The translations under genes and the position numbers were made by a program. From Mariannaea sp. PMI_226 (lineage: Eukaryota; Ascomycota; Sordariomycetes; Hypocreales; Nectriaceae): 64,000 nucleotides of DNA. The notes below the pieces were generated by a model, which was not told where the DNA came from, did not search any database, and worked only from the letters and a program-made list of their open reading frames with translations. The stretch spans positions 930,001 to 994,000 of the forward strand of contig JANFOG010000009.1 of the NCBI GenBank assembly GCA_024336345.1, given 5' to 3'. Shown piece by piece: positions 1 to 64,000 of the stretch; the first letter of the stretch is position 1; every line of letters begins with the position of its first letter.

Positions 1-396
1 ATCCCGCACAAATTGAAACTTATTCTGGACTCTAAAAGCTGATTTGAGAATATTTTTCTTCAGCATTCCGTACAGCATAAAGCATTGGTACTGCGGTATG
101 TTGCTGTCGGCCCTTCTGGATCGTATAGTGTGGCAAAGGGCGGCCCGTGTCTTGAAAGTGGAATGCTTTTGCTGGCGCATGAGATACACGGCCTTTGATA
201 AATGTCTTGGTCTCTGTTTCTCCTAACGGCTATGCGGCAACTCTTGAAGATCCTTTCTATCCAGTACTGAAGATATGAAGCTGACCCCCTAGTTCCTGAT
301 AATCTGCTGTTCCTCGACTTTTCATCGTTAACTCTCAACCTGGTGTCAAAAACATCCACGAGATATTGCTGAACCACCCCTATTCCTTTTGCTACA
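1..396. other. Upstream region, no gene seen
   Basis: No convincing coding frame. The right part is presumably promoter and leader of the small secreted protein starting at 397. Confidence 0.4.
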
Positions 397-669
397 ATGA
401 ATATCAAAACATTAGCAGCTATTACAGCCTTGGTCTGCAGCGGCCTCGCAGCTCCTGCTTCAGACGGCGACTTGGTAACCCGGCACCAAACCAAAGAAGG
501 CTCTGAAAGCCACGGAAGTCACAATTTATTCACCAGAGCTGCCGAGACTATATGCAGTTGCAACAAGCAATGCGACCCGAAGCGCCATTCTCCAACTCCA
601 ACTCCACTCCCGCTCCCGTTTGTCTGTCTTTTTATTTGCCCCAAGCCATCGGGCTGCGACAAGCAGTAG
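397..669 (+). CDS. Small secreted cysteine-rich protein
   Basis: The ORF encodes 90 residues in one exon. Residues 1 to about 19 form a clear signal peptide: Lys near the start, then a hydrophobic Leu/Ala/Ile/Val core ending in a Gly-Leu-Ala-Ala type cleavage site. The mature part has six cysteines (53, 55, 59, 77, 81, 87) split into two groups of three by a Pro/Thr-rich linker at about 65-74, so up to three disulfides are possible. I recognise no named domain. Size, signal peptide and Cys content resemble the fungal small secreted protein class, which includes effectors and surface proteins, but nothing in the sequence fixes a role. There is no close neighbour on either side, so it is probably transcribed alone. 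A downstream intron that would extend the C-terminus cannot be excluded. Confidence 0.6.
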   Translation: MNIKTLAAITALVCSGLAAPASDGDLVTRHQTKEGSESHGSHNLFTRAAETICSCNKQCDPKRHSPTPTPLPLPFVCLFICPKPSGCDKQ

Positions 670-3047
670 GAAATACCCGTCCTTTGACGAGTAAATGATA
701 ACGGGTCAGGATGTTTGAGAAACTACTTTTCACATGTATTGATGGTCCAATATTGTATGCAGGGCCTGCTAAGCTCACCTGTTTTATCATCCTCCTATTC
801 TCACGATACAATGCTAGGAACAATCATCGTGATATACTGGTGGAATTCGATGCAGGCTCGTTGTTTCTGTATATGGTTCCTGCGAGAGGCACAGCAGCTA
901 CAAATCAACTGTAGTTCGCTACATATTTGATGACGTCGGGCTTGGACAACGGCGGGAGAAATCAAATGAGAGGCAGAATGTAGTGTATGAGCGTCTTTTC
1001 AGTCAAAGTTCGTTATTTACTGTCAGGTTTTATACCTAGACCTATCAGAATGTCACGATATCGATTGAACTGGAAGGTAAATCGGGTTCCATATACCTGT
1101 ACTTGACTGAGACAGCTTGCTTTCTCAAAACTTGACAAGCAATGATGAGCTGACGGTCAAGGCAGTGGAGTATATTTGATGTCTTCATGCATAGTAATAT
1201 GCTCCTGTGAGCTTTTTCGGGTATCATGACATGGAATGATACTCTCTCACAAAGAGGATTTATCAAGCACCTGGTGTTCTGGCAACTCTGTGCGTCGATA
1301 CCAACAGAAGAAAAATATTCTGGAGCAAAAGGCACATCTTCTCTTACAACCACTTTGCAGTAGCTTTTCGTTGTAGAGGCGTAACAACTATTTCGTGGCT
1401 TTGATTGGTACCTAAAGTGTGTTGATTAGATGGTAGATTTCGTTACTGGTATCTTTCATGTAGAGTGGACTACGATGGGCAACATTTCCCGAGGAAGAGT
1501 GTATAATTGGACAGCAATGAGATATACTATCGTTCAGTTAGGTTCATCTCGAAATAGTGGTAGACACATCAGATAGGTGATGGCAGAAATGGAAATGGCT
1601 CATGACGGAGACATGGCTGCTTTGCGCTCCTTACCGTGGTAGCCGGAACTTGACCGTGGATATATTGGCATACCTGAGGTACCAGGCGGCTCTGGGGAGG
1701 ATTGCTCTCCCGCCTGTCCTGCGGTAGAAGCGCTGCAGGTGCCACTCGCCCGACAGGCCCGGTACGTTGTCGGTGCTGCCTCCAGATAGGCGACACAGCA
1801 TTCCGATCATGAACCGATAGGTGATCGGACAATAGGCAAGCCGTTTCATAGGTTGGTAGGTAACTAAATCATTACCACGCTTTGTGCATGATGCTTCAAG
1901 ATCCCTACCACAGCCACATAAAGAACCCAGAGAAGTCAGCAGCAGTGCGGCCAGTGCGGGCAGGGTAAGACACCCGAGACCGTAACCGGATCAATGGCAA
2001 CGGGGGAGGGGCACAGGACAAGAAGCTGGCGACAAATGCCGAGAATTCCCTGTCAGCTCTGCTTGCTGTACAATGCAGCAGGGTCAGGGTGGCGGCAACT
2101 CGGTAGTTTGAGAATCCTTGGTCATGAAGGCTTGCTTGATCTCCATGGTCCACGAGCGATTGGGAAATATCTGCAGTGGGTAGCAAGCAATTAATCAGGC
2201 CATCGCCATATGTCTGCGTTAGGGTTAGGTCGGGTAAGGCAAAGTCATTCCCCAGACGGGGTTGATAAATAGACTCGGCTTGTTTGAATGCTCCGGAGAA
2301 TCGGAGGCTGGGTAGCACTGAGCACGCAGGATACGTACCCGGGAGAAGCTGCTAAGTATTTTCCCTCACATTTACTCGTTGGAGGTACATACCCTAAATT
2401 GCCAAGGTTGGTAAAACAGGAAAGTAGTGTATGTCATCATTGTTCCTGGCAAGAGAGAAAGGCTAGTTGGTGGCCCCTGCCCCGGGTCGCTGCGGCCCTG
2501 GAGCTTAGGGGCCTGGCACACTAAGACCAGCCAGGCTAACATTTGGCTCGTGCCCACGTACCCCCGGAAGGAACGGTCTCTCCCAACGCCCAATTCTCAT
2601 CTGGCTATTCGCTCGAGGCCTGTCTTTCTCAACACCATCCTTGCGACACCCCGTTGACCCCCTCCATCTCTGTCTCTCCGTTTCTTTCTCTTCCTCTTCC
2701 TCGTTTTCATCCTGCTCCATCAATTCCTCCGGCCTTCGATTTTTCGTATATGTTGCTCGTCCCCTCGTCGATTGAAATTATTGCGACTATGACCTACAAG
2801 TTTTTCTAAATTTGCGCCTGTTCTACGTTCCCCGCCCACGTTGCGAAACAAAATCTTCCAGAATCCTCAACCCTGTCCGTGCTCCTTACCAACACTATCC
2901 TCCGATTGCGCCCGTGTCCGTGCTCGTGCCCCTCGAACCACTTCGTCGGCTCCTCCACGACAAATTCTCAACGAGACTTATACCACGCTCGTTCGATAAA
3001 ATCAGCACCCGTGCGTTCCACGGACTAATTTCTTGTGGTCGCCTAGA
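670..3047. other. 2.4 kb spacer without a supportable gene
   Basis: Several open frames of 60-140 codons occur on both strands, including 1905-2318 minus and 1631-1849 minus, but none shows a recognisable domain or a convincing exon structure. The last 400 bases are pyrimidine-rich, typical of a fungal promoter and 5' leader, and precede the adenylate kinase start. Confidence 0.4.
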
Positions 3048-3942
3048 ATGAGACTGAACAAAGCCGCAAGAGTCATTCTCTTCGGCGCACCTGGCGTGGG
3101 CAAAGGCACTCAGAGCGAGCGCCTTCTCCATCGCTTCCCCCAACTCAACTCTATTAGCACTGGTGACCTCCTGCGGCACAATGTTAAGAATAGAACACCT
3201 CTGGGTAAGTTCAGTCTTTGGGGAGAAAATGATATATATCCTATATTAGTAACCTATTTTCTGACTAACCTTTCCCCCCCCGGCAGGCATCAAGGTCGAG
3301 AGCATCATGAAATCTGGCGGCCTGGTAGCCGATGATCTCATGCTGCGGCTCCTCTCCAACGAACTATTCGCCCGTGGCTGGCTTCAAGGCCAGGGTCCCC
3401 CTCAAGTCATGACTCTCGCTGCTGAGGCTACTTGCTCTGATCGTTCATTGCATAACGACAAGTCCATCGATTCCCTTGTAACCAACCCTTACCACATAGA
3501 CAAACACAACCCACCACGAGTCTCCGACGATCCTTCCGCCTCATTCATCCTCGATGGCTTCCCCCGCACCTCCGCGCAAGCCAGCACCCTCGAAAACCTG
3601 ATTCCAATCAACCTCGTTGTCTCTCTCATTACTCCTTTCAACGTCATTTTGGAGCGTATCACCGGTCGCTGGGTCCACGAGCCTTCCGGTCGTGTCTACA
3701 ATACAAGCTTCAATGCTCCTCGAATCCCTGGCCTAGACGATCTCACTGGCGAGCCCCTCATACAACGAGCAGATGACTCAGAGGAGGTCTATAGGGCCAG
3801 ATTCCGAAAGTTTCAAGAGACGAGCGAGCCTGTTCTCAACCACTACGCCAAGAAGGGTGTGCTCGTCGAAATCGAGGGCATGAGCAGCGATGAGATTAGT
3901 CCCAAGTTATACCAGGAGTTTGAGCAGCGCTTTGTCCATTAA
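3048..3942 (+). CDS. ADK2: Adenylate kinase, mitochondrial GTP:AMP phosphotransferase type
   Basis: Two exons, 3048-3204 and 3287-3942, joined across an 82-nt intron (donor GTAAGT, branch CTAAC, pyrimidine tract, CAG), give 270 residues. The enzyme transfers a phosphoryl group between nucleoside triphosphate and AMP. The P-loop [10 protein letters not shown] lies near residue 13, an STGDLLR AMP-binding segment follows, and FILDGFPRT in the second half is the family signature. The [13 protein letters not shown] segment is the LID domain of the long form and lacks the zinc cysteines. An extra loop of about 45 residues sits between the AMP-binding and signature segments. No clear mitochondrial presequence precedes the P-loop, as is usual for Adk2-type enzymes, so the matrix location is inferred from homology. 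The ATG at 3048 is the first in-frame ATG before the P-loop. Confidence 0.93.
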
Positions 3943-4431
3943 GTACCAGCGCGCACTCGTCTTTAGAGTGTATGATCTTCATTTGTCGATTATTTTAAAC
4001 GTCATTATCGGTCATTTCCTATCGGAGTTTTAATGCAGCTTTTTGTGCTGCCGGGTCAGCACACTCGCCGACTGATAAAGTCCAGGCACACGTTTGATGA
4101 AACAGCTACCCATGGAGGGTGATTACGTGTACATATATATCTATATATAAATAAATCTACCGAGTCTAGCTCAAACAGAGAGATTTCAAATGAGTATGGA
4201 GAATATGCCCAAGTTGTGACTGTAGCTATGCATTCAAGCAGTAGCAAGTACTAAGACTGAAAATCATGTGCCTACACAAACTCTGGAAATAATGAAGATG
4301 ACCTCGGCCATCATGCGCATGTAGCTTGACCGCGCCAAAGTCTTCACAATCTGTGGGAATTAGGCTCCAGGGCTGTTCATTACCCACATAGACTGCTCCC
4401 CGACTACTTCATTCATCAAGCGAACAAACAA
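3943..4431. other. Spacer between adenylate kinase and tRNA-Arg
   Basis: Probable 3' UTR of the kinase gene, then a short AT-rich TA tract near 4132-4155. No gene seen. Confidence 0.4.
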
Positions 4432-4503
4432 GGTCGCGTGGCCCAATGGCAAGGCGTCTGACTACGAATCAGGAGATTGTGGGTTCGATCCCCACCGTGA
4501 CCT
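4432..4503 (+). tRNA. tRNA-Arg (anticodon ACG)
   Basis: A complete cloverleaf without intron. The acceptor stem pairs GGTCGCG with CGTGACC with one G-T wobble. The A box region is TGGCCCAATGG and the B box is GGGTTCGATCCCC. The anticodon stem TCTGA/TCAGG holds the loop CTACGAA, giving anticodon ACG (read as ICG), which decodes CGU, CGC and CGA. A T5 run a few bases downstream serves as Pol III terminator. In contrast to the tRNA-Phe genes in this window, both the D-loop and anticodon loop are uninterrupted. Confidence 0.95.
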
Positions 4504-4507
4504 TCTC

Positions 4508-4512
4508 TTTTT
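4508..4512 (+). terminator. Pol III terminator of tRNA-Arg
   Basis: Run of five T five bases after the tRNA 3' end. Confidence 0.75.
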
Positions 4513-4969
4513 GATCGATTCTCTCTTTTTTTCTGCTTTGACCTATTTGCATTCATTGTTGTGTATATTCTGTATATAAACCAGGAAATCACCCACGCAC
4601 ATACATATATGCACATGCTCGTCAGAAGCTAGGAAATAGGTTCGTTTCTTTGAAGAAATAGAAGCTGTGTATATATATATAGCCTTGTCAAATATTTCGT
4701 CAGATATGCATACGCCGGGGAAACGTGGTGTGAAAGAATGCACCTCCTCATAATCCAAGGGGCCAATGAAAGCCCGTTTCCAGATACGTTCTTCTCTCTA
4801 TAGCTCCATGCTTGATCCCTTCATGCTTTCTTTCACATAGTGATCAACGAGCTACAACCTCATAACGAAAAGCAAACTCCCCCCCCCCACATAGTTCCTA
4901 TTCCCAATGCCCAAATCAACACTCCTCAAAAAAATCCGTCAAAACTTAACGCCGTTGAAAGGCAGTTGT
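4513..4969. other. Spacer downstream of tRNA-Arg
   Basis: AT-rich, with TA runs near 4668-4680. No gene seen. It probably includes the 3' UTR of the minus-strand ERD2-like gene. Confidence 0.35.
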
Positions 4970-6148
4970 TCAATCGCGCCATCCTTCACCCCCTCGAAGG
5001 CCGGTGGGCGCACCGCTGGGCTCATGGTCGTGGTCAGGACGCAGTGGAGTATTCTCGTCATCATCGTCTAGAGCTTTGGCCAGCTCATCAGGGTCCTGCA
5101 TCCTAGCATCTGGGTCGACAGCGTCATCTAGATCGTCATCATGCTCGCGGTTATTTCGCTCCGTTTCGAGTACGCCATCATCAGCGCTAACTGAGATGCC
5201 ACGGGCACCCCAGTTTGGACGTGAGGCACCCCGGCGGCCGCTGTTGGGATCGACGAAACCAGCTGCGCTCTCTTCATCCTCCTCCGCGGTCTCGACACGC
5301 TTGCCAAAGATGCGGCGAAGTAGCCAGCCACGACGCATGTCATCAGCGTCAACGACACCACCACCGCGGAGCTTGACGCGCTGGCGAGTGTAATAAACCC
5401 ACGCGAAGTCAATGTATAGAGCAGTCTGAATAAGTCCGAAGATGACGGAAATAGCGCTAGGCTTGCGATCAGATACATCGAGCTCGCGAATAAACCAATT
5501 GACGCAATACAAGGCACGGTAGGATCCAAGTGTAACGAGATAGAAGGAATCGATCACGGTAGGGACAGTCGTCTGTCTAAGGAGGAGGAGCTGGGGGAGA
5601 ACGCAGACAGATTCGAGAATCTGAGAGAAAACCCACATCCACTATTGATTGAACAATCAGTACACAGCGCACATGACTCAACGGTATCTTGGTGCAAAAG
5701 GATTGGAGAGTCTTACAGTTCGGAATCCCCAAACGCTTTCAAAAATCATCATTGTGAAAGGTGACAGCGCGAAAGATCCACCCAGGATGAAGGCGCCAAT
5801 CTTCCAAGCAATCTCACGTTCGCGGGATCGAGGGAAGAGCCATTGCATAACTCCGAGGATGTAGAAGGATGAGGCGATATAGAAAATCTTGAACACTAAG
5901 TTCCAGGGTGAATTTTCTACGAATATGTCGAGGTATCGGGTGCAGAATACGAGGGCGTAGAGAATCTGGGTGATAAGGGAGACGCCCTCGGCGCTGCGGT
6001 TTCGATGGATGGCGATGATGAGGATGAGCTTGGAGAGCATGTGGGACAAGTCGCCCATAATACGGAATATCTGTGGGATAAAGTAAGCATTGGGTGACGA
6101 GGAAAAAGGATGTGACCAAGCACAACGACTTACGTTCCACGCGCCCAT
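4970..6148 (-). CDS. ERD2-family ER-lumen protein retaining receptor with acidic tail
   Basis: Three minus-strand exons, 6148-6134, 6070-5717 and 5641-4970, give 345 residues. Introns are 6133-6071 (GTAAGT, CAG) and 5716-5642 (GTAAGA, TAG), both in phase 0. The family binds K/HDEL-type C-terminal signals in the Golgi and returns escaped ER proteins by COPI retrograde transport. Exon 2 carries the conserved IFRIMGDLSHMLSKLILI start and the AEGVSL/ALVFCTRYLD region. Exon 3 begins with the LESVCVLPQL and YRALYCVNW motifs of the last transmembrane segments. The seven-helix core ends near residue 215. A hydrophilic tail of about 130 residues rich in Asp, Glu and Arg follows, whereas classical ERD2 ends close to the last helix. 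The five-codon first exon is supported by the in-frame join MGAWN-IFRIMGD. Assignment to the family is secure. Whether it is the main HDEL receptor or a paralogue is not. Confidence 0.9.
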
Positions 6149-8304
6149 GATGAATGGCGGGGAACTCGAATTCCGAGCTCGTAGTTATTCGCGACAAGAT
6201 AGAACTAGAAGGCCAGATAGCCAACAACCAGGCTCCCCAATGATGGAGTGTCGCAGGTGCAGAGGAGATGCAGACTTGGGATAAGTCAAGAAGCTAGGAA
6301 GAAATAATGGGATGAGAAAGAAGAGAAGCCCAAGCTTACGAGGATGGCGTATGGGCAGAGGACGCGCTGACAGGTAGCTCTGGGATGGAGATTGAGGAGA
6401 AGAGAGTGAGCGCCTGGGCCAGGAGCTTGCGTCAGTATCCAAGTAAGGAGTCTAGGCTCCAGCCACACCAAGCTTCGCCACTCGCGAGAAGAGCATTTAG
6501 GCAAGGCAGAAAAGTGGGTGGGTGGGGTCAAGATCACCTTCCAAAGCGGACGGAGGAAACTTGTGCCTGAAAGCTCCACAGGGCTAAGTTAAACACTTAC
6601 AACAACGCGAGGTACCTTAATTACCTTGGGTACTGTTCACACTCCATACCATACCTACTTCGAGATAACCTCATGTACAGAGTTGAAAAGAGTAAGAGGA
6701 GAACTCTTCGCCTCATAAAAAAAAATACGTTGTATAGTAGAAATATCCTTTGTCAGCAAACTTGTGACGATACCAATGCCAGGCATGACAAGCTCGAGTT
6801 TCCATTGGAGGGACAATATAATGTTGTAAATGAGGCAACGGCTTGGCAACTTCTCAACCTGTTCAAGTAAAGGGGCGAGGCGAATGCTATCTCAACGAAC
6901 TGAAAAATCTTGTCAAAGGCACCCAAGGACAGTTTACGGCCATTTTGCGGCCGTGAAACTTGTGAAAAAAAATAAAGGTTGGCATTTGCCAGAACCAACG
7001 CTAACAATACCTCAAGAGCACGCACCCACAAGAACAAACATCAAAGACGAGTTGAAGAGACAGTCCCGAGGTTCCTGATTCACCCAGCGCCTAGCTGCAC
7101 CACTTCCTCCTAGAACAATGAGATGTACCATGCTTGACAGAACATCACTAGAACCCCTGTTCAAAAGGAGCATGAAATTACTTGTACTGCGTAGAAGCCG
7201 AGCTAGAATGAGGCGAGGGATGAATAATGTGGCCGTGTGAGAGACGCAATCGGAACGACAAAGAAAAGTACTAGGAAAAGCTTTGTATAGTTGACACAGG
7301 TATTGTCATCTGTGTTCAGCTACAAAGGATTTGGGTGCATAGCCAAAATCATCGCATTTGCTGTCCCGTATCCTGCTGTACGCCGGCACAAACTCCCACG
7401 TCGTGTGGACAGTCCAGGCATTATGCAGCTAATGAAGGCGCTCTAGCTTAGGTTTCAATATCTAGATGAATTATGACTATAGAACATACATCTTGGATTT
7501 CTCTGTCTGCACTCTGATGAGCATTTCCTTTCGGTCCCCTTCAGAACCACCAAGTGAGGACTCAGCGCCTACTGAGACGTAGGAGGGGTGAAGGTAGAAA
7601 AGGGCGATACCTAGAAGAAGAGCAAAGGATAATAGGAGAAGAATGGCACGAGATGGGTGAGGGACGAGCTTGATCGGAAATTCAGTGCGTAGGGAGTAGA
7701 AAGACGTGCCTGTTTCAATGCGCCGCCGATGAATTTCTATGCTATCCGTCTGCCAGATGGCGGACAGATACCAGCCGGCTGTCAGCTTCCACACCTAATA
7801 CAACTCTTAAAGCACAATACTTTGGACCAAACTTCTGTTGCGTACAACCTCGTCTGCATCTTTGATATCCTTGAACCCACACCAAGACTGCTCTTTGGAT
7901 CACGATCAACCATGCGCCTGTCCCATACTGCAGGTCAAAGAGAACCTGTTGCCTTGGAGTAGGAACATTGTACAAGCACATGTGTTCTGCACGAACAGTC
8001 TCGTTCGTGTTCACCTTCTGCCCTTGTCATTGAGAAAAAAGGCTTCTCCTGGCAAACAGGTCAACAAAGCTGCAAGGTTTCGAGGTTGCATATAAAGCTG
8101 GAAATGGGTTGCCCATCTTACTATCTAGCATTTCATCAATTTCTTGTTCTCTCCTAGTTCAATATACGTCTTCGCTCAGCCAGTCTTCAAGAAGCTAATA
8201 GTTGCTCGAATAGCTTCTCTCACCAAATAATACCATCCTTTGCAGACTTGCAACTATACAAAACAAGCCGCATTTGGATATCGAACAATTAAATCCAACT
8301 AATC
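6149..8304. other. 2.2 kb spacer, no supportable gene
   Basis: Contains the promoter of the ERD2-like gene on the left and of the glycosyltransferase on the right, with a TATA-like CATATAAA near 8089-8096. An isolated minus-strand frame at 7477-7794 could encode one transmembrane helix, but neither a start context nor a family is visible. Confidence 0.4.
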
Positions 8305-9741
8305 ATGGAAAGTAACTCCGCAGCCCGGTGGGCAAGCCCTTTGCTCATCATTCTGGCCATCTTGGTTGGTCAACGCCTTTGGTCACCATTGCTCGTGATT
8401 GTCGATCGGGTTGGAGACTACCTCACGCTGATCGAGCTAGATACTTGGACATCTCTCTTCTGGATAATATTCACTCTTCGCTATGCTCGCCTCCTTGGAC
8501 ACTCTATCGGCTATTTGTGCTATCGGCCTGCTCAGATACCCTCAAATCCAACGTACACCGGGAGGGATGTCACTGTCATCGTCCCGACTGTCGATCCTTC
8601 AAATCCGGATTTTCGCTCTTGTATACATAGCATTCTTGCCAATAAACCTGCCGCTCTCATTGTAGTCACTGTCGGATCTCTTCTTCGAGTCAAATGTCAA
8701 CGCACCCTCAGGGAAGTATCTCACGACTTTCCCGACACCCGAATTCTAGTTTCAGCCATTTCTGAGGCTAGCAAACGCCGACAAGTTGCTCATGCCATGT
8801 CCAAGGTTAAGACCGAAATCACAATCCTTGCTGATGATCATGTCTTTTGGCGAAGTGATAAACTAATACCGTCAATTCTGGCACCTTTTGAAAATGTGCT
8901 TGTTAGTGTCGTCGGCACAAAGAAGCGTGTCGTCCGCACCTTGCCTGGGAAGCTGACTTGGCCTTCCATCGTCAATTTCATTGCCTGCAACTACCTTCAA
9001 CGCCACAACTGGGAGCTTCGTGCCAATAACGCCATCGATGGTGGAGTTTTTGTAGTATCAGGCCGAACTGCCGCGTACCGCACTCGATTTCTCAAGGAAG
9101 ATGGCCTCCTTGACCGCTACTGTAACGAAAAGTTCTTCTTCGGACTTCCAGTTGGGGATGGACAAGGCCTTGGCCCCGACGACGACAATTTCTTGACAAG
9201 GGAGGCTATGAAGAGGGACTGGCTGATCCGCTTCCAGGATACAGAAGAAGCAACCATCGAGACAACACTTGGTGACTGGCCCAAATTCAAAGGTCAGCTC
9301 CTAAGATGGGCCAGAACCACTTTTCGAAGTAATCCCGTAATGATACGAGATCTGACATTCATTCGGCGATATCCATGGAGCAACTTCATGGTGTACTGGG
9401 TAGGCCTCGTTAACTTTGCTCTCTTTTGGGATACCGCTATGATCGTGTCGCTCGTTCTATCCAAGGATGCTGGCCCAAGATGCGTGTACTACCTCCTGAC
9501 TTGGGTCTTCTTCACCAAGATGATCAAGATCATCCCCCATTTCTTGAGATTCCCATCCGACATCCTCCTTGCTCTGCATCAGGTGACTTTTGCCTATGTA
9601 CACAGCCTCATAAAGCTCTGGGCTCTGTGCACATTCTGGGACTGTGGCTGGTCTGGTAGAAATCTCGATCTCATAAACGAGAACTCAGATCGTGCCCTCA
9701 ACACTTCCTTCTATGTCGTCGATGCCCATCCGGGTCAGTAA
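8305..9741 (+). CDS. Membrane family-2 glycosyltransferase (hyaluronan/chitin synthase-like)
   Basis: A single exon encodes 478 residues. Hydrophobic helices near residues 11-35 and 45-65 precede a cytosolic GT-A domain starting at DVTVIVPTVDP (residue 88). The nucleotide-sugar site is ADDH at 176-179, a GPDDD acidic motif sits at 290-294, and QLLRW at 331-335 is the Q-x-x-R-W motif of processive beta-glycosyltransferases. At least three more membrane helices follow from about 360 to 450. Such proteins polymerise a sugar from UDP- or GDP-sugar and export it through the membrane. The substrate cannot be read from sequence. The layout matches the fungal polysaccharide synthase Cps1/GT2 group, one member of which is needed for hyphal growth on solid surfaces in plant pathogens. 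I infer a surface or extracellular glycan role, but orthology is not tested. Confidence 0.9.
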   Translation: MESNSAARWASPLLIILAILVGQRLWSPLLVIVDRVGDYLTLIELDTWTSLFWIIFTLRYARLLGHSIGYLCYRPAQIPSNPTYTGRDVTVIVPTVDPSNPDFRSCIHSILANKPAALIVVTVGSLLRVKCQRTLREVSHDFPDTRILVSAISEASKRRQVAHAMSKVKTEITILADDHVFWRSDKLIPSILAPFENVLVSVVGTKKRVVRTLPGKLTWPSIVNFIACNYLQRHNWELRANNAIDGGVFVVSGRTAAYRTRFLKEDGLLDRYCNEKFFFGLPVGDGQGLGPDDDNFLTREAMKRDWLIRFQDTEEATIETTLGDWPKFKGQLLRWARTTFRSNPVMIRDLTFIRRYPWSNFMVYWVGLVNFALFWDTAMIVSLVLSKDAGPRCVYYLLTWVFFTKMIKIIPHFLRFPSDILLALHQVTFAYVHSLIKLWALCTFWDCGWSGRNLDLINENSDRALNTSFYVVDAHPGQ

Positions 9742-10668
9742 GGACGTAGGACCTCACTCCCAGATTATAACTAACCCAAACGAGAATCCTATGTTCTAAG
9801 ATGCTTCAGCACGGTGTACTTACCAAAGAAACGATTCTGATGATGCACAGGCCCAAAAATCTACGCTCACCCTTCCGCTCTATAATAATATTGACTACGT
9901 TGTCCCCCATTTCGATACATGATCCCACGATCCTCCGATGCTTTGTCTTGCACCAAACTGCTTGAGGGTAAAAAGTTGCGTTTTGAGTGTTAGCTCATGC
10001 TTGTCTTATGTGCTATTGTCTGGATCGAGGACTCCCGTGACCTACTGGAGAACAGAACTAAACGCCTGCGAAGGACAGTTGATTTATAGCCAGGGTTCTG
10101 TTCAAAACAAACAGAGCACACTAACATGAATTTGTTCTTCTTTTATTTCGATAATGCTGAGAATTTATCAATGAGAATACGTCAGTTGGCAAGTCCCGAG
10201 TTGAAGAAGGCACTACAGCATTCAATAGAGTAACTCTCTAATATAAATTGAAACCATCATGACATCCTTCTCTTCACTTCTAAGATTCCCCCTATTTCGT
10301 AAGTACAGTTATCCATGTCACTTATATCAAGAAAATTCGTCAAGCACGAATGTCCGCCTCAAAATTGTAAAGTCTATCTATCACAAGGAGTCACGAGAGC
10401 CCTTGTTTACACCAGCACGACATGTCCAAAAAGCCAGTTCCACTTCCTATCTGATTGAGGCTCTGCAACAATACCAGTATCAGCATCGTGTCTAATTCAC
10501 ATATGCCTTCGTATTCCAGGTGCAGCCAGATTAGATGAAGTGAGCAGAGTGGCTTTTGCCGTGAATGGTCGCTGTAAACCCCGACATCGTCCAAACTCAT
10601 TGTCCCCGTAATAAGCATATTAACATGCGAAAGGAAAGCTCCATCGCTTTTTATTTCTCCATACCACA
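9742..10668. other. Spacer, no gene seen
   Basis: Holds the likely 3' UTRs of the convergent glycosyltransferase and secreted-protein genes. Short open frames show no domain. Confidence 0.4.
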
Positions 10669-11487
10669 TTAGGCTTCTGTAAGGTTGCAGTTCGTAGTAC
10701 TAGCTGCTGCGGTGGTGCTAGCAGTAGTTGTAGTCGCGCCACGAGCGGACGTGCTTGAAGTGCTCTTGGTGCATGATACGCCAGAGTTGAGCCAGCACAC
10801 CTTGTCCCAAAAGTAGTTGTTGGTAGTTTCGGAAATAGGTCTCATTGCAACACTAGCAGGGACATCGTAAAAGTAGCACATCTCTGAATAAATTCCGTAT
10901 ATAAAGGAGACACAGCGATCGGCATGGTGGCTGTCGTTGCAAATATCAAAGCAATCCGACGCGCTCTCAGCGCCTCTGTAGGTGGCAAACTGGTCGTAAT
11001 CAGAGAATGTGCCCTCCTTATCGCATATAGCGTCAGCAGGTAGGCAATTCGTTGGAGTATGCGTCGGGGCTGTGGTTGTAGAGGAAGCTGTGTGGCTAGG
11101 CCAGCACTCAATGTCCCAATAGAAAACACCAGTTCCGGGAACTGCCTTTCCGCCAACATTGACAGGAATATCCCAGAGAATGCACGTCTTAGAACTAGGC
11201 GTATAGGTGAAGGATTTACAGCGGGCGACGTGATGCTCATCACTGCAAATGTCGGCACATGCAGACGGGCTCTTAGCGCCGACGTAGCTTCCCAAGGGAT
11301 GGAGCCCACTCAGGCCCGTCCTTTTGCCTTCCATATTACACGTGGTATCAGCTGGGGGAGAAGTAGTAGTAGTTGTTGTTGTTGTTGCAACCGATGTAGT
11401 GTGAGAGCCATGTTGGCTGCAAGGGCTGGCATTGCTTGCGATGAAGGCATGGCCCGCGAGAAGGAGAATGAGTTTAGCGGTATTCAT
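10669..11487 (-). CDS. Secreted protein with two six-cysteine PAN/Apple-like modules
   Basis: A single exon encodes 272 residues. A signal peptide covers about residues 1-20. A Thr-rich stretch (about 30-48) leads to module 1 with cysteines at 50, 77, 81, 90, 102 and 128. A second Ser/Thr linker leads to module 2 with cysteines at 155, 179, 183, 192, 204 and 231. The spacing is nearly identical in both, and both contain a D-I-C-(S/N)-D-x-H-H-x-x-R-C core and end in an aromatic-rich W/D...CW segment, so the modules are an internal duplication. PAN/Apple domains bind proteins or glycans, and this C-x3-C pattern with aromatic residues around it resembles them, but the assignment is inference. 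The Ser/Thr linkers and C-terminal Ser/Thr tail (241-265) are likely O-glycosylated. The protein does not end in a hydrophobic GPI signal, so it is probably released or wall-trapped. No enzyme motif is present. Confidence 0.8.
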   Translation of the reverse strand: MNTAKLILLLAGHAFIASNASPCSQHGSHTTSVATTTTTTTTSPPADTTCNMEGKRTGLSGLHPLGSYVGAKSPSACADICSDEHHVARCKSFTYTPSSKTCILWDIPVNVGGKAVPGTGVFYWDIECWPSHTASSTTTAPTHTPTNCLPADAICDKEGTFSDYDQFATYRGAESASDCFDICNDSHHADRCVSFIYGIYSEMCYFYDVPASVAMRPISETTNNYFWDKVCWLNSGVSCTKSTSSTSARGATTTTASTTAAASTTNCNLTEA

Positions 11488-12079
11488 GTTGATGTCTACA
11501 CCAGAGTGTATGAAGTCTTATGGATGATTCCGGTGCGGCTTTTCTAGTTTGTTTGCAAAGTCCTTCACGATATCTATTTCATTGCCGAAGGCTAGCATCT
11601 TATAATGACTGAATATACACTAAGATTGATCGCCCTCATTTTCCCTTAATAGCGAGCAACGACGTGGCTACCATCCAGTGGCGGGCCTAGTAGCTTGGCA
11701 CCTGAGAACCCGGATTACTTGCAGGACAATATTCGTATTTATCATTGGCCCCGACCAAATTCTCTCATTTTTGTGGACTCAGCCGACATGTCAGCCCACA
11801 GCTGAGTTGCAATACATGGGGAATCGCTGTAAGCACACTTAGCGTCTGACCCTGCATTTAGTCTGTCACAGTGTCTATCCTCGTATTGAGTAGATTTATT
11901 AGAGGATAGTCGGGCCTCTTCTTTCGTTTTGCTCAACCAACACTACGAATCTCAGTCCACATTGCTCCAACACAACGCACGCCTTGACATGACCGCTGAC
12001 CTTCTGCAAGGGAATTGCTTCGTATGAATACCATGAATAGAATCTTGACAGGCCAGGTGCGGATGTTCGATCATCTTGA
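11488..12079. other. Spacer, no gene seen
   Basis: Promoter side of the minus-strand secreted protein and 3' side of the short-chain dehydrogenase. Confidence 0.4.
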
Positions 12080-13291
12080 CTAGTAAGCAAACCTCTCCCC
12101 AACCAACTTCTCACTCAAAGTCCACAGTCTGTCCGCATCAATAGCATTGTTAGCCCATGGGTAAACTTCCTCCTCGTACTGGTCAGCAAGATGGCACTCG
12201 GTGAAATAGCCTCCGTTGTGGCCTGTTTGACACATATTAGTCAAGGGCTCCAGTCCAGGGTTTATACGGGGAGAAAGAAAGGGAAAATATGAAACGTAAC
12301 TAACCTTTGATGTCATCGCAGAATGAGCAGAAGACATGGGTTGCGATGATCTCGTCTTCGGAATTATAATTGTATTCATAATCCGGATGCATAGCTTTGT
12401 TCCCAATACTAGCATCAGCAGCATCTAGGGCGATAGATTGTTAGATCTCAATGGGAACAAGCCTCTCTCACACCTAAGGGGCTTCTCAAGACTTACAAAG
12501 ACTCTGCATCACTTCAGGATCACTCATGTCAAGATCTCGTGAAAGGTTGGTCACGAAAATTCCAGGGTCCAGAGAAAAGGCGAGCAGTCCTCTCCTACGC
12601 AGCCTCTCAGCCAAAGCCAAGGCCATCAGGATGTTTGCCGTCTTTGACTGGCCGTAAGCAAGCCACTTGTTGTAGCTCTTTCCGTCCTAAATATCCAAAT
12701 TGGCATCTTATTAGTGCTTGGGTCTTCTTACGTGGTGACATGGTAACTCACGGAAAAGTTATAATCAGTCCATCGAATGGGGTTGATCCGGTGCCCGGCG
12801 CTGCTAACCATTACCACTCGTGGCGTCTTAGACGCCAGGATCTTGGACATGATGAGATTTGTAAACAGAAAATGGCCAAGATGGTTGACTCCAAACTGTC
12901 TCTCGAATCCATCTTCAGTCTTTCCATATGGCACAGCCATGATACCTGCATTGTTCACAAGTAAGTCAATGTAGGGGACATCGCCCCAGGACATTACTTG
13001 GGCGGCTGCTTCGCGAATGTTCTCGAAAGACGCAAGGTCCAGGTTGAGCAGTCGTGTTTTGACGTTCACATTGACTCCCTTGACAGCTTCCTCTGTTTTC
13101 TTGTTGAGCGCATCATTCCGTCCTGCCAGAATGATGAGCGATGGACTGGCCTTTGCAACTGCGACGCAGTACAGGGCTCCAAGACCTCCAGGCGAAGTCC
13201 CTGTGACGAGGATCACCTTGTCCTTGATGTTGTCGGCAAACTCATCAATAAGTTTGGAGGATGTACTGTGTCGGCTGTACTTGGGAGCCAT
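12080..13291 (-). CDS. Short-chain dehydrogenase/reductase (retinol dehydrogenase/WWOX-like)
   Basis: Four minus-strand exons, 13291-12752, 12686-12497, 12424-12305 and 12222-12080, give 330 residues. Introns are 65, 72 and 82 nt with donors GTGAGT, GTAAGT and GTTAGT, and all joins keep frame. It is an NAD(P)-dependent oxidoreductase of the classical Rossmann fold. Visible motifs are the nucleotide-binding TGTSPGGLG at 30-38, NNAG at 113-116, the catalytic Ser in VSSAGHR near 163, and Y-x-x-x-K as YGQSK at 191-195. The glycine motif is slightly unusual: a Pro stands where many members have Ser or Gly. The length of 330 and the post-catalytic proline-glycine segment fit the large retinol-dehydrogenase-like group, whose fungal substrates are mostly unknown. 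It has no signal peptide and is probably cytosolic or peripheral. The ATG at 13291 is the first in frame and precedes the fold by about 25 residues. Confidence 0.88.
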
Positions 13292-14565
13292 GATCAATGA
13301 CGAAAAGTTTGGTGAGGATGCTTGAGCTGAGGTTGAGCTTCATGTTCAAATCAAAAACAGAGCGAGGATGGCATATATATATGTTTATGTTTCTGTGTAT
13401 GGTTTTTATTCTAGTTTCAAGTTTCCCTTCAGAACTAGCAACCCTTTCAGCACTCAAAGTGCTGGCAATATCATGGACAACGGATTTGTTCAGTTATGTG
13501 CAACATTAACTCCGAACCTCAGCACAAGCAACGGACTCGCGTCAGGTCCACAGTAACCTTTTGGCGCCAAATGTGGTGATATTGGCATAGATGTACCGCC
13601 AGGTATCGATACTTCACCAATTCCTATCGATTATTCGCATTTCAGTAGGATATCATATTTGACTGGATACTTCTTCTGTCGGATGTCAATTCAAAAAGTC
13701 ATTAAAGGATTATAGCTGAGCAATTCTGAAGAATGTTTCCCAGGATAAGGGAAGCTTCGGCTCTTCCTATCCTAATTACCCGAGGATAGTCCCTTTTTCT
13801 CTCAAGACTTTTCTCTACATCTTCAAGTCTTTCACATATGTTGGAAGAGTTTCTGCCTGTCAAACATACAGATGCCGGCAGTAGGTGGGTGATGAGAGAA
13901 CAGAGCCGCCACTGGCTGAACACTAATGCAGGCGGCCCGGAGTTTTGGAGATAGCGCCGCAGCCTCGTCTCACCTGCATAGTACTATCGAACTCACGGAC
14001 TGGCGTTCCAAGAAGAACCCAACTGAAGAGTCGTGCCAGTCCGCATTAGAAGCGCAATGTTCTGGAATTAATTCCAATCAAATGACTTGCTGTGGCAGTT
14101 CGTTCTATGATTGGTAAGGCCAGTTGACCCAGTTCCAGAAGTGGACAAGGACAAGCTCCCTCTGTCCCTTAGCCGAATGGTTGAGACAATGTAGGCTCCG
14201 GATAGCACAACTGACCTTGGGTAGGTAATTAGCCGCATTTGAGAAATGGACTTGATGTTAGTAGCTATTGTCCGCGTGGCGGTGAGGGGATTACCTGTAC
14301 CTGGATTTCCAGCCGCTGTCTCCGTTGAGTGTCTGTTGTTTCTGTGCCATGGAGCCAACATTTGCAGCATTGGCACTGAGCTAGATTAAGGTACCAACTT
14401 CTCTATTGATAGTTACTTGTAGATATAATATCACCATAGACAAGAAAATAACCGCTACCCAGGAAATGATGCAGAATACAATAACAATCGCTTGTTTCGG
14501 TTGGAGGCATTCACTCGCAGCATCCCACCTTAACGCGTTAGAAGTGGCCGGAGCAGCATCGCAAA
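13292..14565. other. Spacer, no supportable gene
   Basis: Short open frames only. One minus-strand frame at 14381-14623 could encode a membrane helix but overlaps the first tRNA-Phe gene and has no family resemblance. Confidence 0.35.
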
Positions 14566-14696
14566 GCGGGTTTAGCTCAGTTGGGGTATGTCCAATAACT
14601 TCTAATTCACGCTTCGAGCACAATAACTAACCTTCACTGACAGAGAGCGTCAGACTGAAGATCTGAAGGTCATGTGTTCGATCCACATAAACCGCA
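14566..14696 (+). tRNA. tRNA-Phe (GAA), copy 1, with GT-AG intron in the D-loop
   Basis: Exon 1 is 14566-14585 and exon 2 is 14644-14696, giving 73 nt with anticodon GAA. The 5' part GCGGGTT pairs with AAACCGC except for G5 facing A68. The D-stem GCTC/GAGC, anticodon stem CAGA/TCTG and T-arm ATGTG/CACAT are intact, with the box A sequence TAGCTCAGTTGG and box B GTTCGATCC. The gene is interrupted after G20 by a 58-nt segment. Without it the D-loop reads AGTTGGGA, as in yeast tRNA-Phe. The anticodon loop CTGAAGA is continuous, so the usual 37/38 intron is absent. A T5 terminator follows at 14708. This is the only plus-strand member of a four-gene cluster. A standard tRNA scan would likely miss it or call it a pseudogene. 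Confidence 0.9.
14586..14643 (+). other. Spliceosomal-type intron inside tRNA-Phe copy 1
   Basis: 58 nt, donor GTATGT, branch CTAAC at 14627-14631, end GACAG. It contains no run of four T, so it would not stop Pol III. It lies between tRNA positions 20 and 21, not at the 37/38 site used by tRNA endonuclease. Confidence 0.8.
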
Positions 14697-14707
14697 ATCA
14701 ACTTATC

Positions 14708-14712
14708 TTTTT
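14708..14712 (+). terminator. Pol III terminator of tRNA-Phe copy 1
   Basis: T5 run 12 nt after the tRNA end. Confidence 0.7.
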
Positions 14713-15325
14713 GCCGTTTTAGACAATTATTCAACAGCAGGGAGTATTGTTGACATGTTTCTCTGTGCTCGTTCATGTCTGCTTGGATGAAGAGTTGCCT
14801 GGTTGCACTCCGGATGCAACCCAGGACCCTTGACTTTTTGGAGGTCGCACACTTGATGTTCATAGCAGTACGAAACAACCTCACGTACGATTTATATAAC
14901 ACGGGAATAATTTCCCCATCAAAACTATGCTAGGAGGCTTTGCTCTCAAGCTTCAAATCAGTCGCGCATATCTACATTGTTGCCTCCTTCTTTACTTGAT
15001 GGGGTTTTGAATATCTCTGAAATTGAGACACCAGGGGCTGGGTTTAGGCAAAAGTGCTTCTCGAGCATAAGTGAATATTGAGGTTCGAATTTGTGTGAAC
15101 ATCATTGGCCTCTCTATTCAAAAGATAGCGGGATTGTTTTGCATAACACCTTGCTCAACAGTCCTGCAATGGAATTGTGCCTTGTCGAGTAAGCAGCCCG
15201 CTCACAGGTACCTACCAAGGCAAAAAAGTCTCTCTCTAGCCTTATTGGTGGACAGGAACCAAGGCCCTGTACAGCTAAAGCGGTTACTTCATGAACATGA
15301 GAACATGACAATAGAATCAAGGAGC

Positions 15326-15330
15326 AAAAA
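15326..15330 (-). terminator. Pol III terminator of tRNA-Phe copy 2
   Basis: A5 on the plus strand, T5 on the transcript strand, about 10 nt after the tRNA end. Confidence 0.7.
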
Positions 15331-15339
15331 GATAGTGTT

Positions 15340-15468
15340 TGCGGTTTATGTGGATCGAACACATGACCTTCAGATCTTCAGTCTGACGCTCTCTGTAGAG
15401 ATGGTTAGACTTGTATGTGCTGGAGTTTTGAAAGTTATAGCAACTTACCCCAACTGAGCTAAACCCGC
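15340..15468 (-). tRNA. tRNA-Phe (GAA), copy 2, with GT-AG intron in the D-loop
   Basis: Exon 1 is 15468-15449 and exon 2 is 15392-15340. The spliced 73 nt are identical to copy 1, including the G5/A68 mismatch and anticodon GAA. The 56-nt insert is at the same place, after G20, and again starts with a strong donor (GTAAGT) and ends with a CTAAC branch and ACAG. Its internal sequence differs clearly from that of copy 1. The anticodon loop has no intron. Boxes A and B are intact but separated by the insert, a spacing Pol III factor TFIIIC is known to tolerate. Confidence 0.9.
15393..15448 (-). other. Spliceosomal-type intron inside tRNA-Phe copy 2
   Basis: 56 nt, donor GTAAGT, branch TCTAACC, end CTACAG. 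No T4 run on the transcript strand. The 3' half resembles the intron of copy 3. Confidence 0.8.
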
Positions 15469-15571
15469 TTGGTGACGTTCGATGCTGCGATTAGGCCCTA
15501 AGTCGACTCTGCGGACATGGGACCAGGAAAAAAAAGATGAAGCCCCCCAGCAGCTCTCAGAATGAACTTGC

Positions 15572-15576
15572 AAAAA
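15572..15576 (-). terminator. Pol III terminator of tRNA-Phe copy 3
   Basis: T5 on the transcript strand in a flank very similar to that of copy 2. Confidence 0.7.
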
Positions 15577-15585
15577 GATAGTATT

Positions 15586-15718
15586 TGCGGTTTATGTGGA
15601 TCGAACACATGACCTTCAGATCTTCAGTCTGACGCTCTCTAAGAGATTGGTTAGACTTTTGAATGGGCTGGAGTTTTACAAGTGTGTGAACAACTTACCC
15701 CAACTGAGCTAAACCCGC
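15586..15718 (-). tRNA. tRNA-Phe (GAA), copy 3, with GT-AG intron in the D-loop
   Basis: Exon 1 is 15718-15699 and exon 2 is 15638-15586. The spliced product is identical to the other copies. The insert is 60 nt, the longest of the four. Downstream sequence up to the terminator is close to that of copy 2, pointing to tandem duplication. The same orientation and a distance of about 120 bp suggest copies 2 and 3 arose from one another, yet the introns differ by several substitutions and small indels while the exons do not differ at all. Confidence 0.9.
15639..15698 (-). other. Spliceosomal-type intron inside tRNA-Phe copy 3
   Basis: 60 nt, donor GTAAGT, branch TCTAACC, end CTCTTAG (TAG acceptor). 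No T4 run on the transcript strand. Confidence 0.8.
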
Positions 15719-15807
15719 TTTGTTATGCCGCCGGCGTGGATCTTGCGTACATATTCCCCTCGTGTGGGACAGGTAGGATTTTGAAAAAAATTAAAGGCGA
15801 AACTCGC

Positions 15808-15813
15808 AAAAAA
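15808..15813 (-). terminator. Pol III terminator of tRNA-Phe copy 4
   Basis: T6 on the transcript strand about 12 nt after the tRNA end. Confidence 0.7.
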
Positions 15814-15824
15814 TAAGTCGCATA

Positions 15825-15953
15825 TGCGGTTTATGTGGATCGAACACATGACCTTCAGATCTTCAGTCTGACGCTCTCTGTCAGTGAAGGTTAGTTATTG
15901 TGCTGCAAGTGAGGAATTCGTTTGATAACATACCCCAACTGAGCTAAACCCGC
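15825..15953 (-). tRNA. tRNA-Phe (GAA), copy 4, with GT-AG intron in the D-loop
   Basis: Exon 1 is 15953-15934 and exon 2 is 15877-15825. The spliced product again equals the other three copies. The insert is 56 nt at the same position. Its donor and 3' half match copy 1, on the opposite strand 1.2 kb away, and not its neighbours copies 2 and 3. The anticodon loop is uninterrupted and boxes A and B are intact. Confidence 0.9.
15878..15933 (-). other. Spliceosomal-type intron inside tRNA-Phe copy 4
   Basis: 56 nt, donor GTATGT, branch AACTAAC, end CTGACAG. No T4 run on the transcript strand. The last 25 nt are identical to the copy 1 intron. Confidence 0.8.
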
Positions 15954-16393
15954 GTGTTTGGATGCTGAGAGTGACTGCTATTGCAGAATATTCAGGGCGT
16001 GTGAGCCCTGACCACCAAGTCTGCCGCTGCCCACCCTAGAGCTAGCATTTTCGTTTCTGCATTGCTGCTCAATTCTGTTCCCAGTTTGACGAATTTGATG
16101 CTTGAACGAAAAAAACATGAATGGATATTTCATATTTCAATTAATAAAAATTTGAAGAAATTTGTTTGAAGAGTTATAGCATTGTTTAAGCAGGTACGTG
16201 TGGGATTTGCTTATAGTGTAAAATAGACAGCCATTATTGAAGTTACTACAACATACCCCCATAACTAACACCAACTTACAACTAACACCTCTTGAATGCA
16301 CAACACGAGAAACAAATTGAACAATGATCAAACTTGATAGACACTGAGTGGGGTCTCACTATTCAATCCTTTTTTCTCCCGCCTTCTTCCATT
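15954..16393. other. Spacer, no gene seen
   Basis: AT-rich sequence between the tRNA cluster and the 3' end of the cytochrome b5 reductase gene. Confidence 0.4.
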
Positions 16394-17432
16394 TTAAAAC
16401 TTGTGAATCTGATCTTTCCGATAACCGAGCTCTCCCAGGATTCCAGTTGATCTCACCTTGCCCACCAGCGACGTTTCCATCGCCGGGGGTCCACAAACAA
16501 ATACCTTGGTATCCCCTTTGCTCGCCGGGAGCACCTCCTCCAGTAACTGCTTCGTGACATATCCTTTCCGGAAGGGCGATCCCTCGCTAGGGTGGCTGAC
16601 AGTGTAGATGGCCCTGAAACGATCGGGGAACTCCCTGGAGAACTGCTCAAACTCGTCGCGCAGGAGCACGTCCTCATCGCCGTTGACGCCAAACACGAGG
16701 GTGATGGCCGTCTTGTCCTCTGGGTTGCGCAGGATGCCCTGCGCGAGCTGGAAGATGGGTGTGATTCCGGCCCCGCCTGCGATCAGGGCAATGTGGGGGA
16801 ACTCATTGGCTTTCCACCCATAGCCCTTCAACGCTGCAGCGAAGAACAGCTTGTCGCCGGGTTGTAGGGAGTGCAGGTGGGTACTGGCCTTGCCATTGGG
16901 GTATTTCTTGACAAGCAGATCTAGAAATCCGGGTTCATCTATATAATACTTTAGTCAATTATTTTCTATACTGTCAACCTGGTGAGTTTTGGTTATATGA
17001 CATACCAGAGGCACTAACTGGTGTGTAAGGACGGGGCACGGGAACCCAGCCCCCATTGGGCCATGAAACGGTCAAGAGTGCAGCTATTTATTTTTAAGAA
17101 TGATGAATTAGCCCGATAATTTCCTTGGAGTGTGTGTGTGTGTGTAATAGTAAGTGCCATAACTTACAAGCAAGAGGGCGGCCGCTGATTGCATCATCTT
17201 GGGGTAGTCTGAACCGGAGGCGCTTGGTGTTGTGGTTTACCAACTTGGAGCTCTCGAGCGGGAGAGACACAAATGCCGGCCCACCCTTGAAAATTATGCG
17301 AGGCATATTTGATTCAGCAGAGGCGTTTCCAATGGCGAGCACCGAGAATATCCCAATTGCAATTCCGCTGGCGGCAAGACTGGCTATCACGGGAGCTGAG
17401 CGAGCTTGGTGGAAGGCGAGTCTCAAAGACAT
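16394..17432 (-). CDS. MCR1: NADH-cytochrome b5 reductase, mitochondrial type
   Basis: Three minus-strand exons, 17432-17168, 17083-17006 and 16938-16394, give 295 residues. Introns are 84 and 67 nt (GTAAGT/TAG and GTATGT/TAG). The enzyme uses FAD to pass electrons from NADH to cytochrome b5 or other acceptors. The N-terminus has a basic stretch and one hydrophobic helix (about 16-36), matching outer-membrane or intermembrane-space Mcr1. FAD-binding RPYTPVS is at 106-112 and GKAST at about 130-134. The NADH-binding GGAGITP is at 169-175 and CGPP at 263-266. The order and length fit the family. A TG repeat lies in intron 1. The start at 17432 is the first ATG giving the basic-hydrophobic N-terminus. 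Microsomal Cbr1 is the alternative, but the N-terminal arrangement favours Mcr1. Confidence 0.93.
17131..17145. repeat. TG dinucleotide repeat
   Basis: About seven TG units in intron 1 of the b5 reductase gene. Confidence 0.8.
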
Positions 17433-18269
17433 GATTGACGGCTCCAGACCTGTGCTGTTGTTCTATTAGACGACTCAACAATAGCAAATCAAGGTACCTG
17501 GTTTTATCGAATAGACAAGAAATAATCTACACAGGGTATGCAAGGGCATGTCCATCTATTTGAGGAATCATCTGCCTGATCTTACTACATGATGCCACGC
17601 AGTCGGTGTTTCCGGACATTTCTCATTTGTCCGGGACCGAAAACCCCCGTCAACCCGGCATGATCGCAAAATACCAGTACCGAACGCGAATTCACGTCAG
17701 GTCACGGACCCGAGACGCCCCAAATCTACCAATTGCGTGGGCAATGACGCGTGGTGGCATTGATTCCTTCAGTTGTTGGTGTGTGTTTATTTGGTCAGTT
17801 TTTCGTTTACTGGAACTCGCACAAAACAGCGGCGAGCTGAGCCTTGCGCAATGAGGTCGGCACACGGAGGTCTCCAGCTCCGACTTATAAGACAAGACTG
17901 CTAGGGTGCATCATGCGACTCAGCTGTAAATATCAGTTTTTGTTTCTTTTGCTACTTACAAGCTTTTACTATGTGTTTTTTTTTTAGAACAAATTACTGC
18001 ACCCGCTTCATAAATCCTGCATAAACAGGCACTGTTGGTCGTTTGTCTAGATGAGAGACGGCAAACTTGCATCCAACACGCCGGGAGGAAAGTTGCATCT
18101 TTGCAGGTTGTAGGAACGACCTCAGACACTCAACATAGAGAATAAAACAATCTAGTAGAATTATAGTAAACTTTTTTTTGTATCAAATTCTTCCATTGTG
18201 TCATCTACCATTGTCTTCCTTATTCTTCCTTGTCCGTAAAGCCTGAAGTCGCAACCGTTGGTCAATTTC
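17433..18269. other. Spacer, no gene seen
   Basis: Promoter of the b5 reductase gene on the left, and the 3' flank of the spherulin-4 gene on the right with T-rich tracts near 17975-17987. Confidence 0.4.
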
Positions 18270-19118
18270 TCATCTGGCACTAGCCAGCGAATCCGCATTC
18301 TGTCCAACAGTCGCGGGAGTAGATGTAATGTCGTTGTAGCCCGCAGAGCAAAAATAAAACCAGCCGAGGCCGTAGTCGACAATGGCCATTAAATAGCTCG
18401 TCAGCAGCTCTGCAGAGGCCGCGTTGCCCTGATAGTCCTGGCCGGCGAAGGTGTTGACAATGACTGCGCCCTGCGACTTCTTGTCACTGGGGAAGTTGGC
18501 GCTCAGAGTTTCCTGGCCTTTGTACTGTGGGCCCTTGTCGCAGTTGAGGCAACTCTCGAAACCGACGACGATGTCGCAAATGTTGTAGAAGTCGGGTGTC
18601 GCTGCTACGCCGAAGTTGCATATGGTAACGATGGGCTGGTTAAGTGCAGAATTTATTTGCCGAGCATGTTGGATGGCCTCCTCCAGATAGGAGAAGTCGG
18701 CAGGTGACTCGTCAAAGAAAATTCCGTGTATCGAAATGTCTGCCTCGGGAAAGGCAGTCCAGTTGGCGTAATTGAAGATGTCATTCTGTACTTGGTCCAT
18801 TGGGGTCTGGCCGTAGTTGGTTCTCACGTAACCAACAGTCTTGACGTTTTTGAATGAATTCAACTGAGAGACACCGCTGATGTAGTTGGCGTCATCATTA
18901 CCCGGCTTGCCAGTTGCTCCGGGACCGTTGTCGGGGTTGACGACGATCGTCCAGTCGATATCAGGATGATTGGTGACAGCGTCGAAGACGGGGTGCCAAT
19001 TGGCAGCACCGTCATTCGCGTTCGCAGAAGGATAGACGTAAAGAGGCAGCAGGATGCCAGTAGCAGCCACAGAGGTGACCAGATTGGCCAGCGCAGTTGA
19101 GACGAGGACGGCTCTCAT
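18270..19118 (-). CDS. Secreted spherulin-4 family protein (GH135-like)
   Basis: A single exon encodes 282 residues from the ATG at 19118, chosen because it places a signal peptide (MRAVLVSTALANLVTSVAA) at the N-terminus. An upstream in-frame ATG at 19205 would bury it. The body follows the spherulin-4 pattern: GILLPLYVYPS at 21-31, WTIVVNPDNGPG at about 56-67, VGYVRTNYGQ at 95-104, GIFFDES at 132-138, and a Cys-containing loop near 181-193. Family members include Sph3 of Aspergillus fumigatus, a GH135 hydrolase of galactosaminogalactan. The Asp/Glu pair in FFDES is a likely active-site position. Fungal homologues are cell-surface or secreted, and the lack of a C-terminal hydrophobic anchor suggests secretion. 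Substrate here is inferred, not shown. Confidence 0.9.
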   Translation of the reverse strand: MRAVLVSTALANLVTSVAATGILLPLYVYPSANANDGAANWHPVFDAVTNHPDIDWTIVVNPDNGPGATGKPGNDDANYISGVSQLNSFKNVKTVGYVRTNYGQTPMDQVQNDIFNYANWTAFPEADISIHGIFFDESPADFSYLEEAIQHARQINSALNQPIVTICNFGVAATPDFYNICDIVVGFESCLNCDKGPQYKGQETLSANFPSDKKSQGAVIVNTFAGQDYQGNAASAELLTSYLMAIVDYGLGWFYFCSAGYNDITSTPATVGQNADSLASAR

Positions 19119-20095
19119 AGTGGAGTTGCAGTAGCTATAAGATCCGTAGATAAGGAGAGGAAAAATTGCAGCTTGATTCCAAAAATCGAGGATGATAGTG
19201 TCCAAAGCTAATGTGATGCTCTTGATTGAGAGAGGTTGCCATATGGTGAGCCTTTATGTACTGAGCGTGTGCTTGAAAGTTGTTTATTAAATAGCTCAGG
19301 AGCAGGAATATGATTGAAACATGCCCCATGGCTGGGTGTCATTTGTCGCATGATTGTGAGACGTCGGCTGAGCTTGTGCTGAATTCTCAAAGGGCCTGCC
19401 CGTACCTCTGTCTGCGTGTAATGTATTTATTTGAAACTGCTTCCAGGCAGCAGGGTTCTAATTCGCCGAAATCATCAGGTTGTTTCTCTGTATGGAAAGT
19501 TGCTCTCATTCCAAGGAAACATATTGTATATACGTAGTAGTAGACTACACCCTCACCAATTTCCTCCTGCGCTCTGTTCGTTTTTTCCCCCATATTTGGG
19601 AGAAGGAAGGAAAGGAAATTGGAGTATTAAAAATAATTAGGGAAAAGAAAACATGAAAACGGTTTTCATTCAGAGCTGCCGCTACAAAATTTGGAAAAGG
19701 GTGCTAGTAAGACATGCCCTGTCACATCATCACTTTGCCCCGTCTATTGCCATCACCGAGCAGCAAAACCCACAATACCTTCATAACAAGAATACACCCA
19801 GCCCTATCAATCCTATTGGCCATTTCAATACCTCAATTTCTTGATGGACATTATACACAGACATGCGACTCAAGGGGAGGATAACATGAAAAATATAAAG
19901 ATATTATTTATTATATAGTCTATCACAGAACTCATTGTAACAAGCTCCGCATTCAATGTATGTAGGATGTGGGCAGCGACAACCACACCCTCAAAGTCAT
20001 TTCATATTTCTTTTTCCTTTCTCTCTGTCTTTCTCTTTCTCCAAGTTTATTTTCGATATAAATTCCTCTTGGAAAATGCTTCATAAAAGTCATGC
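19119..20095. other. Spacer, no gene seen
   Basis: Promoter of the spherulin-4 gene and 3' flank of the transporter gene. No convincing coding frame. Confidence 0.4.
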
Positions 20096-21601
20096 TTAGA
20101 TTTTCTCGACGACCGAAGCGCTGGGCATCTGAACCTCATGAGCCTGGGCCTTGAGGTCATCCTCACCCATCTCACCATCCCAGCCGTTGTCCACCAAGAA
20201 CTGGCGGAATCGCTCGTCGTTCTTGCCGAGATCCTCACCAGTAACGTTGGGAACGAAGAAGTAAGTGACCAGCATACCAGCAACACCGCAGATGGCAGCA
20301 ATGATGAAGGTCCACTTCTTACCGAGATGGACCTGGATGGGGGTGAAGGCCTGAGTACCAATGGCGGCACCAGCCTTGCCAATGGCAGCGCTGAGGCCGT
20401 AGCAAGTTCCACGAACACTGGTGGCGTAACTCTCAGAGGACAGGAGACCAAGCATGTCACCAGGACCCATGTTTCCGGAGCTCTGCATAAGGCCGTAGAA
20501 GATGACGAAGAGAGGAACAATCTTGGTGATTTTCTCGTAGGCGCAGCCGATGATGAGACCGAAGACGAGGTAACCGCTGAAGCCAATCATCATGGTGTTC
20601 TTGCGTCCGACGCGGTCACACATCCAGGCTCCAATGAACACACCGGGGAGAGCGAGGGCGCCCAAAAGCAATTGCCACTCGGCAGTGTGAAGAAGCACGT
20701 TACCACTAGCGGGCACGACGGAGGCCAAGATGGTACCGGAGAAGACACCGTTGGGGAAGGTGATGAAGTCGTACAGGAACCAGGCACCGCAAGTTCCGAT
20801 GAGGGTCTTCCAGTAGTAACGGAGAACCAGCTTGTAGGGGACTTGCTTCTTGATAGCACCGCGGCGGTAGAGCTTGGAGTTGAGCATGCGGAGACGGAAG
20901 TAGAAGACGGACAGGGGCCAGAGGATACCGATACCGAAGCATACTCGCCAGACAACCTCGAGGTGGTTCAAACCTGCGGCAGAGAGAACGATGAGGAAGA
21001 CAATGACGGCAAAGGGACCTCCAAAGGAAAGAGGCAAGTTGGTGACCAGGATGAAGGTAGGACCACGGCGCGAGGGGACGTGCTCGTTGGCGGACTCGGA
21101 GGCGGACACACTGCTGGCTGGGTACTCACCACCGGTACCGAAACCGACAATACCACGGGCAACAGTAAGCATCCAGAACAAACCGTGAAGAGAGGTGCCG
21201 TGAGCAGCAGTGGCCAGGATTCCACCAAGGACAATGCAGAGGGTGGTCAAGATGATAGCCGTCTTGCGGCCCATGTAATCGCAGGTAAGACCAATGACGA
21301 TTTGACCGATAATCTCACCAATAAGCAGGGCATTGGAGACACGGGTGCTGATGGCAGGAGTGTAGTCCTCAGGGAACTCCTTCTTGAAGAGGACGTTGGT
21401 CATGGTCATCAGGTTGTTCTGGTAACCGTCCGAGATGAGGGCAGCACCGGCACAGAAGATGGTGAAGAGATCAGACATTCTCTGGCGCGACATGCTGGTT
21501 TTAGCAGGAGCAGCCTCAATATCAGTCTGCTTGGAGACGTCGACAGCTCCATCATTGGAGTCGGCCGTGGTTGAAACCACGTTCAGCTCTTTGTCCGCCA
21601 T
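20096..21601 (-). CDS. MFS transporter, GIT1/phosphate permease-like
   Basis: A single exon encodes 501 residues with twelve predicted membrane helices. The cytosolic N-terminus (about 1-42) is followed by the first helix SDLFTIFCAGAALISDGYQ. The MFS signature DYMGRK is at 108-113 after helix 2, and RGIVGFGTGGEYPAS at about 149-163 is typical of the phosphate:H+ symporter branch. A second DRVGRK motif follows the central loop. The sequence is closest in my recognition to fungal GIT1, the permease for glycerophosphoinositol and glycerophosphocholine that is induced by phosphate or inositol starvation in yeast. Substrate assignment to that group is inference. Codon use is strongly biased to C and G at third positions, suggesting high expression and creating a long antisense open frame. 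The upstream leader contains CAA-rich tracts near 21680-21710. Confidence 0.88.
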   Translation of the reverse strand: MADKELNVVSTTADSNDGAVDVSKQTDIEAAPAKTSMSRQRMSDLFTIFCAGAALISDGYQNNLMTMTNVLFKKEFPEDYTPAISTRVSNALLIGEIIGQIVIGLTCDYMGRKTAIILTTLCIVLGGILATAAHGTSLHGLFWMLTVARGIVGFGTGGEYPASSVSASESANEHVPSRRGPTFILVTNLPLSFGGPFAVIVFLIVLSAAGLNHLEVVWRVCFGIGILWPLSVFYFRLRMLNSKLYRRGAIKKQVPYKLVLRYYWKTLIGTCGAWFLYDFITFPNGVFSGTILASVVPASGNVLLHTAEWQLLLGALALPGVFIGAWMCDRVGRKNTMMIGFSGYLVFGLIIGCAYEKITKIVPLFVIFYGLMQSSGNMGPGDMLGLLSSESYATSVRGTCYGLSAAIGKAGAAIGTQAFTPIQVHLGKKWTFIIAAICGVAGMLVTYFFVPNVTGEDLGKNDERFRQFLVDNGWDGEMGEDDLKAQAHEVQMPSASVVEKI

Positions 21602-24089
21602 TGTTTGTCTGCTGTTTGTCTATCTGGTGTGGAGGAGTCAGCTCGACTGAGTCAAGAAAGGGAGAGTAATTAAGAGCAGCAACAACAACAGCGACAACAA
21701 CGACAAATATAAAGAAGGATTAAGACCAAAGAGGGGAACTTACCAGACTCTTGAACTTCTAAGCTGCTAGTTAGCAGAATTGACTAGATGGATTCCTGCA
21801 AAGGTTGCCTTGTCTCCGTTGAGCACCTTCTCAGTTCAGCAAATGCAGCGCCGATCACCTTTATACTCAAATCCTTCGATCCATCTATCCTCCTAATACC
21901 TTCCCAATGTTCCCAATATCCCCAATGTTCCAAATTTCTGTCCTACATGTTGATCGCACGCGACCGCCATATCGGCGTCAAAAGCCGACTATTCCCCTTC
22001 ACACGCTGGGCCTTGGGAGAGAGGTGGATCTTTGTCATACGGTGCCGAGTTCCCGGCTTCTGAGCCTTATGGTCGCTCGATTTGGCAACATTGTCGGATT
22101 TTTTCTTGCGCAAAAGTACCGTATATCCATGAGCTCTTTTAAAAATACGGCTGCTGTCTTGACCCCGACAGACCTATAACAAGCTTCCAATCCGCCATGT
22201 GCGTTCTTGAGAGCTGCTGTTACCCACCGCAGCCTGGTCCACACAGAGATCAAACATTGAATTAAGGTGAGGAAGATCCTATCTAGGGCCATTCTGACGA
22301 CACAGAGGCCTTATTGAAAGAAAAACGTGGGCGCCTCAACACTCGATTGCGGTCATAGTCAGGACGCACCATTGGTTTGTCCTGCCTCTCTCTCTTTTTT
22401 TTTCTCTCCGAAACAGGCCAGCGCCAACGGGACACTAAATTTATGATGGAAAACCCGACCAGTCATTACCTCCTTTGGTAGGCAGGCCCGAATATCCTAT
22501 TTGCAGTTTAGAGGCCCTCCTGCGTGATGTCCTTCTAGGAAGAGTGTAGAGACCCAAGGACTGTGAATTGAAGTCCACACTCCCAGCTTTAGCTTGCCCA
22601 TTGGCCCAATACACCATGTGAATCGCATGGCGACGCGTACCTTGCTGGGGAACGAGTTGAACTCCATCGCATTTGTCGATATTTGCTCACCGAAACCCTC
22701 GGGAAGTTTTCTACAGGGACAGACAATGGAACAATTTGGACTTTATTATATGGGTTCCCGTGAGAACGGGCCAATGCATATTCCAGGTATCGTAAGGCTT
22801 AGAAGCTGCTGTCGTCGTCGATCGCATCCACGTGGTTTTTCTCTTGTCTTTGATAGTTTTTTCTTTCTTTTTCTTGTTGTTTTTCTCTTTATCCCCCTCC
22901 TCTTTCCTCCCCAGGAGGGGAGGCATCCCACTCTCGAAAACCCTCAGCCCACGTACAGTCACCACTTTAGTGTAATTGTCTATGAAACTGATCGCTCTTC
23001 CATTATCTTTTGACCTTTCTTGGCTTTCGGGTCAGGTTGTCCGAAAATCGGAACTCGGCATGTGAGCTGCGCCGGCAGTTGCCATTCTTGGGAAACCCCC
23101 TCGGCGGCCTAACGAGCTTGGGAATGGAACAAGGAGCTAGCTCACCAGATCTCATTTTACCATCTCACTTGGCAAACCCCGACCAAGGCCCTAAAAGTTC
23201 GGTTAGCTATGCTGCAACCGCTTTATGGTAGACTACGAAGGCAGTTTTGCCTGACTCGAGAGCTGATGGAGCTGGGGCTAGAGCGGTGAGAAAAGAGGAT
23301 CTCGCTGTAAGCACGACTGCTGTGTCTAGATTAGCTAGTTAGAGCTAGGTAAGGTAGCTTATTATTATGATTACTGGTGCTCCCTATGTAAGTAGGGTCC
23401 TATCTACACAGTACTGCTGTGCACAGATTATATATGGGCGGTTCGATGATGACAGCTGACTGCCGGACTTGGCAAAGCCAAGAACGGCACGTAAACTGAA
23501 CAGTCGCCCACTCTAGAGACTACTTTGCCTGAAACTAATATCTTTTTAGCGTAGACCGTTATTTACAAAGTCCCTGCCCGGCCACGTGTGGTTCTCCTAG
23601 CAAACTCCCTCAGCTAATGCAACGGCATCTCCCGGACAGGTATGTCGTCAACAGAATACACAAACGGCTGCTTGCAGGGGAATCCTGCAGGGGCTTTTAC
23701 ATGGTACTTACTTAGTTAGCAATTGACGAAGCAGAGGGTAGCAAAGGGCAGAGTATCTCATACTACATAATTAAGCCTGTTGTTGCTAGACATTGCCTAT
23801 ATATTTTATTCTTATTTCGTACCTAGTGCTTTACATAGATAGGTAATTAACTGCTATGTAAGTATCTCATTGTGTTGTGCCACGCTGTGCCTCTCTATTC
23901 TTTCAGGTTTTGTGTCCTAATTTTACTTACTTCCCACTGTATATTATTTTCCCGACTCTGGAGTCTTCATCACACCAATCATATCCCGACTAGTGAAGCT
24001 ATCCTCAATCCCAGCTCCGTCTCCCTTCCATAGTCACCCCACACTCTGTGGACTTTTCGTACCCGTCTCGACTAACCAATATAGTCGCC
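21602..24089. other. 2.5 kb gene-poor region
   Basis: Contains the promoter of the transporter gene. From about 23230 rightward the composition shifts, with many short TA-containing words (TAGCTAG, TTATTATTA, TACTTAC) and no coding frame, suggesting old decayed sequence, but I see no terminal repeats or transposase. Confidence 0.35.
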
Positions 24090-25379
24090 GTGCGGAGCTC
24101 AACGCCATAGAGCTTTTGGCAAAGCACATCTCAAGCGCCTTCACCTGGACACCCAAGCTCTAGGATCCGTTCTGCTCGTACGTCGGTTGCACAATACATG
24201 ACGAACCGGGGCTGCTCGTGAAGATTTGGAATTCGAGGTAGGTGCCGTTCATACCCGTGGAGGAAGCGAGGATGGCTGCGTTAACCCTGAGGCGCCTTGG
24301 CAGCGGATTGGTCGAATAAGTGCCGCCGCCGTCGTAGACCAGCTAAGTCAACACGCCAGATTACGCTTGGTAGAATACTATGCATGCTCAGTTCCCTATC
24401 AGAGGGGTCCTGTACCTCCATATAGCCCGTCCTAGCTGTCCTGGAAGAACAAGTAGGTGAATAATACGCATTGCAAGGTGTTGACGACCGTACGAAGCGA
24501 GTGAGGATCCATTGACTCTGTTGTACTTATCGCTATTAAATGAATCAGACTAATCATCGATTGTTGATTTGACATCGGTGTGGATGCCTTGTCTAGATAG
24601 AGACTCGATGGCGTTGGTGGGGAACTGCCAGTGCAGACGGACATCTCTCCACTAGGTAATGAAAATAGTAGAGTTAGCATTTTCTGCATTACTAGTTTGC
24701 TAAATAGTTTTTAAGCATAGGCATGCAAGGGGCGTGATGGCTCATTCTGATGATAGACGTCGACGGCTAGACTCGTGCCTTTGCCCACTTGATCTGGGCT
24801 TACACTACGAGAGTCATCGATAACAGGGGAATTATCCACGTGTCTTTGGAAGTGTTCAAGCGCGACAGGTGTATTGCCCTAGATTCAAGTTGATAGACGA
24901 CAATGCAATTGAAAATTTTATATCCATCCGCGAAATCTGCTGACAAAATCGTCGTATTCGTCAAGAGGCTCGTCTGGTTCTTGCTGATCTCTTGAAGTTG
25001 GTACCGAACTCTGATGAGCATCGGCCGGGTTACTGCCGTCCCCTTGCTATTATTCCTCACGCCCCCGACAATACCAGCAATGGAAGCAACCGCAATGACG
25101 ATGGCAGCGATTACTACGGTGAGCAATTATCTTTTGCAGAATCTAGGCGTTAGCGGCGAGACCGCACGCGCAGGTAGGCGCATCTCCTTCTCCAACAACG
25201 CACTGCCAATCAGATTTTGCAACCTCAGAGTAGTTTCGGTCGCGCATGACCTGACGGTTTGCCTTCAGTGGTATTCAGACCTGGTTCTCGACAAAATTGC
25301 TAACATGGAAGTCCGGGTTGACTTCAAGAGTGCTGTAGTCTGGGTTGGGCTGCGGCGTCATCTACTGAGAAGAAGCCAT
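24090..25379 (-). pseudogene. Decayed fungal membrane-anchored lectin-like gene
   Basis: On the minus strand pieces appear in the order expected for fungal fucose-lectin-like type II membrane proteins. These are a start MASSQ followed by a stop, then TPQPNPDYSTLEV (25358 down to about 25320), a hydrophobic segment LLTVVIAAIVIAVASIAGIVGG with polar flank (about 25126-25060), an Asn/Thr-rich segment leading to ADFADGYKIFNCIVVYQ and ending in DTW (down to about 24835), then KGTSLAVDVYHQNEPSRPL (about 24790-24735). Further right-hand blocks such as SSLASYGRQ and NGTYLEFQIFTSS lie nearer 24500 and 24240. The pieces are in different frames and separated by stops. The match to the lectin family is by memory of its typical N-terminus and beta-propeller repeats and is moderate. 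The early TAG may be an original CAG changed by a C-to-T transition. Confidence 0.42.
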
Positions 25380-26579
25380 TTCTGCTACATTTCAATACCG
25401 ATACGGACGGGGGAAGTGGAAAGAGGGGAAAAAAAAAGAAGACAGGGGAACGGTGAATATACATATTCTACTATCAGGATCATCTCTAGATTGCCATTAT
25501 TAAATATTCCCCAGTTGCATTTTATACCGTGTTTATAAATGATTCTCGACCTCCGTTGAACATGCCTGAGGAAGTTGTATCGTGCCTGAGCGGGTTCTGG
25601 TTAGAGGTAACTGATTGGTATAATAAATCCATGTTGGTCCCATCGTGGTGGTTGGGTTTCATTCTAAAGGGGGCGAAATAAGTTGATACAGCAGCTTTAT
25701 TCTGGCTGAGGTTCACAAAGAAGCAAGTCATCCTTTTTCGTTGGCAGGTTGAAAGAGCCGCCGAGATGGAAGAATAGCCACGTTTGAGTTACAATGATAA
25801 AAATGGGAATTCAAAAATCGCGGGCTTGTCTCAAGTTTGCCCGCCTTTTCTCACGGTGCTTAAGTTCCTGAACAAGGTGTGTGCTGTCTTTGGCAGCACC
25901 TTGCGTGCCATGTTCTAGAAATCCAGGTCTGGACATTACGGCCCCAAAGGTATTTGAGCAAACTGGGGACAGGAAAAAACGGTCACATGAGACACACAGA
26001 TGGTCTTGTAGGGCAACGAACACAGAACACAGAGCCGCGGGTTGCTTTCTGTATGAACCTATTTACGCAGTGACCGCTCCATTTGAACTGATATCATGTT
26101 TGACGAGCTGAAGCGGGTTTGCTAGGGGTGCCCATGACCAGTCTAGCTGGCACAAACCAACAGATACTGCTGATATGTAGGTACCACGCTTGGTATCTCT
26201 GTAAATACCGGGTAGATGAGCCACACTATATATGGTACGTCAGTTCTCAAACATGGAAGAGGTTGCGACAGTTTTGTCTAGCCCCAGTAATTTTCCCCGC
26301 GCCAGCCTATGCGCTCTGTCGTGTACCCGCCTTGCCGCCCTCACCCGCCAGCTGACCTATGATGCCAAGGTGCCTTGCGTAGGTAGTACGTAGCAGTAGT
26401 TCTCCGTCCTAATTGTGCTCGACGTCTCATCTCATCTTCACAAGTCACACGCCCCTCGTCTCGCCAACTCTCTATCTTGATGAACCACATTGCAACACCC
26501 CATATCTCAAACCTTGACAGTATTTTTTTTCCTCATCCAGACCTACTAACTCAGTAAAACTCATGCACATCCCCCGCAA
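25380..26579. other. Spacer, no gene seen
   Basis: Left part belongs to the decayed region. The right part is the promoter of the zinc-binding protein gene, with a pyrimidine/T tract near 26520. Confidence 0.4.
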
Positions 26580-27811
26580 ATGACTGACGACATCGATAAA
26601 TCCCTCCTCGATCGCCTCCAGGCATTGCGGGGAGGTGCCGCTTCAAGCTCTGTGAGGCCAACACCCACAAAGTAAGCTAAGCCCATCTACCCTCCTGATT
26701 TGCTATAGTAATTTCTAACATAGTCGCTCATCTTAGAATATCGTTAGATCCAATAGAGCGTCGCAAGACCCCATCCAGGGAAGATGCCCTGGCCGCTCGC
26801 CTCAAGTCCCTCCGTGACCATGCTTCTGTGTCACCCTCACCTTCGCCTGCGCAGGGTACGAAACCAAAGGTTGCCGATGCTCCCGTGTCTTCAAGAGTCG
26901 CTCAAGTGAGCGCTCCCCCAAAGGATCCCAGAACGGGCGAACCAGACGACGAAGACATCGAAGCCATCTTTCAGACCGATGACCAGACTCTAGAGGAGCT
27001 ACTCAGCGATATCCCACCGGATGAAGAGTTTCATGCCCACTCAGCAGAAAATGACGACGCCAGGGTAAAAGCACTTCTGGATGAGCTGGCCCAATCTATT
27101 CCCAAGGATACAGCTGGGAAAGGAGAAGAAGAGGAAGAAGAAGGAGAAGAAGATGCAAAAGACCCGGAAATTGTAGATTCGGATGATTCTGGAGATGAAG
27201 GTATGAAACGCGAAGTTGACAATGTCATCGCCCGCCTTCGGGATGAGCTGGAGCTAGAGGGCTCTCGGTCCCAACAAGGCACCGACACTCCAGCAGAGGA
27301 CGAAGATGAGGAACAGCCCAGCCCCAGCGCCAAACCCACCCAGGATGCCAGCGACATACCGATTCCTTCTATAGAAACAGACTCAGATTTCTCCCTCCCG
27401 GATCTTCCCCCAACTCTGGCCGACCTCCCATCCCTTCCACAATCCACCCGTTCCGGCAGCACTGACCTCATGTCCATCACCGCTCGCATGGCCGCCCTAA
27501 GACAGTCCTCACCGTCTCTCAACCTCCCAGACGTGCCACGAGATGCCCCATCCAAGTCAAAGCCTCAATCATCATTTAAGCGACTCACTTCGCGGACAAA
27601 CTACACCGACGACGATGTAGACAGCTGGTGCAACGTGTGTCTCGAAGACGCCACGCTACGCTGTCGCGGGTGTCACGACGATGTGTATTGTACTCGATGC
27701 TGGAGGGAAATGCACGTTGGACCAGCGGCGGCGTTTGACGATCGGAGTCACAAGGCGGTGCAATTCACGCGGGACAAAAAAGAGAAAAGGAAGATTGCGG
27801 TAGGGGCTTGA
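26580..27811 (+). CDS. ANCHR/ZFYVE19-like zinc-binding protein
   Basis: Exons 26580-26671 and 26737-27811 are joined across a 65-nt intron (GTAAGC, TCTAACA branch, TAG) and give 388 residues. The N-terminus has two similar short amphipathic motifs, LLDRLQALRG and LAARLKSLRD. The middle is low-complexity with a Glu-rich run (about 150-165) and Ser/Pro-rich segments. The C-terminus carries a compact zinc site, C-x2-C-x7-C-x2-C-x5-C-x2-C-x4-H (C329, C332, C340, C343, C349, C352, H357, with H369 further on), a B-box-like fold. The same C-terminal Cys pattern occurs in ANCHR/ZFYVE19, the metazoan abscission-checkpoint protein, but the FYVE finger of that protein is missing here. A role in ESCRT-linked membrane events is inference from this resemblance only. 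Confidence 0.82.
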
Positions 27812-28068
27812 AGTGAAACATCCAACGCAAATATTTTATTGCCTGAGCCAGTCTGCCAATTCATCGTAATATACATGATCCAAATGCGATCCGAAACTCC
27901 GTGTACCCATCGCCCTGAGAAACAATGTCCCCAAAAAAGAAAACAAAGACGCCCCTCTAACACCATTGCCCAAAAAAATCCGACTTCCTACAGAATGTCC
28001 ACCAAAGGAAACCAAAGTATGCGACCTATTTCCCACAGTACAACCGAATGAATAATGATTTGGACTTA

Positions 28069-29856
28069 TCAAACATTGGCCGGTCTTTCTCCATTCCCTC
28101 CATGACTACCCGAACTAGCTGTTGAGCCAGTGTTGCCTCTTATGTCCTGCCAGGTTGCGCCGAATCGCCTCCCAGTAGAGGCCAACAGACTCTCCTCTTC
28201 GTCATTTTCAGCCTGCTCATCAATCTCGGAAAGATTTAATTTAGGGGCGCGGAAGATGGCCGTTATGAAAACAATGAGGAAGACGGCAAGGAATGCAAAT
28301 TGCGCCCAGAAATCGACAAGTCCGAAGAAAGGCCATGTGATAGTGATTCGGTTCAGAAAGGTCGACATCATCGATGGCGTGCACACATCTTTGGCATGAT
28401 CGTCCTTTAAAAGCTCAGAGCAAGGATGAACCAAGTCCTTGTGATCCCGGCAATCCGGTTGCGCCCCCGGGTAGGCTGGTTCATTTGAGCAGAATGTCTG
28501 AGTGCCATAGATAGAGTACTGTGGAGCAACCATCATGGCAATGCCGTAGTTCGTGGCCAGGATTATGAGACCAAGCATGACAGTGGCAATGAGCAGAGCC
28601 TGGGGCGCTGTTCGGCCCTTGCGGATTTGAAAGATGCGCACCCAGAGGAAGCGAATACCTACGGTCGCAACGCCCGAAATAGAGCTGCTGAAGAAGAACA
28701 AGACAAGGAGTGCCATAAGGATATAATCAATAGGGAACACTTTAGCCGTCTTGACAAATATGAAGTTGATGGGCTGGAAGATGTTGATGTGGCCCAGGAT
28801 ATAACCACATCGCTTTTTGCAGATAGAGTTCTTAGCCTTGTCAATGCCAGTGATAAGCATGGAGACCCAGATGAGAACAGAGAGGAGAAGTAGCAGAATG
28901 CCACCGAGCATCTTGATCGGTCGGAAGAAGGCGCAGAGCTTTAGCCAGAACTGATAAATCTTGCTCTTCCCCTCTCCTTGAGCTTCAGCCGCCAATCGTT
29001 CACGCCGGACCAAGGTTTGCTCTTCTCTCACCAATGCGTCCAACTCTCGGCGGTCTTTGCGTGACATGCCTTCTTGACGGCCTATATTGCGCAGCTCAAG
29101 TTGTCGCTGGCGTTCACGATTCTGTTCAAGTTGAGAGGCCGTCGTCGCAGAGAGTTGAGGTGCTGAAATTGAAGGTGCGGACTTGATGAAGGAAATGGGG
29201 AGGAGAGCAAGACCAGCACCAGTGTAAACGACATAGAGTAGGGTTCCGATCGTGACCAGAAGGCCGAGCGCAAACGTCAGTGCCTTTTCTCCATGGTTCT
29301 GAGCAATCAGCTTCTTGAAATAATCGAGGTCCCAGTGAGATCGAGTGCTGTCGCCAGCGGCTGGGACAAAGAAGCCTAGCAAGAAGAGTATAATGACGAA
29401 GGCCACGAAGAATAAAGTATATTTTGCAGCAGCCCAGAAACGACTGCTCAGTGAGCGACCCTCCTCAATCTCCACCTCATCGTACTCTTCGTGCCAGAAG
29501 TAGGCAAAAGGTATCACGACCAGACATAGCAATGCATCGAAGCTATAGAGACTGTAGTAAACGACTTTTAGGGTGAAAAGTATCTCGTCGATGCGCGCCG
29601 GGGTGGCCCATTCCTTTTTGGCGCCGAGAGTTGGAGAGCTAGTTGCGGAGACGAGTGCTATGTCGACAGGAAGGAGAAGAATCGTTGCAAGCAGAGAGGT
29701 CAAGCTGATAATGGCGACGATACTAATAATTGCCGAGCGTTCGCGTGGTGTTTGCCAAGTAAGAGTAGTAATGACGGCAGCGACTAAGCAGAGGGCAACA
29801 GCTACGCCATAAGCGACCCAGATTAGGCTGGTTTGGACGAGGCCTGCGCTAGCCAT
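28069..29856 (-). CDS. LMBR1-family membrane protein, putative lysosomal/vacuolar cobalamin transporter
   Basis: A single exon encodes 595 residues with about nine to ten membrane helices. The N-terminal helices (about 9-29, 43-63, 110-128, 145-165, 195-220) precede a charged, Arg/Glu-rich cytosolic loop at about 240-290 ([21 protein letters not shown]), with further helices from 310 to the C-terminal third and an acidic tail after 545. The layout and sequence match the LMBRD1 family, whose human member exports cobalamin from lysosomes. Fungal proteins are named by homology, although most fungi are not known to use cobalamin, so the transported molecule is uncertain. A Cys-containing lumenal loop near 460-500 is probably disulfide-linked. 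It is transcribed divergently from CFT1 with 835 bp between the start codons. Confidence 0.9.
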
Positions 29857-30691
29857 GGCGAGGAAGAGATGTATTGGGGAAGGACTGGAGCCGATAGGAA
29901 ATGTGCGTGTGCGTGTGAGAGAGAAATGTCACGAGTTTTTGTTGCGCGCGAGATCCGAGTTGAGATTTACCACCAACAGGTCGGATCCCGTCTGAAAATC
30001 GGGCAGTGCTTAAGCAGAGCGTTGGTGGGTGACGTCGTTGACAGGCATCAGACAAGTGCGCCAACAGTGTGAGGCAGATGATGTCTTGGGGAGCACGGAG
30101 CAGTTGCAAGAAGTAGACAGTGGGAAGAAGAAGAGAAAAAGTCGAGAGAATGAAGAAAGATGGGAGCAAGGAGCGAGAAGAATGGCACAAGAAAAATCGG
30201 AGGAGAGAAGTGAGTGTTGAAGCTGCAGCCACCTGCTGGGTAACTTATGCAAGAGCTATTGTTTGGGAAAAAGCCGGTTCACAGGGAACCTGGCCATTTC
30301 GTGACGCAATATATTGGCTATTGCCTGGGAGGAATGGAGTTAAAGTGGATGGAATACTATTATCACTCCTCGCTAGCATGAACACGCCCCTCTTTGCCTG
30401 TCATGTTTCCTCACGTTTGCCCCCGCCTGCTCAGTTGGGGGTATTATGATAATTCATGCAAGGGGGTGGCTTTAAGAGTATGGAAACTCGCGTTCCTGAC
30501 CAAGTGGGCGGAAGTCGGAAGCTATATTGATCCGGCCAAGCTCGAGCCTTTGCAGCATTGGAGCATCGCAGCGCTGCAGCTATCGCGAAATCCCCAGGTC
30601 AATCTGAGCAACCTCATTCTTCAGCTACTTTCGGACGGAGCTCCAGCTCGATTCCTCTCAGCTGCTCTTGGGGAAGCATGGTCTTGCAGCG
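29857..30691. promoter_or_regulatory. Divergent intergenic promoter region LMBRD1-like / CFT1
   Basis: 835 bp separate the two start codons. The region has no coding frame with support. Candidate leader features are an AC/GT-rich run near 29895-29925 and a purine-rich block near 30110-30210. No single element can be named with confidence. Confidence 0.5.
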
Positions 30692-33600
30692 ATGCAAGCC
30701 TACACGGAGCTAGCGGCTCCCTCAGCCGTCTCTCACTCACTGAGCCTCCCTCTCACATCCGCGAGCGCCAGTAATCTTGTTGTGGCAAAGGGTTCGCTGC
30801 TTCAAATCTTTGCTACGCAGACAATTTCCGCCGAAATCGACGCTCAGAATAACCAGACTTCATCAGCCCCAAAAGCCGAACCTGATTTTGATTTTCGAGC
30901 CAACGATGATGACGGTCTTGAGGCCTCCTTCCTTGGAGGGGAGTCCATCTTGGTACGAACCGATCGGACAAATAATACCAAGCTCGTACTGGTGGCAGAA
31001 ATACCACTGGCTGGAACTGTAATAGGTCTGGCTAGACTCAAGACTAAGAAGACGAAATCAGGAGGGGATGCTCTGTTGCTGGCCTACAAGGCTGCGAAAA
31101 TGTGCCTTGCCGAGTGGAATCCGGAGAAGAACACGCTCGAGACCATATCAATACATTACTACGAGAAAGAGGAATTGCATGGCGCACCATGGGAGGTTCC
31201 TTTTGGTGAATACTTCAACTTCCTCGAGGCCGACCCTGGTAGCAGATGTGCTGCCTTCAAGTTTGGATCGCGCAATCTCGCCATTCTCCCATTCCGGCAA
31301 TCGGAAGAAGACTTGGAAATGGACGATTGGGACGAAGATCTTGACGGACCGAGGCCGGTCAAGGAACCTGCGGCAGTCGCCAATGGAGATAGCGACAGTC
31401 TAGAAGCAACATATACACCTTCTTTTGTCCTTCGTCTCCCAATGCTTGATCCCAGTCTGGTCCATCCTGTGCACCTCGCCTTTTTGCATGAGTACAGAGA
31501 GCCAACCTTTGGCATCCTCTCGTCCAGCCAATCGCCAGCTCACTCCCTAGGTCAGAAAGATCACCTTTCATACAAGGTTTTCACCCTGGACTTACAGCAG
31601 CGCGCCTCGACGGCCATTCTATCGGTCACTGGCTTGCCAAGGGACCTGTATCAAGTTATCGCGCTACCGTCACCTGTCGGAGGAGCTTTACTAGTCGGCC
31701 AGAACGAATTGATCCATGTTGATCAATCTGGAAAGGCCAATGGCGTCGCGGTCAACGCTATGGCGAAGCAAATGACTTCTTTCAGCTTGACAGATCAGGC
31801 TGATCTCGATCTTCGATTGGAAGGCTGTACTATTGGACAGCTTTACATAGAAAATGGGGAGCTTTTGTTGATTCTCAACGATGGGCAACTTGGAATCATA
31901 TCGTTCCGAATTGATGGCCGAACTGTATCCGGAATCAGTGTAAAACTGATTGCTACCGAAAATGGGGGCAGCCTCGTAAAAAGTAGAGCATCTTGCACCT
32001 CAAGACTAGGCAAGACGTCAATGTTTATCGGAAGTGAGGATGGAGACTCCATTGTCTTGGGTTGGTCCAGGAAACAAGGACAAGAAAAGCGCCGCAAGGC
32101 CCGAGTTGTTGATCTGGACTTAGGCCTAGATGTAGATGACTTGGATCTTGATGATGATGGCGAAGACGACGACGATCTCTACGGTACCGAGTCTACAACT
32201 ATTAAACCCTCACAAATTACAAATGGAGCGGGCAAATCCGGCGAGCTGAGCTTCCGCATTCATGATACCCTGCTTAGTATCGCCCCTATTCGAAATTTCA
32301 CCTCTGGCAAGGCATCTTTCCACCCTGACAGCGAGGAAGCAACTCTCTCGCAAGGTGTCACCGCTGATTTGCAACTTGCTTGTGCCGTCGGTCGCGGCAA
32401 AGCCAGCTCTCTTGCCATTATAAATCGAAATATCCAGCCAAAGATTATTGGGCGGTTTGAATTCCCCGAAGCTCGTGGTTTCTGGACCATGTCGGTCAAG
32501 AAACCTATTCCTAAGTCATTGGGCGCAAACGTTGCTGCTGACAGCGACTACGAGCCCTTTGGGCAGTATGACAAGTACATGATTGTGGCCAAGGTCGACC
32601 TCGACGGTTATGAGACGTCTGATGTCTACGCTCTTACGGCTGCAGGATTTGAAACACTGGGAGGCACAGAGTTTGACCCAGCAGCCGGTTTCACTGTCGA
32701 CGCCGGGACAATGGGGAAACAAATGAGGATTGTTCAGGTCCTCAAATCTGAAGTTCGGTCGTATGATGGAGGTAAGTCCCACTAAATATATGTATATATA
32801 TATATATGTATATATCGTACGGTCTGTTGCGGTGTAACTGATACTTTCTAGACCTTGGACTGACACAGATCTTGCCCATGCTGGACGAGGAGACTGGGGC
32901 AGAACCAAGAGTTGTGAGCTCAAGTATCGCTGATCCGTACTTGCTCCTCATTCGCGATGATTCCAGTGTCTTTATTGCTCAAATTGATGGCGACAACGAG
33001 CTTGAAGAAGTGGAAAAGACAGATAATGTTCTCCTGACCACCAAGTGGCAAGCTGGCTGTCTTTATACCGATACCAATGGCACGTTTCAAGCCAACTCGA
33101 GTATCAAGGGTAATAAGTTCGAGCCCAAGATAATGATGTTCTTGCTTAGCACCGCCGGTGCTCTTCATGTGAGTACTACATTACGGCAAGTAAAACATCA
33201 ACTAACAATCAGTAGATATATGCTTTGCCAGACCTCTCTAAGCCCGTCTACGTAGCCGAGGGCTTGTCTTATATTCCACCCTCCCTCTCTAGCGGCTACA
33301 CTCCCCGTCGAGGCATGGTCCGTGAAACTCTCCGCGAGATCATGGTCGCTGATTTGGGCGATTCTATCTCCCAGTCCCCCTACCTCATCGTACGTTTGAA
33401 GCTGTCCTTGTTCTCATCTTAACATACTAACCATGCTTTCCAGCTCCGCCACCCAACTGATGATCTCACCATCTACAAACCCGTGCGCTTCCAGCCTGAA
33501 GGAACGGAATCCTCGCTCAAAACATCCCTCTCCCTCCAAAAATGTACCAATCCAACCCTGGCGCAGACCCCCGTCGAGACGACAGGCGACGATACCGTTC

Positions 33601-35227
33601 AAGAATCACGCTTCGTTCCGCTACGAGCATGCGCCAACGTGAACGGTTACAGTACTGTTTTCCTTCCTGGCTCGTCCCCAAGCTTTGTCATCAAGTCCAG
33701 CAAAAGTATTCCCCGCGTCATTGGTCTACAAGGTCTCGGCGTGAGGGGTATGAGTCCTTTCCACACAGAGGGCTGTGAACGAGGTTTCATCTATGCAGAC
33801 ACTGATGGCATTGCCCGAGTCACTCAGCTGCCCCCAGACACAAACTTCACCGAGCTAGGTCTTTCAGTTAAGAAGGTACCTCTAGGTTGTGACGTCCGGG
33901 AGATCGCATACCACCACCCTACTGGAACGTACATCGCTGGTTGCATGACCTACGAGCCCTTTGAACTCCCACGCGATGACGATTACCACAAGGAATGGGC
34001 CAGGGAAACTATTTCCTTCCCACCAACTTTAGCCCGCGGTGTTCTCAACCTCATCAGTCCTATTAGCTGGACCATCATCCACCAATTCGATCTTGAATCA
34101 TGTGAATCCATTGAGTGTATGAAAACACTACACCTGGAAGTATCAGAGGACACGAAGGAGCGACGCATGCTCCTTGCCGTAGGCACAGCATTATCTAAGG
34201 GTGAAGACTTGCCTATTCGTGGCCGGGTGCATGTCCTTGACATCGTCACCGTCATTCCTGAACCTGGCAAGCCGGAGACAAACAAGCGTCTCAAGCCCAT
34301 CGCTCGCGAGGACATTCCCCGCGGCGGTGTCACCGCGCTCTCTGAGATCGGCTCGCAAGGTTTGATGCTCGTCGCACAGGGACAAAAATGCATGGTTCGA
34401 GGTCTCAAGGAGGACGGGTCTCTGCTACCCGTCGCGTTCCTCGATATGAGCTGCCACGTCTCAAACGCTCGAACACTGCCCAAGACGGGATTGTGCTTGA
34501 TGGCTGATGCCTTCAAGGGCGTGTGGTTTGCTGGCTACACGGAGGAGCCGTACACATTCAAGATCCTCGGTAAAAGCAACGGACAGCTGCCCTTGCTTGT
34601 GGCAGACTTCCTACCAGATGGTGATGATTTGGCAATTGTGGCCGCAGATACAGACGGTGAACTACATATTCTCGGCTTCAACCCCGAACGTAAGTTACTA
34701 TCGCCTTTTAATCCTCTTCACAATGTGCATATACTGACTCACATACAGATCCCAAATCCCTCCAAGGACACCTCCTACTCCATCGTACATCTTTCTCCGT
34801 AACCCCCAACGAACCGACATCAACCATGCTTCTTCCTCGCACCGTACCCCCAACTCACCCAACCCCGGACTCACCTCCTCACATCCTCCTCCTCGCCTCA
34901 CCTTCCGGCCACATCTCTTCCCTTGTGTCCCTCCCCGAGACCACCTACCGCCGTCTCCTGTCCGTCACCAACCAACTCCTTCCGCAACTCACCCCCCACG
35001 GCGGCCTCAACGCCAAAGCCCACCGCCTCGGCGAATCTCATCGCGCGGTGGGTGTGGAAACCGCCGCCGGCAGGGCCATTGTGGACGGCGCCGTGCTGGC
35101 GAGGTGGGCCGAGCTGGGAGCTGCGAAGCGTGCCGAGGTAGCAGGTAAAGTTGGATACGATGGTGTTTCAGAACTGAGAGAGGAGCTTCAAGCACTGCTG
35201 GGTTGGAGCGGACTGGCCTATTTCTGA
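30692..35227 (+). CDS. CFT1: Cleavage and polyadenylation factor subunit CFT1 (CPSF160)
   Basis: Five exons, 30692-32771, 32852-33168, 33216-33389, 33444-34689 and 34749-35227, give 1431 residues. Introns are 80, 47, 54 and 59 nt with GTAAGT, GTGAGT, GTACGT and GTAAGT donors. The protein is the large beta-propeller subunit of the nuclear pre-mRNA 3'-end machinery and helps recognise the poly(A) signal region. The start MQAYTELAAPSAVSHSLSLPLTS followed by ASNLVVAKGSLLQIF is the conserved N-terminus. The central acidic Asp-rich stretch (about 480-505) is typical of the family. The C-terminal half contains the CPSF_A region (SYLEL-type strands through LGFNPE), and the end GWSGLAYF is near the usual terminus. 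An upstream in-frame TTG is not used. TA repeats fill intron 1. The length fits the family (about 1350-1450). Confidence 0.95.
32785..32815. repeat. TA-rich microsatellite in CFT1 intron 1
   Basis: Imperfect TA/TG run inside the intron. Confidence 0.75.
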
Positions 35228-35766
35228 GTAGGAATATTGTATCGTTTTCAAACAGGACCGAGTTGCACTCAGGAAGGAATTTCGCTGCGTTCATAATGAG
35301 TAGAAGTTGTGAATTATGTTACAAAAAAAGGATATAGTTAATACAGTTGAGCAGACCTCCCAAAATAGATACAGATTTTTATTTGGGTATGATTCAAAGT
35401 CTTATTGGTGATTCTTGTATTGCGTGGCTCTAATCTTGATTCCCCAATTAGAGGACGAACGACAAATTGCAACCATAGTTCCACTTTGACCGCGGTCTTT
35501 TCGATCTATGACAATGCCTAACTTTGGCAAATTTTCCTATCCAATTCTTCCTTCCCTCCGTCAGTAGTAGACCAACGACACAGCCCTCGTCCAAAGAGTT
35601 CGATAGTGTATCTGTCTCTATTTACAATAACATATTCATTCGATTTGTGTGCAACATCCCAATCTAACGTCCCTCAAAGAAAATGATAAAGACAATTGGT
35701 AAAGGTGTCTGCCAGCACGTTATATGAATCAAACTGCCGATTTCTTGTCGCCCAATCTATTCACTG
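35228..35766. other. Convergent 3' region CFT1 / Pal1
   Basis: AT-rich, no coding frame. It holds both 3' UTRs. Confidence 0.45.
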
Positions 35767-37457
35767 TTAGGCAGCCTCCGCCTTCTTACGACGGATGCTA
35801 CCGAGACGGCGCCTGATTCCTTCACTTATTCGTTTGCTTGTAGAGTTGTGACGACCAAGGCCCGCGCTGTTCGCTGAGGTGGAGCCTGGTTGCTCGTATG
35901 ACCTATGGCGATTGGTGATCGGAGGCCGAGACTGCATTTCATACTCGGCAGGTTGGCCCTTTTCACGACGTTTCTTCTCCTTCAACTCTCTATCTCTCTC
36001 GAAATTGGGCCCTTTGCCCTTCAAGTCGTCCGGATGGTATTCCTATTCGTATGTCAGCATATGAATCCCAGTTAGACGGCCTGGTAATACACTTACAATA
36101 TTGTCCCAGCGCTTGTAGGCGCCTCCGGCAGCATCTGGCTCTCTCATCAAGTCTGCGCCTTCTTTATAATGCATCACATTACCACGGAAGTCCTCAGCAC
36201 CGCTGGGAATAACAGCTGTGCCTTGTAACGGCATGTTCTTGTGGATGGAATCCTCCAAAAATTCCCTAGGAGTAGCTCGAATGGCTTCCATATTAGAATC
36301 ATGGACAGCGGCAACCGGTGAATACGCCATATCTCGGTTACGACTGATGAGAGCGGCATCATAGGGACCGCTATGATGGTAGGTGCCTCCGATCGTATCA
36401 AGGGCATCAATGGTGTCAGTGTGGGGCATATTCACGCGCCGGAGGTGGGGTGCATGGTCTGCGGCGCGGGCCTCTTTCCTGAGAATATCGAGAGGCCGGT
36501 GGCTCATATCACCTGGGAATCGTTGAGTGACTGAAGGGTTGCGTCTGATGTCACCAGTTCCGGTGCTGAAGCTACGTTGGTGGTGATATTCGGGCCGGTC
36601 TCGATTCAGTTGCGGCATTCGAGTACTTGATGAACGAGTTACGGCAGAGTTGGGGGGATACCGACGTGGATGATGGGGACGGCCGTGAGGAGATCTTGGG
36701 GGGGTCGTGGGGTGTAAACTTGATTCCTTTGGAGAGCTGTGGGCATCGGAGAAGGGATTTGATGGGTGAAAGTTTGAGCGAGATGGGCTTGCTGAAGCAG
36801 GAGGGGTCAGATGGCTGGGTTGGCGTCTGTGATTTGAGCTGAGATTTTGATTATGTTCAGGACTTCTAAATGGAGAATCAGGACCTGGATTTGAGAGGTT
36901 GAATTTCTTGAATTGGGCCGCGACAGATCCAATGCCGGTATCTTGGCTTGGTTCAGGTGCCGTTAGAGGATCAAGAATGTAAGCTTTTGCCTGGAGAGAA
37001 GGGAATGAGGTTAGTCAAATATGAGCGGGACGGATAGCCAGATGTCGAGATCAGAATTCAAGTTGGGCTTTTATGGTGCGATAAGGGACGTTTGGCTGCC
37101 TGTATCTGCGGAAAACCTGGCGGCGCATCACTTGAGCTCCTCTGGACGACGGTCTATTGGCGCTTGCCTGCCATTGGAGGACTCCAAGAGATCATGGGAA
37201 ACTGCGGCGGATCCCAGTCATATTGGTACCAAGGTCCACGATGCAGATCGACACAAACGAAAGAAAAGGACCCCAGTTGGACCCTCTAGTATTCATCATA
37301 GATTTAGGGATAAATCGATTAGGCATAGGGTGAGTGTGCCGTGGATAGAGAAGTGAGGCGAGAATTGGATTATTGTACAAGGGTCGAAACGTGAGAAGAT
37401 CACCAAAGAAAAACCCGAACTACTCACCCATTGCTTATCGCTGCTTCCTTCCTTCAT
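35767..37457 (-). CDS. Pal1 family cell morphology protein
   Basis: Three minus-strand exons, 37457-37428, 36990-36097 and 36042-35767, give 399 residues. Intron 1 is 437 nt (GTGAGT/CAG, phase 0) and leaves a ten-codon first exon reading MKEGSSDKQW that joins to AKAYILDPLTAPEPSQD. Intron 2 is 54 nt (GTAAGT/TAG). The middle part is a Ser/Pro-rich disordered region. The Pal1 domain begins around HTDTIDALD and includes YHHSGPYDAALISRN, SPVAAVHDSN, a P-L-x-G-T-A motif and GGAYKRWDN followed by EYHPDDLKGKGP. Pal1 proteins associate with sites of polarised growth and endocytosis; in fission yeast Pal1 acts with the membrane-coat protein Sla2. The C-terminus is basic (GIRRRLGSIRRKK), suited to membrane contact. 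The first exon is short but its coding join is in frame and typical of filamentous fungal homologues. Confidence 0.9.
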
Positions 37458-40018
37458 GGTGGTGACGGATGATGGGGTGACGAGTAAATGAGAGTGGAGA
37501 GGGCCTCAGACAATGAAGAACATCAATCGATGACAAGTTTTGAAGAATGCGCTCTGTGGTTACTTGATGATTTCAGACCTTGTCAGGGTGATTCGATGGG
37601 GGGGTTTCCCAGGTCTAGTTGTGGTCTCGATGATGAAAATGAGAGTAACTCAAGTAGATTTGGTCAGCTTGAGGCGGGGTTTCGCCAATCGAGCCACAAC
37701 CCAGTGCAGACAGTTAAATTCCAGTGGCCAAGTGAGGGTGAGTCAGGGCTGGAGTGAATGCTGGTCAAGGCAAGACGTTTAGGTGACTGACTGTAGGCGA
37801 CGATATTCAATTCTGAATGGCGATGGCAGATAAATCAAGACAAGATATGGAAGGAGGCCCCGGATGGCCGGAGTAAAAGCGCCCACAGATGTTTGGATGA
37901 AAGAAAAGAATGAAGCTGGGAACTTTGAACTTTGGATGTGTACAAGACCTGGAGCGTGCGAAGGAAGGTGCGAAGCAAGGGAAGATAAAGCACGGAACGG
38001 CAGGAAGGTATGGTAAAGTAGGTAGGAGGATGCAGTACTGTAACTTTGGGAAGGCACAGCAAAAGGTCAGGAATGGGGCGGGACTGGATTGAAGTTGCCC
38101 GGAACCGGTACGAAGCAAATGTCGTCAACCAGAGACGCGGTTTAAGGTACGAAGTACAGTACTATGGTACTGTATGCCTATGTCCCCTCCACCCATCCCA
38201 ATGTCCATCCCCTCCATTTCATTCACCGTCCTGTTTCTAGAATCTGCCACCCACCGCTCGCACGAGGCACATGTCATCTATCCACTATCCCTAGCTTCTT
38301 CGAGACGCACGTCACTCATCCAGCATTTGACTGAGAAACTTGGCGGTCTGGAGGCTGCCTACCAAGTACCTCGTCGTCTATACATCTAAACGCGTGGCAG
38401 ATACCCCTCCCACGGTTGCCCAAAGTTAGCACAGTCCGGTCCAGCCCAAGCCCAGCCCAGCTTTGCCTCGCCCTGCCGTAGCCTGACCAGTGATGGAGGG
38501 GCTTGCTCGTTTATTGCGGTGGTGCCAGGCCCTTCGCTTGTGCCTAGCTGAGTGACAAGACAGGGTCCAAAATACAAAAGGCACCACCCTTATCAGAATA
38601 CGAGGCTCTGGCTTCGATTCGTCACTATGGGTCATCGAGACTGTCGACGTCAATCATTCCATCCAAATATCTGTACGGCAGAAGGCACGTCCTCGGAACA
38701 ATCGGTTAAAATGCGCCATCCATAGCCTCATTACCTAGATCAAGTACTCCGTACATCCTGCTTTTAGATAAGGCAATCAGGGTGCCCTTCTGCAAGCACT
38801 CTGCGCGCACCAAGAACCCCACCACCAAGCTTCCAGTGGCAAGTGAGAGGCCAAGAAAAAAAAAGTCGCACTCGTATGAGGTACAGAGTACATCATCGTC
38901 AGGCCACATGGTAGTGTGTTATGAACAAATTGAAACGAAATCAAGCGTCAATAAAGGCTGCGCCAACTACTTCGTATTATCTCAAGTACATCGAAAAGCC
39001 ACCGTGAACAAGTTACCAACACAGTATCCGTACTCCTGTCTGGGCACCCGTTTGGCTGATATTGGAGGTTCACTGGAGGTTTGCTCTCAGTAGACACAAT
39101 CCTTAGGCTTTCGACAACCTAGTTCTACGGACATACCAGCTCACTCTTGTGTACCTATGCAAGCCCAGGCTCAGCCAAGAGGATATTGTAAGCGTCTAGA
39201 AAATCTTCGTTCATGTAGGCTCAAGCTCCGCAACTGCAGGAACAAAACTCGTTCCAGCCACATTTCGGCTGTGGAGTGCATGATTCGCTCAAGCTAAAAA
39301 CCACCAAGACCAGGTTGACTGAATCAGGAGTCCCCTGAACTGCAGGAGAATGCACCTTGAGCTCGGTGGTTCGGGCGCGAACTACGGGGATGCTGCTATG
39401 TCTCAGATGTGTAGGATATGCAAACACAGTTCTCTCATCACGCCAAGGAATCTCTCAGCAGACTGACAAATCCCCTTGCTATACCTGGGTAGAAACCTAT
39501 GCATCTCCTTGATTAGTTAGTGGTATAAGGAAGGGAAGCAGCCATTCTATCTCTGCTTTTTGACTTGTGCTCTCAGCTTCTTTTCAGTACAAGAACGTTC
39601 CAGTCAATGAATTCAAGTTCTCGCATCACGGACCATGTTCTCCTCGCACACAATGTACATGCTTCATAAGTAATAACTCGTCTCTGTGTTGCTTTTTTTT
39701 GTCGTGGATTCACAAATTTATGCAGAGCCCACTGTCAAAATGCACAGTGGCTCCCAGTCGGCCTAGTTGCTAAAGTTCCCCAGCGGGCCTGCGCACGCAA
39801 CAGTTCTTCTTTGATCACCTTGCATCCATCCACTCACCCACCGCCAGTTTGCGCTTGACTGATGTCTGGCTAACTCAGGTCGAGACCGGATGCAGGAACC
39901 ATTGGCCAATTCTCGACCGGTAGTTGGCTAATCCCCTACCCGCATTGGAGCTCCTCCTCCTCCTCCTCCTCCCTCCTCTGATCATCAAACTTGCTGGGCA
40001 GCACCCATCCCCCGGGAC
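37458..40018. other. 2.6 kb spacer, no supportable gene
   Basis: Divergent promoter region of Pal1 and USB1. Short open frames on both strands show no family. A TCC/CTC repeat near 39950-39975 lies in the USB1 leader. Confidence 0.4.
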
Positions 40019-41055
40019 ATGGCGCTGGTTGACTATTCATCCTCCGACTCGGCCGAGGATGACACGGCCGGCCAACTGCCACCGCCCAAACGCCGCAAGG
40101 CCCACTCCTCCGACGTTGCCGCCTCGGACACCGCGAATGACAGTAATGCCGTCACAAACGCCAAGTGTAAGAAAGCCGATGACGTATCGGACATGCCACC
40201 ATTGCCATCACATTTTCACGATTTGTATGCATCTACTGTGCGACATAGTGTTGTAGATGATCCAACCCTCCATCACGGTCGCCGCCGGCAGATCCCTCAT
40301 GTTGTTGGCAACTGGCCCACACATCTCTATGTGGAGTGTGAGTAGAGTACCCAAGTTTGGCATATTTTCTTACTTCACTTTCATTCTCATCATGCTGACA
40401 AGCTCGAAAAGGGCATCCAACAGCTGCGCAACATAGTGATTTATTTGACCTTATTGGCGATGTTCAAATTCAACTGCAAGAAATCAAATTGCATAGCTTC
40501 CTGACCAGCGATCTTGGTGCACCGCTCCCCTTACACATTAGTCTTTCTCGGCCATTGTCCCTCCCTACAAGCGATAAGGACTCATTTCTAGAGATGACCA
40601 CTCAGAGTATTCACAACAGCGCTACCAAGACTTTCATAGTTCGACCGAAAGACCTATTTTGGTTTAGATCTCCTGATTCGAATCGCACATTTCTCGTTCT
40701 CCGCGTAGCCAGCGCACCGGAAGACGAAAAGCATTTGAACGACGAACTACTGGCGCTTCTTACGCGTTGTAACGAAGTTGCGAAGAAATTTAAACAGCCT
40801 ATCCTGTACCAAAAAGGTGTAACGGAAGCAGATGGGAAAGCGTTTCATATATCCATCGGCTGGACATTTGATCATCCAAGCGACGGCAACTCGATGGAAA
40901 TGCTACAGGTCTTTGATGAAACAAAATTTGGTACTATTCGGTCTTGGAAGATTGAGGTTACGGGAATCAAGGCGAAAATCGGCAACGTAGTAAATCACAT
41001 CGCTTTGGACCGATCTGAAAGAACTGGCACGAGGCGTAAGCTCTTTGAACCATGA
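40019..41055 (+). CDS. USB1: U6 snRNA phosphodiesterase USB1/Mpn1
   Basis: Exons 40019-40337 and 40412-41055 give 320 residues. The 74-nt intron has donor GTGAGT, a CTGAC branch and an AAG acceptor, chosen because the join reads YVEWHP, as expected in the family. Usb1 is a 2H phosphoesterase that trims the 3' uridine tail of U6 snRNA and leaves a protected end, which is needed for U6 stability and splicing. The two catalytic H-x-S motifs are HIS at 148-150 (in HISLSRP) and HIS at 252-254 (in FHISIGW). The N-terminal 55 residues are low-complexity with a PKRRK nuclear signal near 23-28. The length is slightly above the human enzyme because of this N-terminal extension. Confidence 0.93.
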
Positions 41056-43569
41056 CCTGATCCTGAACATCGTTTATTCAGAATTGATGTCTGGCTTATT
41101 GTTGAACTCAAGATTCTATCTGGAGATGAGACTCAAGTAGTCTGGTGAAGGCTCTGTCACGGCACAACCGTTTTAAACACTTTTGCGAGAACAACCACGT
41201 ATGCAACTTCGAAACCCATGGTTTGGCTGAGGTCGAGGGGTTTAGCATAGAGAGAAGATTCGGATGCCTCGGGTTCATGAGCGCTGCTGGGTGGGCTGGA
41301 ACATTGAATTGGGATTCGAACCATGCCATGGGTGTTGTGGCCCTAGTGACCAGCATGCAGCATCATCTGTTGACGTAGGCCTACAGTGAGGAATGGGTAG
41401 CGTTTCCCGAAAACGGTGATTTCCGTTTCTCATAAGATAGAGCATACAGGTCTTACTTCTGCTCATAATTGATTGGTGAGTTCCAGCAGCAAAGCCGCTC
41501 GCTCAGACTATTTACATCCAATCAAGATAAGAAAGAACGAAGTCGGAAGCCTTGACGGAGGTCCAACATGAAAGACTGAATGAGGTCCCTGAAAAGCGAC
41601 ATTACTATAATGGTATGATGGAATTTTCCATATTGGCCCATTTTTTATCATTACGACACTGGGAGACCTCACAGTAGGCTGACATCTCAGGATAGTGTTT
41701 TGTGTTGTTTGTTTGTTTGTTGACCCTCGTGGTTTCACGATTTGTCAGATCGTGGGCTATTTATTGAGAGGCAAAATAAGCTACAATAGCATTCCATGAG
41801 AAAGGAAAGAGGGTATGTGATTGGGGTAAATCCGACTTGTGCTTTTTCCTGCGTCTGTTCCTTTTGTTCATTTTCTTTCGGTATGAGATGCTTGCAGGTA
41901 TTCGGGCCGTGGCTAATTGTTTCTCGGCTTCCATCACCATAGGTTGAATGTGAATGTGAATGTGAAAACACGCTACACACGACATTGGTCAAACAATTGC
42001 TGACCAAACATCGGTCGTTCGCTTTTTTTGTCTTCATTTCTTGAAAAGGAATGTAAAAAGAAAAGAAAAATTAATACTGTATAATGCCATTGCAGAACAC
42101 ACTTCCAATTTCCAACAGCCGGCTTCCTCCAAAGAAGCGCCATCAGACCCAAACGGTTCTCATCTCTATGGTACTTGCAGACTCACGGAAGTACATGCAT
42201 AGATCCATTGCGTTACATTATAGGCTGGCTCTTCCCGGACAGCCCCTGCAGGTTGCTGAACGACATCCCGTGTGTGCCGCGACTGGTCCAGGCCCAAATC
42301 CCTCCCCTGCGGTTGTACAGACTGAAGACTGAAAATTGAAAACTGGCAAATCGGTCTGAGAAACCTGTGTTGAGACATCTAACGGCGTGCACATTCATAG
42401 GTGGGGACGTAAACGGGCCGTATTTCAGGCGGTGCAGAGATGGAGTCATTGTAAATTTCTTGGTGTGTCATGATGCCTCAAAGAGCTTCATGGACTCAGG
42501 TACAACCGGCAGAGGACACAGGTGCCAGCTAGTCAGGGAGAGGCACGTCTGATCAAACGATGTAACGCGCATGTTTTGTGCGTGGGTGTTTACGTACCCA
42601 TGTGATGAAGGTAGGTATTTTTCTTGTCTTGCACCCGTTTTTGCAGGTTGGGGTATTGCATCCGCTTTTTATTTTTTTATTTACCTTGGGGTTTGTTTAC
42701 ATTGGGTTTTCTTGACTTATTAGCATTCCCCCCCCCCCCCCCCCCCACTCTCTTTCTGCATCCCTCAACTTCTCTCACTTATTCACCAACACCAGTCGCG
42801 CCTCGTTCGCTTGATCGAAAAAAGAAAAGAAAGGGGAGGGAAAAAAAAGAGTCTTCTGTTTCTTCTCCTGATTCTTCTTCTTCTGCTTGTTCACATCTCT
42901 CGCTTTTGCGGCTTCAAAGAGATACGCATTCCTTTACTTCCTCAGCGTTATCGTGCCATAAAAGTCACTAACTCGGGCGTGTTTCGATTTGTTCCCTCAA
43001 TCGCGCCTTTTCTTCTTCTTTCTCCTCCCCCCCACTTCCGTCTCTCTCGATCCTACGGGGTAATTCCTCAGGTTCTCTTTCCCGTCGCCGCGGGTCCTTG
43101 ACACTTTCTGGGCCCTGGTCCCGGGTCACCAGCACCAACCACCCCTCTAAAGCGTTGCCCCCTCCCTCCCCGCGCGAAACCTTGCACCACCATCAAATCC
43201 AAGTTCAGCGCCAAACTTCACCTACAAAAACAAAGTCTGTCAGACCTCGCGTGACTTTCTGTCTTGGGACTTTACGCAGAATTATCAAGGAGAGCCATTC
43301 TTCTTTTCACCACCTCCTCTTTGGGCCCCCGTTTTATCGTTCTAGTTTGTCCAATTTTGGCCCCCCTCCCCAGGTCCCTCCTTGCGTGGCTTGCCGACTA
43401 CCAAAACCGATCCGAACTTCTTCCACTTCGCGAAACAATCTTCGTCCCCAAACACCACTTCCATCCGACAGCGATCCCGGTTTTCTCAACGTCTGTCGAC
43501 TTTCTAATACCCTGCTACGGCAGATATCTTGGCTTCGCCCCCCTCCTTCTTCCGAGAACAGCAATACCC
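41056..43569. other. 2.5 kb spacer, no supportable gene
   Basis: USB1 3' flank, then CKS1 promoter and a long pyrimidine-rich leader from about 42640. A G+T-rich segment lies near 42600-42720. No domain-bearing frame. Confidence 0.4.
42728..42746. repeat. Poly-C tract (19 C)
   Basis: Uninterrupted run of 19 C about 0.8 kb upstream of the CKS1 start. Confidence 0.9.
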
Positions 43570-44139
43570 ATGGACATCGACATGAGCCGCCGTAATACCT
43601 CCCCTCGGCCCCTCTCCGATTCGGAGCGAGCCCGCCTCGACGAGTTCATTGACTCTATCCACTACTCTGCCAGGTATGATATCCCCTTCCTTGCTTCTCT
43701 CGCAACTCTCCCAGGCTGGCGATTGTGCTAACGCCCTGATCTACGTTCCACAGATACTCCGATAGCGAATACGAGTACCGCCATGTGCAGCTCCCCAAGG
43801 CCATGCTCAAGGCTATCCCGAAAGACTACCATGATTCCTCCAAGGGCACTCTTAAACTTTTATGGGAGGAGGAATGGAGAGCGTTGGGTATCACTCAGGT
43901 ATGTCCTTCCCGTCTGCGGGCCTTGAAGGGCCTTCACTAACCCTATCAACAGAGTCTAGGCTGGGAGCACTATGAGGTTCATGAGCCTGAGCCACATATT
44001 CTCTTGTTCAAGTAGGTGGCCTTCCCTGCGCCGTTCCAAATCAGCTACTTTCTCTATTTTGTGATTTGTCTATGGGAAAGCTCCAGCTGACTTGCTTGTT
44101 TTCTATAGGCGACCACTCAACTTCCAAGCACCGCAGTAG
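43570..44139 (+). CDS. CKS1: Cyclin-dependent kinase regulatory subunit CKS1/Suc1
   Basis: Four exons, 43570-43673, 43754-43898, 43953-44011 and 44109-44139, give 112 residues. Introns are 80, 54 and 97 nt with donors GTATGA, GTATGT and GTAGGT. CKS proteins bind the cyclin-dependent kinase and phosphorylated substrates and help multisite phosphorylation in the cell cycle. Motifs are [20 protein letters not shown], the [10 protein letters not shown] stretch, and the signature [35 protein letters not shown], with the conserved Leu-Gly-Trp-x-His-Tyr and [10 protein letters not shown] parts. The HEPEPH hinge is present, which allows strand exchange in the dimer. An N-terminal ATG at 43582 is an alternative start. 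The short first 25 residues are outside the fold. Expression sits behind a long pyrimidine-rich leader. Confidence 0.96.
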
Positions 44140-47100
44140 TCGACATCGCCCCCCCAAAGGCTAAAAGAGAATCACATACATGTACCATACATAACCTATC
44201 TTCGTCCTACATGGCTTGCATTACACAAGGCCCTTTCGTCTTCGGTATTAGCGAAAAATACTCGGGGCTCAAACGGGGTCCTCACGTCGTTTCACGATTT
44301 TACGGTCTTCACGTTAAAATATAAAAGAAAAGAAAAAAGACAATCTGGTTCAATGCGATAAAGATAAAAAAAAGAAGTCCCATCTCCGCGCCTACCCGTG
44401 CCTCGATACGAATTAGGCTGTTTCTTGTCTGCTCTTTTTCTACCGCAGCTACCAGTCTGGTTCGGTATGTGTCTGTTGACACCCCAATGCTCTCATCTTT
44501 GTCGTTCTGCTGGATAACTATGGATTGGGCATTCGTGTCATATAGTCAATAGGGCTTCGATTGTCGCCATTCCGCAGATTTTGAAGATGTGAGAAGGGTA
44601 GTGGAAGACCTATTTTAGAGTCAGCGGTACGGATCTCCTCCACTCAGCGCATGGCAAAGATATACTCTAAATCATGTGTGGATACGAAGTTTACAAAGTT
44701 TCCCGTTACTGTCTTTTACATGTCTCAGATCTTGATACCCCCCCGCGTTAGGCGGAAGCATCAGGTGCTTGATAACCATGCAGCATGAGTCGCCTTGGTG
44801 ACACCAAGTGTTGTTATTTCTCACGCACTTATGTACGGGAGAGGAAAGTGACCACAATTGAAGGAGGGGTTAGATATGACAAGAAAGGGCCAAGAATGGA
44901 ATAGTTCCGCTTCAGCTAATCAACCAGGGCAGCTTGGGGAGTGGCCTCGACAACTGGAATCCATGGGCTGAAAATAGCTTCATGGGATGGTAAATCAGAC
45001 CTGTCTATGTTTTACCATAACTAATATCATTTCAGCTGGAGGTTTGATATTGTGAGCCTACAGATATTTAAACAAAGTTCAACAATAATACCATTGAGAG
45101 AAAACACATTCCATGCTAAATGAACAGCTCCTCGCTGAAGTCCAGTTGAGAAATGAAGAATGGAATGGCAGTGACTACTTTCAGAATGTCAAATAGTATG
45201 AGCAGCATTTATGATCTGTCAGGGATGCAACAGGTCACAATGGGAACGTTCAAGTTGTCAATCTGCCTACCCAATGATGAAGAAACACAACCATATTGAC
45301 CAGCACCACTAGGAAATACTTTAGTTTGGAGCCCTGATGTTGTTTCTTTCGTTGGTGAGTGGAATTCACATATACCTGTTGCAGAGGCGGCGAACGGGAA
45401 ATTACTTGGGGTGCAGAGTACCAGCTCGGCCTCAACTCTTGTTACAGGTCCAAACACGACACTTGCAGGTTGAGTGTTAAACTGCCACACTTTGTCGTGA
45501 TGGGTAACACTTAGCTAAACATGTACCCTGGTCTGATTGAACGCCAGAAGTTATTTGACCATGATTTCCGAACTTTGATAATCGGTTTGTTCCACGTGCA
45601 AAACTTTCTCTCAATAGTTGGCAATGCGACTTGCTTGGCAAATGTGTGATTTTATCACTGGCAGTGTGTAGGAGCATACGCATGGTAAGTGCATCCGCGT
45701 AGCATAAAACGGTCAAGCTTATATAATTTCCTTTAGGTGAAGGGCTCTGTTAGTAATGAGCTGGGGGTTTTCGGCGAGGTTTCATATATTCATTAATTAC
45801 CTACCCTGTTTTGCACTGGCTTTCGACTAGTCCTAATTGCAACACAAGCCCACCTGCTCACTTATCGCAGCGATAGCCCGAAGGTGGCAGGTCGCTCAAG
45901 TCCCAAGGATTCTCACTCGCCATAGTGGACTACGCAGTAGCACCTCAAGGATCAAATTACGATCTAGTTATTCCTTCATATGGCGACCGCAAAGTAATCG
46001 GTCGCCTGGTCTAGATTGCCAATTGGCACACTAAGGCGCTAGACTCTGCCCCGTGACGGCTGAAACAGGATATAACACATTCCACATTCTTGATCAGATG
46101 GGAAGGCGTTTAGTTTTGTCTCGAATTATTTCAGCCTCGCGCCTTGAAGTATGTATGACGAGGCGCCACTGCTAGATTGGAATGTGTTTCTTTTTTTGGC
46201 TCCAACGCCACACACTCGATTCCGCAGGCTCACAAGGTTTAATGTGTCCTCTTCTATCAAAGTAATCTGTACACATATATCAAAAGGTCTCAAAGGTTCG
46301 AAAGAAACAGTAGTGCCGTCTTTTGGCCCCAGGTTTTTCTGGGCTGATCGGCAGCACCCGCTAGTTACGTTAGCGAATCGGTGCGCTATGACATCTGCTG
46401 ATTTTGTTGGTTCCTCTTTTTCTCGGACCAGCCGGGGCCCTGTTTATGTGATTTGTTTTTATGCCTGGACGGCTTGTAACAGCAAATGCCACCTACTCCG
46501 TACGTGGCGCCGGAGGGGTTACTTAAAAATCACCTAAAGCGGGTGCAGCGGGTGACGGCTAAAGGACACATTTCACGGTTGGATTGAGAAGGTCGTTTCC
46601 AGAATGCGTCTGAATCGGGGGCTTGCTATGCTACCATAGTAGATGGAGACGCCGACGGTTGGTAACGTTTAGTTTGTGAGTGTGGCGGAAGTACGGATGT
46701 GTCCTTCTTTTGGCGTCATTGACCTTGCATTAGTCTCACGACGGGTAATTATTAATGTTTCTTCCGTTGACTCGTCCATGGCTAAATGTCTTTTGAACGG
46801 GTATACTACTATGTATGTATTTCATTTTGTGATGTTGATTAGTCCCCCGCGAAATGCCTGGAACGGATTGTCGGGCTTGTGACTGCTGCATAATACGATG
46901 CAGCCCAGCAGCAGCCAGCGTGTCTTCTTTGCAGGTCCCCGGAGAAGCTAAAATAACTTTACAGCCTCTACTATAGTGTAGGTATCTTTGGTACCAAAGG
47001 GCCGTCAATGTCCATACGACAATCGTACGTGGCTTGATTAAGTATTTCTAAGCCTCACGGGCTGTCGGAGCATGGGTCAGCCATCATGATTTAATACCTT

Positions 47101-47735
47101 GATCATACCCTCTCACCGCCGCTGAGCGTTTGGTCCTTCTGCCACGTTCATAAGGTTGAAACCATTGTTTTTATTGTCTTATACCCCTTAGGATCCTTGT
47201 GATTTCGATTTTCTGTTGCCTTGTGCCTTTTTTCTTTTTTTTTTGTCACAAGAAAACGAACCCTCCAGTCCTGCCTCTCTGGTAGCGATTAGTGATTACA
47301 AACCACCCACCCTCAGGAACCGGGGTAAAAAAAGGTACAGGCCAATCCCGATATAGTAAGGTGATGCATGCCAGCTTGCCGTCCAATCCTCGTCGCACGC
47401 CACCTCAAACATATACGTCGCATCTTCTTTGACTGATTCTTCGAATTCATTTTTCTTTTGGACGACAACATCCCAACACAATTCTTTCTTGCGTTCCCCT
47501 AGAAGCTTGGAGCCATAGAAAAGGATTCTAAACATTCGTTTAGTTTTGTGTTTAGTATTCTGTTGAACACCCGACACCTCGTGTCATCTCTTCTGTTGCG
47601 CTTCCACGACATCTCAAAACTCCCAAACGTCACAGTCGCCCGCACATAGGGTCCTCCAAGCTTCAACGCCGCATCCCGCCATACACTGAGTTGGCCCTTG
47701 CATCCGTGGCAAATCAGGACGCCGCCCGATTCACG
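44140..47735. other. 3.6 kb spacer, no supportable gene
   Basis: CKS1 3' flank, then mixed sequence with only short random frames, ending in the ERO1 promoter (T-rich tract near 47227-47244). Confidence 0.4.
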
Positions 47736-49542
47736 ATGAAGTCTGCAAGCAGGCTCTTCTATTTGTCCATCTTTGCCCTCTGGGCTGCGCCTGGTTCCTG
47801 CGCCAGCGATGATACAGAGCAATGTGGGGTACGTCACTCAGAACAGTCTTTCAAATCGGCTCATCGCTTCTCTCTGTTGCATTCTACCAGCTCTCTTGGT
47901 TTCTCCCATTTATTACATGATAAATCCACGTTCTAGTGTTTTTCCTCTTTTCTCTATACTAACAGCACATGCTTGAAAGATATCACCGGAATCCATCGTT
48001 GACGATGCTTGCGCTTCCTACGCTACCCTCGAACGCCTCAACACCGACGTCAAACCACATCTCGATCAACTTACTCGTACCACCGACTTCTTCTCCCACT
48101 ACCGATTGAATCTCTTCCATAAGAGCTGTCCCTTCTGGAACGACGAAAATGGCATGTGCGGGAACATTGGTTGTGCCGTCGAGACGCTCGACAATGAAGA
48201 GGACATTCCCCTAGTGTGGCGAGCACATGAACTGAGTAAACTTGAGGGCCCCCGAGCACAACATCCTGGCAAAAAGGCTCGCGTCAATTCCGCCAAGCCG
48301 CTCCAAGGAAAGCTCGGCGAGAATGTTGGCGAGAGCTGTGTCTTTGAATACGACGACGAGTGTGACGAACGAGACTATTGTGTGCCTGAAGACGAGAGCG
48401 CCGGCTCCAAGGGTGACTATGTGAGTCTCGTCAAGAACCCAGAGCGCTTTACAGGCTACGCGGGCTTCGGAGCCAAGCAGGTCTGGGACGCCATTTACAT
48501 GGAGAACTGTTTCCAGAAGAGTTCATTCCCAAAATCAGCAAACCTGGGCTCATCCCAGTGGAATCCTGGCCCCGCCGCCTTGGATTTCAAGGAGGTGATG
48601 GCTGCCGCCGGCCGACAAGCTCAACTCGAGCATGAGCGCCTTGAGACGCCTAATGCACCTTTCGTAGCCAATACTGGTTTCGAGGCTGAGGATGAGTGCA
48701 TTGAGAAGCGTGTGTTCTACCGAGTTATGTCCGGAATGCACGCCAGCATCAGCTCGCATTTGTGTTGGGATTTCCTGAACCAAACGACGGGTGAGTGGCA
48801 ACCTAATCTGGCTTGCTACGAACACCGCCTCCATAACTTCCCGGATCGCATTAGCAATGTGTACTTTAACTACGCCTTGCTCTCTCGCGCCGTGGCTAAG
48901 ATCGGACCTTACCTCAAGGACAGTGAAGTGTACAAATTCTGCACTGGCGATCCGGAGGAGGACAAGAACACACGAGACCAGGTGTTGCAGGTTACAGAGA
49001 GGGCTGCCAATATCCCTGAGATCTTCGACGAGGGAACTATGTTCAAGAACGGCGAGGGTCCATCCCTCAAGGAAGATTTCCGCAACCGATTTCGCAATGT
49101 CAGCCGCTTGATGGACTGTGTGGGTTGCGATAAGTGCCGTCTTTGGGGCAAGCTCCAGACATCAGGCTACGGCACTGCCCTCAAGGTCCTTTTTGAGTTT
49201 GATAATGCGGATGGCCAGGTCCCTGTGCTGAAGCGTACCGAGCTGGTGGCTCTCTTCAACACCTACGCTCGCATTAGCAGCTCTATGATGGCTATCGGCG
49301 AGTTCCGCAAGCAGATGCAGTCCAAGTTGGCCGCGGAGCAGGAAGCTGAGGAGATGGAGGCTTTGCCTAAGGCGGAGGAGACGGAGGAGCTAGATCCTGA
49401 CATGGTTGCCTTTATCAAGATGCAGAGAGAGGGACCATCGGGTGGTTCTGCGGCTGAGCGATTTGCCCACGAGATTGCTCGCTTTAGGCTGGCGACCAAG
49501 GTGATTGTGAAGGGCTGGATTCGTGGTCCCAAGGTCATGTAG
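47736..49542 (+). CDS. ERO1: ERO1 endoplasmic reticulum oxidoreductin
   Basis: Exons 47736-47828 and 47980-49542 give 551 residues. The 151-nt intron has donor GTACGT, a CTAAC branch and a GAAAG acceptor, and the join reads DTEQCG-ISPESIVDDAC. ERO1 is the FAD enzyme that oxidises protein disulfide isomerase and so drives disulfide formation in the ER lumen. A signal peptide covers about residues 1-22. The segment HYRLNLFHKSCPFWNDENGMCGN is strongly conserved. A CDERDYC pair lies in the shuttle-cysteine region near 160, and CVGCDKC at 411-417 is the catalytic C-x-x-C-x-x-C that contacts FAD. The C-terminal acidic and charged region after 475 contains a Glu-rich helix, and no HDEL is present. 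The length is typical of fungal members. Confidence 0.95.
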
Positions 49543-52500
49543 GTCTCTCCCTTCCCCATTATTCCCTTCTCCTTCTTCCTCCCCATACAACACCTTGTTC
49601 CTCTGCATGAATGAAGCTGACAAGAGATCCCTGTAGTTACAATATCATTACATCAGAACTGATTCGCCTGTACCAATTCTGGCTAGGAGTGCCCATTACT
49701 CCTCGTTGGTGGAAGATTCAACTACCAGATCTGAATCGGGATGAGTTGTAAAAGGCAAGTGGTACATGATGGTTACGAGGGAACGACATGAAAGGAGAAA
49801 GAAACAGAGAAAGGTGGCACCACTCAGAGGGCGACACCTCACGCTCTGCTTAGTCTTTTTTTGAACAGCATTGGCATTTTTGGCGTTTCTTATTTCTTAC
49901 TGGGTTTCGAGTATTTTTTTTGTTCTCATTCTCTCTTTTCACTCCAGCAAGAGTTGGAATGGGCATCAGTAGCATTTTGGGCGTTTTGGCTTCTTGCTGG
50001 CAGGGGGGGGGATAGAATCCCTCTGCTGCTCTGCTCTATGAGTATTGACATACCATACAAAAGCGAACCATTAATTTACCTACCTTTTTTCAAAACCAAA
50101 CTATGTACACAACTCACCGGCTACCGCGCAAAAAAGAAATAATAGTAGCTTAGCCCTTCATTGGACCAAATCCTTAACAGACTGTGCGGCCATTGATGTC
50201 TGGGGACAAATTGAGGTCGACCAGCGCGGCATGATGTATGTAGTCGCATGTTGGCATGTCTCGGTGAGGAATGCGTGTATCAGGACAGCTTCACGTCGAA
50301 CGTGACACACCCCCGTAGATCGCAGCTCTTCTGATCCCAACCAGTGCTTCCCGTGTCTCGGCCAGGCAGAGTGGGAAGAGAGGGGGAAAAAAAGATGTCT
50401 TTGACCTGACAAAGCCACTTTTTCCCTTCACCTACCCACTCGGGTCCGATATACGTCGGAATGGGGTAGTTCCGTCCGAACTATCGCCAATCATCACCCT
50501 ATCACACTCAAATCTGACGGTCAATTCGTACAGCTCTCTTACGTTACGTACATGCGAACTGTCATTGCGGTTCGCTCGCAGGTCCATGTGGGAAACTCAT
50601 AATATTTGACGACATGCATGGCTAGGGCGCAATTTCATGTGTATCTCTCCCATTTTTGCTTCAAGTGTTCCCCCCTCTGCTGCCCGGATGTGTTACGATC
50701 AATATGTAGGCGAAGGATGATGATGACGGTGTGGCTCAAGAGTCTGTAAGAGAGAAAGAGAGAGAGAAAAAATGGAGCCAGTCCCCTCCCGAACAAGAAT
50801 CGTCAATCATGGGTGAAGGAAAAAGCAAAGAGGCCAAGGCAAGGCAACAAAGAAAAAGCAAACAAATCGGGAGGATGTGAGGGGCTTGAACGGATTTGAT
50901 ACAAGTGGCATGCGCTATTCACTGGTGACGGGGGATTTGGAAGCATGGCATGGGCGGGAAGGGACAAAAGAAAAGGGGGGTTCGGGCGGAATTGACAACT
51001 GATGATTGCTTGAAACTACCTAGGAATCGTCCCAAGTCCCGTCCGAATTTCACCTAGAACGAAGTACCGATGGTAGAGTTTTTTTTCCTCCGGGGTTGTT
51101 GTTGTTGTATGATATGATGTCGCAAAGAAGTACAGAGTACGGGGGAGAGGTGGATGAAGAGGAGGTGAGCCGGCGTGTACCTACGTAATTCCGCAGTGCT
51201 TAGATCAGAGAGTGATTGCTTGCTGGCTAATTACTGACTGGTCAGGGTGAAGTAGAAACAGGTACAAATGAGGATACCGCCCACTGAGCTGATAGTACTC
51301 TCCAATCTATCAGTGGCTTTCGCTAGTTTCGAAGCAGCACGCCGCCAAGGCGAGGCAAGATTCCAAATAGACACCAACACTTGCTCATATACTCTGTATA
51401 AATTACAACATACGAAAATAATAATATGGGTTGTAGTTATTCTATTACAGGAATATCCTGCAAATAATCTATCAAGCAGTAACACAAGGTCACAAGCTGG
51501 CCGCGCCGCCCCCTCCTCGAATGGATCCCAGTGACACGGTCCCGGGTCTTGTTCTCTCATCACCCTTCTTTGTTTTCTCAATTGAGGAGCGGGGGGGTAA
51601 CAAGAGCAAGGAGGAGGGGGGGAACAGGAATGACAGGGAAGTGAGGGAGGATGAGGCAGAAAATGGCACCGTTACAGTTGCATGCAACGTGCAGCATGTA
51701 GGAAGGGACAGGATGGGCCCGGCACGAGAAAACCACAGAAGAGGCGCCCTTGCAGCGCAGGGGCGTACCAGGTCTTCGGAGCTCGAGAGATTAATGTGCA
51801 TCAATACTGTTGTTGGTTGATGATTTTTTTCTTTCTTTCTATTTTCCCATGTTTGCCTTTCGGGGGGGGAGCCCCGACAGGGTGAAGGGGAGTGAGAATT
51901 GATAGGTGAATGGAAGCAAAGTGGACTCGTATCGTACCTACATGGCGGGTGGCTTTCTTTTAATGGGCTGAGCAATAGTCGGGTGTAGGGACGAGTATCA
52001 CCGACAAGGCAAACTGGCACTATATTTCCCTGCGGCTTGAAAAGGAAGAATGTTTGAAGAAAGAACGGACGGGGAGACGAGGACCGAGACGAACAATCGA
52101 GGTGCAGTTGAAGGATGGGTGGACGGGCTTACGACGTCGATGGCGTGGGGTTAGCACCGCAAAGCTAGGTAGAGTAGTCCATTGAGCCAGTAGTCTGTGA
52201 ACGTGAGCACAACAAAAGAAGCCACAAAGACGCAACACAGCCTCCACAGTAAATGCTGCACTGAGTACGGAATGACTATTCCGTGCAAAAAAAAAAGAAA
52301 AAAAAACCACACAAATACATGCATACATAGATATGTGCTGTATGGTTATCTGTAATCTGTAGGATGATTGACCTGGATGAGAGATGGGGAACGGAACACG
52401 ACCTGAGTCACTAACGGGCGCAACAAATCAAGAAGACATCACCCTCGTAACGCCTTCTCTCCTCTCACTCCATGCACGCAGTGGTTGTTATCCTGGAGAA

Positions 52501-53803
52501 ACCCGACTATCTGGTCTAGCGAAGCGCCCGCATCAATTACATCACAACCCATGGTTGCAAACCAACAGATCAATAAAATGGCAGAGAACAGACCAGAATG
52601 CATAAGCACAGCCCTGCACAGAGCCTTTGTGATGGCCTCGAAGCACAAAGCTCTGGTTTCCACCTCCCCCACCCACACCCCTACACCTCCCCTCTCCTAC
52701 TCTCCTCTTCTCCCCTCCTCTCCCAAACCCCCGATTGCTTCCTCAAATGGCTACTGTACCCTCACCCTTGATGGGCGAATCAGCCCGTTCAAACTTCAAG
52801 AGAAGCAGATCAGGCCTTTTTCGGGAAGCTGGCAGTTGGCTCTTCTCCCCAGCCCAGCACACCGGTTCATCTTGCATCTCCACCACTCGCTCAACCTTGG
52901 CCCTTTGGCAGAGCCCCCAGTCCCCAGTCACAAGCCCCCGGGGGGTGAGTGAAGCTCACGACACTGTTCCAGCGGCTGGGCTGCTGGGCTCCTGGTCCTG
53001 GTAGTTGAATATGGGATGCATGAGCTACTGTAGCATAGTCTACAGGGCCTGTATGCACTGATTCTAGCCACTACTGTACCTACGTAGTTGCCTTCTCTCA
53101 CCTCACCCCCCTTCCTTTCCACCGTCTTTTTCAGTTACGTAGATTCCCCTTTTCTCACTCCCCCCCTTCCCTCTCATCGTTTGGGTTCTTTCATTCTGCT
53201 CCCCTTCCTCATCCTTTACAAAACAAAAGAAAGAAAATAAGCCAATACGAGAGACAGACAGAGAGAAGTGTTGCGTTGTTCGCAAATGGCCGCCCGTCTC
53301 CCTCACCCTCCCCTGTCAGCATTCACAGACCGAAAACAACCAAAGGACCAAACAGCTTTCTTGGCTTTGCCGTGGATGGAGGATCTCCCGCTGCCGCCAA
53401 AACCAGTCCGCCGGGCCTAAAGCTGAGCACAGACGGGCACCTGGGTCTTCCCCAGAAGCAGACACGGGAGCCAGGAAAGAAAAGGGAAGGGGAGAAAAAA
53501 AAAAGGACGGTTGACTGTGGCATACATAGAGAAGCTTGTTCCTGTCTCTTTTGCGTTTCGACTTGGCGGTTCTTGTCCTAGCAGCGTCCACCTTTCCTTT
53601 CAGACTTCGGCAATTGTATGACAAGTCATAGTTCTCTCTTCGCATCCCGCTTCTCCCTTTGCACGCTTTCCAGAAAAGAGAGAGAGAGAGAGGAAGAGAG
53701 TGGGACGAAGACAAAGAAAAAAACCAAAAAGGCATTAGTTTGTTCATAGGGATATTTTTTTTATTCATTCGTTTGTAGGTTGGTTTTACCTTCTCTTGCG
53801 ATT
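49543..53803. other. 4.3 kb gene-free stretch
   Basis: The longest gene-free stretch in the window. It contains many homopolymers and purine- or pyrimidine-rich segments (for example 50740-50900 and 52650-52750) and short frames without domains. I see no exon chain, repeat or transposon signature. Confidence 0.4.
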
Positions 53804-54860
53804 ATGGATGCGGGACTCCTCAAAGGCATCCCCTCTTCTCTTCCATCACCGACTCGACCAAGCAGCTCCAGCTCAATCCAATCCTCTTCAAGTCAAGGAA
53901 GCAGCATCATCCTTGAGGCCCCGGCCTCGTCCTCAACAAAGGAGCCGTAAGTAGTTCGTTTTTTTTTTCCCTCCTCATCTTTCTCTTTTTTGCTTCCTTT
54001 TATCAACTGTCCCAATTCATAGTGATACTGACGCAAGCGTAAGGCACTCACCCACTCACAACACATCTTCTAGCGAAGGCATACAGGGAAATATTGCGGT
54101 GTCACACCTTCCAATACTTGAACAAAAGTTGCAAACGTCCCCTCTGCTACCCTCCGATGATTCAGGGTTAGATGCCAGCCATTCTATTTCTTTCAAACAG
54201 GTCTCATCTCTATTACCCTCTGAAATCAGCCCCATCGGGGCCTACCTTCGAGAAAATAATCGGCACGAGAACCTGTTGGTGAAGGTATCCGCAAACCACG
54301 AGCTCCAGGCAAGCTTCGATGTAAAAGACCGCGATGGAAAGCCTGAGAGAACCTCGGATTCGCAGGCGACAATAGTTGGCGGAGATATGACTCTTGCTGT
54401 CGCCTCCATCTCAAAAAAGAATGACCCCGACAACACCTCAGCCGAAGACCAAGAACGACCAAGTACTCCTGAAAACTATTCCCTCCAAGTGGGCCTAGGC
54501 GGTACTCACATCAGCGTCTCGTCAAATATTGAAAACGAAAGTTCAGACTCTGGGATATCCGACCTGTCCCCAACTATGGCCAGGCCACAGAAGCGCGTTC
54601 GCCGGGTCGTTACTGAAGATAACGAGGACGAGGAACTCTTCGACATCCTAAAGACATCGTTCGTCAGGTAAATAAATCCTTTTCTTTCCTGCCTTTCGCC
54701 TTAGGCCCACGCATGGCGATGTCGTAAAATACTGATGATCATTTTGTACAGAGCTTCCGACAGAGCGGCAATGTCGCGCCGTACTTCAACGTTGAAGGCT
54801 CCGAGGGTCAGAAAACATAAGCAATGGGAGAGGTCAACAGAAAATGACGCTCCAGAATGA
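53804..54860 (+). CDS. Unknown Ser-rich protein, probably nuclear
   Basis: Exons 53804-53946, 54023-54667 and 54752-54860 give 298 residues. Introns are 76 and 84 nt (GTAAGT/TAG, GTAAAT/CAG) and all joins keep frame. I do not recognise the family. The N-terminus is Ser/Pro-rich (residues 10-45). The central part (about 75-200) has scattered hydrophobic residues without a fold I can name. A basic-acidic segment, ARPQKRVRRVVTEDNEDEELFDIL, stands near 235-258, with a basic C-terminal part (SRRTSTLKAPRVRKHKQWER). The basic clusters suggest nuclear localisation, and the acidic ELFDILKTSF motif may be a short interaction helix. It sits at the right end of the gene-free stretch, so upstream exons are possible, although a Met start directly before a Ser/Pro tail is common. 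Confidence 0.7.
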
Positions 54861-55511
54861 GCGTATGTTTTCTTGATTGTTTTCCTCTTTTCTTATTCAT
54901 CCCTTTTTCTTTCCTTTTTAATTTTGGCTATGCGTGTTGGGTTTTATCTTTGGCATTCGGGACGTTTTCTTTTTACGATATCCCTTTGACGTCTTCCGGT
55001 CGTTCATGTCTGCTTGATCAGACCTTTCAAAATGATGATCATGATTATCTGCCTGGCGTACTCTCTTCGGTAGGATGAGTAGCCTAGTTTATTCTCAATT
55101 TCGAGCCTTGGGGCCTGTCATCCAACTGTTGGGCCAAACCTTTGCTCTCTCTCGTCACTCTGTGTTGTGTGACCAATCGTAGACAGCCCCAAGTTATTCC
55201 ATACGGCTTTCACTCCAAGGAGAAGCCCGCCGAAACTCAGTTTCGTATCGGTTCATCCGAGCACTAACTTGGCTTTCGGATGGCTGTCTGTCATCCGTCT
55301 CAGGGGGCGGCTTCTCCAGCGCCCTGTCGAAGAGGTGTCCTACGTATCATCGCTCATCCTTGACATCATCTGATGCAGGCTGGTGTTGGATCATGTATCA
55401 CCGACATGAACCCTATCAAACTCACTCCAGTTTTCTTGTTCTCTCAGACCTTAGTTTCTGAAGAATCAACTATGACTACATCAATCGCAAGTAGGAAGCC
55501 AAAGAAGACGA
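54861..55511. other. Convergent spacer, no gene seen
   Basis: 3' flanks of the unknown protein gene and of the DUF202 gene. Confidence 0.4.
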
Positions 55512-56699
55512 TTACGAGCTAGATAAACCGTCAGCGAATATTGTCAGAATGTTGCGGATGGGAACATGTACCAGGAGTGTCCCAATACCAATGAGGTGTA
55601 ACTCGAAGCCGCCGGTCAAGGCTTTACCACTCATTATGCAACGCTGGTGCCTCCAGGTCCGGAAAGCTCCGAGTAGCACTGTGAGGATGGAAAATGAAAA
55701 GCAGACAGTCGACAGGGGCTTTCCGATCAACGTATACCCAAACCCGGGATCGTGGTGGGAGATTGTGAATAGTTGGGCAATCAGGGTGCCGACAATTGAC
55801 ATCAAGAGTGAGGTCCTGAGATATCCGAGAAAGGTTCGCTCAAGAGCTATATTTGAATCAGGCAAAGTCAGTCAATAATCTCTCGCTTCTCTAACTAGTC
55901 CAACACCCTCAAGGGTAATGAGGGGAAGGTAGGGAAATGTCTTTGGCTCTCGAAACTCGCATGTGAACGCTGAGGCAATAATTCATTTGGTCCTATGTGA
56001 TAAAACGGACATTGAGGCAATAGTATCACCAAGTAACCTTCCAAAAAGAAGATAGCCCAGCACTGGGGAGGTCTAGATGACGGAGGTTCAATTCCGAATA
56101 GAAATCGAAATCTCGATGAGACCTTTTTTTTTTCAAAGACATCCCCCCGGATTTGCCCCAATGATTATTGCGGCGCATTTTCAGATTCACAAGATCGAGA
56201 TCGAGATGTGTGCGATGGAGTGCCAACAACAAAGTTCCCAACAAGATTATGCCACTCGGCAAGCTCCCTTTGATGAGCCAAGATTTAGAAGGAAAAAAAT
56301 AGACCTACCTAAATGATCTCGAGCGGACTTCATTTCGACTTCGCAACTGATATGTGCCGCCCAGAACTTGGCGAGTCGCGAGATGGGCTTGGGCCGAGAA
56401 GGCGCAGTGTCGGGTTCGCGTACGGCTTCATCATCCGGCGGGACGCCGGTCCCAGCTCCATGTGCCTCCGAAGGTGTCTGATGAGTCTCGTGGTCATGGT
56501 CTTGGCTCTGATCCTGGTCGTTTTCCTGGAATAAGGAAGGTGATTCACTGTCCCAACTGACTGTGCTTGGTGGTGAGCGGTGGTCATTCGAGTGTTGGGT
56601 ATGCGATTGCCAGTCGAGCTCTTGGAGGGAGATTATCGAAGCAGACCGAGTCCGGGCTGCGACGACGGAGGCGGCGGCGGAGGTGGAGGTGGACTGCAT
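55512..56699 (-). CDS. DUF202 family membrane protein
   Basis: Exons 56699-56309 and 55846-55512 on the minus strand give 241 residues. The 462-nt intron (donor GTAGGT, TAG) joins to ARDHL-ALERTFLGYLRTS, which is the exact start of the DUF202 domain, and this supports the model. The first 115 residues are polar and disordered (Ser, His, Glu, Asp). Then come three helices: SLLMSIVGTLIAQLF, STVCFSFSILTVLLGAFRTW and LHLIGIGTLLVHVPIRNILTIF. DUF202 is shared with the membrane domain of vacuolar polyphosphate polymerase subunits (VTC1 type). No SPX or polymerase part is present here, so a vacuolar or plasma-membrane role is only an inference. The intron is longer than most here, and an additional small exon inside it is not excluded. 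Confidence 0.85.
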
Positions 56700-56820
56700 G
56701 GCACGCCGCGAAAGTGAAACATGTGATACCCACGAGGTTGTTTAATTCCTCTGGTTCGGCACCTGTTGGTGGCTTTGATCTGAGACACACTCACACACTC
56801 AATCACTCACTCACACGCAA

Positions 56821-56832
56821 GGGGGGGGGGGG
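56821..56832. repeat. Poly-G tract (12 G)
   Basis: Uninterrupted G run just upstream of the DUF202 gene. Confidence 0.85.
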
Positions 56833-57552
56833 ACAGTTATGACCGCGCCACCGAAGTTCGGGGAATTTGAGATACAGCCGGGATCGTTTTTCTCAAGGGG
56901 GTGTAATGCGATTGGATCCTTCAGTCCCGGAGAAGAAGAAGTGTAATGGGAAACTATGAAGGATAGGAGCAGTGAGCGAATTCGCCATTCTCAGGCAATT
57001 AAAAATCATGAATGGCCGATTTTTTTTTAACAAAAAGTTCTTGCTGAGGAAAGTTTTTGTAAACGGCGTTTGACGGATATCGGTGGCTAGCCGGAGTGGC
57101 ACCAGGCTGATCCATACCCGCGAAGTTTGAGCAGTCCTGCGCATGTATTCCGGGTAGTGGACGAAAATTTTAGGACGGGGGGTGAAGAGACCGACAGCCA
57201 GGCGCAGGAGATAAATATCAGGGGGGGAGGGAGATTTTTTTTCTATGACGTGAGGTAAAAACAACGCTTTCTGTGAGGGTTATCGTCAAAAGGCTTTGGG
57301 GGCTCTAGATGCATTAGATGGAGGAGGATGATGATGGCTTCCCCCCCTGCCCTGCAGCGTCTTTACATACGCACAAACACAGACACAGACCCAAATAGAG
57401 AGAAAACAGTCTTGGCAGCGAGTCCGTCCCATCCAATTTTGTCTTGGCGAGACAAAACTCGCTAACTTCTGTTTTCCTCGCTTTGTTCTCCACGGGCCCT
57501 CTTTCATTCATGCGCTACCCCGACTTCCCCGGGCGGGATCCATTTTTTGGTT

Positions 57553-57575
57553 AAAAAAAAAAAAAAAAAAAAAAA
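57553..57575. repeat. Poly-A tract (23 A)
   Basis: Longest homopolymer of the window, in the spacer. Confidence 0.85.
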
Positions 57576-59427
57576 GACAAAAAAGAAAGAAATTCTCCTA
57601 TAGCCTGATCTAGCAGACATGTCATTATTGATTTCGTTCTTGTTTCTTGTTCGTGCCAACAGAAAAATACGCTTCTCAAACTCGGGGTTTTCGTCAGGTA
57701 TAGTCCCAAAGTTCCATCCAAGGTTGGAATTTTGGGGGGGTGTTTTCGATGCTGGGCAAAAGAGAGAATCCGCCGATTGGACCTCATTCCGCCACCGACG
57801 GAAACCCTCTTCCAGCCCATACATGAGTTTGGGGGTGGGCGAATGGACAGTGACGCGCACTAATAGGGTGCAAAACCATGTAGTAGAGCCGCTTCCGCCG
57901 CCGTCCGAAAGGAGCCGCTTGCCGGGCCGCCAACGTGGATTGCAATGCCGACTGGGAGGACGTTGGACGTTTTGTGGTTAAATCTCGATTCCAGACTTAC
58001 CGATAGGCTACCGGCTTGCGACGATCAAAATCACTACCAGCAGTAAAAAGAGAAGGGGGGATCAACAATATCGGCGATAATGACGGTTATCAACAGCAAG
58101 CAGAGCATGTATACATAGGAATACTCTCGCCTCCGGTTGCCGATATCATCTCCCCCTCCCCCTCCCTCCACCCCCAAAGAAAAAGCCATAGCGGGGAGGT
58201 TCGTGCCCATTTTTATGCTGGGGCTGCTGGGCCATTATAGCTGACAGTGCCATTTGGCCGTTTGGCCGGAGGAAATGATGCTACAAGCTCAACGGTTGTC
58301 GCACGTCCGTCCCGGTCGCGCCGCCGAGCCCAAGGAATACCGGCCCGAAGGACCGTTTATTACACTCTCTCTCACCCACACACAGATACACACAGACACC
58401 ATATTGTATTGGTGGCGAGCGGCTGAAAGCTTTTACCAACGCCCGTTTTGGGTTGCGTGATGAATCTCCAGTCATCTTACCTGACGAGATTCTTTTTTTC
58501 TTTTTCCTTTTTTTGTCGAATCTCATGTGTTCATCATTGGGTGTGCCAAATGCCGTGTCAGCTTTTTTCCCCGTCGGATGCAATGCAACTAGAAAAGAAA
58601 GAAAGAAAAAAAAAATCTCCATGAGAGGCGGCATCTGGACCTTTTGTAACAAATGCCGAACCGGGTTCCCAATGGCTAAGCCTCCTCTTACTCCTCCCTC
58701 TCCTCTGAGTTTCCTCCCATCCTGTCGGTATCACTAACTTACAGCCGTCTCCAACTAGAGTAGTGCTAGACATGCTTTGCAATTAAGGTTATTCTCCATT
58801 CTTGTTATTTTCTTTTTTTTTTTCTTTTTTCTTGTCCGTTCCTCTCTGTCAGTTTATAACAGTAACAGCCCTCTACTGCCCAATTTCGATGGCTAAGCAA
58901 TTCAACAGGCTGAGAGGCAAAAAAAAATAGAAGAAGAAGAAAAAATCTAGCTGCCTCGCAACTACTTCCTGATGCATCACAGGCAGATTAAGAGAGCCCC
59001 CCTTATCAATCTTGCAGTCTACTGCAAGGTAATTAGTTCAATAACTGTTATCTCGTGTACGGGTACAGTACAGGGAGGACGACTCTGTACATACTTTGGG
59101 CAATTGAACAAAGGGCGAGCCGCTCATACGGTCCGTTTAGACCGATGTCATTAGATCCACTGGGCCGTTTTCCCACTCATTACCCCCGGCCGGGGCTGGC
59201 TGCATATCTCCCGCATTCTAGCTGACCCCTTGCCCAATCAGTAATCCTCTCCATGTCTGGTGCCGGCGGTATTCCGGATGACGTCGACTGATGCCATACT
59301 CCCCGTCTTATATGCCAATATCTTGTTTCCTCTTTCGGGCTGCATTAGCATCCCGTAGCGAAGGATGGGGGAGGGGGCTTCGTACTTACATGACCGTAAG
59401 GCGGCAGCCTCGGAAACAAACCAAACA

Positions 59428-59440
59428 CCCCCCCCCCCCC
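59428..59440. repeat. Poly-C tract (13 C)
   Basis: Uninterrupted C run upstream of the GH3 gene. Confidence 0.85.
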
Positions 59441-60172
59441 TTTCCCCCAAGGACAATCCTTGAAATCTTGTGTCTGCTTTTGCTTTTCTCAGTCAAGTGG
59501 GCTTGCAAGATAAAGAGCCCTTGGCTTCAAGCGGAGAAATAGAAAAACGGGTGACATGCCTCGATCGGGGGGTCGGGGTGCTTGGCATAATCCGGACGGA
59601 CTGTCAAATAACTTTTTTTTTCCCGTATAAGTTTAAGTCGCCACCTTTGAAAGTTGTTGTTCTTTGTTTTTTGTTTTTTTTTAATTGATTTATTTTCTAT
59701 CTATCTACCTGTCTCCCTCTGCCAAACGGCACCTTGCATTTTACGCATGACCCTCTAACCAGTAAGAATATCGTGACTTTTTATCTTTTTTTTCCCTTAT
59801 CTGACAAGTTTGGTCTTTTATTTTTATAGAATCCATCTTTCTCTTATTAGCCTATGCTCCACGCTGGAGACTTTGGTTATACTTATTCGGCACTTTGGAC
59901 ATCTTCCCCCCCATTGCATACATCACATTACCCGCTCGTTTATAGATAGCTAAGGTTACCTACCTAAGGTGAGGACGGTAGCTACAAAACAGCTAGCACA
60001 CGAGAGAGCCACAGCCAGAGCCACTTAGACTTAGACTGGCCCGCAGTGAGAGCCCAGCACGATCGTCAAAGGCCCTCCCTCGCAATCCAATTTTGTTTAT
60101 TTTGGGGAATCCCGACCGGTCGAGTTTGTTCTAATTGATTTAAAAATAACATACGAAAGGATCTTTTTCGAC

Positions 60173-60577
60173 ATGAACGATCCAAACACTCCGACGACCC
60201 CAGACACGGAGTTCTCCCCGCCAAGCAGCCCACAACAGAAGAGCGAGGGCTTCAAGGATACCCGCTCGGCAGCTCGACAAAAGCTGGCCGAGTTGAACTT
60301 GAAGGAAAAGGTCCGTCTGCCTGTCTTACAACAACTTTTGGGTTTAGCTGCATTGAGAGAAAACGAGGGGGGAAGTGCCCCGGCTAATACCTTCAACAAC
60401 TAGGTATCTCTGCTTACTGCTGCCGACTTCTGGAGGACAAAGTCTATACCTGAAAAGGGCATTCCAGCAATCAAGACTTCTGATGGTCCCAACGGTGCTC
60501 GAGGCAGCATCTTTGTGGGTGGAACTCAGGTATGTTTCTCTCTCTGTTAATGAATATGATTCCCCCGTATGTATATG

Positions 60578-60612
<35 letters not shown>

Positions 60613-63275
60613 ATTTATATCAGCTACGCTAACTGCAAAATCACAAATTCATCTGTAGGCCGCTTTTTTCCCTTGTGGCATCTCATTAGCAGCAACATGG
60701 AACAAGAAACTCCTCTACGATGTAGGACAACATCTCGCAGCAGAAACCCGTGCAAGAGCCGCGGACATGCTTCTTGGCCCAACCGTCTGCTTACACCGTC
60801 ACCCCCTCGGCGGTCGCAATTTTGAGTCCTTCTCCGAAGACCCCTTGTTAACAGGCAAGCTGGCTGCGCAGTACATCAAGGGTCTTCAGGATAAAGGCGT
60901 GGCTGCAACTATCAAGCGTGAGTCGGAAAAAAAATTATGGAGATAATAAGTGTTTTTTTCATCGGGTTCTCACGATGCTGACTATGCAGGCAGATTTTGT
61001 CGGCAACGAGCAGGAAACTCATAGGTTGACGATAGACTCACTCATTTCTGAGCGGGCTCAGCGCGAGCTCTACCTGCGCCCATTCGAGATTGCAATTCGA
61101 GAAGCAAATCCTTGGGCTATCATGTGCTCATACAACCTTGTCAATGGAGTTCACAGCGACAGGAATATTCACACCCTGAAGGACATCCTGCGTGGTGAAT
61201 GGGGCTATGATGGGCTAGTATTCCCCTATCTACCACTCTTTGCAAATTGTTCCCCCTAAATTTTACTGACTCCTTCCAGCACTGTTGTCTCTGACTGGGG
61301 CGGTATCAACTCAGTGGTAGAATCCATCGAGGCTGGATGTGACATTGAGTTCCCGCATTCCACCAAGTGGCGCCTTGACAAGCTCATCGCCGCCGCCAAC
61401 GACGGGACAGTTAAGCTAGAAGACATCGACCAAGCCGCCGAAAACGTGCTCACGCTTGTCGAGCGTCTGAAAGCCGGTGACATGTCGCCAGAGGGCCCCG
61501 AACGGACGGATGACCGCGAGGAGACCAGGTGGCTCATCCGCCAAGCAGGCCATGAAGGCCTCACCCTGCTCAAGAACGACGGCGGCATCCTCCCCCTCTG
61601 TCCCAAGAAGACGCAGGTTGCAGTCATCGGTCCAAACGCCAACCGCGCCATCGCTGGTGGTGGCGGCAGCGCCAGTCTGAACCCTTACTACACCACGATA
61701 CCTCTGGAGAGTATCCGAAAAGTCGCGGAAAAGGAAGTAACGTTTGCTCAGGGGTGTCACATTCACAAATGGTTACCCGTTGCATCCAAATACTGCACTG
61801 ACAAGTCTGGAAACCCGGGTGTCACAATCGACTGGTTCGCGGGTGACAAGTTTATGGGCGATCCTGTGGTTATTCAGCGGCGAACGAACACGGATCTATT
61901 CCTGTGGGATTCTGCGCCGCTCAGCCAGGTTGGCCCTGAGTGGTCGGCTGTTGCAACAACATATCTCACCCCGCTGTCAACCGGTAAGCATACTATTAGC
62001 TTCATGAGCGTTGGCCCAGGAAGGCTCTTCGCGAATGGTAAGCTGGTGCTCGACCTCTGGGATTGGACCGAGGAAGGCGAGGCCATGTTCGATGGATCCA
62101 TTGATTACCTGGTCGAGCTTGACATGGAGGCCAATACGGCCGTCGAACTTAAGGTCGAGATGACTAACGAACTGCGCCCTCTCGCGAAGCAGAAACAGTT
62201 TGGCATTACACACAAGTATGGAGGCTGCCGAATCGGGTTCAAGGAGCAGGACCAGGTCGACTACATCCGGGAGGCTGTTGAGGCAGCCCAAGCAGCGGAC
62301 GTTGCTGTGGTCATTGTCGGTGTGGATGCTGAGTGGGAGTCGGAAGGCTACGATCGCCAGACGATGGACCTACCCGTTGACGGAAGCCAGGACCGTCTTA
62401 TCGAAGCTATAGTCAAGGCAAACCCGAGAACCGTAGTCGTCAACCAGTCAGGCAGTCCGGTACACATGCCTTGGGTCGACAAGGTGCCTGCGATTATCCA
62501 GGGCTGGTATCAGGGCCAGGAGGCAGGCAATGCCCTGGCTGATGTGTTGTTTGGTATTGCGAATCCTAGCGGGAAGCTTCCGGTGAGTGCAACCCAGAGA
62601 CCATAGTGCACGGCATTTAGGGATTTTGTGCTGACAATTTGGTTCTTTTTCCTCTTTCCTTTGGGCAGTCTACATTCCCAAAGCGCATCGAACACACACC
62701 AGCCTTTCACAACTGGCCGGGCGAGAATCAGAAGGTGCTGTACGGAGAGGGCATTTACGTCGGCTACAAGCACTACGACCGCACCAAGATTGCTCCATTG
62801 TTCCCCTTCGGCCACGGCCTGTCGTACACAACATTCGAGTACGGCCGCCCGGAGACCTCCTCCCGTACGCTGACACGCGACAGCACCATCAAGATCACCC
62901 TCGCCATCTCCAACATCGGACAGCGTGCGGGTGCTGAGATTGTCCAGATCTACGTCCGCGACGAGAAGAGCCGGCTTCCCCGTCCGGAAAAGGAGCTCGT
63001 GGCGTTCGAGAAGGTGTTCCTCGAGGTGGACGAGACGAGACACGTCGCCATAACCCTGGACAAGTATGCCGTTGGGTACTACGACGAGACAGTGCCGGGA
63101 TGGATCGCGGAGGAGGGCGTCTTTGAGGTCCTGATTGGAGCGTCAAGTACAGATATCAGGTAAGTAAAGATGATGACGTGCCATGAGATTGATGATTTGG
63201 CTCTCCCCAGCTAACTGAATCAAAAGGCGAACGATCAAATTCCATGTGAAGCATTCCTTTACGTGGGTGTTTTAA
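60173..63275 (+). CDS. GH3 beta-glucosidase with PA14 domain (intron 4 does not keep frame)
   Basis: Exons 60173-60310, 60404-60529, 60659-60917, 60994-61217, 61280-62582, 62669-63159 and 63227-63275 encode about 862 residues. The order is: N-terminal GH3 barrel with KTSDGPNGARG, the GRNFESFSEDPLL segment, HFVGNEQE, and nucleophile region TVVSDWGG (Asp in SDW); then the second GH3 domain with KNDGGILPL; a PA14 insert (about residues 390-550, from YCTDKSG to KEQDQ); and a fibronectin-like C-terminal domain after PLFPFGHGLSYTTF. PA14 inserts of this type bind sugars at the active-site mouth. There is no signal peptide, so the enzyme is probably intracellular. Exon 4 ends in phase 0, but exon 5 begins with one base of a codon, so the junction is out of frame by one nucleotide. 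A one-base indel or error, or an unconventional splice, is needed. The first donor is GTCCGT. Confidence 0.87.
60567..60615. repeat. TA/TG microsatellite in GH3 intron 2
   Basis: Run of TA followed by TG units inside intron 2. Confidence 0.8.
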
Positions 63276-64000
63276 ACTGTCGGAATGAGTGGGCTTCCAA
63301 CGTGAAATTACAGTGTCGACAATGAGATGTCGTGAGTTCGTTTAGTGGCGAGTTTTATATGGGAAAGAGTAGATAGGGGAGGCGATGTTCGAATGACTCT
63401 TCGTTGTTGTTCGTTTGTTGTATGTATCACTGTTTGTCGTGAAGTATATGTGCAAGTATCAGAAGCAAGGCAGATTGGAAGATAGCGACGTCCAAGTCCG
63501 TCTAGAATATGAAAAACTATCTTCTTCTAATGATGTTCAACATTGATTATCATAATACCTGGTTCATTCGCTCTCCAAAACAGAAACCAGTCCAAGGAAG
63601 ATTGATACCACAATGCAGGAATCCTGGAAAGGGAGGTGCATGCTTTCACATGCTCATTAAATGTGCAGTGGTTACTTGACTTAGACTTATTAAGTAGATT
63701 GAGAGGAAGAATATGCCAAGTCATGAGACTTGCTCAGGTATTTAAACATGCTTCTGTTGTAGGTCTGTTTACCCATAGTCAGATACTGAAACATAAACAG
63801 TTGAATGGTTGTCAATACATACCACATATAGTGAGATTAATCATGCCGACGTGTTCTCAAGACAACATCGGCAAACCGCTTCTCTATCCCAGTCTTCTAT
63901 TTTGATTTTCAGGTTCCGGCACACAGCATTGATCGCTCTTGGTGCATGCTCGTTTGTTTCGGGGTGGTTTTGTTTTCCGGCCCTTCTCTGTATTCGTAAT
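63276..64000. other. 3' flank of the GH3 gene, no gene seen
   Basis: AT-rich sequence with only short random frames up to the window edge. Confidence 0.4.

Follow-up and report, generated by a model that had tools for sequence, protein, structure and literature searches.

Interrupted tRNA-Phe Genes in the Window

The stretch of DNA analyzed here (64,000 nt, hereafter the window) corresponds to C25:930001-994000 in the genome of Mariannaea sp. PMI_226 (Nectriaceae, Hypocreales; 42.2 Mb in 25 contigs). Between positions 14566 and 15953 it carries four tRNA-Phe(GAA) genes, each interrupted between tRNA nucleotides 20 and 21; the inserts in genes a, b, c, and d are 58, 56, 60, and 56 nt long, respectively. 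The arrangement is as follows, in window coordinates:

14566-14695, plus strand: tRNA-Phe gene a, whole
14566..14585, plus strand: gene a exon 1, nt 1-20, containing the A box
14586..14643, plus strand: gene a insert, 58 nt, GTATGT...CTAAC...CAG
14627..14631, plus strand: gene a branch-site motif CTAAC, inferred branch A at 14630
14644..14695, plus strand: gene a exon 2, nt 21-72, with anticodon GAA and B box
14708..14712, plus strand: gene a T-run, likely Pol III terminator
15341-15468, minus strand: tRNA-Phe gene b, whole
15449..15468, minus strand: gene b exon 1
15393..15448, minus strand: gene b insert, 56 nt, GTAAGT...CTAAC...CAG
15404..15408, minus strand: gene b branch-site motif CTAAC
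15341..15392, minus strand: gene b exon 2
15326..15330, minus strand: gene b T-run
15587-15718, minus strand: tRNA-Phe gene c, whole
15699..15718, minus strand: gene c exon 1
15639..15698, minus strand: gene c insert, 60 nt, GTAAGT...CTAAC...TAG
15650..15654, minus strand: gene c branch-site motif CTAAC
15587..15638, minus strand: gene c exon 2
15572..15576, minus strand: gene c T-run
15826-15953, minus strand: tRNA-Phe gene d, whole
15934..15953, minus strand: gene d exon 1
15878..15933, minus strand: gene d insert, 56 nt, GTATGT...CTAAC...CAG
15890..15894, minus strand: gene d branch-site motif CTAAC
15826..15877, minus strand: gene d exon 2
15808..15813, minus strand: gene d T-run

In the order a to d, the inserts begin with GTATGT, GTAAGT, GTAAGT, and GTATGT and end in CAG, CAG, TAG, and CAG; every one contains CTAAC, with the A of this motif 13, 12, 12, and 13 nt from the insert end. 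Excision yields an identical sequence of 72 nt plus the discriminator A from all four genes, which ARAGORN folded as tRNA-Phe(GAA). A first-pass annotation of this DNA had described four tRNA-Phe genes with inserts of 56-60 nt at position 20/21, GTAAGT or GTATGT donors, CTAAC motifs and AG ends, and one and the same 73-nt tRNA-Phe(GAA) after excision; gene number, coordinates, splice signals, and joined product all agree with this description, the A of CTAAC lying 12-13 nt from the insert end.

The insert border is ambiguous by one base, as GT...AG and GG...CA excision give an identical tRNA.

On the intact window, neither ARAGORN nor Rfam (at gathering score) detected any of the four tRNA-Phe genes; the sole tRNA that both reported was a tRNA-Arg near 4431-4505. 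The combination of signals is rare: among 767,310 stretches of 55-60 nt on both strands of the 64-kb window, a GTANG[T/A] start, a CTAAC whose fourth base (A) lies 12-13 nt from the end, and a YAG end co-occur in four, all of them tRNA-Phe inserts; the pattern was composed after the inserts were known, and this count is a measure of rarity and not a blind test.

The tRNA-Phe Complement of the Genome

Exon 2, used as a query against the genome, recovered eight places, and a pattern of anticodon plus T arm (at most 3 mismatches) recovered ten. Eight of these ten coincide with the exon 2 places; the other two have a GCA anticodon, and one of them overlaps with a tRNA-Cys gene. The four tRNA-Phe genes outside the window lie at C6:439287, C19:447763, C19:2610544, and C20:282953, so that the complete set of eight is spread over four contigs. 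All eight are interrupted at the same nucleotide (20/21) by inserts of 55-60 nt, with GTATGT (four), GTAAGT (three), or GTAAGA (one) as donor, CTAAC with its A 12-13 nt from the end in every case, and a YAG acceptor throughout (CAG in seven, TAG in one). The anticodon loop is unbroken in all eight genes; there is no intron at 37/38, which places the inserts outside the canonical anticodon-loop class. The joined exons fold into a cloverleaf with a GAA anticodon (ARAGORN), contain both the A and the B box, and show one G5-A68 mismatch in the acceptor stem; T-runs of 5-7 begin 10-13 nt past the last exon base in all eight genes. Cloverleaf, boxes, terminator, and conserved exons together suggest that these are functional cytosolic tRNA-Phe genes.

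Intact tRNA-Phe genes elsewhere in the genome, which the first-pass annotation had named as evidence against its own interpretation, were not encountered in the assembly: an uninterrupted 30-mer running from the A box to G37, a pattern that would also catch a gene with a 37/38 intron alone, is absent from the genome within 3 mismatches. No tRNA-Phe gene was found in the assembly that would appear able to yield a usable tRNA without insert removal; the genome searches scored the best candidates only, the assembly is possibly missing a gene, and a diverged or gap-hidden copy is possible.

When the eight genes are aligned, both exons, CTAAC, and the terminal AG show a mean pairwise identity of 100%; it is 86% over the six donor positions, 68% in the stretch from CTAAC to AG, and 43% in the insert middle. 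The copies in the Mariannaea genome are thus, to all appearances, not decayed, since their exons are identical and their splice signals kept while the insert middles have diverged. The upstream flanks are evidently unrelated, because the 60 nt upstream of the eight genes average 29% ungapped identity and reach 47% at most. Two groups of inserts can be told apart by sequence, as five copies share the tail CTTCACTGAC and the other three have CATCTCTAC or CAATCTCTT; the eight copies are therefore best regarded as paralogs and not as independent gains, and the conservation of their signals does not represent eight independent events. The likeness of the exons and of the 3′ insert ends may be maintained in part by gene conversion.

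Comparison With mRNA Introns

Protein-coding genes served as a yardstick. The introns of CFT1, a gene in the same window, were obtained by exact mapping of the deposited protein and rest on the depositor's gene model; in order, they measure 80, 47, 54, and 59 nt, with the donors GTAAGT, GTGAGT, GTACGT, and GTAAGT and the branch motifs CTGAT, CTAAC, CTAAC, and CTGAC, the A of which lies 10, 10, 13, and 11 nt from the intron end. The next-best matches of the CFT1 protein are to Thelonectria olida and other Hypocreales. Five gaps between matches to the actin family correspond to introns of 67, 83, 61, 61, and 53 nt, all five with CTAAC and its A 11-17 nt from the end; these introns were picked by their donor from 2-5 frame-consistent candidates per gap, a choice that was not blind. 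Introns sought in the window from open reading frames alone gave 86 candidates, a set too noisy for comparison that was replaced by the CFT1 and actin-family introns.

The nine mRNA introns together span 47-83 nt, with CTAAC in seven and CTGAT or CTGAC in two, and a branch A 10-17 nt from the end. For 2,022 Fusarium introns, an excerpt of the published analysis gives a median length of 57 nt, the donor consensus GTAAGT, CTRAY in 91%, and YAG|R in 94% (PMC5677156). In signals and length, the tRNA-Phe inserts sit mid-range among the mRNA introns of this genome and the Fusarium introns; all eight have the donor, CTRAY branch site, YAG acceptor, and length of U2-type spliceosomal introns.

Ordinary tRNA Introns and Other tRNA Genes

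Introns in the anticodon loop of tRNAs, at position 37/38, are removed by the tRNA splicing endonuclease. Among nine longer tRNA genes that were inspected in detail, ARAGORN shows that anticodon-loop introns of 12-33 nt occur in Thr(TGT), Ala(TGC), Met(CAT), Ile(AAT), and Ser(TGA), the calls for L050, L054, L058, and L059 appearing misplaced or ambiguous; none of these introns begins with GT. The tRNA-intron endonuclease family has matches at two places in the genome. Since anticodon-loop introns and the endonuclease family are both present, the ordinary tRNA intron pathway is still in place and the tRNA-Phe inserts are a second class. Both classes interrupt nuclear tRNA genes, but the tRNA-Phe inserts differ in their position at 20/21, their length of 55-60 nt, and their GT-CTAAC-AG signals.

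Similar inserts in other tRNAs were sought with three fixed patterns that placed GTANGT at three different distances after an A box; these patterns miss GTAAGA donors (hence the eighth tRNA-Phe gene) and inserts at other positions. The three patterns matched 12, 3, and 7 times in the genome, compared to 4, 4, and 5 times in backward-read controls; 7 of the 12 matches of the first pattern are tRNA-Phe genes, and none of the remaining 15 of 22 matches looked tRNA-like when read by eye. Of 1,269 tRNA candidates, 63 were scored and 50 of those 63 were read, a coverage that does not establish a restriction of the inserts to tRNA-Phe. Beyond this genome, two search patterns had no match in viral contigs and a third had one, by eye a prokaryote-like tRNA-Phe; bacterial and archaeal genomes gave 24 matching stretches, 23 with archaeal titles and one with a bacterial title.

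A U6 Gene With a Similar Insert

Of 2,720 initial U6 candidates, 47 were scored, and one gene exceeded the Rfam cut-off. In its DNA, a 56-nt insert, GTTAGT...CTAAC...CAG with the branch A 12 nt from its end, is read between a stem-loop plus GAAACGAT on the upstream side and ACAGAGAAGATTAGC on the downstream side; the Rfam match to U6 draws its 5′ part from bases read here as insert. Joining the flanks gives TTGAAACGATACAGAGAAGATTAGC, a near-match to UUGgAACgAUACAGAGAAGAUUAGC of the Rfam consensus. The B box (GTTCGAATC) is located within the insert. U6 as a Pol III RNA with introns is established in fungi, according to excerpts of two papers (PMC10484740; PMC5832005), and the Mariannaea genome seems to send this other Pol III transcript through the spliceosome as well; the analogy to the Schizosaccharomyces pombe U6 intron drawn in the first-pass annotation thus holds within the same genome, where the U6 gene that was detected carries a similar insert.

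Proposed Maturation Route and Competing Explanations

The inserts are very probably U2-type spliceosomal introns within RNA polymerase III (Pol III) tRNA-Phe genes, and the spliceosome would be the machinery that removes them; the splice signals, their presence in eight of eight genes, and the U6 parallel support spliceosomal maturation, as the first-pass annotation had proposed for the four window genes. From the gene structure and signals observed in the DNA we infer transcription, U1 and U2 binding, lariat formation, and step order as follows. Pol III would transcribe a nuclear precursor of roughly 140-150 nt, in which U1 would pair with GGG|GUAAGU or its variants and U2 with CUAAC; the spliceosome would then ligate nucleotide 20 to nucleotide 21 in the nucleus, with the insert leaving as a lariat, and the joined RNA would adopt the tRNA-Phe fold and be finished by the usual end processing and CCA addition. 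Because no uninterrupted gene was found, the entire cytosolic tRNA-Phe supply would depend on this spliceosomal step; because none of the eight genes has a 37/38 intron, tRNA-Phe would have no need of the tRNA splicing endonuclease.

The position of the inserts recalls the ectopic D-arm introns of red algae and archaea, and an endonuclease that cuts a bulge-helix-bulge at 20/21, with a tRNA ligase joining the ends, would render GT, CTAAC, and AG incidental. D-arm tRNA introns are known in C. merolae, according to an excerpt of PMC9602550, the endonuclease family (at two places) and anticodon-loop introns are present in the Mariannaea genome, and five of the eight copies could pair nucleotides 15-18 with the four nucleotides preceding AG, through two Watson-Crick and two G-U pairs, a weak trace of such a structure. 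Yet the central helix is incomplete in the remaining three copies, two of which have three of the four pairs and one only two; all eight copies have 0-1 of three pairs in the intron-side helix and one of three in the exon-side helix, and with both cuts shifted by one base the central helix is reduced to 0-2 pairs; with the structure conserved in neither of two boundary frames, the inserts were not assigned to the bulge-helix-bulge class. Endonuclease cleavage would also leave unexplained why GTANG, CTAAC, and YAG are kept next to a diverging middle, and why the inserts match mRNA introns. It is accordingly rated as improbable.

Still less credit is given to a supply of mature tRNA-Phe from an intact gene outside the assembly, with the eight genes dead or reserved for a special purpose. 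The 25-contig assembly may have gaps and the searches scored best candidates only; however, the eight copies, spread over four contigs, have identical exons, retain their A and B boxes, T-runs, and insert signals, and do not resemble dead copies, and the lack of any intact stretch within 3 mismatches in the assembly speaks against an intact source gene. An origin of the inserts as self-splicing introns, or as small mobile elements that have nothing to do with the spliceosome, which the several tRNA-Phe copies at scattered loci might bring to mind, is far-fetched: 55-60 nt is far below the size of group I or group II introns, and at gathering score Rfam found neither type in the window and reported only a tRNA. 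When two of the eight inserts were used as genome queries, one matched itself and one other tRNA-Phe insert and the other matched itself alone; insertion at the same nucleotide of the same tRNA in all eight genes is the pattern expected if an interrupted gene was copied.

Predicted Folding of the Precursors

Folding prediction gives the native anticodon stem a probability of at most 0.04 in all eight precursors; with 200 random introns carrying the same signals, the mean was 0.58, and 33 of 200 fell below 0.1. The folding program also performs poorly on the mature tRNA, to whose anticodon stem it assigns 0.21. For the five copies that share CTTCACTGAC, a shuffled tail brought the stem back to about 0.6 and 1-3 of 100 shuffles were equally low, a result that counts as one observation and not five, the tails being identical; in the other three copies, 12, 13, and 25 of 100 tail shuffles were equally low, and the effect of the tail is small. 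Precursor energies were lower than those obtained after shuffling the insert middle in eight of eight copies (z of -0.3 to -2.6), a weak signal from copies that are not independent.

These predictions hint that the intron, as long as it is present, might prevent the RNA from folding as a tRNA. The more extensive proposal, that all cytosolic tRNA-Phe is made by the spliceosome and, in addition, that the 3′ part of the intron pairs with the anticodon arm and blocks folding, modification, and export until excision, is speculative and rather unlikely in its entirety; if this switch existed, splicing capacity and the decoding of Phe codons would be linked, with the intron-bearing U6 in the same loop. 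The predicted precursors also have insert ends that are partly paired with the exons, and such pairing could be an obstacle to splicing.

Relation to Known Systems and Implications

Spliceosomal introns are known in U6 and U3, with S. pombe among the fungi that have a U6 intron, and, according to an excerpt of a 2017 paper, no small structured RNAs other than U3 and U6 are known to contain introns often (PMC5832005). Fungal U6 genes resemble the tRNA-Phe genes described here as genes for a small Pol III RNA with a GT, CTAAC, AG insert; in contrast, the host here is a tRNA gene whose exons contain both Pol III boxes, whereas the Mariannaea U6 has its B box inside the insert. Fungal U3 snoRNA genes, whose product is likewise small, structured, and non-coding, also carry canonical spliceosomal introns, according to the same excerpt (PMC5832005), but U3 is not a tRNA.

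Introns in the D arm of tRNAs, and in this respect similar to the tRNA-Phe inserts, are reported from red algae, cryptophyte nucleomorphs, and archaea (PMC9602550, PMC4090602, PMC8450103); the archaeal ones are modeled there by a bulge-helix-bulge, whereas the tRNA-Phe inserts have no conserved structure of this kind and carry spliceosomal signals instead. For the shortest D-arm introns of nucleomorphs, the mode of splicing is given as unknown in the excerpted text of a 2014 review (PMC4090602), and excerpts of two papers on nucleomorph genomes rich in small spliceosomal introns do not mention such introns in tRNA genes. An excerpt of a 2026 review states that tRNA splicing proceeds without the spliceosome (PMC13149111). 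The tRNA-Phe inserts appear to be a known intron type in a gene class for which the open-licence literature yielded no report of a spliceosomal intron.

On the evidence of the gene sequences, the mRNA-splicing machinery is probably required to make tRNA-Phe in Mariannaea. If so, with spliceosomal introns in every gene detected for an essential tRNA, the textbook rule that tRNA splicing does not involve the spliceosome would be broken. The spliceosome would then be capable of processing a Pol III transcript whose first exon, after a short leader, measures 20 nt, and a tRNA family could exchange one intron type for another. Because ARAGORN and Rfam miss all four genes of the window, further cases may hide in annotated fungal genomes. 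The tRNA-Phe of yeast is spliced in the cytoplasm and must then re-enter the nucleus, where wybutosine synthesis begins, as described in excerpts of PMC4090602; splicing by the nuclear spliceosome in Mariannaea would make a yeast-type return for wybutosine needless.

Sequence groups and predicted folding of the tRNA-Phe inserts

The inserts of the eight tRNA-Phe copies, four in the window (genes a-d) and four elsewhere in the same genome (genome stretches L033, L034, L036 and L038), fall into two sequence groups, and genes a-d include two inserts from each. Three copies share the donor GTAAGT and carry CATCTCTAC or CAATCTCTT as the tail between CTAAC and AG; the other five begin with GTATGT or GTAAGA and have the identical tail CTTCACTGAC, to which parts of the anticodon arm are complementary. 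In the predicted folds of the tRNA-Phe precursors, the anticodon stem is not formed. After joining, the tRNA-Phe of all eight copies has a G-A mismatch at acceptor-stem position 5-68.

Window features, including the neighbouring protein genes with their strand
14570 and 14691: acceptor-stem 5-68 mismatch of joined tRNA-Phe, gene a
14632-14641: CTAAC-to-AG tail, gene a (equivalent stretch in the other copies)
28069-29856, minus strand: probable LMBR1-type lysosomal cobalamin transporter
30692-35225, plus strand: CFT1 (cleavage and polyadenylation factor), four introns
48106-49542, plus strand: ERO1-like gene

Other tRNA genes

The ARAGORN calls for four non-Phe tRNA genes appear misplaced or ambiguous, with tentative intron borders; these are a Val gene (L050), a gene near-identical to the Met gene of L055 (L054), an Ile gene (L058) and a gene called as Ala (L059).

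The U6 snRNA gene

The U6 gene detected in this genome, the one above the Rfam cut-off among the candidates scored, also contains an insert, located directly 5' of ACAGAGA; the Rfam alignment took its bases as the 5' part of U6, and the B box of the gene sits within it.

U6 features in genome stretch L049 (G000:C2)
1441-1596: U6 snRNA gene
1473-1528 (C2:1227786-1227841): U6 insert, 56 nt, GTTAGT...CTAAC...CAG (DNA reading)
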